A DNA stretch of 45,786 nucleotides, taken from positions 1 to 45,786 of the forward strand of contig JANTGM010000044.1 in the NCBI GenBank assembly GCA_024762925.1, written 5' to 3'. How positions within the stretch are numbered: position 1 is the stretch's first letter; the number at the start of each line of letters is the position of its first letter. Shown here piece by piece: positions 1-45,786 of this stretch. Below the pieces are notes generated by a model. The model did not search any database, had not been told where the DNA came from, and saw nothing but the letters and a program-made list of their open reading frames with translations. The translations under genes and the position numbers were made by a program. The DNA is from Kofleriaceae bacterium (lineage in GTDB: Bacteria > Myxococcota_A > Polyangia > Haliangiales > Haliangiaceae).

Positions 1-86
1 AAGGATCTGAGCAACGATGAGCCGAAGGCGTTCAAAGGGCGAAGAACCGAGCCAGGGCGTTCTATGCCTCTGGATCCCACACTAGT
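1..86. repeat. Left copy of an 86-bp perfect inverted repeat at the window ends
   Basis: This stretch is the exact reverse complement of 45693-45778. It ends inward in GGATCCCAC followed by ACTAGT (BamHI- and SpeI-type sites), after which the two ends diverge. Each copy contains an ATG that opens the same short peptide (MPLDPTLVR) into whatever follows. The symmetry and restriction sites favour an adapter, vector arm or assembly artefact over a natural terminal repeat. I could not match it to a specific vector from memory. Confidence 0.9.
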
Positions 87-885
87 TCGCTGCGCGGTTT
101 GTCTCGCGGACTTCTTGCACGCGCTCAAACCAAGCAGCCACCCGTGGACGCTTCATGATGTCCCCAAAGGCGGGGAAGTCGCGAATGCAAGTGAGACATC
201 CATGTGCAGCAATATCGCCGACGCTAAGTTCGTCGCCACAGACAAAGCGCTGGTCACCAAGCCACTCTTCAAACTTGTCCATCTCTGCAGCGAGCATCTC
301 CTTGGGATTTCCCCCGCCTCGCTTGGCTGAAATCTTCTTGGCGACCTGGTGCATGATGAGCGAGCCACCTCCGCGAACCACCGCATTTTGCACAAATCCG
401 AAGTTTGAAGTGCGAGCCACAACCTTGGCAGCTCGGGCGGCATCACGCCAAGTACCGTAAATCACAGCGGGAAGGACCTGAGCCAGGTCATCATCGGTCC
501 ACTGCTCAATCATGTCCGACTTGGCTTTGGCATCGCCAGCCGGGGTGAGACTCGCCTCTCGCTCCTCAAGGTGATTGAGAATGACGGTGGAGTCAGCCAC
601 GAGCTCACCATCAATCTGGAGCACTGGAACCTTGCGGCGCATGTTGCTTTCCAGTTCGGGCAGCTCCTTTTTGGTCATGGGATTGACCTCAACAGTCTCA
701 AACGCGATTCCCTTGGCTTCAAGGGCGGCCCGGACCTTGTGGCAAAACGGGCAGAGTTCGAACTGATAGAGCGTTGCGGTTGTGGTTTGCACGATGCGCT
801 TTTGCCAAGAATCGCTTGGAAGCGCAAGGGGAAGCGCCAACTGGGCCCGAACCTGGAATCGGGCCACAGTGGGCATTTGCAGCAC
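82..885 (-). CDS. Glutathione S-transferase of the mPGES-2-like type, possibly cut at its C-terminus
   Basis: This is a soluble thioredoxin-fold protein with a C-terminal helical GST domain. In the GTG-started 267-residue form, the glutaredoxin-like part starts near residue 33 and holds C45-P-F-C48. It is followed by the RRKVPVLQIDG segment that forms the cis-Pro/glutathione side of the fold. The C-terminal half (WLGD...FVCGDELSVGDIAAHG) matches the prostaglandin E synthase 2-like GST group, in which E-V-N-P after the first helix is typical. The actual substrate is unknown. The start is uncertain: GTG at 885, ATG at 876 and GTG at 792 are all possible, none has a clear Shine-Dalgarno, and the first 32 residues lie outside the fold. 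The TAG stop lies within the ACTAGT of the end repeat, so the native C-terminus may be missing. It follows the HU gene by 5 bp. Confidence 0.85.
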   Translation of the reverse strand: MLQMPTVARFQVRAQLALPLALPSDSWQKRIVQTTTATLYQFELCPFCHKVRAALEAKGIAFETVEVNPMTKKELPELESNMRRKVPVLQIDGELVADSTVILNHLEEREASLTPAGDAKAKSDMIEQWTDDDLAQVLPAVIYGTWRDAARAAKVVARTSNFGFVQNAVVRGGGSLIMHQVAKKISAKRGGGNPKEMLAAEMDKFEEWLGDQRFVCGDELSVGDIAAHGCLTCIRDFPAFGDIMKRPRVAAWFERVQEVRETNRAAN

Positions 886-890
886 GATTG

Positions 891-1202
891 CTACTCGATA
901 GGAGCAGGCATTGCTTTGAGGCGCTTGAGGGCAGTGACCTTAACTTTGCTGCTGGCAGGCTTTGCTGCAACATCCATAAGCTCACCTGGCTTGAATGGGT
1001 TTGGCACTCCGGTTCGGGCTGGGCGCGCAGGCTTAACCACGGTGCTGATCTTGAGCAGGCCGGGAAGCGTGAAGACGCCAGCACCATCTTTGGTGAGGTG
1101 ACGTTCAATGGTGACAGCGAGCTGCTCGAGCACGGCTTTGACATCTTTGGGACTAAGCTCGGTGTTCGTGGCAAGCTCGTTGATGAGAGTGGTTTTGTTC
1201 AT
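891..1202 (-). CDS. HU-family DNA-binding protein
   Basis: A 103-residue HU/IHF-type nucleoid protein. It opens with the usual MNKTTLINELA helix, then a helix-turn-helix dimerisation part (ELSPKDVKAVLEQLAVTIERHL), and the beta-arm region GVFTLPGLLKISTVV. The arm holds several Pro/Arg/Lys residues (KPARPARTGVPNPFKPGE), the part of HU that grips the minor groove. The reading frame can begin nine residues earlier at 1229, but the start at 1202 gives the canonical HU N-terminus. It likely shares a transcript with the downstream GST gene (5-bp gap). HU-like proteins bend DNA without strong sequence preference. A specialised paralogue is possible because the C-terminal tail (VKVTALKRLKAMPAPIE) is longer and less acidic than in the main HU. 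Confidence 0.9.
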   Translation of the reverse strand: MNKTTLINELATNTELSPKDVKAVLEQLAVTIERHLTKDGAGVFTLPGLLKISTVVKPARPARTGVPNPFKPGELMDVAAKPASSKVKVTALKRLKAMPAPIE

Positions 1203-1329
1203 CGCGGTTTCGATGGGCGTGATAGACATGCAGCAAGCCTAGCCCCATAAACCAGCTCTTGTGGGCGCCAAAAGCCCTGATATGCAGCTTGAAGATTATT
1301 CAAAGACGAATTTGGGGAGATCTACACCG

Positions 1330-1854
1330 CTATTTTTCGCTGATCAGCATTTCCCCGTCCTCAATCGCGACTGTCATCGAGTACTCGGTCTCAGGGTCAG
1401 TGGGGACCTTCACGCCAGCAAAGCGCAAGGTGTAGCGCTCGCCGGTCTTCAACAGGGCAAAGTCAGCGGCCTTGATGAAGGGGATCGCCGTCAAGGTGCC
1501 CTTGCGCCAAGCCTCATACGACTTGTCGACAGCATCATTGGCTTTGAGCGCATCACGACGCGCCTTCGTATGAAGTGCTGGCCATTGTGATGCGTCGCCC
1601 TTCTCAATCGCCGCCAAGAAGCGATCGATAAAGGCCTTGGCGAGCTCTCGCTCGGCTTCTGTTGCCGAGGTTGGCATGGGTGCTGGAGCTGGCGTGGGCG
1701 TTGGAGCGGCTGTTGGTGCGATAGGTGCTGGGGAAGCAGCTGGCTCTGGTGCCGCAGCTGGGGTCTTCTCCTTTGCTTTGCAGGAACCTGCGCCCAGCGC
1801 TAAGAGAGACAGACCAACGGTTCGAAGAGAAGCAGTTTTCACAAAGTCGAGCAT
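1330..1854 (-). CDS. Secreted NTF2-like (DUF4864/DUF4019-type) putative lipoprotein
   Basis: A 174-residue exported protein. The N-terminus MLDFVKTASLRTVGLSLLALGAGSC is a signal peptide ending at a Cys. The -3 residue is Ala rather than Leu, so lipidation is probable but not certain. A Pro/Ala-rich linker of about 40 residues follows. The C-terminal ~115 residues (AFIDRFLAAIEKGDASQWPALHTKARRDAL...) have the helix-then-sheet pattern of small NTF2-like domains found in bacterial exported proteins, which usually bind ligands or act as scaffolds. No catalytic residues are evident. It is divergent from the vWA gene at 1890, with only 35 bp between the starts, so the two promoters must overlap each other's coding ends. 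The alternative start at 1869 adds five residues. Confidence 0.7.
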   Translation of the reverse strand: MLDFVKTASLRTVGLSLLALGAGSCKAKEKTPAAAPEPAASPAPIAPTAAPTPTPAPAPMPTSATEAERELAKAFIDRFLAAIEKGDASQWPALHTKARRDALKANDAVDKSYEAWRKGTLTAIPFIKAADFALLKTGERYTLRFAGVKVPTDPETEYSMTVAIEDGEMLISEK

Positions 1855-1889
1855 ACGGCACGACCGCAATTCGAGCTAGGTTCCTCTCC

Positions 1890-2864
1890 ATGCACAGCCC
1901 CCTCCAACGACACCTTGTTTTCGGTCTCTCTCTATTGCTCGCCAGCGGCTGTGTGAGCGACGAAGATGGTAGCGATGGCAACCCAAGTGGCGGCATCGAT
2001 GGCGGCGGGCGTATTGATGAGTTTGTCGATGCTGCACCACCCGAGGCTTGCGAGAAGATGGACATCCTCTTTGTCATCGACAACAGCGGCTCGATGAGCG
2101 AAGAGCAGAGCAACCTCATTGCCAATTTCCCCGGATTCGCGCAACTCATCGAGAACTACCAAACCGCCAGTGGCGAGCCTCTCGACTACCGCATCGGCGT
2201 GACCACAGCTGGGCGCGATGTTAGCTACACCATCACGCTTCCGATTCTAAACCAGAGCATTCCCTTCACGGAGGGCGGCGACAATGGTGTCTTTCGCGGA
2301 GGCTGCGGCCTCGAGCGTCAATGGATTGAAAAGGGCGACCCAAATGTCTCGTCCACCTTCGCGTGCCGCGCTGACGTTGGAACGAGCGGACCTGGTGCCG
2401 AGATGCCTCTCTTGGGCTTGGAATGGTCGCTAAACCGGCGCGCAACAGATGGCACCAATGCGGGCTTCCTTCGCGATGATGCCCTGCTCGCCGTTGTCAT
2501 GATCACCGACCAGGATGACTGCTCTCGGGAAGACGATGGCTTCGTTATCGATGGCAATCGACCAAGCTGTTACACACCGGGAGATACCGGCATCACGCCA
2601 CTATCCTTCTACCTCGATTTTCTCGACACCCTAAAGGGCGGGCGGGGACGCTGGGCAAGCGCCGTGATTGCTGGCCCAGGGCCAGGGAGTTGCACATCGT
2701 CGTTTGGTGAGGCAGCAGAGGCCGAGCGTATGATTGATTTCGTGAATCAAGCAGGTGATAACTCGAGCCTTAGTTCGATCTGCAGTGGCGACCTAACCTT
2801 GGCCTTGCAGCAAGCTCTGGACACCTTTGAAGCTGCTTGTAACCGCTTCCCACCGATTGAGTAA
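1890..2864 (+). CDS. Secreted lipoprotein with von Willebrand factor A domain
   Basis: A 324-residue exported protein. The start at 1890 gives a short signal (MHSPLQRHLVFGLSLLLASGC) with a lipobox-like end. A low-complexity Asp/Gly/Ser spacer follows, then a vWA domain beginning at KMDILFVIDNSGSMSEEQ. This holds the complete DxSxS of the metal-ion-dependent adhesion site. A later VVMITDQDD segment fits the fourth strand and the Asp of the MIDAS. Ten or so Cys residues suggest disulfides outside the inner membrane. Lipidated vWA proteins are numerous in myxobacteria; their ligands are mostly unknown. An upstream in-frame ATG (1725) would remove the signal peptide from the N-terminus and is unlikely. 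The small membrane protein gene follows after 4 bp. Confidence 0.88.
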   Translation: MHSPLQRHLVFGLSLLLASGCVSDEDGSDGNPSGGIDGGGRIDEFVDAAPPEACEKMDILFVIDNSGSMSEEQSNLIANFPGFAQLIENYQTASGEPLDYRIGVTTAGRDVSYTITLPILNQSIPFTEGGDNGVFRGGCGLERQWIEKGDPNVSSTFACRADVGTSGPGAEMPLLGLEWSLNRRATDGTNAGFLRDDALLAVVMITDQDDCSREDDGFVIDGNRPSCYTPGDTGITPLSFYLDFLDTLKGGRGRWASAVIAGPGPGSCTSSFGEAAEAERMIDFVNQAGDNSSLSSICSGDLTLALQQALDTFEAACNRFPPIE

Positions 2865-2868
2865 GACT

Positions 2869-3090
2869 ATGGAGTTTCTGGATTCTCTGTCATGGCCGCT
2901 GGTCGTGCTCGCATGCCTCACCTTGGGGCTGGCCCCCTTTGTTCCCGAACCGCACATCTGGGAAAAACTGCAACTGCTCTTTGCTGGCAACCTGCGAAAG
3001 CCCATCGACATCTTTGACATGCTGATGCACGGAGCTCCGTGGCTGGTTCTCGTTGCAAAGCTCGGAGTCCTGGCGCTGCGAGGGCGCTAG
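2869..3090 (+). CDS. Small two-helix membrane protein (family often annotated 'RND transporter')
   Basis: A 73-residue protein with a hydrophobic N-terminal segment (WPLVVLACLTLGLAPF), an amphipathic middle (HIWEKLQLLFAGNLRKPIDIFDMLMHG) and a second hydrophobic segment (APWLVLVAKLGVLAL). This pattern, especially E-P-H-x-W-E-K-L and P-I-D-I-F-D-x-L-x-H-G-x-P-W, is one I associate with short conserved proteins that databases label 'RND transporter' although they are far too small to be pumps. Its role is unknown. The start codon lies 4 bp after the vWA stop, so the two genes are probably cotranscribed. An RND pump remnant lies 3 kb away on the other strand. Confidence 0.75.
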   Translation: MEFLDSLSWPLVVLACLTLGLAPFVPEPHIWEKLQLLFAGNLRKPIDIFDMLMHGAPWLVLVAKLGVLALRGR

Positions 3091-3249
3091 CGTTGGCTAG
3101 TGCGCGATTCATGAATATAGAACGCGCTCACTCGTCTTCTCGCCCGCTGGACTGGCTCTGCCAGTCTTCTTCGTTTTTCATCGGTCGCTTGCCCCACTTC
3201 TAGCGAGCAACCAGATTTGCTCGTCGCCGATCCCCGAGCGTGAGCTGTT

Positions 3250-6000
3250 CTAGGACGCAAGCACCTCGGCGAGCTTGCCGAGTAGGGCGTCGATGGTAAA
3301 GGGCTTAGCCAGGAAGTGAATCTCTTCGGGAATGATGCCGTGGCGGCCCATGACGTTCTCGGAATATCCCGACACGAAGAGGATTTTGGCGTCGGGCTTC
3401 TTCTTCCACAGCGCTTCGCTGAGCTCACGACCGTTCATCCCATTCATGACCACGTCGGTGACGATGAGATCGCAGGATTCCGCATCGAGGACCGCGAGAG
3501 CATTCGCGCCACTGTCGGCGACCAACACCTTGCAGCCCCCTGCCTCCAACATGCTCTTGACCGTCGCACGCACGCTGGCTTCGTCCTCCACGAGGAGGAC
3601 GGTCGTGCCCACGAGAACGTTGGGCTTCACGCCTTGCTCGGAGAGAGCGAGCGTGGCCTCTCCCGCCGCAGCGGGAAGGAGAGCACGCATCGTCGTGCCC
3701 GCCCCGGGCGTGCTCTCGACCAGCAGCTCGCCGCCAAGTTTCATGATGATGCCGTACACCGTCGAGAGCCCGAGCCCGGTACCGTGCTCGAGCCCCTTCG
3801 TCGTGAAGAAGGGCTCAAAAATGTGCTCGCGGGTCTTTTCATCCATGCCCATGCCGGTGTCGGTCACTTCGAGCTCCACATAGCGTCCGGGGAGCAGGGT
3901 CGATTCGCCCGCGCTCAGCTCGCGCATCGAGGTTCGGATCGTGAGCGATCCGCCAGTGGGCATGGCATCACGAGCATTGACAACCAGGTTCATGATGACC
4001 TGCTCCATCTGGGGTGGATCGCACTCCACCAGGGTGGATGCCTCGGCAGTCTCGATTTCGAGGTGAATGTCCTCACCCAGGACCGGATCCAAAAGCTCGG
4101 CGATCCCTGCCACGGTTTCGTCGAGCTCGACCTTCTGGAGCTTCACGTCCTGCTTGCGCGAAAAGGTCAGTAATTGCCGAGTCAGAGCCGCGGACTTTTC
4201 CCCTGCCGATTCGATCATCTCGACCATCTCCAGCATCGAGTCACTGAGCTCCTTCTTTCGTCGCATTAGGCTGGCAGTACTGATGATCACCTGCAAGTTG
4301 TTGTTGAAGTCGTGTGCAACGCCTCCGGCCAGGGTGCCCAGAGCTTCGAGCTTCTGGGACTGCCTCAGCTGATGTTCAAGGCGGCGGCGGGCCTCGATGT
4401 CTCGGGTCACTCCGATCACCGAGATACCATCGGCATTGTGGCGAACCACCCGGGCACTGATCTCGACCCACACCCCACAGCCGTCCTCAGTCAAGAGCTC
4501 AACTTCCTCGGCGGGAATGTGAGCACTGTCCTCGTTGCCTTTGTTGACGCGAGTGATCGCGCCTCGCAGTTTTTCAAGAAGCTGACTCCGGCTTGCGGAG
4601 GACAGGGTCTCTTCGAGGAGGAGCTGGCCAAGGTCCGGGGGGACCAGCCCAGTGAGACGCTCGAAGGAGGGGCTCAAGTAGGTGAGGCGCAGCTCCTCGT
4701 CCGCCGCCCAGATGACATCGCTGACGTTCTCTGCAAGCAAGCGATAGAGCTGCTCGGTGTCCCGCTTGGTCTTCAGCAGAGTACGAAACTCCTCGAACAG
4801 GTCCCCGAGCTCATCGTCTCGGTAGTCCAAGACCGCTTCAGTGAGCTTGCCGGTCTTCATGATTCGACGCATGGTGGACCGGGTGCGAACGATGGGAGCG
4901 GAGATCGAATGGCCGGCATAAAAGGCCGAGATGGGCGCCCAGGCGATAACAACGATGAGAAAGGCGATGAACGCAAAGAGGAAGGAGTGGCCGCCCAAAG
5001 CGGGGAAGCGCATCGCGGCCACCAATAGCTCCCCCGACGGCGTCGGACGGTATTTGAGAAGGGTTTGAGAGGGCGCGTTGATAAGAGTCCCGCTCGTTCC
5101 CTCCAGCAGGGCCTGCTCCAGGCGGCGACGGAACAGCGGAAACGAGGCATCGAAGTTGGCGAGCGCCGGCATCTGTCGCGATAGCTCTCGGGCATTTGTG
5201 GTGAAGACGATGGCGGGGACCGGTTCTCCACCGCTTCCCTCGATGCTGACTTCTCGCAGGTCGTAGGGCCTGGGCACGGCCTTGTCCTGCTCGGGTTCCG
5301 ATGCGGTCAATAGAACGCCGCCCAAGGCCAGCTCCGCAGCGCTCTGAAAAGAGTCTATGTGGCGAACGTAGGCCACACTGGAGAGCCACAGCGTGGGAGC
5401 CACCACGAAGGCCAGCGCAAGCCACACCAGCTTGCGCTTGAGCGAGGAGCTGCGAGTCGGGAAGGTCACGCCATCGAGCGCCAGCCTGGCGCCGAAGGCA
5501 TTGTGAATCGCTGGTAGGTGCGCATGCACCACAGGAGCGCAGATTCCCACGCCCCCTACGAAGAGGGCAGCGGAGAAGATCGCTGTTCCGGTTCCAACAG
5601 ATAGCGTCGTCGGAACTCGCTCGGGGAAGACGCGTAGCCACACCTGCGTAGCCAGGACGTAACGAAGAAACCACGTGAAGGAAAAGAACCAGGGGAAGTA
5701 GCGGGACAGACGCCAGGACTTCTTGGCCACCGCCAGGGTCTCTTCGGAGGACAGCTCCCCCTTCTCGAAGGCGGGCGCGGCACGGCTGATGGCGCGAGCC
5801 ATGCCCCAGTACACACCGCTCCACGTGAGCAGCATCGCGAGAAAGATCGCCACGAGTACCGAAACGATCAGCTGCGGTTCCGCCCAAAAATCGATGCCGG
5901 CGAGGTCGATGTAGGCTGCACCGACCAGCAGCGAAAAGGGCATTTCCAGGAGGAGCAGGACCGACAGATAGGTCCGGCGTAGTTGTTGCCTAATGCTCAA
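3250..6000 (-). CDS. Membrane-bound PAS hybrid sensor histidine kinase with C-terminal receiver
   Basis: A 916-residue two-component kinase. Hydrophobic segments near residues 11-34, 43-65, 133-160, 191-213 and 337-363 place a sensory region of about 120 residues between the fourth and fifth helices, probably periplasmic. A HAMP-like linker (360-412) leads to a PAS domain (about 418-540). The HisKA domain holds the phospho-accepting H563 in GGVAHDFNN. The ATPase has an N box at NLVVNARDAM (671-680), a D box at D714-T-G-M-G and a GTGLGLS lid. The receiver (about 797-916) holds acceptor D849 and K899. Signal and target are unknown, and no separate response-regulator gene is adjacent. Translation appears to start at TTG 6000, directly after a pentanucleotide repeat that supplies the purine-rich ribosome-binding site. 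It follows the RND pump remnant on the same strand, suggesting descent from a metal-efflux operon. Confidence 0.93.
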   Translation of the reverse strand: MSIRQQLRRTYLSVLLLLEMPFSLLVGAAYIDLAGIDFWAEPQLIVSVLVAIFLAMLLTWSGVYWGMARAISRAAPAFEKGELSSEETLAVAKKSWRLSRYFPWFFSFTWFLRYVLATQVWLRVFPERVPTTLSVGTGTAIFSAALFVGGVGICAPVVHAHLPAIHNAFGARLALDGVTFPTRSSSLKRKLVWLALAFVVAPTLWLSSVAYVRHIDSFQSAAELALGGVLLTASEPEQDKAVPRPYDLREVSIEGSGGEPVPAIVFTTNARELSRQMPALANFDASFPLFRRRLEQALLEGTSGTLINAPSQTLLKYRPTPSGELLVAAMRFPALGGHSFLFAFIAFLIVVIAWAPISAFYAGHSISAPIVRTRSTMRRIMKTGKLTEAVLDYRDDELGDLFEEFRTLLKTKRDTEQLYRLLAENVSDVIWAADEELRLTYLSPSFERLTGLVPPDLGQLLLEETLSSASRSQLLEKLRGAITRVNKGNEDSAHIPAEEVELLTEDGCGVWVEISARVVRHNADGISVIGVTRDIEARRRLEHQLRQSQKLEALGTLAGGVAHDFNNNLQVIISTASLMRRKKELSDSMLEMVEMIESAGEKSAALTRQLLTFSRKQDVKLQKVELDETVAGIAELLDPVLGEDIHLEIETAEASTLVECDPPQMEQVIMNLVVNARDAMPTGGSLTIRTSMRELSAGESTLLPGRYVELEVTDTGMGMDEKTREHIFEPFFTTKGLEHGTGLGLSTVYGIIMKLGGELLVESTPGAGTTMRALLPAAAGEATLALSEQGVKPNVLVGTTVLLVEDEASVRATVKSMLEAGGCKVLVADSGANALAVLDAESCDLIVTDVVMNGMNGRELSEALWKKKPDAKILFVSGYSENVMGRHGIIPEEIHFLAKPFTIDALLGKLAEVLAS

Positions 6001-6023
6001 TCCCTTCCCTTCCCTTCCCTTCC
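6001..6023. repeat. Pentanucleotide tandem repeat (TCCCT, 4.6 copies) abutting the kinase start
   Basis: Four full units of TCCCT plus TCC, read as GGGAA/AGGGA on the coding strand, end exactly at the TTG start codon of the kinase. The repeat is itself Shine-Dalgarno-like. An ATG at 6035-6033 opens an 11-codon frame (to Asp) through the repeat. That frame ends at a TGA overlapping the TTG start. Loss of one 5-bp unit would place this ATG in frame with the kinase. Confidence 0.9.
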
Positions 6024-6052
6024 ACCCAAATACATTCTACTGGAAGGAAGGG
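6012..6052 (-). promoter_or_regulatory. Imperfect hairpin in the kinase leader that pairs part of the repeat
   Basis: Bases 6012-6024 pair with 6041-6052 in a 12-bp stem with one bulged base. On the transcript, a CCUUCC-rich arm pairs with the GGAAGG repeat, and the loop holds the ATG at 6035-6033. About two repeat units remain unpaired next to the TTG start. There is no following T-run, so a terminator is unlikely. Control of ribosome access is an inference. Confidence 0.5.
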
Positions 6053-6061
6053 CCTTATTCA

Positions 6062-6313
6062 TCAGTGGCGCCTTGGTTTGTCGTTTCTAGAGAATTGGTC
6101 CTCAATACGCGCCTCCACTGAAACGGCTCGTTTCGTCGTACCTTTCCATATGGCGAAGATGGCAGGATAAACAGTCAACTCGAGAAAGAAGGACGAGACG
6201 AGCCCGCCAATCATTGGTGCCGCGATGCGCTTCATGACGTCGGCGCCCGCTCCCGACGCAAACAAGATCGGCGTTAGTCCTATCATCGTCGTCAAGACAG
6301 TCATGTCCCTCTA
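6062..6313 (-). pseudogene. C-terminal remnant of a heavy-metal RND efflux pump (CusA/CzcA-like)
   Basis: About 80 codons read MTVLTTMIGLTPILFASGAG, followed by DVMKRIAAPMIGGL and a final membrane segment ending in YPAIFAIWK. This is the end of the last transmembrane helices of CusA/CzcA-type pumps, which are normally about 1040 residues long. Everything upstream is missing. An in-frame TAG occurs only three codons before the first Met, and no signal or start context is present. The remnant lies 61 bp upstream of the histidine kinase on the same strand, as expected for a former pump-kinase operon. The upstream boundary holds a 10-bp direct repeat shared with the stop region of the MBL gene. 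It is not expected to be functional. Confidence 0.85.
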
Positions 6314-6346
6314 GCGCCGAGGCGTAAGCCCTCAAGGTCCCTCTAG
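6305..6346. repeat. 10-bp direct repeat pair GTCCCTCTAG at the RND deletion boundary
   Basis: GTCCCTCTAG occurs at 6305-6314 and 6337-6346, separated by 22 bp. The left copy supplies the TAG that closes the remnant RND frame. The right copy supplies the TAG stop of the MBL lipoprotein gene. Short direct repeats at the edge of a truncated gene are typical of a slippage or deletion scar. Confidence 0.8.
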
Positions 6347-7281
6347 GGATTCTCCACCGGCGCAAAGCTCGCCTTGGCAGCGAGTTCCAAAATCACAGGA
6401 AGCTTGTCGTCGCCATGCTCTTCCATCATGGCGGAGATCAGCTCTTCTGCAGTACTACTAGATGTTCTTAGCCTCTCAAAGTCGCTAATGTAGCCCCTAG
6501 TTGCCGTCAAGGAAGAAGGAGTACTTCCCGTCCCCGGGGCGCTGTGTCCTGGTACCACAGCTTTGGGCTTCATCCCTCCAATGCGAGTCAACGTCTCAAG
6601 CCAAGCTGTGCGCTGCTCTGGGCTCGGGGTATCGGCAAGCCATGTGTGCACACCGGAATAGACCAAGTCCCCGGCGACAATCAACTCGAGGGAAGGCACA
6701 TGAACGGCGGTCGAAAACTCTGAATCCGATTGTTCCAGAGGTAGAAATTCAACCCGCTTGCCCTCGAGTTCTAGAAAGGAATCGGTGTCGGGCGTCGCGG
6801 TGATGGGTTCGGCGGTCAAGTCCTCCTGATAGATAGGCCCCCAATAAGCCAGTTTCTGCGGACCCAAGACCTTCATGTGCTCGACCACTTCAGTGGTGGC
6901 ATACATTGGGGTATTGGGAAATTTCTCAAGAACCTTTTCGACCCCGAAATAGTGATCGGGATGGGCGTGGGTGATGTAGATGGCAGCCAAGTCCACGCCT
7001 TTCTCCTCAATCCAGGAGGCCAGGCGCTCGCCATTGCCGAGAGTAAACTGGGCGTCAACGAGAATCGCTTTCTCCTCGCCGGAGATGAGAGTGGAGTTGG
7101 CATAGAAGCCCTTTTCATCCCCCGTAAACACCTCAAAGCTCAGCCCAAGCTCCCCCTGAGCAGTCTGCGCTTTGGGCACGGACTCGGTAGCGCAAGCGCC
7201 GAGGGTGAGGCTGGCAACAAGGGCCAAGGACGACAGGGAGGTTAAGAGTGTCGGTGTTTTTCGGATGCTTTGGTTTGCCAT
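6343..7281 (-). CDS. MBL-fold metallo-hydrolase lipoprotein
   Basis: A 312-residue exported hydrolase. The start at 7281 (MANQSIRKTPTLL) gives a signal peptide with a good lipobox (LTLGAC, Cys30). An upstream in-frame start at 7359 would bury the signal. The metal-binding core T-H-A-H-P-D-H lies at residues 104-110. Later GDLVYSG and VVPGHSAPG segments provide the remaining Asp and His ligands of a two-zinc site. The layout resembles the broad glyoxalase II / subclass B3-like group of secreted metallo-hydrolases. The substrate cannot be told: lactones, thioesters or xenobiotics are all possible. It is divergent from a LysR regulator with a palindrome in between, so it is probably the regulator's target. 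The stop codon lies in a direct repeat next to the RND remnant. Confidence 0.88.
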   Translation of the reverse strand: MANQSIRKTPTLLTSLSSLALVASLTLGACATESVPKAQTAQGELGLSFEVFTGDEKGFYANSTLISGEEKAILVDAQFTLGNGERLASWIEEKGVDLAAIYITHAHPDHYFGVEKVLEKFPNTPMYATTEVVEHMKVLGPQKLAYWGPIYQEDLTAEPITATPDTDSFLELEGKRVEFLPLEQSDSEFSTAVHVPSLELIVAGDLVYSGVHTWLADTPSPEQRTAWLETLTRIGGMKPKAVVPGHSAPGTGSTPSSLTATRGYISDFERLRTSSSTAEELISAMMEEHGDDKLPVILELAAKASFAPVENP

Positions 7282-7373
7282 GATTTGACTACGCTTTCTG
7301 CGGTGAAGACGGGCCTCATTGCCCGCCAGATGGAAACACCATGCCGGGAACGTTCTCATGTCACAAACTCATA

Positions 7374-7389
7374 ATACTCATGCAAGTAT
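7374..7389. promoter_or_regulatory. Candidate LysR operator between the MBL and LysR genes
   Basis: ATACT-CATGCA-AGTAT is a perfect inverted repeat with a 6-bp spacer. It sits in the 122-bp divergent region, 15 bp before the LysR start. An overlapping imperfect arm (CTCATAAT ... AGTATGAG) extends it. The size and AT-rich arms fit a LysR-type binding site; binding is inferred from position. Confidence 0.5.
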
Positions 7390-7403
7390 GAGATATTTTC
7401 ATT

Positions 7404-8330
7404 ATGCAGGATCCGGCATCCCCCCTCTCTCATGTCAATCTCAACCTCTTCCCGGTGCTCGCAACCCTCTTGCGCACCCACTCGGTGACCAAAGCCGCCA
7501 TCGCCCTCGGTGTCGGACAGTCGGCCGTTAGCCACGCTCTGCGAGAACTGCGTAGCCTTTTAGAGGATCCACTTCTCGTCCGCACCGCCCAGGGAATGGA
7601 GCCCACTCCTCGTGCCCTCGAACTCGCCCCCCATATCAACCTGGCTCTAGAAAGCCTTTCCGCCGGTCTGCGCCAAAACCCGCAATTTGATCCCGCTCAA
7701 TCCAAGCGACGTTTCTCCATCGCCGCCACTGATGAGCTCGCAACCAATTTTCTTCCCGCCTTGGTAAATCTCTTAGAGAAAGAATCTCCCGCCAGCCAAC
7801 TCTCCATCGAATCCACAGGCCCCGAGCACGATCTAATGCGCTTGCGTCAAGGACAGATCGACATGCTCATTGGCCTCGCTCCCAAAGGAAGCAAGGCAGG
7901 TCTGTGCCTCGACTTTGTCTATGAAGACTCCTTCGTCTGTGTTCTCCGCTCCGCTCATCCCAAATTGGCAAAGCGGATGACGATGAAGCGATTTTTGGAA
8001 TTGCCCCACATCCTCGTATCCCCCGACGGCCACGGCCTGGGCATGGTGGATGTGGAGCTTGCCAAGCTTGGGCACAAACGCCACATCTTGGTCTCCACTC
8101 GCTACTTCCTAAGCGCCCCCGAAATCGTCGCTAGCACCGACTGTGTCCTCACCTTGCCCACCCGCTTTGCAAAGAGAATGGCCGAGCGCCTCGACCTCGC
8201 TATCCTCAAAGCTCCCATCGACATTCCGAGCTTCTCGGTCTACTCAATCACCTCCAAGACCCGTGGTAGCGACCCCGCCCTCGCTTGGCTCGGCAAGGCG
8301 GTGGCCCGCGCCTCAACCTCCATTGTCTAA
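7404..8330 (+). CDS. LysR-family transcriptional regulator
   Basis: A 308-residue regulator. The N-terminal winged helix-turn-helix begins at NLNLFPVLATLLRTHSVTKAAIALGVGQSAVSHALRELR, the classic LysR recognition region (about residues 12-70), and is followed by the linker helix. The remainder is a two-lobed effector-binding domain from about residue 94 (RRFSIAATDELATNFLPALV) to the end, resembling the NodD/LinR-like branch. It lies head-to-head with the MBL lipoprotein gene, the usual arrangement for a LysR activator or repressor and its target. The effector is probably a substrate or product of that hydrolase, which is an inference. It starts at ATG with no strong ribosome-binding site. The stop is TAA. 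Confidence 0.93.
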   Translation: MQDPASPLSHVNLNLFPVLATLLRTHSVTKAAIALGVGQSAVSHALRELRSLLEDPLLVRTAQGMEPTPRALELAPHINLALESLSAGLRQNPQFDPAQSKRRFSIAATDELATNFLPALVNLLEKESPASQLSIESTGPEHDLMRLRQGQIDMLIGLAPKGSKAGLCLDFVYEDSFVCVLRSAHPKLAKRMTMKRFLELPHILVSPDGHGLGMVDVELAKLGHKRHILVSTRYFLSAPEIVASTDCVLTLPTRFAKRMAERLDLAILKAPIDIPSFSVYSITSKTRGSDPALAWLGKAVARASTSIV

Positions 8331-8628
8331 GGAAAGGGAGGAATCACTCGCCACAGGCCCCCAAAGGCGCTCTACGGAAAGCTTAGTCTGAGGGTTCCGA
8401 CCAGACCGTTGTCATGCTTGGTTCCAGCGACGCTGGTGCGCAGTCTCGGCGTTAGCAGCAAGAACTAGCAAAAAAAGAAATCGACTTTTCTGGGAACCTC
8501 CTTGGAGACGCGGTGTCTCTACGAGCAAGAACCAGCGACGAGCCGCTCCTGCCACCCCGAGAGTTTCTCGGGGGTGCTCGGAAGTATTCTATGGGCTTAT
8601 CGCTCCTCACCCCTGCTAGGAGTTCGCC
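8331..8628. other. Gene-free interval between LysR and a small secreted protein
   Basis: No convincing coding frame was found on either strand. The only structure seen is the hairpin at 8555-8573. The last 15 bases hold the AGGAG ribosome-binding site for the gene at 8629. Confidence 0.6.
8555..8573. terminator. Stable 8-bp hairpin without T-run
   Basis: CCCCGAGA-GTT-TCTCGGGG forms a perfect 8-bp GC-rich stem with a 3-base loop. It lies between the LysR gene and the next gene on the same strand. No T-tract follows, so it may be a weak terminator, an RNA-stability hairpin or a leader element of the gene at 8629. Confidence 0.4.
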
Positions 8629-9072
8629 ATGCGCATTCTCTCTCGCCCGGGCCTGTGGATGCTATGCGTCTGCTCACTGGGCATCACCTCACTTCCCCAC
8701 ACAATTGCCACTGCCAGCGCTGAGCCGAAGACAAAGAAAAAGAAGGCCCCAAGCAAGGCCAAACGGGTTGTGAAACCCGCAGCCAAAACAAAGAACGTGC
8801 GCAAGTGTGTTCGCTTCTCTCAACAAATTGGCGCCGACGAAGAAAGCGTTGACCTCACTCTCAAAAGCAACTGCAAATTTGAAGTCATCTGCTCGCTCGA
8901 GTGGGAGCTCACGTGTTCTGGTGATGATGGCGAAGCGAGTTCTGCTCCGGGCAAGCGTTCGGCCTCAATGCTCTTTGCCGAGGACTTCAAGGTGAACGCT
9001 TCCGCGTCGATGTGCGAGGAGAGCTGGGAGGTTGGCGATGTGAAGTGGAACTGCGTACCAGCAGCCCCCTAG
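8629..9072 (+). CDS. Secreted basic, Cys-containing protein of unknown function
   Basis: I do not recognise a family. The 147-residue product has an N-terminal signal peptide (MRILSRPGLWMLCVCSLGITSLPHTIATASA). Next comes a strongly basic stretch of about 30 residues rich in Lys (KTKKKKAPSKAKRVVKPAAKTKNVRK). The rest is a mixed domain with six Cys (KCVRF, SNCKFEVICSLEWELTCS, MCEESW, WNCVP) that could form three disulfides. The Cys spacing and short beta-like segments suggest a small disulfide-stabilised beta domain. The ribosome-binding site AGGAG is 7 bases before ATG, making the start reliable. The Lys-rich linker may bind polyanions such as DNA, lipopolysaccharide or exopolysaccharide; this is inference. 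Confidence 0.75.
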   Translation: MRILSRPGLWMLCVCSLGITSLPHTIATASAEPKTKKKKAPSKAKRVVKPAAKTKNVRKCVRFSQQIGADEESVDLTLKSNCKFEVICSLEWELTCSGDDGEASSAPGKRSASMLFAEDFKVNASASMCEESWEVGDVKWNCVPAAP

Positions 9073-9256
9073 CCGCATGAGCTGGTTTGCTGTCAAGCGA
9101 CTCGCAGCAACTTTGCAGAAATACTTGCCGCACAGTTTCATGGATTTCTTGTGATTTTCTTGCGACCTCGGCTTTCGTGGGTCCTCTCGTACATGAGCGC
9201 TGGGAAACGGCGCTACCCTGCACTTCTAAACAGACCCTCACACGGGAGAACGACCT

Positions 9257-9547
9257 ATGAAAAGCTTCAAGACAATGACCCTCGCGCTCGGCCTCACGAG
9301 CATCTTTGCCCTCGGTGCCTGCGGAAATGACTCGCTCGACAAGGCCAAGAAGTTCGCAGACGATCTCTGTGCTTGCAAGGACGCTGAGTGCGTCCAGAAG
9401 GTGAACGAAAAGGCCGAAAAGGCCCTTGATGACAAAGAAATGGAAAAGCTCGCCAAAGAGAATCCAAAGGAAATGGAAAAGCTCATGGGCAAGATCATGG
9501 AGTGCTCGATGAAGCACATGCCTGACATGCCTGCAATGCCTGAGTAG
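9257..9547 (+). CDS. Small helical lipoprotein with Cys motif
   Basis: A 96-residue lipoprotein: MKSFKTMTLALGLTSIFALGAC carries a textbook lipobox. The mature part is almost entirely charged helix (KAKKFADDLCACKDAECVQKVNEKAEKALDDKEMEKLAKENPKEMEKL broken by short turns). It has a C-x-C-x5-C cluster near the start and one Cys near the end, so two disulfides may staple a helical hairpin. The C-terminus is Met/Pro-rich (MKHMPDMPAMPE), a composition seen in copper-binding tails, although that role is speculative here. The gene has a GGGAG ribosome-binding site and is followed by a strong intrinsic terminator, so it is probably monocistronic. The function is unknown. Confidence 0.8.
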   Translation: MKSFKTMTLALGLTSIFALGACGNDSLDKAKKFADDLCACKDAECVQKVNEKAEKALDDKEMEKLAKENPKEMEKLMGKIMECSMKHMPDMPAMPE

Positions 9548-9590
9548 GCACGCAAGAGCATTTGCCAAGAGCGATGCTCGTTGGCGACAC

Positions 9591-9629
9591 AAAGGAGCAC
9601 GCTCAATTGAGCTGTGCTCCTTTTCTTTT
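9591..9629 (+). terminator. Rho-independent terminator after the small lipoprotein gene
   Basis: AAAGGAGCAC pairs with the GTGCTCCTTT at 9614-9623. The intervening GCTC-AATT-GAGC forms an inner stem. TTTTCTTTT follows. The adenines on the left arm make it potentially bidirectional. Confidence 0.88.
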
Positions 9630-9677
9630 GGCTAAGGTCAGTTTTCTGCGGCGCGTAGACGCGTACAATGGGTTGCC

Positions 9678-10940
9678 ATGACGCGCTTCGTTGGCATCGA
9701 CTTCGGCACCACCAATAGCGCCATTGCGATCGCGGACGATGGTGGCGCACCGCACCTCGTCCCATTTCCCCAACCGAGTGGTTTAGCGGTTTCGACATGG
9801 CGAACCGTTCTCTACTTCGAACCATCCGATGGCCCTCGCCCAGATGTGAGTGCCGGTGCCTTGGCCATTGGTCGCTACCTCGAAACGGGTGGAGATGGCC
9901 GCTTCATTCAGAGTGTGAAGTCACACATGGCATCGCGCCTTTTCAGCAAGACCTCGATTCTCAGCCGCAACTACTCGCTTGAAGACTTGCTCGCCGCGTA
10001 CCTCATGCAGATGCGAGATGCATCGCCTGTGGACTTGGGAAATCGCGCGGTTGTTGGGCGCCCGGTTCGCTACTGGGGCGCATCCACCGAGGCGGATGAT
10101 GAACGAGCGATTGGCCGCATGCGGCGAGGTCTCGCACTCGCAGGCTTTGACGATGTTGTCTTCGAAAACGAACCCAATGCGGCCGCGGCGAAGTACGGCT
10201 CGGGTCTTTCCTCAGAAGAACTCGTACTCATCGCAGACTTTGGTGGCGGCACAAGCGACTTCTGCTTGCTCAAGATGCGTCCCCGATCCGCTGAGAACGA
10301 GATTCTCGCAACCGGTGGTATCGGCATTGGAGGAGATACCTTCGACGGCTGCATGATCGACTCTCTGGTGGCGCCAAGACTCGGCAAAGGCACGACCTAT
10401 GGCGACGGCTTTGGAGCGCAAACAGAAGTGCCCCGCAGCCTGTATGTAAACCTGCGTCGCTGGCACCACTTGGCCTTCCTCAAATCTCGCAAAACGATGG
10501 CGCTTCTCCAGCGGATTGCAGGAGCGGCAGAGTACCCCGATCGCATTCACAGCCTCATTCACGTCGTTGAAAACGATCTCGGCCTACCGCTCCATCAAGC
10601 GATCGAGCGCGCAAAGGTAGGGCTATCCCAAGCGGAGCAAGGTGAACTCGACTTTCGAGATCCACCCATCAAGATCACCGCGCCGCTTTCCAGGCATGAC
10701 TTTGATGGATGGATCGCGAGCGACCTAGACAAGATTGATGCGGTGGTTGAGCAGGTCCTCATCGACGGTGGCATCACACCGGATCAGGTGCACCGGGTCT
10801 TCACAACGGGTGGCTCATCATTTGTCCCAGCGGTTCGAGAGCGTCTTGAGCGTCGCTTCCCGGGGTGCTTGCGCGGAGGTGAGGAAATGACCAGTGTCGC
10901 GCTTGGCTTGGCAGAGCGTGCCCGCGAACTGTTCTCGTAG
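9678..10940 (+). CDS. yegD: Hsp70-family protein, YegD-like
   Basis: A 420-residue member of the actin-like ATPase superfamily. The N-terminal phosphate-1 loop is FVGIDFGTTNSAIAI. The connect and phosphate-2 regions are seen as ENEPNAAAAKYG and VLIADFGGGTSDFCLL. An adenosine loop is TTGGSSFVPAVRERLERRFPG near the C-terminus. No substrate-binding domain follows, as in the YegD group (about 450 residues), where only the ATPase half is present. DnaK would be about 640 residues. The cellular role of YegD proteins is poorly known; a chaperone-like or assembly function is inferred from the fold. No DnaJ or GrpE gene is nearby. It ends 42 bp before the FG-GAP lipoprotein gene and may be cotranscribed with it. 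Confidence 0.88.
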   Translation: MTRFVGIDFGTTNSAIAIADDGGAPHLVPFPQPSGLAVSTWRTVLYFEPSDGPRPDVSAGALAIGRYLETGGDGRFIQSVKSHMASRLFSKTSILSRNYSLEDLLAAYLMQMRDASPVDLGNRAVVGRPVRYWGASTEADDERAIGRMRRGLALAGFDDVVFENEPNAAAAKYGSGLSSEELVLIADFGGGTSDFCLLKMRPRSAENEILATGGIGIGGDTFDGCMIDSLVAPRLGKGTTYGDGFGAQTEVPRSLYVNLRRWHHLAFLKSRKTMALLQRIAGAAEYPDRIHSLIHVVENDLGLPLHQAIERAKVGLSQAEQGELDFRDPPIKITAPLSRHDFDGWIASDLDKIDAVVEQVLIDGGITPDQVHRVFTTGGSSFVPAVRERLERRFPGCLRGGEEMTSVALGLAERARELFS

Positions 10941-10982
10941 CGAACACACACGCACTTCGCAATTGCGAACGCCGCCCCATCG

Positions 10983-12638
10983 ATGAGACCATTGGCAGTG
11001 ATGGGAATTCTTCGGAGTGTGCCTCTCGCCCTACTTCTTTTGCCCCTGGCTGCATGTGGTGGCGATGGCGGAGCAAACAACGGTCCTGGAATGCTGCCCG
11101 ACGCCGGTGGTCCCATCACGCCACCAGCCGCATCATGCGCAGCGGGGGAAAACGGCGCTTCCGTAGCAATGGAGCCCCAACTCCTCGCAAGCATCTCTGA
11201 GCGCTGGCACGAAGGCTGGCTTGGCTCCCCTGCCGTCGCCGACCTCGATGGAGACGGAACGACCGAGCTCATCGTCGCCAGAGCCGGACGACTCAGTGTG
11301 TGGCATTCCGATGGCAGCCTCATTTGGCAAGCCGAAGTTGCGGGCCGCATTTGGTCATCGCCGATCGTAGGAGATCTTCTGCCCGGCACGACGGGGCTCG
11401 AAACCGCTATTGCGAGTCGCGAATCCATCTCACTCTACGATGCGGCGGGCACTCTGATGCCTGGCTACCCCTTCGCGTGGCGCGATGAGCTTCGAAGCCT
11501 TGCCGCCGGTGATATCGATGGCGATGGCAGGCTTGAGATTGTTGCGGTGACACACAACCGGCTAGAAGAGAACGGCAAGCGCGACATCATCATTGCCATC
11601 GAAGCCGAAGGGGCTCAGCCAATTGCGGGATTTCCTCCCAACACAAGCGGTGCCTCTGGGTGCGAGGACGCCTGCTATGTAACTGGTGGCTACGATCAGA
11701 ACATTGCTCTTGGCGACGTGAATGGCGATGGCGCAGCAGACATCTTCGCAACACAGGACAATGCGTACCTCAGCCTTCACGAAGGGGATGGCAAAGCGTT
11801 TCCAGCAGCGTCCTTCTTTGAGGATCGCAACTTCTTTCCAGGTATCCGCTTTCTTCACGACTACGACGAAGCCAAGCAAGGCTACGCAAATGATGAAGCC
11901 ACAGCGAACCAAGCGCACTTCACAAACTCAGCTCCCGCCATCGCGGATATTGATGCCGACGGACAAACCGAGCTCGTAGTCTTAGGCTCCGTGCAAAACG
12001 CCTCGCAGGACGATCGAGAGCGTGGTGTTGGTCTTTGGGTTCTACACAATGACGGCTCCCGATTGGCGGGCTGGGAAACGCCGTTTCACGCAGAGGGATA
12101 CTTAAGTGGCCTCTGGGACTTCGAAGGCACCAATGTTGTTGCTGCCACAAATCAGGTAAGTGTTGTTGATCTCGATCCTGAGCGAGCTGGGCTAGAAATG
12201 GTCTTTGCGGGCTTTGACGGTCGAATTCACGCCGTCGATGCAAGTGCCACCGAGATGTGGAACTACGGCTACACCGATGATCCGAATGTGCTCACTGGTG
12301 GCGTCGCCATTGCCGATCTCAGTGGAGATGGGAGACCTGAGATTGTCTTCGCAAGCTATTCGCCCGACGATAACAAGTCGCATCTCTTCATCTTGGGTGC
12401 TGGTGGTGGTGAGCAACACAAGATTGCCCTGCCCGACCGAGGCTCGATGGCAGTCCCAACAATCGCGGATGCCGATGGCGATGGCGTTTTGGATATCGCC
12501 CTTGCAATGAAGGCGGGTGCCGACGATCAACCGCAGCTCATGCTCTACTCCGTTCCAGGTTCGAGCGATGCTTGCTTGCTCTGGCCAACCGGTCGGGGAA
12601 ACCTGCTGCGCAATGGCTTTGTGCCTCCCACGCAGTAG
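10983..12638 (+). CDS. FG-GAP/VCBS-repeat lipoprotein (beta-propeller)
   Basis: A 551-residue exported protein with a lipobox (LPLAAC) and a Gly-rich spacer containing MLPDAGG. At least six repeats of the calcium-binding FG-GAP type follow: AVADLDGDGTTELIVA, AGDIDGDGRLEIVAV, ALGDVNGDGAADIFAT, AIADIDADGQTELVVL, AIADLSGDGRPEIVFA and TIADADGDGVLDIALA. Each has the D-x-D-x-D-G loop and is spaced about 50-90 residues from the next, as expected for blades of a seven-bladed propeller. Such propellers mediate adhesion or protein contacts at the surface and need calcium for folding. No catalytic domain was found. It lies downstream of the YegD-like gene on the same strand. An internal start at 11001 is an alternative. 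Confidence 0.9.
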   Translation: MRPLAVMGILRSVPLALLLLPLAACGGDGGANNGPGMLPDAGGPITPPAASCAAGENGASVAMEPQLLASISERWHEGWLGSPAVADLDGDGTTELIVARAGRLSVWHSDGSLIWQAEVAGRIWSSPIVGDLLPGTTGLETAIASRESISLYDAAGTLMPGYPFAWRDELRSLAAGDIDGDGRLEIVAVTHNRLEENGKRDIIIAIEAEGAQPIAGFPPNTSGASGCEDACYVTGGYDQNIALGDVNGDGAADIFATQDNAYLSLHEGDGKAFPAASFFEDRNFFPGIRFLHDYDEAKQGYANDEATANQAHFTNSAPAIADIDADGQTELVVLGSVQNASQDDRERGVGLWVLHNDGSRLAGWETPFHAEGYLSGLWDFEGTNVVAATNQVSVVDLDPERAGLEMVFAGFDGRIHAVDASATEMWNYGYTDDPNVLTGGVAIADLSGDGRPEIVFASYSPDDNKSHLFILGAGGGEQHKIALPDRGSMAVPTIADADGDGVLDIALAMKAGADDQPQLMLYSVPGSSDACLLWPTGRGNLLRNGFVPPTQ

Positions 12639-12643
12639 CTCGC

Positions 12644-13276
12644 CTAGCGAACGTCGTCGAAATGGATCGGGTAGGGAAGCTCGAACTCGCTCATCTTGGA
12701 CCGATGCACGAAGGCTTTCATAAAGCTCGACCGTTCGACGACACCAAGCGCGCTCAAATCGACTGACACGCGCCGCCCTTCACTGAGCAGGACTTCCATC
12801 TTGCTCCACTCGGTGTAGAGGCGGTCACTTCCCTCCCGCCACTCCTTGCCCTCCACATTTGCTCCTACAACTTCGCTCCATGGCTCGTCGATATCTACTT
12901 GAAAGGGAATGTGTATTTTGAGCCCAGAGTCATCAACAGCAACCTTGTAGCTCACAACGCGAACCGCTGCCGTGCCGACAAACCAAGCAGCTCCCAGACT
13001 CAATGCACCGAGTACTGCCAGGATGGGAAGCTGTCGCCTGGACGCTCGCCACTCTCGGCGCAACAAGTAGGCAGCGCCCGCGAAGAGTGCGGCACGAGCC
13101 AACAGAAAGATGTAGTTGGTGATTGTGCGAAAGTGAAACGAGAGTTCCCCCAGGGCCTTCTCCTTTGACTGATACACCTCATGTGGCAGCACTTCACCGC
13201 TTTGCTCAGCAAAGAGACAGCCGCTTAGAAGCAGCGAGAGTGCCGCAATCACAAGTGTGTTTCGCTTCTGAGTCAC
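12644..13276 (-). CDS. Membrane-anchored putative lipoprotein of unknown family
   Basis: I do not recognise this product. From the GTG at 13276 it has 210 residues: a lipoprotein-like signal (TLVIAALSLLLSGC), a short segment, then two hydrophobic stretches (ITNYIFLLARAALFAGAAYLL and LPILAVLGALSLGAAWFVG). The final ~95 residues form a polar domain with alternating strands (YKVAVDDSGLKIHIPFQVDIDEPWSEVVG). This tail resembles PH-like domains of bacterial membrane proteins, but the match is by feel only. The frame extends upstream to 13414, and the region before the Cys could belong to a longer N-terminus. The start is uncertain because AGGAG sits only one base before the GTG. It is convergent with the FG-GAP gene (5-bp gap). 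Confidence 0.65.
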   Translation of the reverse strand: MTQKRNTLVIAALSLLLSGCLFAEQSGEVLPHEVYQSKEKALGELSFHFRTITNYIFLLARAALFAGAAYLLRREWRASRRQLPILAVLGALSLGAAWFVGTAAVRVVSYKVAVDDSGLKIHIPFQVDIDEPWSEVVGANVEGKEWREGSDRLYTEWSKMEVLLSEGRRVSVDLSALGVVERSSFMKAFVHRSKMSEFELPYPIHFDDVR

Positions 13277-13478
13277 TCCTATCCAGAGCCTAGATCCTTG
13301 CCCTCGTCGCAGACAAGCGGCTTTCTTCCTTTGCTCGGCAGAACCTTCCATCATCGGCGTTTCACCCCGGCGTATCGCTGAAATGGTCGCGCCCAAGAAC
13401 TCCAAGAGGCACACATTCGAATGACTCCACTTGGATTCTGCCTTGCTCTAGATGAGTGCAAGAAGAGGGAGTCTGCCC

Positions 13479-14315
13479 ATGTCACAAGGAACCTACCGCA
13501 ACGACCTCGATGCCGCGCAAAGGCGAAGTGCCGCGCTTGAGCTAGACCTCGCGTCCGCCCAACTGAGAATTCAAGAACTCGAAGGAGCGTCAACGGGCAA
13601 GAAATGCGATACATCGCTGCAACGCTTGTTGAATGCTGGAGCGCTCGAAGAGAAGCTGGCGCAAAATCGCAAAATCCGGCGTGAGGCAAAAGAGCGTGCT
13701 GCAGAAGAACGTTCCAGGGACCGACAACGCCGCTGGGATCGCTGGTCAGCGAGGCGGAGGCGAAGGCGAAGCATGTGCTTCTATCCCATGTTTTCTCGTT
13801 TGACGCTTTCGCTCGCCGTCATCGGCATGGCTGTCCCATTCACCGCGCTCTTCATCATCTTTCATTCAGCGCGGGTTTTCCTCGCCTATCTGATGGCAGC
13901 GATATTTATTGCCTACCTACCGTCGGTTGCATGGGCTTGGTGGGCAGCGCATCGCGAACGCGCTCGCGTTGGCGACTTGCCATTCAAGGTTTCTGGACAT
14001 ATCGAAACACTAGGGAAGGACACGAAAGCGCCAACACTCACCATCACCTTCGAAGGCGAAACACCAACCGAAATCGAAGCGCGAGCACTTCTCCTTGGGC
14101 TTGCGCGTGACACGAGAAATCCCTTCACAGCTCTCTCTCTGCGTGAGACTGAAGTGAAAGCGGTGAACAACAGCATCACGTTCAGCTCTCCGAGCATGGA
14201 AACCTCCTGGCACACAGACAACCGCAGCTATCTGCTCTGGTATCGGCGACTTGTTGAGGCCGGTGCAGCAACCTTGCACCAAACCTATCCAGTGACGTCG
14301 GTGCGAATTCAGTAG
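13479..14315 (+). CDS. Coiled-coil protein with two transmembrane helices, unknown function
   Basis: A 278-residue protein not assigned to a family. An N-terminal helix with heptad-like spacing (LDAAQRRSAALELDLASAQLRIQELE) is followed by a second, very basic helix (KIRREAKERAAEERSRDRQRRWDRWSARRRRRR). Two membrane helices follow (LTLSLAVIGMAVPFTALFIIF and VFLAYLMAAIFIAYLPSVAWAWW). The Arg cluster directly before the first helix predicts a cytoplasmic N-terminus. The C-terminal ~120 residues form an alpha/beta domain (VSGHIETLGKDTKAPTLTITFEGE...), also predicted cytoplasmic. GGGAG lies 8 bases before the ATG at 13479 and favours it over the ATG at 13452. The next gene starts 18 bp after the stop, so the pair is probably an operon. 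Confidence 0.72.
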   Translation: MSQGTYRNDLDAAQRRSAALELDLASAQLRIQELEGASTGKKCDTSLQRLLNAGALEEKLAQNRKIRREAKERAAEERSRDRQRRWDRWSARRRRRRSMCFYPMFSRLTLSLAVIGMAVPFTALFIIFHSARVFLAYLMAAIFIAYLPSVAWAWWAAHRERARVGDLPFKVSGHIETLGKDTKAPTLTITFEGETPTEIEARALLLGLARDTRNPFTALSLRETEVKAVNNSITFSSPSMETSWHTDNRSYLLWYRRLVEAGAATLHQTYPVTSVRIQ

Positions 14316-14333
14316 TGGTACGCTTCGACGCGA

Positions 14334-15242
14334 ATGTGGTGGTTCTCAGCGCTGTTGATCCTACTCGCCATGGCGTGCGGTGGAGCGATGCCTCCACAAC
14401 CAAACAGCGCAGCCCTGCATCGCGACCTTGAGCGCCTTGTTGAGCTCGCCGACGCGGAGGGGTGGAGCATCGATCGGGTCGAAGTGGAAGAAGCCCTACC
14501 GACTGCTCTGGAGTCGGTGTGCCGAACGACCAACGACACTCGCAACACCTTGCTTCGCTGGCTCGATGTGCGTATCGAAGCTGAGGGTGGTGATGTTGCC
14601 GCCGTGTACAAGGCGCGCGGCAAAGACCTTGGCGCGGTTAGCGAGCTCCTCACCCTCACGAGAGTGCGAATGCTCTTGGCTGGCAGCATTGCAGCAGCGC
14701 CTGCCGATTGCCCTTTTTGGTTGGAACCAAAACCCCACTTTCGTGGACGACAAATCCTCGATGATCGATGGTTTCTCTCGCTTGGGGGTGGCGGCAAGGG
14801 CATCCTCTCCCAACAAGCGGGTGAGGCGGACTTACAGTTTGGTGGGGCTGGCCGTCTGCTCATTGGTCGCGGTTTTGGGCGACATGCGACGTTCCTCACA
14901 GGACTTGAGCTTGGAGGTAGTGCGGCATTTCCCAAGGACGACCTCGGTGAGCGAGGCGACCTAACGGTCACAGCGGATATCGTTGCGCCTCTGATCTATC
15001 GTCACCGAAGAGTGAATAGCTACTGGGAAGTCGAAGTTGGCTATCTGGCTCGAACCAGTGAAAAGAAGTTTGACCCGGCTCATGGCTTTCGCGTCGGTGT
15101 GGCCCTTGGCGGAAACGCGTCTAGGCGACGATGGGTCTTTCCCGGTGCAGCGTTTGGCGTTGCATATGAGCGAATTGCCGAGGACGACACCCTGCACTTT
15201 ATCAAGCTTGGGTTTCGGGTCGCCCTTGACTTTGCGCGCTAA
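14334..15242 (+). CDS. Lipoprotein with C-terminal beta-barrel-like half
   Basis: A 302-residue protein with a short signal and lipobox (LLAMAC, Cys15). The N-terminal half is helical and acidic, with two Cys (SVCRTT and DCPFW) that may pair. From about residue 145 the pattern changes to alternating strands with Gly and aromatic residues (WFLSLGGGGKGIL, RLLIGRGFGRHATFLTGLELGG, YWEVEVGYLARTSEKK, FRVGVALGGNASRRR) and it ends in LGFRVALDFAR. This is how small outer-membrane beta-barrels look, although the last residue is not aromatic. The combination of a lipidated helical domain and a barrel is not a family I can name. It probably shares a transcript with the coiled-coil gene 18 bp upstream. 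Confidence 0.72.
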   Translation: MWWFSALLILLAMACGGAMPPQPNSAALHRDLERLVELADAEGWSIDRVEVEEALPTALESVCRTTNDTRNTLLRWLDVRIEAEGGDVAAVYKARGKDLGAVSELLTLTRVRMLLAGSIAAAPADCPFWLEPKPHFRGRQILDDRWFLSLGGGGKGILSQQAGEADLQFGGAGRLLIGRGFGRHATFLTGLELGGSAAFPKDDLGERGDLTVTADIVAPLIYRHRRVNSYWEVEVGYLARTSEKKFDPAHGFRVGVALGGNASRRRWVFPGAAFGVAYERIAEDDTLHFIKLGFRVALDFAR

Positions 15243-15249
15243 GTAAGAG

Positions 15250-15583
15250 TTATTCGCACTCGCCTTCAGCTACTGCATGAACACCGGCTGCATTCGCAAA
15301 GTGTAGGTTTGCCCGTCGCGCCCGCAGACAGGAGCGAACTCAAAGGTCAAGCCTGTGGTCTTGGCAGACAAACGCCGCTCATGTCAGCCGATGCTCCCGT
15401 TGGCACATCACCAAAGCCGCACCACTCGTCGCTACTTGCGCAGGGAATGTTTGCAAAGCCGCCACACATCGCTGGTGGCGCGGTTTCGCACTCGCCTTCG
15501 AGACCAACATCGGTGCTAGAAGAAATGAGGGTCGAAACATGGGGTATCTCCTGGTTGGTTGGGGGGGAAATGCTTGTACACAC
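15250..15583 (-). pseudogene. Decayed Kazal-type inhibitor gene
   Basis: Three adjacent reading frames on the minus strand together rebuild part of a secreted Kazal protein. The first (15583 to 15347) reads ...VGLEGECETAPPAMCGGF, then CGFGDVPTGASADMSGVCLPRPQA, and stops at TGA. The second continues TFEFAPVCGRDGQTYT. The third ends FANAAGVHAVAEGEC and TAA at 15250. Together these match the consensus C-x-P-R-P-x-x-C...PVCGCDGKTYSNAC...GEC seen intact in the gene at 17384-17974. At least two frameshifts and loss of the signal peptide make it non-functional. It is probably a paralogue left by duplication. Confidence 0.75.
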
Positions 15584-15724
15584 AACCGTGCTTGGAGAAA
15601 ATCCTCGAGATCTTTAGCTGCTTGTTAGCATCACGAATACCTATTCATCTTCAATTACCTAACCAGGTGTCGGCACCAATGCTATGGTCAGTTTTTCGCG
15701 GCGATTCCCCTGAATGAACCTTCC

Positions 15725-16390
15725 ATGCTGTTGCGAGCACGTGATTTGCGGATCCCGGAAAAGGCCGGAGAGTCTCCCTTGCCTGGACCTATCAACTTCG
15801 CTGTGGACGCAGGCGATCGCGTAACCCTCACTGGCACATCTGGCTCTGGCAAGAGCACCCTGCTTCGTTGTCTTGCCATGCTCGATGCCCGCGCTCTAGG
15901 CAGCATCCACTATAGGAATACTTCTGTATCCGGCGATGCGGTTCCCGCCTTTCGACGCTCGGTTGTGTACCTCGCTCAATCACCTGTGCGGTTCCCGATG
16001 AGCGTTGATGCTTCTCTGCGGCATGCGTTTTCCTTCGCGACCTCGCGTGACGCGTTTGACTCGGCCCAAGTAAGCAAACTCCTTGACCAGCTCAAGCTTT
16101 CAAAGGCGATTCTCAACCGCCAGCTCAATCAAATTTCCGGCGGAGAAGCACAGCGAGTTGCCCTGCTTCGCGCCCTCCTTCTCAAACCGACGGTGCTTCT
16201 GCTTGACGAGAGCACAAGCGCACTCGATGCAGAGACCAAAGCGTGTGTTGTGGAGACGCTCGCACAGTGGCTCGCGAACGGCGATCGTGCGGGTGTAGCT
16301 GTGACCCACGGAGCCGATGTTTGGGGTGATGAAGTCACCCGACGATTGCACATCATCGCTGGCAAGACACTCGAGGAGAAGACCTCTTGA
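15725..16390 (+). CDS. fetA: FetA-like ABC transporter ATP-binding protein
   Basis: A 221-residue ATPase that would power the membrane protein encoded next. Walker A is GTSGSGKST (residues 37-45), the signature is QISGGEAQRVALLRALLL, and Walker B is PTVLLLDES followed by TSALD. The H-loop is AVTHG. The size and the partnership with a UPF0014 permease identify the FetA (YbbL) type. In Escherichia coli FetAB exports iron and improves tolerance to peroxide-iron stress. The start at 15725 has no strong ribosome-binding site. The stop TGA overlaps the TTG start of fetB (TTGA), which indicates translational coupling. Confidence 0.88.
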   Translation: MLLRARDLRIPEKAGESPLPGPINFAVDAGDRVTLTGTSGSGKSTLLRCLAMLDARALGSIHYRNTSVSGDAVPAFRRSVVYLAQSPVRFPMSVDASLRHAFSFATSRDAFDSAQVSKLLDQLKLSKAILNRQLNQISGGEAQRVALLRALLLKPTVLLLDESTSALDAETKACVVETLAQWLANGDRAGVAVTHGADVWGDEVTRRLHIIAGKTLEEKTS

Positions 16391-17181
16391 CTGCCATCGC
16401 GATTTCCAATCAAGGCCTGGCAATCGCTGGGGGCTTTGTCATTCTGGCCGGCTTGGTTTCATTTGCGCTGCGGCTGGGAGTTCAAACCAAGCTCTGGATT
16501 GCTTCTGCTCGAACGATCGTGCAGCTCGGACTATTGGGACTGGTACTCAAGTGGGTATTCGAGCAACGCGAGTGGTATCTGGTAACTGCCGTTCTCGTCA
16601 GCATGGTCATAAACGCCGGTATTGCCGCAGTACGGCGCACTGAGCGCAGATTTTCGGGAATTTGGTCAAGCGGACTCATCGCCGTGAGTGTGAGTAGTGT
16701 CCTGACAACGTCCATCGTACTCACCCTCGTCGTGAGCATTCGCCCTTGGTATGAGCCACGATACGCCATTCCGTTGCTAGGCATGGTTCTAGGAAATACT
16801 CTTAATGGACTATCGCTATGCCTCGATCGCATCATGACGGACTTGGATGAGAAACGCGATGTCGTCGAGGGCTGGCTCGCCTTGGGTGCGTCCCGCTGGG
16901 AAGCCTGTAGACCCTTCGTAGGAGACGCCGTCCGCACCGGCATGATCCCAATCGTCAATTCTATGAGCGTCGTCGGTATCGTCAGCTTGCCTGGCATGAT
17001 GACTGGGCAAATCCTGGCGGGCGCTCCTCCCGAGGACGCAGTTCGCTACCAAATTGTGGTGATGTTCATGATCGCTGGTGCCACTAGCCTAGGCGCGCTA
17101 CTGGCCGGTCTTCTCGCATTTCACAGACTCGTCACACCAAATCATCAGCTCGATCACCACCGCCTTCGCAAGCTCGGTTAG
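16387..17181 (+). CDS. fetB: FetB-like (UPF0014) iron export permease
   Basis: A 264-residue inner-membrane protein with about seven hydrophobic helices, starting at IAGGFVILAGLVSFALRL. Characteristic UPF0014 segments include TIVQLGLLGLVLKWVF, then PLLGMVLGNTLNGLSLCLDR in the middle. Later come GASRWEACRPFVGDAVRTGMIP and SLPGMMTGQILAGAPPEDAVRYQ, the region that contacts the ATPase. The length matches E. coli FetB (about 259). The TTG start overlaps the fetA stop. Together with FetA it should form an exporter of iron or a related metal; the direction and substrate are taken from the E. coli homologue. The final residues (NHQLDHHRLRKLG) are His-rich, possibly relevant to metal handling. Confidence 0.9.
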   Translation: MTAIAISNQGLAIAGGFVILAGLVSFALRLGVQTKLWIASARTIVQLGLLGLVLKWVFEQREWYLVTAVLVSMVINAGIAAVRRTERRFSGIWSSGLIAVSVSSVLTTSIVLTLVVSIRPWYEPRYAIPLLGMVLGNTLNGLSLCLDRIMTDLDEKRDVVEGWLALGASRWEACRPFVGDAVRTGMIPIVNSMSVVGIVSLPGMMTGQILAGAPPEDAVRYQIVVMFMIAGATSLGALLAGLLAFHRLVTPNHQLDHHRLRKLG

Positions 17182-17383
17182 ATGTCACAACGACAAAGGC
17201 GTGACGAGTCTCGGAGACACGAACGGAGCCATCGGGCAGGTGAATGCTCACGCTTGAGAGTCCGCCATCGGTATAGTGCCGTGTGGCTTTCGCCTCGCCG
17301 GCCTCATGCATACGACCCAAGCGCAGGCTGAGCCTCGCTTGCGCTTCCCCTCCGAAACGGATGCTAAGACAAACTCCTACGCA

Positions 17384-17974
17384 TCACGGCTTGCAAGCGC
17401 AAATCTCACAGCCGTCAGGCCCGAGTTTCCAGCCATTCTTGCAGTACATCTTGCAGCGAACAGGCTCGCATGTGGGCGGCGTGGCCTGAGGAATCGGCAC
17501 ACACATGCCAATGCAATCTGCACCTCCTTTCTTGGGCACACAGGTGTCATTCGGGTTGTCGACGCACCTCTTGCCAGCGGGGCAGAGAGCACCGGTGATG
17601 CCTCCGCAACTTGCTACAGGCTCTTGCTCGCACTCGCCTGACTTGTCAACGTTCACGCCCGCTCCGGCGGCCGTACAGGCATTGCTATAGGTCTTTCCGT
17701 CGCAGCCACACACTGGCCGATAGTCCATGGTGCACATTTCTGGACGAGGCGCGCACTCACGTACCGCGCTATCACAGCCAATGGATTTGAAGGCGCAGTA
17801 TTCTGATTCTGCACAATCGAACTCACCACAACCTGAGGTAGTGGGCGGTGGGCTCTGTGCTGGTGCTGGCACTGGTGGATGGGTAACCGGTGTTGGAGCT
17901 TGAGGCGCTGGCTCAGCTTTCACACACCCAAAACCTAACACTGCGGAAGCGAAGAAGAGTACTGCGTGTTTCAT
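17384..17974 (-). CDS. Secreted Kazal-type protease inhibitor-like protein
   Basis: A 196-residue Cys-rich exported protein. The start at 17974 gives MKHAVLFFASAVLGFGCVKAEP, a signal with a weak lipobox, followed by a Pro-rich spacer. The Kazal domain is clear: C-A-P-R-P-E-M-C-T-M-D-Y-R-P-V-C-G-C-D-G-K-T-Y then SNACTAAGAGVNVDKSGEC. It is preceded by a short Cys motif (CGEFDCAESEYCAFK) and followed by two more Cys modules (CGGITGALCPAGKRCVDNP and CEPVRCKMYCKNGWKLGPDGCEICACKP). The last one resembles antistasin-like inhibitors. Kazal domains usually inhibit serine proteases. A trypsin-like protease gene lies 0.5 kb away in the opposite direction, though no link is shown. It is convergent with fetB. 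Confidence 0.88.
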   Translation of the reverse strand: MKHAVLFFASAVLGFGCVKAEPAPQAPTPVTHPPVPAPAQSPPPTTSGCGEFDCAESEYCAFKSIGCDSAVRECAPRPEMCTMDYRPVCGCDGKTYSNACTAAGAGVNVDKSGECEQEPVASCGGITGALCPAGKRCVDNPNDTCVPKKGGADCIGMCVPIPQATPPTCEPVRCKMYCKNGWKLGPDGCEICACKP

Positions 17975-18004
17975 GCGAACAGTATAGCCGACGGCTGAAG
18001 ACAA

Positions 18005-18171
18005 GGGCTGAACGAGCTCTCGGCCTTAGACGACCAGCACGTGTGCCTGCGAGACATCGACAAAAAAGGCAAGCGCTTCACGGTGACCGCCCCTACCGGG
18101 CCTTACAGTGCATCGGTACAGTCGAAGCAGCGCGCTTGGTTGAAGAGATCCAATTCTTTCATGACAAATAG
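18005..18171 (+). pseudogene. Possible frameshifted gene fragment
   Basis: Two overlapping plus-strand frames join into a plausible peptide: LNELSALDDQHVCLRDIDKK followed by GKRFTVT in the first, then PYRALQCIGTVEAARLVEEI ending QFFHDK and TAG in the second. One single-base shift near 18090 would link them. No start codon or signal is present at the left end, so this would be the C-terminal piece of a lost gene. I do not recognise the family and the reconstruction rests on coding-like composition only. Confidence 0.35.
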
Positions 18172-18472
18172 CCTGAACCTTCTTGCATACAGAAAAGTTC
18201 TCAGCCTCCTTCAAATGAAGGCGTCTCACATCTCGTTCGACTCTGCGGTCTCCAGGAAGTCGCGAACCCTTCACTTCAGCAGGTTTCCCCTTCGAGTTTC
18301 CCTCCTTGGTATCCCCACATGACCTCTCTTGCCCTAGATGCGGCGAAACTCCCCAGTTTCTCTGCCTCTAAGCCCCTAGAATCTCATGTGCTACCCAAGG
18401 TCACACTCGTTGTTATCGCGTGAAAGGCCTAGCGAGACGCTGCCAAAGCAACCTGAGACCTACGATTGGCGC
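18172..18472. other. Gene-free interval upstream of the trypsin-like gene
   Basis: About 300 bp with no convincing reading frame on either strand, no clear terminator and no palindrome longer than 6 bp noticed. It presumably holds the promoter of the protease gene at 18473. Confidence 0.5.
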
Positions 18473-19684
18473 ATGCACCAAGGAACCCTTAGTACCCTCG
18501 CCCTAGGATTGCTTTTCTCTTCTGCCTGCATGAGTACCGAGTCTGAACATGTCGACTCGGCATCACAGCAAATCCTAGGGGGGGTCGCAGCCTCCGTTGG
18601 GGATTTCCCTACGACAGTAGCCATCTCCAATGGCGGCTTGTGTACGGGGACGCTCATTGCCCCCGACCTTGTGCTCACAGCGGCACACTGCATAACTCCG
18701 TCGCTTCTCGGCGCGGGATCGCAAGACCAGGTCACAAGCCAAACCCAAGTCATCCTTGACACCGATAGCATCTTCAACGGCAGCGGCCGAGCCATTCAGG
18801 CTGTGGAGACAATCCCCCACCCGAACTTCTCTATAAACGCACTTGGCGACGATGACATCGGACTCATCCGTCTGCAAACCGCGGTAACGGATCGTACTCC
18901 AACGCCGATTAATCGGTTTCGCGATGATGCGCAAGCAGGCCTCGTTGTCACGCAAGTTGGCTACGGCGCAACACAGGTCGGTGGCCAACAAGCAGGTCGC
19001 CTCTTTGCCATTGGCTCCAAAGCCAGCACTAGCTGCTCTACCTTCGGTACCTCCGATGCAAATCTCTTGTGCTTCTCGCAAGTCGATGGACAGGGAAAAT
19101 GCCAGGGAGATAGCGGTGGCCCCTCTTTCGCAACAATCGGAGGGATTGAGCGAGTGGTTGGCGTCACCTCCTTTGGCGATCAAAACTGTGCCCAATTTGG
19201 GGCAGACACGCGTGTAGACGCGGAACTCGATTTCCTCTACACGCACGCTCCGCAGCTGCAGTGTCAGACTGACGGAGTCTGCAACGATGCTTGTGGAGCT
19301 GGCAATCTCCCGGTCGATGACGATTGCAGCTTGTGTACGAAAGACTCCGACTGTGAAGACTCAGAACTTTGCCAAGCCGATGGCCGTTGCGTAGCGGCTC
19401 CATTTACTCCAGGAGGAGATGGTTTCGAGTGTGCAAGCAACGAGGAATGCGAGTCTGATCTCTGCGCAAACTCTGCTGAGGGTGGCACCTGCACAAGCCT
19501 ATGCACCACAAACGATGAGTGCAGCGAAGGCTTTGAATGCATCGAGGCGGGTGAGCAAAGCGTGTGTTGGCCCGAGAGCACCAAGACAGGTGGTTGCTCT
19601 CTTGGAGGAACGTCATCAACACCTCTCGGCACACTGCTCTTCGGATTCGCAATGTTCTTTGTGTTTCGACGACGACGCAGCTAG
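18473..19684 (+). CDS. Exported trypsin-family serine protease with MYXO-CTERM-like tail
   Basis: A 403-residue protein. The signal peptide ends at SSAC. Mature trypsin-fold sequence begins at I34-L-G-G after Gln33, the usual zymogen-cleavage position. The catalytic triad is H72 (LTAAHC), D128 (DDDIGLIRL) and S214 (CQGDSGGP). The residue two before the Cys of CQGDSGG is Gly rather than Asp, so cleavage after Lys/Arg is not expected. Residues 264-370 form a Cys-rich region of repeated C-x4-5-D-C units (CTKDSDCEDSELCQADGRC, CASNEECESDLC, CTTNDECSEGFEC). The end is G-G-C-S, one membrane helix and RRRRS, the MYXO-CTERM pattern processed by myxosortase for surface display. The start at 18473 is favoured over 18386 because it opens the signal peptide. 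Confidence 0.93.
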   Translation: MHQGTLSTLALGLLFSSACMSTESEHVDSASQQILGGVAASVGDFPTTVAISNGGLCTGTLIAPDLVLTAAHCITPSLLGAGSQDQVTSQTQVILDTDSIFNGSGRAIQAVETIPHPNFSINALGDDDIGLIRLQTAVTDRTPTPINRFRDDAQAGLVVTQVGYGATQVGGQQAGRLFAIGSKASTSCSTFGTSDANLLCFSQVDGQGKCQGDSGGPSFATIGGIERVVGVTSFGDQNCAQFGADTRVDAELDFLYTHAPQLQCQTDGVCNDACGAGNLPVDDDCSLCTKDSDCEDSELCQADGRCVAAPFTPGGDGFECASNEECESDLCANSAEGGTCTSLCTTNDECSEGFECIEAGEQSVCWPESTKTGGCSLGGTSSTPLGTLLFGFAMFFVFRRRRS

Positions 19685-19804
19685 AACTCCGAGAGGTAGC
19701 ATTTCGCTTCACCACGAACCATCAATCTCGAAGCAGGCGAGGCCTGTGCTCGTGGCAGCTTTGAGCGCGTCCCGCTGGCTCGCACCGGGAAACTCAAGGA
19801 CCAG

Positions 19805-20032
19805 CTAGCGGCTGGTCCACCACGTTGCAAATTCATCGAATTCGATGGTTCCATTTCCATCCTCATCGAGTGCGCGCAGCCCCGTCGCTACCTCGGATTC
19901 GCTCATTTCAGCGTCTAGAGCATTCAGGAGCGCAGAGAATTCGCTCGACTCGATGGAGCCATTTTTGTCTTTGTCAAAATGGTCGAAAATCTCGTGCAAC
20001 TCGGCCAAGTCTTCTTTGCTGATCTTGCTCAT
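19805..20032 (-). CDS. Small calmodulin-like protein with two EF-hands
   Basis: A 75-residue acidic protein made of one EF-hand pair. The loops are DKDKNGSIESSE (residues 20-31 region) and DEDGNGTIEFDE, both with Asp/Asn at positions 1, 3 and 5, Gly at 6 and Glu at 12, so both should bind calcium. There is no signal peptide, which suggests a cytoplasmic calcium sensor or buffer. Longer upstream starts up to 20257 add unrelated sequence. The ATG at 20032 (MSKISKEDLAELHEIFDHF) gives the compact family length. It is convergent with the protease gene. The target protein is unknown. Confidence 0.85.
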   Translation of the reverse strand: MSKISKEDLAELHEIFDHFDKDKNGSIESSEFSALLNALDAEMSESEVATGLRALDEDGNGTIEFDEFATWWTSR

Positions 20033-20281
20033 AGGAATTCTTAGCGTCATTCCGGACGTGGGCGCAATGGCGCAAGGCGCAAGACGCCCCAAAGAGGTGC
20101 TCTTTGAAACCGATCGCGCCAGCCACCTTTTTTTGTGCGACGAGATCACGGTGTTCAGCTTGCCACGTCCTTCGCTCCCAAGTTGGGACAAACGGCTACG
20201 CGGCTGCTCGCCTCCCCTCGTGCAGCCTAGGTGGCATCGCGTTTTGCTGTCACACATTTCGCAGGACAGGCACCCTTCTCT

Positions 20282-20674
20282 ATGCGCTCGAAGAATTGGG
20301 GCTGGCTTGCATTGCTTGTTTCTCTGGCGATTGGGGGCGCGTCGTGCAGTCAGCCAAGCGCGAGATATCGCTGGCTAGAAGATGGCACCAAGAGAACCTG
20401 GCAACCATCATTTGTTGTACTCTTTGGCAGAGATCCGGTGGCCCCTGAACGTGCTCCAAAGAGCTGTTTTGCCATCGCCGGTATCGACTTCGTTGGCCAA
20501 GGAGAGAAGGCATATCACTTCGCAAGCCTCCGACGTGCAGCGCAAGACGTTGGGGGGAACGGAGTCACCCAAATCAGACTCGTATCTCGTCGCGGACAGC
20601 GCTTTCTCTACACAGCGATCATCGTGGATTGCTCAGAACATCTCTTCACAACGGCAAACCCAAGACGCAAGTGA
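20282..20674 (+). CDS. Putative lipoprotein of unknown function
   Basis: I do not recognise this 130-residue product. The start at 20282 (MRSKNWGWLALLVSLAIGGASC) gives a signal peptide with a lipobox-like Ala-Ser-Cys. The mature part is short and basic, with strand-like segments (SFVVLFGRDP, CFAIAGIDFVGQG, TQIRLVSRRGQRFLYTAIIVDC). Two Cys in the mature region could pair. In-frame sequence upstream to 20231 is unlikely to be translated. A 5'-truncated repeat-protein fragment begins 15 bp after the stop, which suggests that rearrangement occurred here and that this gene's own 3' end could be affected. Confidence 0.55.
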   Translation: MRSKNWGWLALLVSLAIGGASCSQPSARYRWLEDGTKRTWQPSFVVLFGRDPVAPERAPKSCFAIAGIDFVGQGEKAYHFASLRRAAQDVGGNGVTQIRLVSRRGQRFLYTAIIVDCSEHLFTTANPRRK

Positions 20675-20689
20675 GTTCAGATCTGCTGA

Positions 20690-20905
20690 ACCTCGCGGCA
20701 GAGCCCATCTCACAGAGAGAAAGCATCTGACATCGAAGTACGCAATAGCGGTGATCTTGAAAGCAAAGACTCGACCTTCACCGGTGCGATGAAGATTCAA
20801 GGCGCCGGCGATGTCGAAGCTGAAGACTCAAGCTTCGGCGGATCATTCAGTGCGGTTGGCTCGGGCGATTACGAGGACAATAGCGGCAACAGCTGGTCAA
20901 AATAG
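20690..20905 (+). pseudogene. 5'-truncated fragment with GSGD-type 20-residue repeats
   Basis: A 72-codon open frame without a suitable start. Its last 50 residues consist of three units of about 20 residues: NSGDLESKDSTFTGAMKI, QGAGDVEAEDSSFGGSFSAV and GSGDYEDNSGNSWSK. The G-[SA]-G-D plus alternating strand pattern is that of beta-helix-like exported proteins (for example the DUF2807 head domain). The missing upstream part would have carried the signal peptide. The only in-frame ATG (GAMKIQG) lies inside a repeat unit. It is probably a remnant of a larger surface protein. Confidence 0.6.
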
Positions 20906-20968
20906 GCACCGAGCTGCAATTGCAAAACGCATAGAGAGCATTCCGAGTCGCCACAGCCAACTGTCGCA

Positions 20969-21553
20969 CTAGCCCGGGTCGGACAGTTGAGCCCGAACAG
21001 CCATAAGCGCGAAACCAAGCAGGTTCTCTCCTCGCCAAAGCAGTGGATTCTGCGCTCGCGACTCTGATGCGCCAACCCCAATGCCCCAAATTCGATCGTT
21101 GGGGCTCGCCTCAACCAACACTCGTGACTTTGTGCCCAACAGAAATGCTGCCAAGGCAGAATTCTGAGAAAACTTTGCAAGGTTGGCTCGCACGACAATT
21201 TCGAACCGCTCGGCCGTCCAGGCCTCTTCTCGAAACCCGCGCACTTCTCTCCCTAGAGCCTTGGCCGCCCCCGGTGAACCCGCCTTGAGAATGCGCGCCC
21301 GAACCTCTTCGTCCGCAAAGAGCCGAGCCTTCTCGGCCATCATATAGTGCTCTGATGTTGGGTAGCGATCACCGCTCAAGACAAACGGCGCAGCGTACCA
21401 CTGGCTAAGACACTCTGCCCCGATAGCGCCTTTGCGCCCTGGCTTGTGACCCCAGAAAAACACGAACCGCTGACGCTTGCCCGACGCTATGAGTGTTCGC
21501 AGTTCGCCGATGCTCGTTGGAGTGTTGCTCATTGACTGAGAGTTGATCTTCAT
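20969..21553 (-). CDS. NADAR (YbiA-like) N-glycosidase family protein
   Basis: A soluble protein of 194 residues (187 from the Met at 21532). NADAR/YbiA-DUF1768 hallmarks are visible: FVFFWGHKPG near the N-terminus, LSQWYAAPFVLSGDRYPTSEHYMMAEKARLFAD (with the conserved S-E-H-Y-M), LGREVRGFREEAWTAERFEIV, and GTKSRVLVEASPNDRIWGIGVG near the end. Family members cleave N-glycosidic bonds in riboflavin-pathway intermediates or in ADP-ribosylated guanine in DNA. Which applies here is unknown. The first ATG overlaps the TGA of an upstream frame (ATGA), suggesting translational coupling. An ADP-ribosylglycohydrolase gene is found at 30540-31517 but is not linked. Confidence 0.88.
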   Translation of the reverse strand: MKINSQSMSNTPTSIGELRTLIASGKRQRFVFFWGHKPGRKGAIGAECLSQWYAAPFVLSGDRYPTSEHYMMAEKARLFADEEVRARILKAGSPGAAKALGREVRGFREEAWTAERFEIVVRANLAKFSQNSALAAFLLGTKSRVLVEASPNDRIWGIGVGASESRAQNPLLWRGENLLGFALMAVRAQLSDPG

Positions 21554-21843
21554 GGCCCTAAGGTGTGACGCAGGATTGCGTCGAGTCGCTCTTCAATCTC
21601 ATATTGATAGCTCTCAGGACATGAGGCAATGGCTTCGATCTCAGTATCCGAAAGAGGCGCCCCCTCGACCAGACGGATTTCCTACTCGGAATCCGGCAAA
21701 TCGTTTTGCTCTGTGCACCACCTGCGCAGTCTAGCGAGCTGTTTTGCCATCTCGATCAACGCCTCAAGACTAACAGAGCGCTGTCCACAGGGCGTTGGTT
21801 GTGGCTTCGCTGCCAGGTCTAGACCTGGTATATCGTTGTGATG
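21550..21843 (-). pseudogene. Coding-like frame interrupted by one in-frame TAG, coupled to the NADAR gene
   Basis: One continuous minus-strand frame reads ...LEALIEMAKQLARLRRWCTE then QNDLPDSE, a TAG, EIRLVEGAPLSDTEIEAIA, SCPESYQYEIEERLDAILRH and TLGP before TGA. Both sides of the TAG look coding and stay in the same frame, so a single nucleotide change explains it. The TGA overlaps the NADAR start (ATGA). An ATG at 21750 is a possible start, giving 66 codons if the TAG is counted as sense. No family is recognised. It is probably a recent pseudogene, or a sequencing error in an intact small partner gene. Confidence 0.55.
21813..21828. promoter_or_regulatory. Perfect 16-bp palindrome upstream of the SDR gene
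   Basis: CCAGGTCTAGACCTGG is fully self-complementary. It lies 30 bp before the SDR start codon and between two divergent units (SDR on plus, NADAR unit on minus). The position and symmetry fit an operator. No regulator with a known match is adjacent; the TetR gene is 2 kb downstream and has a different palindrome. Confidence 0.5.
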
Positions 21844-21857
21844 CTAGGAGGCGAGTA

Positions 21858-22826
21858 ATGTCGGTGTTTGCGAGGATCAAGGGCAAGCGGGGAGCGAGCG
21901 GCTTTGGCTACGCATCCACCGCCGAAGAAGTGACAGCGGGTGTGAGCCTCAGCGGGAAGACAGCGCTGATCACTGGAGTCAATTCGGGACTTGGCCAAGA
22001 GACGGCAAGAGTGCTGTCGAAGCGCGGCGCACACATCATTGCTGTGGCTCGCTCGCAAGAGAAAGCACAAGCTGCCGCCGACCAGTTGGGCAATGCAACG
22101 CCGGTTGCCTGTGAACTTTCCAACATCGAATCGGCTCGCACTTGCGCCAACGAAGTGTGCAAGCTCGGTCGCAACATTGACATGCTGATCTGCAATGCGG
22201 GAATCATGGCCCTGCCAAAGCTCAAACAAGTACAGGGTTACGAGCTTCAATTCTTTACAAACCACATTGGTCACTTCACGTTGGTGACGAAGTTATTGGA
22301 CACGCTGACTGAGAATGCACGCGTTGTCATGCTCTCAAGCGAGGGCCACCGACTGGCCTATCGGGGGATGGAGTTCGACAACCTCTCGGGCGCAGAGAGC
22401 TACTCGAGATGGCGGTCCTACGGGCGCTCGAAACTCGCCAACGCGCTTTTTGCATTGGAGCTCGCACATCGTTTTGAAGGCAGTCAGCGAACGGCAAACT
22501 CGGTGCACCCCGGTGTGATTCGAACCAACCTCGGACGCCACTTGAACCTTGTGATGACTGCTGCCTATGCGGCTACCGACATGCTCTATGCGAAGACTGT
22601 CCAGCAGGGAGCGGCAACCACTTGCTATGTCGCCACACACCCAGACTTGGCTTCCGTGAGCGGCAAGTACTTTGCGGATTGCAATGTGGCCAAGCCCAGT
22701 CGAAATGCTCGCGACAAGGCAATGGCGGGTCGGCTCTGGCAGGTTTCGGAAGAAATCCTCGCAGAACGAGGCTCAACTGGAAGAGCCCAACCGAATGAAC
22801 ATTCGGTTTTCTCAATGAAGCCATAG
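21858..22826 (+). CDS. Short-chain dehydrogenase, retinol-dehydrogenase-like
   Basis: A 322-residue NAD(P)-dependent oxidoreductase. The Rossmann glycine motif is T39-G-V-N-S-G-L-G-Q, the structural N-A-G is at 113-115, a catalytic Ser lies at 160-161 (VVMLSSEGHR), and the active-site pair is Y188-G-R-S-K192. The ~30-residue N-terminal extension and the overall pattern fit the WW-oxidoreductase/retinol-dehydrogenase-like branch, which acts on lipophilic alcohols or ketones. The substrate is unknown. The start at 21858 has GGAGG 7 bases upstream. The 3' end contains a half-size copy of the palindrome found before the lipase-like gene, so the SDR and lipase genes may respond to the same TetR protein. 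Confidence 0.93.
   Translation: MSVFARIKGKRGASGFGYASTAEEVTAGVSLSGKTALITGVNSGLGQETARVLSKRGAHIIAVARSQEKAQAAADQLGNATPVACELSNIESARTCANEVCKLGRNIDMLICNAGIMALPKLKQVQGYELQFFTNHIGHFTLVTKLLDTLTENARVVMLSSEGHRLAYRGMEFDNLSGAESYSRWRSYGRSKLANALFALELAHRFEGSQRTANSVHPGVIRTNLGRHLNLVMTAAYAATDMLYAKTVQQGAATTCYVATHPDLASVSGKYFADCNVAKPSRNARDKAMAGRLWQVSEEILAERGSTGRAQPNEHSVFSMKP
22791..22806. promoter_or_regulatory. Secondary TetR-type site (or hairpin) in the SDR 3' end
   Basis: CCGAATG-AA-CATTCGG has perfect 7-bp arms identical to the outer part of the palindrome at 22894-22915. It lies 20 bp before the SDR stop and is followed by TTTTC, so a weak terminator-like hairpin is the alternative reading. Confidence 0.45.
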
Positions 22827-22853
22827 ACTTCTGAGATCGGCCTAAAATAGCTA

Positions 22854-22882
22854 TTGACGGCCATCGCGACATGAACGATACC
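22854..22882 (+). promoter_or_regulatory. Candidate promoter of the lipase-like gene
   Basis: TTGACG (22854-22859) and GATACC (22877-22882) are spaced by 17 bp. The -35 match is good and the -10 match is moderate. The palindrome at 22894 begins 11 bp after the -10, where a bound repressor would block transcription. Confidence 0.45.
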
Positions 22883-22893
22883 TAGGCCACCGA

Positions 22894-22915
22894 GCCGAAT
22901 GAACGTTCATTCGGC
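22894..22915. promoter_or_regulatory. Perfect 22-bp palindrome, probable TetR operator
   Basis: The core GAATGAACGTTCATTC is flanked by GCC and GGC to give 22 self-complementary bases. It lies 31 bp before the lipase-like start codon and just after a candidate promoter. Cores of this type (TGAATGA...TCATTCA) are typical of TetR/FadR-group repressors of lipid genes. A TetR gene follows in the same transcription direction. Confidence 0.75.
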
Positions 22916-22946
22916 AGAGAAAAGAACCCACCCCAGGAGAATCCCC

Positions 22947-23909
22947 ATGACCCGCATCCTCACCCTCTTCACAGTCTTCAGCCTCTTCTTCGCAACAGCG
23001 TGTGAACTCCCCGAAGGCGACATCACCTCCCCCCAATACTGGGGTGAGTTCTTTCTCTCCAAATATGCGGTTGAGCGCCAGGCAGCATTGGACAACATCG
23101 AACCCGGTCCTGAGCCCGTGGTCGAAGGACGCACGGTTCTCCTGATCACCGGAGTCACAATCCCTGCCGAATGGTTCGACTCCATCGTTGTTCGCCTCGA
23201 GCGAGACGGCTTTGTCCCGGTGGTGTATGAGCCACCAGAGCTGCTCAGTGGAGACCTCTTTGAAGCTTCAGAAGAACTCGCAGAGGTCGTCGAAGAGCTC
23301 CGAGCGGAAAGCGGCCAAGACAAGATCGATATTCTTGCCGAATGCACTGGCGGCCTCATCGCTCGCCACTACGTGCAATCCCTTGGCGGCGACGAGTTTG
23401 TGGAGCGGCTTGTTACCTTCGTATCTCCCCAAAACGGTCTGCCAAAAGCTCAATACGCTGCGAACTTTGCCGACTGGCCCGCACTTCGCCATCTCACTCC
23501 GGGAAGCGATTTCCTCACAGCACTACACAGTGTCCCCATCCCTGACAGCGTCACGATGACGTCCATTTACACATGCACCGATGAATACATCCAACCGTAC
23601 GAAACTTCCATCGTCGAAGGCGCAACCAACATTGGGCTCTGCGACGGCTTCGTTGGTCACTTTCAGACCATGTACGATCCCGAGATCTATCTCATCATGC
23701 ACGATGCCTTGACCCTCGGCCTTGAGGCTGGCGACAGCAACGATTCTTCCAACGAAGGTGAAGAGACGGAACAAGATGACGAGCTTGGAGAAGACGAGGA
23801 AGCTGTTATGGGCTGCTCTAGCGGTGGCTCCACAGGCAGAGCGCCCATGCTCCTCTTCACAATGTTTCTTCTCGGGCTCGGCCAACGTCGCCGACTCGCC
23901 CGTCGCTAG
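22947..23909 (+). CDS. Exported lipase-like alpha/beta hydrolase with Cys in the nucleophile position and MYXO-CTERM-like tail
   Basis: A 320-residue protein. The signal peptide ends at FATAC. The lipase fold is visible from GRTVLLITGVTIPAEWFD (oxyanion region) through DKIDILAECTGGLIARHYVQ. In related lipases this second segment reads G-H-S-x-G-G around the nucleophile; here it is A-E-C133-T-G-G. Downstream FVSPQNGLPKA and VGHFQTMYDPEIYLIMH fit the lid-anchor and catalytic-His regions. An acidic stretch (EGEETEQDDELGEDEEA) precedes G-C-S-S-G-G, one hydrophobic helix and an Arg-rich end, a MYXO-CTERM-like sorting tail. AGGAG lies 8 bases before the ATG at 22947. Transcription probably responds to the TetR protein encoded 29 bp downstream. 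Whether Cys133 is catalytic or marks loss of activity is open. Confidence 0.85.
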   Translation: MTRILTLFTVFSLFFATACELPEGDITSPQYWGEFFLSKYAVERQAALDNIEPGPEPVVEGRTVLLITGVTIPAEWFDSIVVRLERDGFVPVVYEPPELLSGDLFEASEELAEVVEELRAESGQDKIDILAECTGGLIARHYVQSLGGDEFVERLVTFVSPQNGLPKAQYAANFADWPALRHLTPGSDFLTALHSVPIPDSVTMTSIYTCTDEYIQPYETSIVEGATNIGLCDGFVGHFQTMYDPEIYLIMHDALTLGLEAGDSNDSSNEGEETEQDDELGEDEEAVMGCSSGGSTGRAPMLLFTMFLLGLGQRRRLARR

Positions 23910-23938
23910 CCGTTACCGTTGACGAAAAGAGGAAGTTA

Positions 23939-24553
23939 GTGAAAGATTCAGAGGCAGTGCCGCAAAAACGCAGTGAACCGACCACCGGAAAATACGAGTC
24001 GATACTAACAGCGGCGCTGTCTCTCTTCGTCACCCGTGGCTACTACGGCACGGCTGTCCCTGCAGTCGCGCGTGAGGCCAAGGTTGCCGCGGGCACGATC
24101 TACCACCACTTCAAGAACAAAGACGCGCTGGTGAACACGCTCTTTCGCAAGTGGAAGCTAGCCATTGCAGAACGCATCTACACAAAGTTCCCAACAGGCG
24201 CCGAACCAAGGGAGCAGTTTCGTTCGATGTGGATGGAGATGGCAGCCTTCGCGCTTGAGCACCCAAGAGCCTTTGCGTTTATCGAGCTCCATCACCACGC
24301 CTCCTATCTTGACGATGAGAGCCGAGCGGTTGACGCGTCGCTCAAGGCATTCGGGGTCAAATTCGTCGAACGAGCTCAGGAGCTAAAGGCCCTCAAGCCG
24401 ATGCCCGCAATTCTCCTGATGGAACTGATGTTTGGTGCCTTCAACGGAATGATTCGCGCCCACTGGGAAGGCCGTATTGTGCTTGACGATGACACCATTG
24501 CGGCCGCTGAGGCGGCTTGCTGGGATGCGGTGCGACTCATCCCGCCAAACTGA
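23939..24553 (+). CDS. TetR-family transcriptional repressor
   Basis: A 204-residue regulator. The N-terminal DNA-binding domain is KYESILTAALSLFVTRGYYGTAVPAVAREAKVAAGTIYHHFKNKDALV, the full TetR helix-turn-helix (about residues 18-66). The rest is the all-helical ligand-binding and dimerisation domain, with an acyl-chain-sized core suggested by many Phe and Met (FALEHPRAFAFIELHHHASYL). It begins with GTG preceded by GAGGAAG, 29 bp after the lipase-like gene, so it is cotranscribed and would repress its own synthesis through the palindrome at 22894. The ligand is probably a fatty acid, acyl-CoA or similar lipid, judged from the operator type and the neighbour. Confidence 0.92.
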   Translation: MKDSEAVPQKRSEPTTGKYESILTAALSLFVTRGYYGTAVPAVAREAKVAAGTIYHHFKNKDALVNTLFRKWKLAIAERIYTKFPTGAEPREQFRSMWMEMAAFALEHPRAFAFIELHHHASYLDDESRAVDASLKAFGVKFVERAQELKALKPMPAILLMELMFGAFNGMIRAHWEGRIVLDDDTIAAAEAACWDAVRLIPPN

Positions 24554-24610
24554 GAGCGACTTCTCCGCTGCTGCGGTGCGCTGAGCAAGGAGCTATCGTA
24601 ACCTCCCGCC

Positions 24611-26596
24611 ATGGGCTCTAAGGCGCGAACCACTTCACTCCCAACCATAGACGATTCCTTGCATCCAGGTGTCCTAGCGGCCTTTCAATTCGAACAGCGC
24701 TCGAAGAAGTCGGGCTGGTACACAAGCCCAATCGCGGCGCCATTCAAGTCGGCAGTGCAAGCACGTGTAAAGCGCGGCGACACTCCGCAAGTCGCGAGCC
24801 TTCTGTCGCAAGCTGAGGTTTGTCTAGACCATTCCTACTTGGCGGGCGGGTATGGCGCGGCAGTGGAGATCCTCGAGCAAGCGCATGAGATTGCAACGGA
24901 GCATTTTGAGGTTCAGTACCTTCTCATTTGGACATTGGAGCGACTCGCTGTCGAAGTGCAAGACATCGCAATCACCAGCCGGATGAGGCTACCGGCTGCG
25001 AACCTAATCGAACACTGCGATCCCAGCGCTTCAGACAAACACCGACGAGCAGTGGCCTTTGCCTGCTACGCCACAGCTTCTCTGATTCTCAACAATGCGA
25101 ACAGCGATAGCGAAGCAGACAAGGCCCTGGCGCTTGGCAAGAAGGCCCACGAGCTACGAGGAGATGCAAAATTCCTCGAAACCATCGAGACTCGATGTCT
25201 CGGTCGAAAGGCGCTCCTACGAGGAATTGCCGGTGATGCCGAGGGCTTCGAAGAGCTGGGCCAGGCGGTTAGGAACTTCTCTGAGAGCCCTTTGGGCCCT
25301 GAAGTCATGCATCCGACGTTCGTTGCATATTTGCGCGAGCGAGGTCTCAAGAAGGCCGATGCCTACGTTAACGCCTATGGATGGAGAGGGGTTCTTGGAC
25401 GTGCCGCCCTGGCAAGAACGCAGCTCGCAAAAGGAGCTAGTGCCGATTCAAGCGACTTCGAGAGCTTCATCAAGCTTGGCGATGTCGCAGGTATCGAACT
25501 CTACCTCAAGCATTCTGACTTTCGCGCATCGAGCTCAGAGAAGGAAGACTTTCTCAAGACGTCGGTATCCGAAGGCACGTTGGCAACAACAGAGTTCTTA
25601 GTCGAACATGGATTCCCTCCCTACCAAGGGCTCATGAATCATGTGACTCGCGTTGACATTGCGCAGTACCTGAAAGATCAGGGCTTCGTGGCCAATGCCG
25701 AGGCACTGACAAGCTCTGTTCGGGGTGGCTACAGAGAGGTTGTGCGGTTCTTTGTATCCCTCGGCGTTGATCCAAACAAGAAAGCCAAGGGCAAGAGCGC
25801 TGTTGATATGGCGAGAAAGGCGGGAGACAAAGAGCTTCTCGAGATCCTCAGCAGCGAGCCTGTGACACTGGGCTTGGACTTGAGTTTTGTAAGAAAAGCA
25901 CTGAAATCCAACGTCTCCTTTTACAAGAAGCACCCTTTGGGGAATCACGATCTGGCTATCCAAGTCGAGCATCTTGTCGAAGCCGCCAAGGTGCGCGGAG
26001 TGGAATCGCTTGATGAGTTGGTCGCCTTCATCTTCGACCAAGGCCAACACGATGTAGCGTGGGTCTTCGCTCACGCGGCGGCGGAACACTTTACTTCCGG
26101 CGAGGTGCACAAGAGCGTCTCGAACAAAGCCGCGTTCATCATTGGCGACGTACGGCTCGAAGGGAATCTGGACTTCTCGCATCCCATAATAATCGCGGGT
26201 GACCTGCGCGTCACAGGAAGCATCATCGACGGCGAGCCCGACTCCATGCTCATAGTTTCTGGCAAGGTTGAGGCACGTAATATCGTCTCTGATGGAAGCT
26301 TCTTTGTGGCTGGGGATATGACAGCCGACGAGGTGATCTTTGGTCACTACAACCACGGCACGCTTGCCGTTGGTGGGCGCGTCAAAGGACGGGCGGTTGT
26401 GATGGATGACCACCATTTTGAATGCAAGGCCAAACCCGAGACGGCCCTGTTTGTCGCTGATGCGCGCCAACTCGAGGATAAGGAGCGCGAGGCTCTTGTG
26501 AAGGCCTTTGGCGATGAGTGCCTTGCCGATGACTACATCAACGATCGCTTCTTCATTGATGGTGCTCGCCAGGGCAAGACTCTCTTCAGGGGCTAG
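24611..26596 (+). CDS. Three-part repeat protein: TPR-like helices, ankyrin repeats, bactofilin-like beta-helix
   Basis: A 661-residue protein without signal peptide. The first ~300 residues are helical pairs (AAVEILEQAHEIATEHFEVQYLL, ADKALALGKKAHELRGDAKFL) of TPR character. Residues about 300-415 show ankyrin-like units (EGTLATTEFLVEHGFPP, GGYREVVRFFVSLGVDPNKKAKGKSAVDMARKAGDKELLEIL). A helical bridge leads to a right-handed beta-helix at about 510-600 with G-D-[VLM] turns: AFIIGDVRLEGNLDFSH, IIAGDLRVTGSIID, LIVSGKVEARNIV, FFVAGDMTADEVIFG, LAVGGRVKGRAVV. Such turns are typical of polymer-forming bactofilin-like domains. I do not know this combination as a named family. A cytoplasmic scaffold or cell-stress role is possible. 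It is monocistronic and stands after TetR by 57 bp. Confidence 0.82.
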   Translation: MGSKARTTSLPTIDDSLHPGVLAAFQFEQRSKKSGWYTSPIAAPFKSAVQARVKRGDTPQVASLLSQAEVCLDHSYLAGGYGAAVEILEQAHEIATEHFEVQYLLIWTLERLAVEVQDIAITSRMRLPAANLIEHCDPSASDKHRRAVAFACYATASLILNNANSDSEADKALALGKKAHELRGDAKFLETIETRCLGRKALLRGIAGDAEGFEELGQAVRNFSESPLGPEVMHPTFVAYLRERGLKKADAYVNAYGWRGVLGRAALARTQLAKGASADSSDFESFIKLGDVAGIELYLKHSDFRASSSEKEDFLKTSVSEGTLATTEFLVEHGFPPYQGLMNHVTRVDIAQYLKDQGFVANAEALTSSVRGGYREVVRFFVSLGVDPNKKAKGKSAVDMARKAGDKELLEILSSEPVTLGLDLSFVRKALKSNVSFYKKHPLGNHDLAIQVEHLVEAAKVRGVESLDELVAFIFDQGQHDVAWVFAHAAAEHFTSGEVHKSVSNKAAFIIGDVRLEGNLDFSHPIIIAGDLRVTGSIIDGEPDSMLIVSGKVEARNIVSDGSFFVAGDMTADEVIFGHYNHGTLAVGGRVKGRAVVMDDHHFECKAKPETALFVADARQLEDKEREALVKAFGDECLADDYINDRFFIDGARQGKTLFRG

Positions 26597-26853
26597 GCCG
26601 CAGGCTGCGTGCGAAGGCTGACTCTGAGAAAAGCCCACGCCCCAACTGGCAACCGCGGCACTCAAGCTGGACTTTCGTGCTGTAGCAATGAGATGGCGAC
26701 GAATTTCCCACGGCGTTTTTCGATCTCGAGAGACCAACGCACCATCGGTTCGATGGTTTTGCACCGACGAGTGGCCCACGCAGCCTGTGCCAGTCACAAA
26801 GAGCGGCAGCTTCATACCTTGTGGACTTCGTTCGGGTGCCTGCCGTAGGCACA

Positions 26854-27882
26854 TCATCGACAAATCGAATCGTTTGCCGAAGCCACGGTTCTACGCCAAT
26901 CGCCTGGAGACTTGCCCGTCCACCGCTTGAAGGCACGGGAGAACGAACTCTGCTCGGCGAAGCCAAGGAGAAATGCCACCTCCGTTAGCGAGATTCCAGA
27001 TGTTCGGAGATATTCGCATGCCATTTCTTCGCGGGCACTCGCAAGAACCTCAATAAACGTGGTGTCGCTCTCGCCCAGTCTTCGCTGGAGAGTTCGCTCG
27101 CCGAGCCCTAGACGCTTTGCCACGTACACCGCACCAACGTTTCCTCCTCCGAGTTCTTCTCTTAGGACGGCACGAACGGAGTCGAGGAGCGATGGTGGAG
27201 GATCACTCGGCAGCTCACCGAGAAGCCGAGTCGCATGCTCCTCAAGAACGCCGAATAGCGCAGCGTTGGAACCGATGACAGGCAGGTTCCATGTTTCTCG
27301 AGACACAGCCAATTGCGCGCATGGCTGACCAAAGCGGATTGGACATTCAAAGATGCGCTCGTGTTCTTTGGAGCTCCCCGGAACCTCCATAGTGAAACCC
27401 ACACTCTTAAGAGGCCATGCGATTTCGCTACTGGCTCGAGACCGGAGCACGAGAGCAGCAAACGTGAATTCTTGTGCTGGGCCCGGCAAATCGCCCTGCG
27501 CGGACTCCATCGTGATTACGAACTCTTCTGATTGCTCAACGATCGTTAGGGTGGCCCTTGTGTCAACGATTGGGAAATAGTGCAGAACCCGCGCGAGCCC
27601 CTCTCCCACTGTCGGCGCGTTCGCAACGATGAAGTCCAGTACTCTATAGGATCCAAAGGGCAGCGCCTCCGCCGCGTGAAGTGCAAGCTGCGGATCATCG
27701 GCGACTGCATATGCATGCGCCCAAAGAGCGTCGGCATTCTCAGCCGCTATTCTCATATTCGCATCCTCGATGAGTGCACGCGACAAGCCCGCACTCTGTA
27801 GGAGTTCCCGCGTGTCTAGCCCTAGGTTCTCGCACGCATCGAGCACGGCTCGAGTCGCAACCGAAAGTACCGTACTAGACAC
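26854..27882 (-). CDS. AraC-family regulator with arabinose-binding-like N-domain
   Basis: A 342-residue regulator starting at GTG. The N-terminal ~210 residues fit the 'Arabinose_bd' (PF12625-type) sensor domain of OruR/ArgR-like and VqsM-like AraC proteins: ALIEDANMRIAAENADALWAHAYAVADDPQLALHAAEALPFGSYRVLDFIVANAPTVGEGL, in shortened form. The C-terminal two-helix-turn-helix domain is complete: VAKRLGLGERTLQRRLGESDTTFIEVLASAREEMACEYLRTSGISLTEVAFLLGFAEQSSFSRAFKRWTGKSP, again in essence. This group often controls lipid, amino-acid or virulence genes in response to a small ligand. There is no divergent partner: the 124 bp upstream end at the lnt gene on the same strand. The target is unknown. 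Confidence 0.9.
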   Translation of the reverse strand: MSSTVLSVATRAVLDACENLGLDTRELLQSAGLSRALIEDANMRIAAENADALWAHAYAVADDPQLALHAAEALPFGSYRVLDFIVANAPTVGEGLARVLHYFPIVDTRATLTIVEQSEEFVITMESAQGDLPGPAQEFTFAALVLRSRASSEIAWPLKSVGFTMEVPGSSKEHERIFECPIRFGQPCAQLAVSRETWNLPVIGSNAALFGVLEEHATRLLGELPSDPPPSLLDSVRAVLREELGGGNVGAVYVAKRLGLGERTLQRRLGESDTTFIEVLASAREEMACEYLRTSGISLTEVAFLLGFAEQSSFSRAFKRWTGKSPGDWRRTVASANDSICR

Positions 27883-28006
27883 GCAGTCATCGTAGCAGCA
27901 CTCGGGTAGGCCACATCACGAGTTCATTGACATTGGTCATCTGAAACGAAGAGAGTTCGTTTGCTAGCAAGACGGGGCCTCGCCAGCAAATGAGCTGACT
28001 TCGCGA

Positions 28007-29569
28007 TCACGAATCCATGTCCTTGGATCGCGCACTAGAACCAAAGCGACGCCCCAAGCCTGCGAAGCCGAAAAGAGCGAGACTCGCCAGTAGGGCGGAG
28101 AGTGGAAACCAGTCTCCAAGTCGAGCATAGATGGTTGAGACGCCACGCAGGGGAAGTTCTACAAGCAGGACGCGGCGCTCGTTGTCCCAGTGGCTGTTCC
28201 ACCCGCGAATTCGTCCCCATGGATCGATGCCAGCCGACAAGCCAAATCGTGTGGAACGAACAATCGAATGCCCACCTTCGATCGCGCGTAGCGCCGCCAT
28301 CTGTGTGTGAATGGGGTCGATGCCTCGCCAGTCCGAGGACGGCAAAGCAACAAGGTCGAGGTGCCGTTCGGCATTGGCCAACGCGACTCTCGGAAAATCG
28401 TAGTCGTAGCAGATAGCTCCTCCCACAACAGATCCGCCTTCCAGTTCCACCCGCGGCATCTCCCCTTCGCCCTGAACCGCTGGCTCGCCAGGAACAGGTC
28501 GATGCTTGAAGTAGGTGTGATCCATCGTTCCATCATCACGAAAGAAGACATACTTATTCTCATAGAGCAGTGGGCGTTCTTGAAGTGGTACGACGTAGCC
28601 AGCAACGAGGTTGATGCGAAGGGTGGCGGCCAGGTTTCCGAGCCTCTCCTGAAGCGCAGGCTCATCTTGGGGATAGCTCATCGTTGCAGCTTCCGTCCAT
28701 ACAACGAGCTTGGCTCCTGCATGGGCCGCTTGCGTTGTGCGCTCAAAGAGTCCGGCCTCGACTCTCGCCAAGTCTTCGGAGGTTGGGAGCGCGGGACTGG
28801 TCCCCACCATGCTGTCGGTGCCCACTGCTGCGACAAGTTGAGTTTGCTTTGCGCTCCCGCTCGCACTTGCAAGACGCGCTTGGCCATAGGCGACCCCACC
28901 AACAACAAGCAGCGTTGTAACTAGAGCCGCCGAACCAAAGGAGGGGCGCTCGACGCAAGACGCGCGTTCGAGAACCGAGGCGACGATGTAGACGAGAAAG
29001 CTCACGCCGTGAACGCCGGTAATGGACGCCACTTGAAGCAGTGCCAGGTTGTCCACTTGGGTGTTGGCCGCCGTCCCCCAGACTCCAAGAGGCAATAGCG
29101 CGTGCATGGTCCATTCTCCGGCCACCATTAGGCTAGCAAACCCAACGGTTCCTGCATTCTCGCCAAGGCGACGACGTATCCAATTCGCGCCAAGAAAGGG
29201 TGCCATGAGCGCAAGAGCGATGCCCGTCCCAAACAAAAGCGACATAGCGGCTGGGACCGGCGCTGTAACAATCTTCAACACGGCCGCGCTCCAAGCGAGC
29301 CAGGTTACACCCACGAAGGCGAGGCGAGACTTCCAACCAGCGGTGATGCGCAGATACTGGAGCCACGGAACTGGAGCCACCCAAGCCAAGATGCCGATTC
29401 CAAATCGCATCTGAGACGCGACGAGAAGAAGCGCGCCCATGGCAAGGAGTGCCTTGGGCGACTGATAGAGCGTTTTGATGCGTTTCATGCCTCCACGGTA
29501 GCGAGCATGGGCAAAGGCATCTTTACCCTGGGCGACGGCCTTTTGACCGAAGGCGCCAAGTTGCGACAT
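28007..29569 (-). CDS. lnt: Apolipoprotein N-acyltransferase
   Basis: Lnt adds the third acyl chain to the N-terminal Cys of lipoproteins in the inner membrane, the last step of lipoprotein maturation. The 520-residue product (E. coli: 512) has about seven N-terminal and one C-terminal membrane helix around a nitrilase-like domain. The catalytic triad is E293 (VVWTEAA), K355 (TYFKHRPVPGE) and C387 (GAICYDYDFPR). The essential P-G-E after the Lys and the loop W-R-G-I-D are also present. The start at 29569 gives standard length. An internal ATG at 29488 has GGAGG only one base upstream. Many lipoproteins in this window are potential substrates. Because the N-terminal region lies among rearranged sequence, I cannot tell whether this is the housekeeping copy or a second paralogue. 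Confidence 0.92.
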   Translation of the reverse strand: MSQLGAFGQKAVAQGKDAFAHARYRGGMKRIKTLYQSPKALLAMGALLLVASQMRFGIGILAWVAPVPWLQYLRITAGWKSRLAFVGVTWLAWSAAVLKIVTAPVPAAMSLLFGTGIALALMAPFLGANWIRRRLGENAGTVGFASLMVAGEWTMHALLPLGVWGTAANTQVDNLALLQVASITGVHGVSFLVYIVASVLERASCVERPSFGSAALVTTLLVVGGVAYGQARLASASGSAKQTQLVAAVGTDSMVGTSPALPTSEDLARVEAGLFERTTQAAHAGAKLVVWTEAATMSYPQDEPALQERLGNLAATLRINLVAGYVVPLQERPLLYENKYVFFRDDGTMDHTYFKHRPVPGEPAVQGEGEMPRVELEGGSVVGGAICYDYDFPRVALANAERHLDLVALPSSDWRGIDPIHTQMAALRAIEGGHSIVRSTRFGLSAGIDPWGRIRGWNSHWDNERRVLLVELPLRGVSTIYARLGDWFPLSALLASLALFGFAGLGRRFGSSARSKDMDS

Positions 29570-29682
29570 CCTAGCGCAGTGGGCCTGGGATTCGAATCTC
29601 AATCGCCCCCCCAGGGCCAGCGCCAATATGGGCTGATGACAGGGCAGCAGTGCTTTGTAGCGTGAACTCGATCGAGTCAGAG

Positions 29683-29722
29683 GTGCAACCGAGCGCAACT
29701 CAGTGCAACCCAGCACAATGGC
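29683..29722. repeat. Four degenerate 10-bp direct repeats upstream of the BRCT gene
   Basis: GTGCAACCGA, GCGCAACTCA, GTGCAACCCA and GCACAATGGC follow each other at exact 10-bp spacing, with G-y-G-C-A-A as the shared part. This places the same face of the helix in register. They lie between lnt and the BRCT gene, 130 bp before the latter. A protein-binding array is possible. Confidence 0.55.
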
Positions 29723-29855
29723 CTCTCGCGGAACTCAAGTGTGCAGTGTCGAGGGGATACAGCGCGACAAAGCTGGCCCTCATGTTGCTCTGTAGCAGAT
29801 ACAGAAGTCGAGCATGGCTGCCGGCTCCCCCCTTAAACAACCAACGGAGATGACG

Positions 29856-30347
29856 ATGAAGATCAGTGTAAGTGGCAAATACGAGAAGATGGGGCGCAGC
29901 GAGATTGAGGGACAGGTGGAAGCAATGGGCCATACCTTCACAAAGCACATCACCAAAGACACGGATGTTCTATTGGTGGCCGACCCTGATAGTGGCTCCT
30001 CGAAGATCACCAAGGCCCTCAGAGATGGAATCAAAGTTGTGTCCTACGAAGACTTCTTTGATGGTGATGGTGAGCTGCCTGACGCAGCCAAGAAGAAGCC
30101 TGCAGCCAAGAAGAAGCCTGCGAAGATCAAGGCTGGATCGAAGGTGTGTGTCACGGGCAAACACCCATCTCTTGGGCGCAAGGAGATTCAAGCTCGCATT
30201 GAAGAGCTCGGACATGAGTTTAGTGGCCATCTAACCAAGGACACAGATGTACTGCTGTGCACTGATCCAGATGGCAGCTCTAGCAAGCTCGTCAAGGCTG
30301 CAAAAGATGGAGTTCAGATTATTTCCTATGATGCCTTCCTAGATTAG
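29856..30347 (+). CDS. Stand-alone tandem BRCT-domain protein
   Basis: A 163-residue protein of two BRCT repeats joined by a Lys-rich linker (AKKKPAAKKKPAKIKA). Unit 1 starts MKISVSGKYEKMGRSEIEGQ; unit 2 starts SKVCVTGKHPSLGRKEIQAR. Both share G-x-x-x-[IV]...LGH/MGH-x-F, KDTDVLL and a final S-[SG]-K-[LI]-x-K-A...I-[SV]-S-Y-[ED]-x-F. They are roughly half identical and arose by internal duplication. In bacteria BRCT is usually a single domain at the end of DNA ligase A. It binds DNA ends, phosphopeptides or partner proteins. No ligase or repair gene is adjacent. The start at 29856 has GGAG 6 bases upstream and is preferred over ATGs at 29850 and 29814. Confidence 0.85.
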   Translation: MKISVSGKYEKMGRSEIEGQVEAMGHTFTKHITKDTDVLLVADPDSGSSKITKALRDGIKVVSYEDFFDGDGELPDAAKKKPAAKKKPAKIKAGSKVCVTGKHPSLGRKEIQARIEELGHEFSGHLTKDTDVLLCTDPDGSSSKLVKAAKDGVQIISYDAFLD

Positions 30348-30539
30348 TGCGCTCTGGCGCCACAGCGATGGTGGCCAGCCCCAGCGGCGAAAGCGAAATG
30401 GCTACCAGATCGCCGTAGCGTGGCAGACATGACCTTCTCCACGATCGCAGCTACCGTTGGTACATTTGCACGCAGAATGCTCATGGATTTCTGGGGCTGC
30501 TCCAGCTGGACTTCGCGCACCTGCAACTAAGTATAACTC

Positions 30540-31517
30540 CTATTGCCTGGATGCAGACCAGAGTTCCTCCGCCAATTCTCGCAATTCATCTGCGTCTTCG
30601 AGTACAGCAAGCCACTCCGTTGGAATGGCATCCACGCCAAGGGCTGCACCCGCAATGCCACCTGCGATGCATGCGATCGAATCAGAGTCGCCGTCGGTGT
30701 TTGCCGCCATCAGCACAATGCTCCGAAAGTCCTGTGGACTCTGCCAGTAGCAATACAGGGCGGAGGCCACAGCCTCCTCAGCAACCCACCCCTCCCCAAG
30801 CCCACCCTCGCACAACACACTCGCAGGAACGCTCTTGCGTAGCCCAGGTATCTTCTCCCAACATGCGTCGAAGTCAGCAGAACGACCACCACAACAGGTT
30901 GCGACTGCTTGATAGAGTTCTTCGGGGGATTGCCCTTGCATTGCTCGCGCGACCAGTAGCGCCCCAGCCGCCGCCCCCTCGATGGCTGCATCGTGCCCAT
31001 GGGTGAGAAGACTACTGGCGCGAGCAAGTTCGAGGAGCCGACTCTCATCACTCCAACACAGCAGTCCAAATGGTGCGACCCGCATAGCCGATCCGCAGCC
31101 CTTAGAGTCAGCAACACCGGCCTGCGGCCATGGCGTGCCACCTGCGAGTGCTTTGCAACCCGACATGCAGGTCGCGCCGGGCGATCGATTGTTGTCGGCT
31201 GATCGACTCCATCTCACGAAATGCCCGGCGATGGCTTTCATGACTCCATCTATGTCGTCACTCCCTGCTTCCAAGAGGCCACGAGCAACGGCAATTGTCA
31301 TCTGCGTGTCATCGGTGTACGTGCCCGCGGGATGCTCGGTTCCAACGATGTATGGCGGACGCGGCCAGATTGGATCCTGTAGTGCGACCGGGCCTTCAAC
31401 GCCGTTTGGTGGGTAGGTTCGCAGGATTGTCTCTCGACTGCGAAACTCACACGGGTATCCCACCGCATCGCCAATCGCTAGCCCCAAAATCGATCCAATG
31501 AAGTTTCCCCTTTCCAT
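30540..31517 (-). CDS. ADP-ribosylglycohydrolase (DraG-type) family protein
   Basis: A 325-residue soluble hydrolase that would remove ADP-ribose from a protein or nucleotide. The N-terminal FIGSILGLAIGDAVGYPCEF is characteristic. Metal-binding motifs are YTDDTQMT (T-D-D) and ANTDGDSDS (N-T-D-G-D-x-D), which hold two magnesium ions. G-C-G-S-A-M-R and H-G-H are also conserved positions. The start at 31517 matches the family N-terminus, but an ATG at 31529 is possible. It is divergent from the gene at 31645, with about 128 bp shared. The matching ADP-ribosyltransferase is not in the window. The TAG stop is followed by a further in-frame 43 codons ending in a Cys-rich segment (see findings). Confidence 0.9.
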   Translation of the reverse strand: MERGNFIGSILGLAIGDAVGYPCEFRSRETILRTYPPNGVEGPVALQDPIWPRPPYIVGTEHPAGTYTDDTQMTIAVARGLLEAGSDDIDGVMKAIAGHFVRWSRSADNNRSPGATCMSGCKALAGGTPWPQAGVADSKGCGSAMRVAPFGLLCWSDESRLLELARASSLLTHGHDAAIEGAAAGALLVARAMQGQSPEELYQAVATCCGGRSADFDACWEKIPGLRKSVPASVLCEGGLGEGWVAEEAVASALYCYWQSPQDFRSIVLMAANTDGDSDSIACIAGGIAGAALGVDAIPTEWLAVLEDADELRELAEELWSASRQ

Positions 31518-31644
31518 TGCGTATATCATACACTAAGTGTTCAGCACGTTTCAAGAAGCTTCTCTGCGGTCGTTGGTAAGTCCTCTACTCCAAAAAGCAC
31601 TCCTTGCCTTCCGGATTCGGTGCCTTCACCATGGTCACTCGCAA

Positions 31645-32667
31645 ATGCTCAAAGCTCACAAAAACCTTGCACTCTTCGCTGTAGTGACTCTTTGGAGCTG
31701 CGCTCTCTCGACCGGAAAACAAGGCACACTCGGATTCTCTTTTTACGCGTCCGACACCATCTTCTCCAGTTCTCTTGAGCAGTCCATCGCGACGGGCGAA
31801 GAGGTTGAGCTACTTGTGTTCGCCCCAAAGGATGCGAGCGGCAAAGAAAACTTCTTAGTTGTGAACAACGAGCGAAAACTCAAATCTGGGAAGTCAGAGC
31901 CTGTAACAATCAAAAAAGCGTCTACTTCAAATCCCAGCGTCCTTGAGGTTGTTGCCATCAAGGATACGCACGTTCGCTTGCGAGGAATTCGCGCGGGAGT
32001 GAGCGAGTTGTCCGTTGCCAGCGAGCGCGGCTCGGACGTTGTTCAAATTCGAGTCGCCGATTTGGGCCATATCGAGATTGATCATTGGGCTTGGAAAACC
32101 GACAAGGCCGTTGGCCCATCCCAAACGGTCTTGCTTCGTGGTGGCGTTGTTCACTTCACACTGCGTCGCGTTAGTGATCAAGGCGTCCCGCTCGTCGGCT
32201 ACCAAGTCTCCGATGCAGTCTCTGTGTCTCCGAGCAATGCGGCAACGCGATCTGAGGGGCGAGAGGAAACTGGCCATGTTCGCTTTCGCATCGGCGAAGC
32301 ACCTCGTGTCACGATCACTCCAAAGACAGGCACGTCGCTGACTCTTGATGCGGTGGATGCGCAAGCGATCACGACAATGCGAATGCAACTAGTACCCACA
32401 CAGAGCGCCTCACTCAACGTTGGTGTTGGAGCCCTCTTTCATGTCGTCGCTAAAACCGCAGACAAGCGACGCGTCTTGGCTCTCGGTGATGTGGTCGTTA
32501 TGATCAGCCGAACACCCGAAGTATGTGCAGTCTCCGACCTCTCAGCACTCGCTGGAGATGGCCTATTCGCTCTCAAAACCAAGAATCCAGGAGAGTGTCG
32601 TGTGGTGGCGACACTCGCAAGACACACCGCCGAGCTAAGTGTGCAGGTGCTCAGTCCCGAAAGATGA
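31645..32667 (+). CDS. Secreted Ig-like (invasin/BIG-type) putative lipoprotein
   Basis: A 340-residue exported protein. The start at 31645 gives MLKAHKNLALFAVVTLWSC, a signal peptide with an acceptable lipobox. The rest is almost wholly beta-strand, made of three or four units of about 80-100 residues. The repeating pattern ...SNPSVLEVVAIKDTHVRLRGIRAGVSELSVAS... and ...CAVSDLSALAGDGLFALKTKNPGECRVVAT... is that of bacterial Ig-like folds (BIG2 type). Such proteins work as surface spacers or adhesins. The in-frame upstream ATG at 31537 would place 36 residues before the signal peptide and is unlikely. The sequence resembles in style, but not clearly in sequence, the lipoprotein at 39443-40477. 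Confidence 0.72.
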   Translation: MLKAHKNLALFAVVTLWSCALSTGKQGTLGFSFYASDTIFSSSLEQSIATGEEVELLVFAPKDASGKENFLVVNNERKLKSGKSEPVTIKKASTSNPSVLEVVAIKDTHVRLRGIRAGVSELSVASERGSDVVQIRVADLGHIEIDHWAWKTDKAVGPSQTVLLRGGVVHFTLRRVSDQGVPLVGYQVSDAVSVSPSNAATRSEGREETGHVRFRIGEAPRVTITPKTGTSLTLDAVDAQAITTMRMQLVPTQSASLNVGVGALFHVVAKTADKRRVLALGDVVVMISRTPEVCAVSDLSALAGDGLFALKTKNPGECRVVATLARHTAELSVQVLSPER

Positions 32668-32913
32668 ACAGCGCACACCGCTACCAACGATGTCCGACCG
32701 TGTCTTCATCCAGGTGTAAGAGAAGTCTCTGCAGCATGCTCGCAGGCGTTCGCACCTCTCGTGAGACTACGGGCAAGTCAAAAGGGTTCGCTCATCCCAA
32801 GAATCGCTCAATGGGTGCGGCATTGGAATCGTGCTGTGGGAAAGATAGCGGCCCTGTGACACAGAAGTTTGAGGGTACTGTAAGGTTGCGCCCATCGTGC
32901 TCGTTAGAGGGGC

Positions 32914-34128
32914 ATGACTTGGACACCTACGCTTAGCCTTTTCTCCGCGATTCCCGCCCTAGCTCTTCTTGTACTCACCACAGGTTGCGCAGCGCGGGCA
33001 AACAGCGCCCCAACCATGGCACGCTCGGCACCCGGCCCACGGGCTCAAGCCGAGGATGCTCCGACATTGGCCTCTGCGTCGGGTGCCGCTGGCTTCTCTG
33101 ACGTAAACACCGATCGTGCCCTCAACACATCCAGTTTTGTACGCACTTGGAGCGACGATTTGCTCAGTACTTCTTCTGACTTTCGTTCCCAAGTCTACAA
33201 GCTTGGAGGCTATGTGATTAGCGAACGAATCGACTATGGCGACAACTTGCGAGGGATGGAGGCAAAGCTCCCAACGCGTGCAAGCAAACACGAGCGCAAC
33301 AAGGCCGTCTTCGCGATTTCACTGCCAGTGGAAGAGCTTCCAAAGCTGCTCGACTGGGTTCGAAACAACTCTCGGATTGTCGAGCAATACGTGAGCGCCG
33401 TGCGAGACTCGGCCCTTCCGACACCGGCCGACATCGCCGCTGGCAAGCAAGGAGAGCGTCGTGCGGCCCTGGAGCAGCGCCTCGCAGCCCTCATTGCGCA
33501 GCTAGCGCAAGCTACGACCCCAGAAGTGCGAGCCTCTATTGAAAGCGAACGATTGCAGGTCAATGCGGAGCTCGGCTTGCTCGCCCAAACGGCAGTTGCT
33601 GTGACTGAACCCGCAGTCAAGTACGCGACGCTCAGTGTTTACGTCGAGACAGAAAACCCCCAAGCACGTTTTGCTGCAGGGCGCTTTGTTCCCACGCTGC
33701 GCACAAGCGTGCTTGTTCCCAATTTGCTCGGCAAGAGTTCCGAAAGAGAGGCCAGAGTTGGCGGTGCGATTGGTGTTGCCTTGCCATCCAACGGTCCCGG
33801 CGGTCTACTGCCATCGCCCTTGCTTGAGGTAGCCGGCTACCCTGCCACCGCCGATCATGGCTCTGGAGTCATCGCAACGTTGGGAACAGGAACGTACGCT
33901 CGGAGCACGGGTGATGGTCGGCGCCAGTGGCTCAACCCGTTTGCGGGTGTTCGCATGGGCTATGCGCATGTAGAGCGCAATTCCTTTGTGGTCTCAGCCG
34001 AGCTTGGCGTCGAACTCTTCAAGTCGGCGGGAATCGCCCTCTCTGCCTCCGTACGCCCTAGTGCCTTTGTCGGAAAGGACTCACAGGTCGTCTTGGAATC
34101 CGGTTCGAGTCTGTCACTGGCATTCTAA
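32914..34128 (+). CDS. DUF4349-like lipoprotein fused to a beta-barrel-like domain
   Basis: A 404-residue envelope protein with lipobox (LVLTTGC). Residues about 65-245 resemble DUF4349: an alpha/beta start (YKLGGYVISERIDYGDNLRGMEAKLPTRAS), VPVEELPKLLDWVRNNSRIVEQYVSAVRD in modified form, then a coiled coil (ERRAALEQRLAALIAQLAQATTPEVRASIESERLQVNAEL) and a closing strand (VKYATLSVYVE). In usual members a membrane helix follows. Here residues about 255-404 instead are strand-rich with Gly and aromatics and end in L-S-L-A-F, as outer-membrane barrels do. The combination suggests an outer-membrane anchored sensor or channel. The function is unknown. Confidence 0.72.
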   Translation: MTWTPTLSLFSAIPALALLVLTTGCAARANSAPTMARSAPGPRAQAEDAPTLASASGAAGFSDVNTDRALNTSSFVRTWSDDLLSTSSDFRSQVYKLGGYVISERIDYGDNLRGMEAKLPTRASKHERNKAVFAISLPVEELPKLLDWVRNNSRIVEQYVSAVRDSALPTPADIAAGKQGERRAALEQRLAALIAQLAQATTPEVRASIESERLQVNAELGLLAQTAVAVTEPAVKYATLSVYVETENPQARFAAGRFVPTLRTSVLVPNLLGKSSEREARVGGAIGVALPSNGPGGLLPSPLLEVAGYPATADHGSGVIATLGTGTYARSTGDGRRQWLNPFAGVRMGYAHVERNSFVVSAELGVELFKSAGIALSASVRPSAFVGKDSQVVLESGSSLSLAF

Positions 34129-34243
34129 GATGTTTTCTATGACAGGACTCAAGCGGAATGCAATCCTTCTTTGCCGCAGATGCCGAGAGTTTCTGGCGTT
34201 AGGTGATTCGTAGCTGTAGCTATGAAGCGATGTTGGCTCGTGC

Positions 34244-35956
34244 CTAGAACTCGAGCACATCGCCGGTGAAGGATCCAACAACTGGGGCTCCTGGAACTGT
34301 CGAAGCGCTGGTGAAGGTAAGATTGCCGTTGAGCATGAGACCACCACCATAGCTTGTGTCGGCCTCTGCATCGTAGAAGCCCATGATCGCAGCGACATTG
34401 ACAAGATCCAGCGGGAAGACACCTGGCTGCATGTTGGCCAAGTCCTGAACGATTAGGTGCACAACAGCAAGGTCTCCGTCGGCAAGCTCAATAGCGACCC
34501 GCACCATACCCTGCCCTTCGCCCGTTGGACCAGCGCTCGTGAAGCCTAAGCCCGAAGCGACGTCGGTTCCGGCAACGACACCACTCATACTCCCAGTGCC
34601 CGCCGCAAAATCATCGAGCGTATCCCAAGTCGTGTTAAAGGTGCCGCTCACCGTTCCTATGGATATGAGGCAGCTCTCATCCTCACCATAAGGCCACACT
34701 GGCGCCCCTTGACCAAGCTCGGCCATGAGAGCATCGCTACGACCGCGAACGAAGGAGCGCACGCGTTCGATCTCGGTCCCGAGTTCTCCGGTGTTGTTCG
34801 GATCCGCAATTGGGCGAATGAGCGTTTCCATCCGATCGATTTCCGCGAGAATGGCGGTTTCGTCCCAGACATCTTCTAAGAGTTCTTCTAGTCGTGCGAG
34901 ATAGAGCGAGCGACTATCCGGCGCGTCATAGAGTCGCCAAGTCATATGCCCGCAAGCATAGACAGAGAGTGGTCGCGTGCTTCGCTCTCGACCCGTAAAC
35001 AGCGCATCAATGCCCCAGGGGATCATGTGGAGCTTGTCGGAGGTTGGGTCGTGATAGAAGAAAAAGTTGTTGCGATTGTTGGCATAACCATCCCAGTGAT
35101 CGAGGATCACTTCCATCGCCCAATAGGTCATGAAGGCGTCGATATCGACCAACTCGCCGAGTGTGGAAAGCAGCTCGGATGGTGGAGCGTCCACAGCAGC
35201 AGCAATCGGAGGCAAGTCGGTGCAGTCGGGTGCGTCCTTATTCGTCTTCGGTTGGAAGCCATCGGTTTGCCCTGTTTGAAAGTCGCCACCACTTTCGTAG
35301 ATGCGTCCCGAGTCGTCCGCAAAGTGGCGGCGAATCATCGGCTTCTTGATACTCTCAACGTTGGAGTAGAGGCCAAGGTCTTCACCGTTGACCGTGACAT
35401 GGGCGAAACTGCACCGAGAGGCAGGTACGCCAGCTTCACCAAAGAGCCCATAGCCTAGGCACTGGCTGATGAACGACGGATCTTGGCGATTGTTATTTAG
35501 CGTTAGTCGCTTCATCCCGTAGATACGCTGGCCCTGGACGTATTCGCTCGCCTTAATCTTGAGACCGGGCCTGGCACTTTCGATCGAGCCAAAGCCTCCC
35601 TTCTTGCGCACGCCAACGTTGCTTGTCGTCTCTCCATCAATCGTCACTTCGCCAGGAAAGTAGCTATAGGCCCTTTCGGTGGGCTGCTCTCCGCATGTGA
35701 GCTTGGGCATGCCAATCGCGTCTGGCTGATCCCGCAGCTCCGCCCAATCTGCTGGGTCCAATGTGATGTTGACTTCGATAATGTGGTCTCTTTGAAAGAG
35801 TTCCTCGCTGCGATCGGGCGTGGCTGCATCGGGAAGAACACCTGCGTCGGCGCCCGCCCCCGCATCAGCATCGTGATTGCCACCACCGGTGCACGCGACT
35901 CCCAAGCCTATGAGAACAATCGCAGCAAGGTGAAATAGCGGGGTAAGAGAACGCAT
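34244..35956 (-). CDS. CotH-kinase-family lipoprotein
   Basis: A 570-residue exported protein. The signal MRSLTPLFHLAAIVLIGLGVAC has a lipobox and is followed by an Asp/Ala-rich spacer. The CotH domain shows VNITLDPADWAELR near the start, RKKGGFGSIESARPGLKIK, LTLNNNRQDPSF, GEDLGLYSNVESIKKPMIRRHF, then ILDHWDGYANNRNNFFFYHD and MIPWGIDALF. These give the kinase-like Lys and Asp residues of spore-coat CotH proteins. CotH phosphorylates coat proteins in Bacillus; myxobacteria hold many secreted paralogues of unknown substrate. A C-terminal ~120-residue beta-rich domain (about GTVSGTFNTTWDTLDDFAAG to the end) follows. The ATG at 35956 is preferred over the TTG at 35962. Confidence 0.9.
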   Translation of the reverse strand: MRSLTPLFHLAAIVLIGLGVACTGGGNHDADAGAGADAGVLPDAATPDRSEELFQRDHIIEVNITLDPADWAELRDQPDAIGMPKLTCGEQPTERAYSYFPGEVTIDGETTSNVGVRKKGGFGSIESARPGLKIKASEYVQGQRIYGMKRLTLNNNRQDPSFISQCLGYGLFGEAGVPASRCSFAHVTVNGEDLGLYSNVESIKKPMIRRHFADDSGRIYESGGDFQTGQTDGFQPKTNKDAPDCTDLPPIAAAVDAPPSELLSTLGELVDIDAFMTYWAMEVILDHWDGYANNRNNFFFYHDPTSDKLHMIPWGIDALFTGRERSTRPLSVYACGHMTWRLYDAPDSRSLYLARLEELLEDVWDETAILAEIDRMETLIRPIADPNNTGELGTEIERVRSFVRGRSDALMAELGQGAPVWPYGEDESCLISIGTVSGTFNTTWDTLDDFAAGTGSMSGVVAGTDVASGLGFTSAGPTGEGQGMVRVAIELADGDLAVVHLIVQDLANMQPGVFPLDLVNVAAIMGFYDAEADTSYGGGLMLNGNLTFTSASTVPGAPVVGSFTGDVLEF

Positions 35957-36384
35957 AGACAAGCATTCTATCTTGCAGGCTGAGTGCCACCTAGCTCCTT
36001 CCTAGTTTCAGGAGCTTGGACCGTCGATTTCGGCGACGTGTTGGACGAGCGTAGGAAAGCACGACACTTTCGCAACTTGCCGAAAGCAAACCGTCTAGCG
36101 CAGCAGTCAACAAATCGCTGAACTTTGGGGCCTGAGAGACACACACGCTCAGGCGTTTCCTGTCGTTGGCCACCCGTTCGTTTGCTAGCCGATTGTCTTA
36201 GCAAAACACCGGACCTTGCGGCTCACTCGATGCCGCACCAGACCTACATTGGAGTGGGCAGAGCTCACAGTAGCCTTGAACTCTTGGGGTTCAAGGTGGC
36301 CTTCCAGTGCATGGCCACGTGCAAGAACATTCGAACTGACCTCATTGAAGGGCTGTCTTCGCTCAGGGCTGGTACCGTATCGTC
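35957..36384. other. Gene-free interval between CotH and CHAP genes
   Basis: About 430 bp with divergent promoters expected for the two flanking genes. I saw no convincing reading frame or remnant on either strand, no RNA gene and no strong palindrome. Confidence 0.5.
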
Positions 36385-37104
36385 ATGCCCAGGCGATTGC
36401 TATCTATACTCCCCGTGTTGGTCATCGCAGTGCAGTGCAAGTCCAAACAACCAAGTCGCGTGCCAGTCACCACACCGGAGCAAACTGAGAACAGTTCTGT
36501 TGCCGCATGCTCGGCTGATTGCGAGAGCGCATTTGGAAGCGAGCTTGGAGCGAATGAGAACGTCGTGGCCTACTCCAACTGTGTGCCCGAGTGTATCGAT
36601 CCAACCCCACATCAAGTGGAAAGCAAACACACTGGACTTGCATCAGACACGTATACGGGCATCACGTGGCAGTGTGTCGAGTACGCGCGCCGGTGGTGGT
36701 TGATGCGGCGTGGTGCGGTCTTTGGTTCCGTGGATGCTGCGGATGATATGTGGCGCGAGGTCTCAAGCGCTCAGCACTTGGCGAGTGAAACCGAGCGAGC
36801 GGTCACACGGCACAACAACGGTGGCCCCGTTAGGCCCGAGCCCGGCGACCTCATCATCTACCGCAAAAGTGAAGCTCTTGCATTCGGGCACGTCGCTGTT
36901 GTTGTGGACGTGGATACGACGGCCGGTTTTGTCTCGGTCGCCGAACAGAACTTCGCAAACAAGCCATGGCCAGCGCCAACCTACGCTCGACGCCTCCCGC
37001 TGATTGAAAGCGAGGCTATGTACGCAGTATACGGCGATGCGGGAGAGAGGGATGCTGGCGTGGCTGAGCAGATCTACGGTTGGTTGCGGCTCGCCGACGA
37101 TTAG
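36385..37104 (+). CDS. Exported CHAP-domain amidase, Gsp-amidase-like
   Basis: A 239-residue protein with a signal peptide (RLLSILPVLVIAVQC), though the Gln at -1 is poor for lipidation. A Cys-containing spacer is followed by a CHAP domain: GITWQCVEYARRWW holds the nucleophile C97, and FGHVAVVVDVD holds the His H169. AEQNF(ANK) downstream matches the third conserved position seen in the amidase half of glutathionylspermidine synthase (QCVEFARR, GHVAVI, AEQN). Cytoplasmic relatives split glutathionylspermidine. An exported form more likely cleaves peptidoglycan peptide bonds. It is not clearly in an operon; the MDR gene on the other strand is convergent. Confidence 0.85.
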   Translation: MPRRLLSILPVLVIAVQCKSKQPSRVPVTTPEQTENSSVAACSADCESAFGSELGANENVVAYSNCVPECIDPTPHQVESKHTGLASDTYTGITWQCVEYARRWWLMRRGAVFGSVDAADDMWREVSSAQHLASETERAVTRHNNGGPVRPEPGDLIIYRKSEALAFGHVAVVVDVDTTAGFVSVAEQNFANKPWPAPTYARRLPLIESEAMYAVYGDAGERDAGVAEQIYGWLRLADD

Positions 37105-37202
37105 CGTTCACAAGACGACGATCCGGGGTCGATTCAATACCAGCAACATTGTCTTGCTTGGCCAGCGCACGTTTCCAAACGCGTCGCATGAGGCGCGTTC
37201 CG

Positions 37203-38168
37203 CTAAGACGGCCAACCATTGGCCACGTCAACGACCACTCGCCCAGAACGACTCTTGTCGACTTGTCGTTCCAGCGCAGCCCCTAGATCCGCGATCCTGT
37301 GCTGTGAATCGATGGGCAACTCCAGGCCGTCCTCAAGCCAGCCGCTGATGAGTTCTAGGTCGATGCGCTTTGAATTCACAGCGACGAAGTGGCAGTGCTT
37401 CGAGGAAAAGAGGGTACGAACCTTGCCAGTGAAGAGCGCAGCACTGGGAAGCGTGGTGACATAGCCTCCGCCTGTATTGAGAAGCCTCGCGCAAGCACCG
37501 TAGGAGTGCACCGCAGGAGTATCAAAGATCACGTCGTAGCGGACCTCTCCCGCGAGCGGATCAGAATTATTCCGATCGATCACAACATCGGCGCCGAGTT
37601 CCTTAACACGTTCCACATCTCTCGTGCTGCACACCGCTGTGACGTGTGCTCCCAAGCGTTTCGCGATGCCCACGGCAATCGAACCCACACCTCCTCCTGC
37701 ACCAATTATGAGTACCCTGCCACCTTCCACGAGGCCACCAAGATCTCTCATCGACTGTAGGCTTGTAAGAGCAACGGTTGCTGCTGCAGCGCAGACGTTG
37801 TGGGAAAGTGCTTCCGGCTTCTGCGCAACCGACTCCCTCGGCAGCGTTACATATTCGGCAAACGCACCTTGGTCAGTTGAGCCACTGTATGCCAAGTGTC
37901 CCCAAACCGCCGTTCCGACTTCCAAGTCAGCAACACCATCGCCCAACGCGTCGACCGTGCCTGACACATCGAAACCAACAACGAGTGGTGAAGTCTTTGC
38001 GTGAAGAAACCGGCCTGCAAACTCACCGGCAAGGATCTTGCTGTCGGCAGGGTTCACAGCAGAGGCAACAACCTTCACGCGAATCTCGCCCGGTCCTGGC
38101 ATTGGCATGGGGATTTCGGCAAGAGTGACGCATTGTCCGTCGGCGCTCATCACACGCATTGTTTTCAT
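37203..38168 (-). CDS. Medium-chain dehydrogenase, quinone-oxidoreductase-like
   Basis: A 321-residue NADPH-dependent oxidoreductase of the MDR superfamily. It shows the GroES-like N-domain (GEIRVKVVASAVNPADSKILAGEF), a VGFDVSGTV segment, and the Rossmann motif GAGGGVGSIAVGIAKRLGAHV. The Cys/His zinc ligands of alcohol dehydrogenases are absent, so it is of the zinc-free quinone reductase or enoyl reductase type. The C-terminus ends ...SGRVVVDV, typical of family members. It is probably involved in detoxifying quinones or unsaturated carbonyls. It is a single gene, convergent with the CHAP gene (98 bp gap). Confidence 0.9.
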   Translation of the reverse strand: MKTMRVMSADGQCVTLAEIPMPMPGPGEIRVKVVASAVNPADSKILAGEFAGRFLHAKTSPLVVGFDVSGTVDALGDGVADLEVGTAVWGHLAYSGSTDQGAFAEYVTLPRESVAQKPEALSHNVCAAAATVALTSLQSMRDLGGLVEGGRVLIIGAGGGVGSIAVGIAKRLGAHVTAVCSTRDVERVKELGADVVIDRNNSDPLAGEVRYDVIFDTPAVHSYGACARLLNTGGGYVTTLPSAALFTGKVRTLFSSKHCHFVAVNSKRIDLELISGWLEDGLELPIDSQHRIADLGAALERQVDKSRSGRVVVDVANGWPS

Positions 38169-38717
38169 GGTGCAAGTCTAGCGCCTCAAGAGCCATTGAG
38201 AAGTGCTCAGCGCGACTAAGAAAATCTCCGATCCGCGCAATTGCAAACTGCAATGGTCAATCTCCGAAAGATAGCCACTTGAATGCAACCAAGTAACCTT
38301 GGGGGCAACAAGAGCTGCTAGCGATTGAGGTTGCTTTTGCTTTTAGATTCAGACAGTTAACTACAGCCACCAGTAGCATTCATCGAGAATGACAGGAAAC
38401 GCACGCATGGAGTGCGTACTGCTCCGCGATCAATGGCATCCTGAGCGCGCAAGAAAACGGCGTGCTCGCAGCGCGGTATGAATTCGAAGAATCACCACAA
38501 CTGGTCACCAGGCAGCGGCCAAGCCCGTAGACGAACCACGTTCCAATCATGATTCGGGCTGTAGCAGGCGCACTTGCTGCCAGTGATGACTGATCGCAGC
38601 GAGCATATCTCAGACACCGTCTCGCCAATTGCCACTCGCAGGCCTGAGCACCGCCACGAAGCATAAATGCTCCAACGTCCTTGACGCCCCTCGGTGTTCG
38701 GCTAACGATTGCCGGCA
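38169..38717. other. Long interval without assignable gene
   Basis: About 550 bp. A plus-strand open stretch near 38400-38520 (reading ...ILSAQENGVLAARYEFEESP...) is weakly coding-like but has no start and matches nothing I know. A minus-strand frame at 38380-38733 lacks coding features. No tRNA, no clear terminator and no repeat array were seen. Confidence 0.4.
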
Positions 38718-39071
38718 ATGGGCATGAAACCACGAGTCTTCGCGATGTCGTTCGCCAGCGTCTATCCTCTGTATGTTCAGAAAGCGACGAAGAAGGGTCG
38801 GACTCAGGACGAAGTTGATCAGGTGATAGCTTGGCTTACAGGTTACCGCGGAGCCCAGCTACAGAAGGCCATCGACGACAAGGTAGACTTTGAAACCTTC
38901 TTTGAACAAGCGCCCTTGATGAACCCGAGCACCAGCAAAATCAAAGGTGTTGTGTGTAGTGTGCGCGTCGAGGACGTTGCCGATCCGCTCATGCGAAAGA
39001 TTCGCTACCTCGACAAGCTCGTCGATGAGTTAGCTCGCGGCGAGACGATGCAAAGCATCCTTCGGCAGTAG
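38718..39071 (+). CDS. DUF2200-family protein
   Basis: A 117-residue cytoplasmic protein. The conserved DUF2200 features are visible through the whole length: [82 protein letters not shown]. The family is widespread in bacteria and about 110-120 residues long. Its function is not known. The exact start could be the ATG at 38709, 38718 or 38724; all keep the domain intact. No cotranscribed partner was seen: the next plus-strand frame begins 117 bp later. Confidence 0.9.
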
Positions 39072-39187
39072 GCGAGCACTGGCGGATTCGCTGCTTCCGC
39101 ACGTAGTAGAACGCCAACGGTCCGAAGGGTTCCATACTACTATGGCTGGGAGCTTCTGCACGCGGCAGTCTTGAACTTGAGCTCCCA

Positions 39188-39520
39188 GTGATTACCATTG
39201 GCGCGAACATCTTCTTCGGCCAGTATTACTCGATTGAGGGCTTTGACCGCATTCGCGATGGGCTTGCCTACGAGGTTCGCGCCAACGATGAGTTCTTTGA
39301 CGCGGAAGCATGGCTGCGAACGACAGTTTACAAAGACTTCTATGGCGAAGTTCGATACGGAGAGCATCGTCGAGAAGGGCAGCTTGCGGAGTTCTTCGCC
39401 GACGAGACGATGCGCGATTGGACCTTCAAGGTCGGCACACTTCTAGTGCTCGCCTTCAGGTGCAGGCAGGGTTGCAAGATGCAGTGTGCCGCCGCCTTCT
39501 GGCGTGGCAAAGATAGATAG
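39188..39520 (+). CDS. Hypothetical or truncated gene, unknown
   Basis: An open frame of about 110 codons from a GTG, open upstream to 39110 without ATG. The part VITIGANIFFGQYYSIEGFDRIRDGLAYEVRANDEFFDAEAW and VYKDFYGEVRYGEH has natural-protein composition and codon use. The last 25 codons run antisense into the 3' end of the lipoprotein gene at 39443 and look artificial. It is more likely a fragment, cut at both ends, than a complete gene. No family is recognised. Confidence 0.4.
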   Translation: MITIGANIFFGQYYSIEGFDRIRDGLAYEVRANDEFFDAEAWLRTTVYKDFYGEVRYGEHRREGQLAEFFADETMRDWTFKVGTLLVLAFRCRQGCKMQCAAAFWRGKDR

Positions 39521-40477
39521 CTCCGGCTCGGTTCCGAGATTCTCGAAGTACAGGGTCACCAAACCATCCGCATCGGTTTGAGGAGTGGCCGCCCCATCAC
39601 CGGAAGAAGAGCCAACAAGCCGCATTCCGGTTGGAACCGATCGCAGGTCGCGAAGGGGAACTTGTGAGGCTGGCCCACCACCGATGCTAAGAGTTTCTCT
39701 GTAGTTGAGCTGAACCTCGAGCTGTGTCCAGGACTCACTTGCTGCAACGTTTGCAAAGCCCACCTGGTAGCCGGGAAAGAGCTCACCTCGGAGCTGCGCT
39801 GTGAGAACTGGGAGTTGCTCGCCGTTCGCACCTACGTAGCGTATGGACAGGTCAGAGCTGTCCTCGGCGCTGCTCCATCTCAGGTGGGTAATTCCAGCCC
39901 AGGCATCTCGAGCGGGGCATGAGGATTCAGAATCCGACATCGTAAGTTCCACGACCTGTGGCACCAACACTCCAACACTCGCCGCCAAGCGTAGAGAGCC
40001 ATGTGCAGTATTGGCGTAAATGCAGACCTCATGCACGATTTCGCCGGGTCCGACTTCGATTGCCCGTGGCTGCCCAACCTCTACCTTCACAGGCGCAAAT
40101 GCTACCTCGATCGAATTCTCCAGAGGGGCAACCTTAAAGGAGAGCGTCGCAAGACCCGGCTCGTTTGAGACCAAGAGGACATCGGCCACTCCTTCACCAC
40201 TCGAGTCCACAACCGCAAGTTGCACGGTCTTTTCACGCTTTGATGCTTCAGCACTACCCACAAATTCCGCGGCTTGAACGCTTAGGGTCAGGGTAGCTCC
40301 CACCTCGCCTCTCACGCGAATCGCAAGAGGTGTTCGGCCATCCGCCACTCCAGCACCTTCGACATGCTGGAAGTAGGCGCTCGCATACGGCGAGACCATT
40401 TTCTCCTCGCCGAGGACACAGGCGCCAAGCGCCATGAAAAACACCAACAGGATCGCAATCCGAAACACGTCTCTCAT
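39443..40477 (-). CDS. Ig-like domain lipoprotein, partner of the 773-residue protein
   Basis: A 344-residue exported protein. The start at 40477 has AGGTG 6-7 bases upstream and gives MRDVFRIAILLVFFMALGAC with a good lipobox. The mature part is strand-rich with three or four Ig-like units: PLAIRVRGEVGATLTLSVQAAEFVG, VDSSGEGVADVLLVSNEPGLATLSF and the C-terminal DADGLVTLYFENLGTEPELSIFATP read as bacterial Ig or Big_1/invasin units. Two Cys (EVCIYA, ESSCPA) could pair. It starts 8 bp after the stop of the large gene and so forms an operon with it. The probable role is as surface or periplasmic partner of that protein. Confidence 0.8.
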   Translation of the reverse strand: MRDVFRIAILLVFFMALGACVLGEEKMVSPYASAYFQHVEGAGVADGRTPLAIRVRGEVGATLTLSVQAAEFVGSAEASKREKTVQLAVVDSSGEGVADVLLVSNEPGLATLSFKVAPLENSIEVAFAPVKVEVGQPRAIEVGPGEIVHEVCIYANTAHGSLRLAASVGVLVPQVVELTMSDSESSCPARDAWAGITHLRWSSAEDSSDLSIRYVGANGEQLPVLTAQLRGELFPGYQVGFANVAASESWTQLEVQLNYRETLSIGGGPASQVPLRDLRSVPTGMRLVGSSSGDGAATPQTDADGLVTLYFENLGTEPELSIFATPEGGGTLHLATLPAPEGEH

Positions 40478-40485
40478 AAGAACAC

Positions 40486-42807
40486 CTAGGGCCTTCCACT
40501 GCTGTAGAACTGCGGCTGTGGGCCTGAGATGCGCTCCCAAACACTAGAGAAGGCCTTCTGAAACAGATTTAGGTCGAAGGAGACCCCTACCCCAATGCCG
40601 ACAGAGAGCGTTCGTTTGGTGGCCACATAGTCGCCCAAATCGGGAGAATTGCCGCCACCAGGGATGCTCAAAAACTGACCGCGATTTGTTTGGCTCGGAA
40701 CGTCCCTTCTTGAGAAATGCGCGAGCACGGATGTTGAGATGCCGTTGGCCAGTGGCAGGGAACCACCGAGATAGACATCCTCCCAAAAACTCGTCTTCTT
40801 CACCGAGAATCCGCACAGCAGGGAAGCATGACGCCAGTACGAAGATGTCCAAGGCCGGTGGCTGAAGTTGTATGGGTCGCGCCCAAATGGGTACACAGCG
40901 AGGAGCATCGCGATATCTTGATTGGTGCGTCCGTTGGTCTCTTCAACGATTTCGTAAAGCTCCTCACCTGCAGCTCGGGCTGCAGCGGTGCGACGTGCTG
41001 TCAGACTCGGAGTTTGAAAGAACGAGTAGCCGACATGAACTTGCAGCCCCATTCGCGAAGACCCATGCACATAAAGGCGTTCGTTGACGATGGTGTTCTC
41101 TGAGCTGCAACCCACCATTTCTTGTGGTTTGTTCAGCCCAACCCGGCTTTGACCGCAAATCCGAATTCCGTATTCGCTGCGTCCCGCTGGAGTTCCCAGT
41201 CGCAACACCCGTGAACCTGGGTAGCGTGCACGCCGCGGAAGAAGCGGCTGCGCTACCGATGCCCCGACGCCACGAATGTACTGATTGGGCTTGAGCGCAA
41301 CCTCTCCGGGTTCCTCCGTTTGGCCAAGTAGTGGTGGAGGCTCGTAGCCAACGCTTTGGCCGTTTGCGTACTCCACCTTGACCGCTCCTGCCGGTTCAAT
41401 ATCGCGCACCCAGACCATGAGTTGGTCGCCCTCCTCAACCTTCGCGGTGCTACCACTGCGTCCCCGACCAAAGTCGACGGGGATGACTGCTTGCCGCTTT
41501 GCATCACCGATTGGTACCTCATGTGAGGCGACCGGAACCCATGAGCGGGCAATTCGGCATGCCTCTGCGTGGGCGGGCCCCGTTGCCTTGCCCGTGGAGT
41601 CTGCGCCGTTAATTCGAAGTACCTCCTTGAGGGAAACGCCTCGAGCTTTGCCAAAGACGCTTAGTGCCAAGACATCATGGGCCTTCACAGGCTCATCAAT
41701 CCAGTGGCCAACGACAACCGTCTCCCCAGGCCACACTCGTTCGGGAACACTGCCTGTTGGAGCGAGGCCGAGCGTGATCATCAGCGGATGGTCGCCATCA
41801 AAGTCCGATATATCGATACACAGCGTTGCATTCTTCCGATGTATTCTTAGGTCAAGACGTTGGTTTAGGTGTACTTGTCCACGCTCGTCGACGTAGAGGT
41901 CCGCATCCCGACACGTATTGGCATTGTGCGTCGCCACGGCGAGCTCCGCGCACAAGCTGTGTCGTATTTGCCCCCAGCGCTCGCCCCACCCCTTGCCCAC
42001 AGGCCCAGGTGGCTGACGCTCGCAAATCTGCTCTTGCACTCCTAAGAAATCTTCTGGAATGAGCCCAAGGAAGTGACCATCGGTTGCCTGCCGTACACCC
42101 TCCAGTGCTTGGGCAACCGACTCTGGCAGTGGAGCCGACAAGCCAAAGCGACCAGCTTCAATTGCGCTGCTCGCCTCACTCGTGATTGCTTCTTCAAGCC
42201 CCATGCAGCGCTCACGCAAGGCCCGATTGCTGGTTCTGTCGGGGCTTGCGCAGACCTCGTGACTCGCCACCAAGGCCGCACGCTCACCCCCGACCCGCTG
42301 ATATCGCCGCAACGTCGTGAGTTGGTCTCGTGTCTGTTCACAGTGTCCACTTTCACGCGGACCATGGCCAAGGCAATCCGCATCGCGTGCAGCAGGCGAA
42401 AAGAGCGCTTCCGAAACCCGTGCAATGCCCTCGGACGCAGCGAACAGGCCACCACAAGCACCATCGATGAGCTTGGTCTCTTGGGTCCCAGACACTGCCT
42501 CGCTACAGAACTGGAAGGCTCGTTCGGCAAGTACGATGTCGCGTTGGATTTCGAGAAGCCTCGCCAAGCGAGCGGGTCCAACTTCACGTCTAGTCTCATA
42601 CAGCGGGAAGCGCCAGCCTCCCTCGCAGACCAAGACCTCATGCTCGTTCGCATCTTGAGCCACGAACGAGCTCAGCTCTCCCGTTGCATTCTCGTCGGCT
42701 TCGGCAGCCGCTTCCGGAGTTGCGAGCATTTGGATCGTGGCGAGCACCAGCCCCATCCGGCATGCCCATCCCCTCCTCCCAACTCTGGTTTGTTTTGTCT
42801 CTGCCAT
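40486..42807 (-). CDS. Large exported protein of unknown family with C-terminal barrel-like region
   Basis: A 773-residue product, start taken at 42807 (MAETKQTRVGRRGWACRMGL), followed by a signal peptide ending near TPEAAAEA. Residues about 40-280 are helical with paired Cys (FCSEAVSG, DCLGHGPRESGHCEQ, VCASP, RCMG, ICERQ). The middle part contains strand-rich Ig-like or lipocalin-like segments (LCIDISDFDGDHPLMITLGL, VWPGETVVVGHWID). The final ~230 residues have strands alternating with Gly and aromatics (MGLQVHVGYSFFQT, WRHASLLCGFSVKKTSF, TLSVGIGVGVSFDLNLF), as an outer-membrane barrel would. I do not recognise a family. The frame is open upstream to 43089, but that part lacks protein-like character. 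It is cotranscribed with the lipoprotein gene 8 bp downstream. Confidence 0.75.
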   Translation of the reverse strand: MAETKQTRVGRRGWACRMGLVLATIQMLATPEAAAEADENATGELSSFVAQDANEHEVLVCEGGWRFPLYETRREVGPARLARLLEIQRDIVLAERAFQFCSEAVSGTQETKLIDGACGGLFAASEGIARVSEALFSPAARDADCLGHGPRESGHCEQTRDQLTTLRRYQRVGGERAALVASHEVCASPDRTSNRALRERCMGLEEAITSEASSAIEAGRFGLSAPLPESVAQALEGVRQATDGHFLGLIPEDFLGVQEQICERQPPGPVGKGWGERWGQIRHSLCAELAVATHNANTCRDADLYVDERGQVHLNQRLDLRIHRKNATLCIDISDFDGDHPLMITLGLAPTGSVPERVWPGETVVVGHWIDEPVKAHDVLALSVFGKARGVSLKEVLRINGADSTGKATGPAHAEACRIARSWVPVASHEVPIGDAKRQAVIPVDFGRGRSGSTAKVEEGDQLMVWVRDIEPAGAVKVEYANGQSVGYEPPPLLGQTEEPGEVALKPNQYIRGVGASVAQPLLPRRARYPGSRVLRLGTPAGRSEYGIRICGQSRVGLNKPQEMVGCSSENTIVNERLYVHGSSRMGLQVHVGYSFFQTPSLTARRTAAARAAGEELYEIVEETNGRTNQDIAMLLAVYPFGRDPYNFSHRPWTSSYWRHASLLCGFSVKKTSFWEDVYLGGSLPLANGISTSVLAHFSRRDVPSQTNRGQFLSIPGGGNSPDLGDYVATKRTLSVGIGVGVSFDLNLFQKAFSSVWERISGPQPQFYSSGRP

Positions 42808-42959
42808 CGAACGCGCCCCCGCACATACAACTCCCATCAATACGAAGCTCTGGCGTAGCCTATTCCACAAAAGCAGACACCGACCGATGAGGTGAGTTTC
42901 ACGAAATCTGCGATCGCGACAGCAGAAAGAGGTGGTCGGGAGTACACTGCGACAAAGCC

Positions 42960-43253
42960 ATGAAGAAACTCGCCTCCGCGCTTTCGTTGATTGTCGTCCT
43001 AGTGCTCTTGGTTTTTGTCGTTCAAAACCTGGACGCAACCAAGCTGCAGTTCTTGGTGTGGGATTGGAAGATGAGCCTCGCGGTGCCAATTCTCGGCGCC
43101 TACGTGCTCGGCGGGCTCACTGCACGAAGCCTCTACCGGCTCCTCAACGGGCAGCGCAAGCAGCGCAGTACCGAGCGCAAGGCAAAGAAGATGGCAGCGG
43201 CGAACGCAAAGAAGGAACAAGCCCAAGCTGCGGAGAATCAAGTCCGCCGCTAG
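42960..43253 (+). CDS. LapA-domain (DUF1049) inner-membrane protein
   Basis: A 97-residue protein with two membrane helices: ALSLIVVLVLLVFVVQNLDATKLQFLVWDW has the conserved V-V-Q-N of LapA-like proteins, and MSLAVPILGAYVLGGLTARSLY the second helix. A basic, Ala/Lys-rich cytoplasmic helix follows (RKQRSTERKAKKMAAANAKKEQAQAA). LapA in E. coli works with LapB in regulated turnover of LpxC and lipopolysaccharide assembly. This stand-alone paralogue may have another partner. The gene is divergent from the 773-residue protein, with 150 bp between starts. Confidence 0.85.
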   Translation: MKKLASALSLIVVLVLLVFVVQNLDATKLQFLVWDWKMSLAVPILGAYVLGGLTARSLYRLLNGQRKQRSTERKAKKMAAANAKKEQAQAAENQVRR

Positions 43254-43268
43254 CCTGGGCGACACCGA

Positions 43269-44498
43269 TTAGTTCGTGCCAGCGCTCACCGAGCCGCTCA
43301 CTTCGACGGAAGCTTCGACCGACACCTGGATGCTAGCAGCAGCAGCCACTTGTGCCTGAACCGCCAAACGCACACAGTCCGCAGCCTCCAGGCCAATATC
43401 CGCGGCAGCTCCGGCGGCTGCGTTCAGTCGCCCGGGCAACTCTGTAGCTGCCTGCACAACGATGGCGGTCTGTGCCGTGGCAGCGACAATCGTGCCGTAG
43501 TTGTCAGCCAGTGTAGCGGCCAGCGCTTCCAGATCTGTGGAAAGCGCGCCTTCGAAACTCACGATGACATCAGGCTCTGTGCACTCGACATCAAGCGCGA
43601 TATCGGACTCACAGGCAGCTTGGCAATCGGCACTTGCTTCAACCTCGATCGTTCCCCCCTCGCATGTGGGTGCCTCAAATTCCACATCGCAACTTCCAGA
43701 GCAGGTACCTTCGCACGACCCAGAGATATCGGCGCGGCAAGAGCCTGAGCAGCTTCCTTCGCAGCTTCCCGAGCAGCTGCCCTCGATGGTGCCCTCGCAC
43801 TCCCCGCTGCAGGTACCGCTACACTCTCCAACGCAGTTGCCGGCCGCATCGGTTGCGCTGCAGGTGCCTTCGCATTGGCCCGTGCAGGTGCCCGTACAAG
43901 TGCCCGAGATGGTGCCCGTGCAAGAGCCAGAACATGAAGCATCGCAGGAGCCAGAACAGGAGGCGCTGGCCGCCACCGAACAGCTTCCTTCGCACGAGCC
44001 CTCACAGCCACCAGAGAGTTCGCCCCCCTCACAAGTTGGAGGAGTCGCAGTGGCGTCGAAGTCAACATCGCACTCCGCAGCACACTCCACCATAGCGTCA
44101 AGGCTGGCGTTGCAAACCGCAGGTACGAATTCTACTGAGAGAGTTGCCGACGCTTCTGCAGCAAGGACTCCATCAATGGCAGCCGCAGCATTTGCACAAG
44201 CCACCGCTATGTCCTCAGAAGTTTCCGCACCAAGGTCGCCCGCAATCGCGTTGCAAGCTGCGTTGATGTCGCTCTCAATGGCAACCGAAGTGACGCTAAG
44301 TTTGGCCGAGGCCTCAAGCAGCGCATCAAGCTCAGCCTCCCCAAAGTTCGAATTGACAATGCCAGAGAAATCGTGCGGGCACTCGCCGGGCACGCTGGTG
44401 TCGTCGCAAGCTGCAGTGACTGCCAGCCCAGAGAAAAGGATTCCTGCCGTGAAGTGGCGAGCGAACGAGAACGTTTGTTTCTTGGAAGCTAAGCGCAT
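43269..44498 (-). CDS. Lipoprotein with a CxGxC-type cysteine repeat
   Basis: A 409-residue lipoprotein (lipobox VTAAC, Cys31). The flanks are Ala-rich, helical regions. The middle, about residues 165-275, holds roughly 22 Cys mostly spaced every four residues (CSGSC, CEGTC, CTGTC), broken four or five times by short inserts such as VAASAS, TGTISG, ATDAAGN, RADISG. No aromatic or hydrophobic core is visible in this part. The region should form either a disulfide ladder or a metal-binding surface. The flanking halves contain paired Cys segments (VECAAECDVDF / CQAACESD) and may fold back. The sequence style is found in several myxobacterial lipoproteins of unknown role. Convergent with LapA-like (15-bp gap). 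Codons within the repeat vary, so the repeat is selected at protein level. Confidence 0.85.
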   Translation of the reverse strand: MRLASKKQTFSFARHFTAGILFSGLAVTAACDDTSVPGECPHDFSGIVNSNFGEAELDALLEASAKLSVTSVAIESDINAACNAIAGDLGAETSEDIAVACANAAAAIDGVLAAEASATLSVEFVPAVCNASLDAMVECAAECDVDFDATATPPTCEGGELSGGCEGSCEGSCSVAASASCSGSCDASCSGSCTGTISGTCTGTCTGQCEGTCSATDAAGNCVGECSGTCSGECEGTIEGSCSGSCEGSCSGSCRADISGSCEGTCSGSCDVEFEAPTCEGGTIEVEASADCQAACESDIALDVECTEPDVIVSFEGALSTDLEALAATLADNYGTIVAATAQTAIVVQAATELPGRLNAAAGAAADIGLEAADCVRLAVQAQVAAAASIQVSVEASVEVSGSVSAGTN

Positions 44499-44612
44499 GT
44501 GAGCATGCTAGATCGCGATCGCCCGATGCGCCATGCTGCACACAGGTGTCACAGCTCGTGTACCCCAATCGTACCGAGTGGTGTGCCTGAGGCTACAGCT
44601 TGCAAGGTGCGT

Positions 44613-45638
44613 TCATAGGAGCCGAGCGGCAAACTGCTTACTGTGAAAGGCCAAGCTGTCGTCGATTCGGTCGCTCCAAAACGCTGGGCTGTGGGTACCT
44701 GGCACCAATGTATAGTCATGTGTGATGCCCCGTGATTCCAAGACTTCATGCAAGTACGAAGCGCCGTGGTGCAATTGAAATTCGTCTTCGGTGCCACAGT
44801 CAAGGTAGATGGCAAGCTCGCCATCGCTCAGCGACTTTGCGAGGTGAGCAGGATCGTGGGCTCTCCAGTTCTCAACGTCTTCGCCAAAAATCGAATACAG
44901 AAGAGTTCCGATACGACCAAAACTCTTCGCGAGGATCTTAGGATCTTCAAAGAGTTCTGTCTTGCCTGCTTCGAACGGGATTGGGCCCTTGTAGAGAAGC
45001 GCAGCGACACCAGAGTGGCTCGCAACAGAGGAAAACACATCCTTGTGCCGCATACCAATCATGAGAGCGCCAAAGCCGCCCATGGAGAGCCCGCCGAGTG
45101 CCCTTGCCTCGCGCTTCGCGATGGTTCGGTAGGTGGCGTCGACATGGCGAATCATGTCTGTTGCGACGTACGCCTCATAATCTGCCGTCTTGACGCAGTA
45201 GGTTTCCATCGATCGAGCACGTCCGAAAGGCCGAGGTTGACCGAGACATGTTTGGTAGTCGGCTGGAGTGACCCGATTGGCGTAGAAGCTGTCGTCACCA
45301 TCCATCATGACCACGATTGCTTTGAGCCCCAGTGTGTCAGCCGCCTCAATAAGCCCCATCTTCGACCAATTGTCCTCATCTCCTCCTAAGCCGTGGAGCA
45401 TGTAGACCACGGGATATCGCGACTCGTCCTGATCATAGCCTGCTGGTAGATACACCAAGTACGACTTAGTAACGCCGAGTGCGTTCGATTGGAATGATGC
45501 TGTTTTTAGAAGGCCCGTCGTGGGTGCAGGCCGAGGTGCCAAGACAACTTCTTCAACGGCCTCGGTCTCAGGAGTCTTCTGAGTTTGAGAGTTCGACCCG
45601 CAGGCCGCAAGAAGTACCAGAGTGGCAAGTCTGCGCAT
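44613..45638 (-). CDS. Lipoprotein esterase, esterase D / antigen 85-like
   Basis: A 341-residue exported hydrolase with lipobox (LLAAC, Cys13) and a spacer. The alpha/beta-hydrolase core shows YPVVYMLHGLGGDEDNW (oxyanion region), GGLSMGG with nucleophile S185, DCGTEDEF with the acidic residue, and PGTHSPAFW with the His. The layout is that of the esterase D / S-formylglutathione hydrolase / ferulic esterase group (PF00756). Several Cys in the insert (TCLGQ, YCVK) suggest disulfides. Substrates could be acetylated polysaccharide or siderophore esters. The gene ends 114 bp from the start of the CxGxC gene on the same strand and begins 54 bp from the end repeat. Confidence 0.92.
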   Translation of the reverse strand: MRRLATLVLLAACGSNSQTQKTPETEAVEEVVLAPRPAPTTGLLKTASFQSNALGVTKSYLVYLPAGYDQDESRYPVVYMLHGLGGDEDNWSKMGLIEAADTLGLKAIVVMMDGDDSFYANRVTPADYQTCLGQPRPFGRARSMETYCVKTADYEAYVATDMIRHVDATYRTIAKREARALGGLSMGGFGALMIGMRHKDVFSSVASHSGVAALLYKGPIPFEAGKTELFEDPKILAKSFGRIGTLLYSIFGEDVENWRAHDPAHLAKSLSDGELAIYLDCGTEDEFQLHHGASYLHEVLESRGITHDYTLVPGTHSPAFWSDRIDDSLAFHSKQFAARLL

Positions 45639-45692
45639 GCCCGAACTATACGCGGATTTTGCAAGGCAAGCCGAAATCTCGAATCCGGCCGC

Positions 45693-45778
45693 ACTAGTGT
45701 GGGATCCAGAGGCATAGAACGCCCTGGCTCGGTTCTTCGCCCTTTGAACGCCTTCGGCTCATCGTTGCTCAGATCCTT
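45693..45778. repeat. Right copy of the 86-bp inverted repeat at the window ends
   Basis: This is the exact reverse complement of 1-86, beginning with ACTAGT and GTGGGATCC. Eight more bases (45779-45786) follow with no counterpart at the left end, because the left end stops at the repeat edge. No gene crosses it. Confidence 0.9.
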
Positions 45779-45786
45779 CCTTGCCC

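Follow-up and report, generated by a model that had tools for sequence, protein, structure and literature searches.

Several bacterial repeat loci resemble the one described here. In Haemophilus influenzae, the (GACGA)4 tract of hsdM loses one of its four units at a high rate (PMC2651432). Other relevant cases are the sensor kinase genes bvgS of Bordetella (PMC1891110) and flgS of Campylobacter (PMC3930126), the pil1 leader of Streptococcus gallolyticus (PMC3894217) and the TAACTGA repeats of marine Beggiatoaceae (PMC4679880). A literature search found no paper on a phase-variable tandem-repeat histidine kinase in taxa named Myxococc-. The DNA analyzed here is from a Kofleriaceae bacterium (assembly GCA_024762925.1, contig JANTGM010000044.1, positions 1 to 45,786), and this whole stretch of 45,786 nucleotides is referred to as the window. 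It contains a pentanucleotide array immediately before the start codon of a hybrid histidine kinase gene. An earlier note on this DNA had proposed that the array may switch the kinase on and off; the analysis below favors a role as the ribosome-binding site of the gene. The features concerned are as follows.

3250 to 6000, minus strand: hybrid histidine kinase of 916 aa with a TTG start (Pfam scan, translation)
6001 to 6023, minus strand: (GGGAA)n array of 4.6 copies (TCCCT on the plus strand), probably the repeated Shine-Dalgarno (SD) sequence of the kinase (TRF, predicted 16S pairing)
6002 to 6019, minus strand: G3-N2-G3-N2-G3-N2-G3 quadruplex motif on the mRNA strand, with a fifth G-tract at 6025-6027 (sequence, ViennaRNA with quadruplex term)
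5997 to 6062, minus strand: upstream ORF of 21 codons running through the array from ATG 6062 to TGA 5999-5997 and including ATG 6035 (sequence)
6062 to 6304, minus strand: 80-codon remnant of a CusA/CzcA-type RND efflux pump, from its C-terminal end (Pfam, TIGR00914)
6343 to 7359, minus strand: gene for an MBL-fold hydrolase, upstream of the remnant (Pfam scan)

The array, the kinase gene and their surroundings

In the present frame the kinase is intact. It contains PAS, HisKA, HATPase_c and receiver domains, all of them near full-length Pfam matches, and the presence of HisKA, HATPase_c and a receiver in one chain identifies it as a hybrid histidine kinase. A HAMP match was under the curated cut-off (21.2 of 25 bits). 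The top model for the C-terminal half was CckA; the protein is not called CckA because the score of 352 bits is below the cut-off of 1000. As the earlier note had described, a TCCCT repeat touches the TTG of this gene: TRF detected a perfect array of 4.6 copies (23 bp, 100% matches) at 6001-6023, adjoining TTG 6000-5998. On the minus strand, the array GGAAGGGAAGGGAAGGGAAGGGA leads straight into the start codon, the order being ...TGATGAATAAGGCCCTTCCTTCCAGTAGAATGTATTTGGGT, then GGAAGGGAAGGGAAGGGAAGGGA, then TTGAGCATTAGG....

Array statistics were obtained from 2,045,786 bases, comprising the window and 100 stretches of 20 kb (~30% of the 6.79-Mb assembly); ORF starts in the genome counts are the first start codon per long frame, not annotated genes. 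The kinase-leader array was the only perfect period-5 array of at least 18 bp in this sample, and five order-4 Markov simulations of equal size produced none, so the array exceeds chance. The 20-base pattern TCCCT x 4 has a single occurrence in the entire 6.79-Mb assembly, and the only one of 30 family genomes to contain an 18-base part of the array is its own. Seven period-5 arrays of at least 14 bp were present in the 2.05-Mb sample, and the kinase-leader array was the only one at an ORF start (defined as -12 to +30 bases from the start of an ORF of at least 200 codons); a looser cut of at least 13 bp placed 3 of 31 there, the kinase-leader array included. A perfect tandem array beyond chance, with a unit that is not a multiple of three, is the form expected of a contingency locus. 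The array is real yet solitary, and the examined part of the genome is without a set of such loci. Two other long non-triplet arrays were recorded in the same 2.05 Mb: (TC)11.5 at L103:9591-9613, ~120 bp upstream of a 285-codon ORF and touching no start of an ORF of at least 150 codons, and (GAATTAA)4.4 at L136:10237-10267, where two ORFs of at least 150 codons converge and neither start is touched.

In the contigs of 84,980 species (the database's own description of a set from which the window's genome may be left out), (GGGAA)3GGGA is followed directly by ATG, GTG or TTG in seven stretches, whose ORFs are candidates read from sequence alone. In two of them, the ORF begun by this codon exceeds 100 codons (L152, 125 codons; L153, 129 codons), and in the other five it is short (14-66 codons); in the L148 stretch, a 91-codon ORF begins 22 bases further on. 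Repeated GGGAA before a start codon is therefore rare, not unique. The L153 stretch (7580-7601), from a proteobacterial MAG, in which the GGGAA array leads directly into ATG and the 129-codon ORF, may be a second array in the SD position.

The 80-codon ORF upstream of the kinase matches positions 968-1019 of 1021 in Pfam ACR_tran and positions 983-1042 of 1051 in TIGR00914, the latter with 52.9 bits; the TIGR00914 cut-off of 701 refers to the whole protein, and a lower score is expected from a fragment. The best other match in the genome (46% identical) lies inside a 1058-codon open frame, and the ORF is therefore a remnant. Lying between the MBL-fold gene and the kinase, it marks the junction of a rearrangement or insertion. 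In one congener (G001), a 56% identical MBL gene is back to back with a LysR-like gene, the same arrangement as in the window (the LysR nature of the congener's neighbor was read from sequence, not profile-scanned), and is followed by another ORF. Because neither remnant nor kinase occurs there within the 1.5 kb compared, the remnant-plus-kinase piece appears to have been added at this site. No such MBL match is present in G002, the third genome of the genus.

An interspersed repeat of ~100 bp lies just 3' of the kinase (window 3097-3198) and begins with CTAGTG on the plus-strand side. BLAST returned 45 pieces of it in 2.05 Mb, the window copy counted, on both strands, and 25 near-full copies were aligned. 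Two copies form a directly tandem pair in C18, two lie close together in C120, and several are situated near contig ends. A search of the other 27 family genomes, among them two congeners, gave no match to the repeat, and Rfam gave none up to E 1 in window 2900-3300; the repeat looks like a species-specific MITE-like element. Across window 2500-8000, there was no Rfam match at the gathering score, and no sigma-70-like promoter was found between 5900 and 7500.

Reading frames and the start of the kinase

The frame arithmetic of the earlier note holds. ATG 6035-6033 reads M-Y-L-G-G-R-E-G-K-G-R-D and stops at TGA 5999-5997, which overlaps the TTG, and translation of the alleles showed that loss of one unit or gain of two puts this frame into that of the kinase. 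Overlooked there was ATG 6062-6060, from which this frame runs without interruption, making the upstream ORF 21 codons long. This ATG overlaps the TGA (6064-6062) of the 80-codon ORF (TGATG), and the kinase TTG in turn shares bases with the upstream ORF's stop codon (TTGA), a geometry suggestive of translational coupling. Read from ATG 6035, the frame ends after 12, 16, 11 and 7 codons with 0, +1, -2 and -3 units, respectively. In all out-of-frame alleles considered (0, +1, -2, -3 and +3 units), the stop of the upstream ORF falls either at the TTG, as in the present allele, or 9-11 bases inside the kinase, as in the +1 allele. Fusion alleles carry an N-terminal extension of 19 or 24 residues if read from ATG 6062 and of 10 or 15 if read from ATG 6035. 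Reinitiation is established behavior of overlapping genes, and termination beside a strong SD would favor it. Since the upstream ORF ends at or just inside the kinase start, reinitiation would be expected in place of shut-off, and no allele would then need to be OFF.

Predicted pairing with the 16S tail (the standard tail, assumed as the anti-SD and not read from this genome) amounts to -8.3 kcal/mol for the 17 bases at -20 to -4 before the TTG; of 292 ORFs with a single clear start, 5.8% pair at least as strongly. The prediction stays at -8.3 for -1, 0, +1 and +2 units, with -6.9 at -2 and -3 units and -3.3 at -4, whereas the upstream starts have weak predicted sites (-3.0 for ATG 6062 and -2.0 for ATG 6035). 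Genome-wide use of SD sequences is modest (mean of -3.37 vs -3.14 kcal/mol for shuffles; 28% vs 25% below -5), and the frequency of the SD motif peaks at -14 to -10. As a start codon, TTG is generally weaker than ATG. The array directly adjoins the TTG, so the distance to the start is constant, with the last AAGGG but one lying 6 bases away at any unit number of at least about two; while about two units remain, loss or gain of units would thus leave the start working.

Homologs were used to examine the position of the start. Matches to the N-terminal 410 residues of the kinase are present in 9 of 317 class genomes, its own included; in a set of 377 genomes from the phylum, 4 match the N-terminus, of which one is its own and two had already appeared in the class set. 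Neither set contains a close ortholog of the N-terminus, none was confirmed in the contigs of 84,980 species or found in plasmids, and the congeners G001 and G002 (82% and 86% complete) have no match; the genomes searched include only one of this species. The match reaches the N-terminus in seven of the eight other class homologs; L030, covering only residues 321-409, was excluded from the start comparison, as was L042 (residues 336-409). Relative to TTG 6000, the nearest ATG lies 5 residues before in L029, 2 before in L025, 1 before in L026 and L028, at the same position in L024, and 2 and 3 residues after in L027 and L023, which places all seven between 5 residues before and 3 after. L025, L026 and L029 are without any further upstream start candidate in the open frame; such candidates exist in L023, L024, L027 and L028, for which the nearest ATG was chosen. 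When the seven are aligned with MAFFT, L023 begins in the ninth column and the other six in the first; identity is low, at only 21-24%. Because seven distant homologs begin within 5 residues of it, TTG 6000 is probably the ancestral start position, and the kinase is probably ON in the present allele. Within the limits of such low identity, the N-terminal extension of the fusion alleles would not be a family feature.

Collectively, these results suggest, with a probability of roughly 0.65, that the array is the ribosome-binding site of the kinase, that translation starts at TTG 6000 and that the number of units scarcely matters. GGGAA would be an SD-like motif that slippage has copied to 4.6 units, and ribosomes would start at TTG 6000 either directly or by restarting once the 21-codon upstream ORF has been translated. 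A change of frame would only add an N-terminal extension in fusion alleles, from a weak upstream ATG, and copy number would be near-neutral for the kinase start. The analysis shows the sequence geometry, the predicted strength of SD pairing and the start position in distant homologs; from these we infer that the TTG is used in vivo, that the upstream ORF is coupled to the kinase and that copy number has a near-neutral effect.

Alternative roles of the array

The switch envisaged in the earlier note would make the array a contingency locus, in which units slip in the population, the -1 and +2 alleles give an N-terminally extended and differently expressed kinase, and other alleles give less or none. 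The perfect array, its non-triplet unit and the frame arithmetic all stand, and slippage is plausible at such a length: (GACGA)4 suffices for fast switching in H. influenzae (PMC2651432), and sensor kinases are already known as targets, through C6/C7 in bvgS (PMC1891110) and in flgS (PMC3930126). The upstream ATG as the ON state is not supported, given that distant homologs start near the TTG, that the TTG has a strong predicted SD and that both upstream ATGs have weak ones. Also against switching are the constancy of predicted SD strength from -1 to +2 units and, in the 2.05 Mb, the lack of any other array of period 4, 5, 7 or 8 (longer cuts) at an ORF start, with the two longest other non-triplet arrays also away from ORF starts; homopolymers were counted in this sample, and placement relative to starts covers periods 4, 5, 7 and 8 and those two arrays only. 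Phase switching is possible, not favored, and we regard it as unlikely. Another explanation is plain drift, by which a purine-rich spot slipped by chance and has no selected role even as an SD. Occurrence of the 18-base motif in one of 30 family genomes is consistent with this, as are the five of seven similar arrays in other bacteria whose start codon opens only a short ORF, but the position of the array and its predicted pairing strength fit an SD well, making drift very unlikely.

Two further explanations invoke the structure of the leader RNA. Four G3 tracts with short loops lie over the SD on the mRNA strand, as they would for a quadruplex at a ribosome-binding site, and an RNA G-quadruplex folding there could throttle translation of the kinase (through potassium, temperature or a helicase), with unit number setting its stability. 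The canonical G3N2 motif coincides exactly with the ribosome-binding site, and the 6.79 Mb contain only two G3N2x4 motifs; among the 38 motifs with loops of up to 7 in the 2.05 Mb, the kinase-leader array is the only one near a sense-strand ORF start (1411 ORFs of at least 150 codons). Allowing a quadruplex changes the ViennaRNA predicted energy from -40.2 to -52.3 kcal/mol, a gain that is smaller at -1 unit and gone at -2; the predicted fold could hide the SD of the array, a point against the SD explanation. A quadruplex near the start codon reduced translation in the work of Holder and Hartig as described in PMC11087576, which also reports enhanced translation in vitro from a quadruplex about 40 bases ahead of the SD. 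However, the G-tracts come automatically with a repeated GGGAA SD, none of the other 29 family genomes searched contains the 18-base motif, and no four-tract motif occurs in the 30 bases before the chosen start of the seven homologs; throttling by a quadruplex is accordingly judged improbable. Equally doubtful is a model in which unit number sets the quadruplex G-tracts and, together with the fused or coupled upstream ORF, would give heritable grades of kinase and two N-terminal forms. If such tuning were true, the bacterium would grade a signaling protein by repeat number while never turning it off. Leader-peptide attenuation as in pil1, where repeat number would determine where the upstream ORF stops with respect to a regulatory stem-loop, finds some agreement in the pentanucleotide array inside a short upstream ORF, in a stop that moves with unit number and in a pyrimidine tract (CCCTTCCTTCC, 6052-6042) that pairs with the array in predicted folds. 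The hairpin of this tract and the array was rejected as a candidate: its fold does not surpass that of shuffled sequences (z 0.25), and 28% of 300 upstream-shuffled versions reach the same quality of fold. No terminator or strong stem-loop follows the repeat ORF in the kinase leader, and no terminator-like site lies near the kinase start; the single such site in 5900-7500 is at 6208-6192, inside the RND remnant, and shuffles average 1.4. Attenuation is thus hardly probable at all.

Comparison with described repeat loci

If its role is that of a ribosome-binding site, the array illustrates how a non-triplet repeat in contact with a start codon can mimic a phase switch while its predicted strength as a ribosome-binding site is nearly independent of unit number. 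The (GACGA)n tract of hsdM in H. influenzae is, like the kinase array, a short pentanucleotide repeat of approximately four units in which loss of one unit shifts the frame; it lies inside the reading frame, so that the shift truncates the protein, whereas the kinase array stands before a good start codon (PMC2651432). For Bordetella bvgS and Campylobacter flgS, the likeness is in the type of gene, both being sensor kinase genes that switch by slippage (PMC1891110, PMC3930126). In bvgS, the repeat is a homopolymer within the coding region and the alleles are demonstrated, whereas the array here is outside the kinase frame and is represented by one allele (PMC1891110). The GCAGA repeat of S. 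gallolyticus pil1 is likewise a pentanucleotide array in a short upstream ORF whose stop is shifted by units, but it has 22 units and a downstream terminator (PMC3894217), whereas the kinase leader has 4.6 units and lacks any terminator-like site close to the start. The TAACTGA repeats of marine Beggiatoaceae are also tandem short units that end beside start codons; they form a large set with little SD character, whereas the Kofleriaceae locus has one array with strong SD character (PMC4679880).
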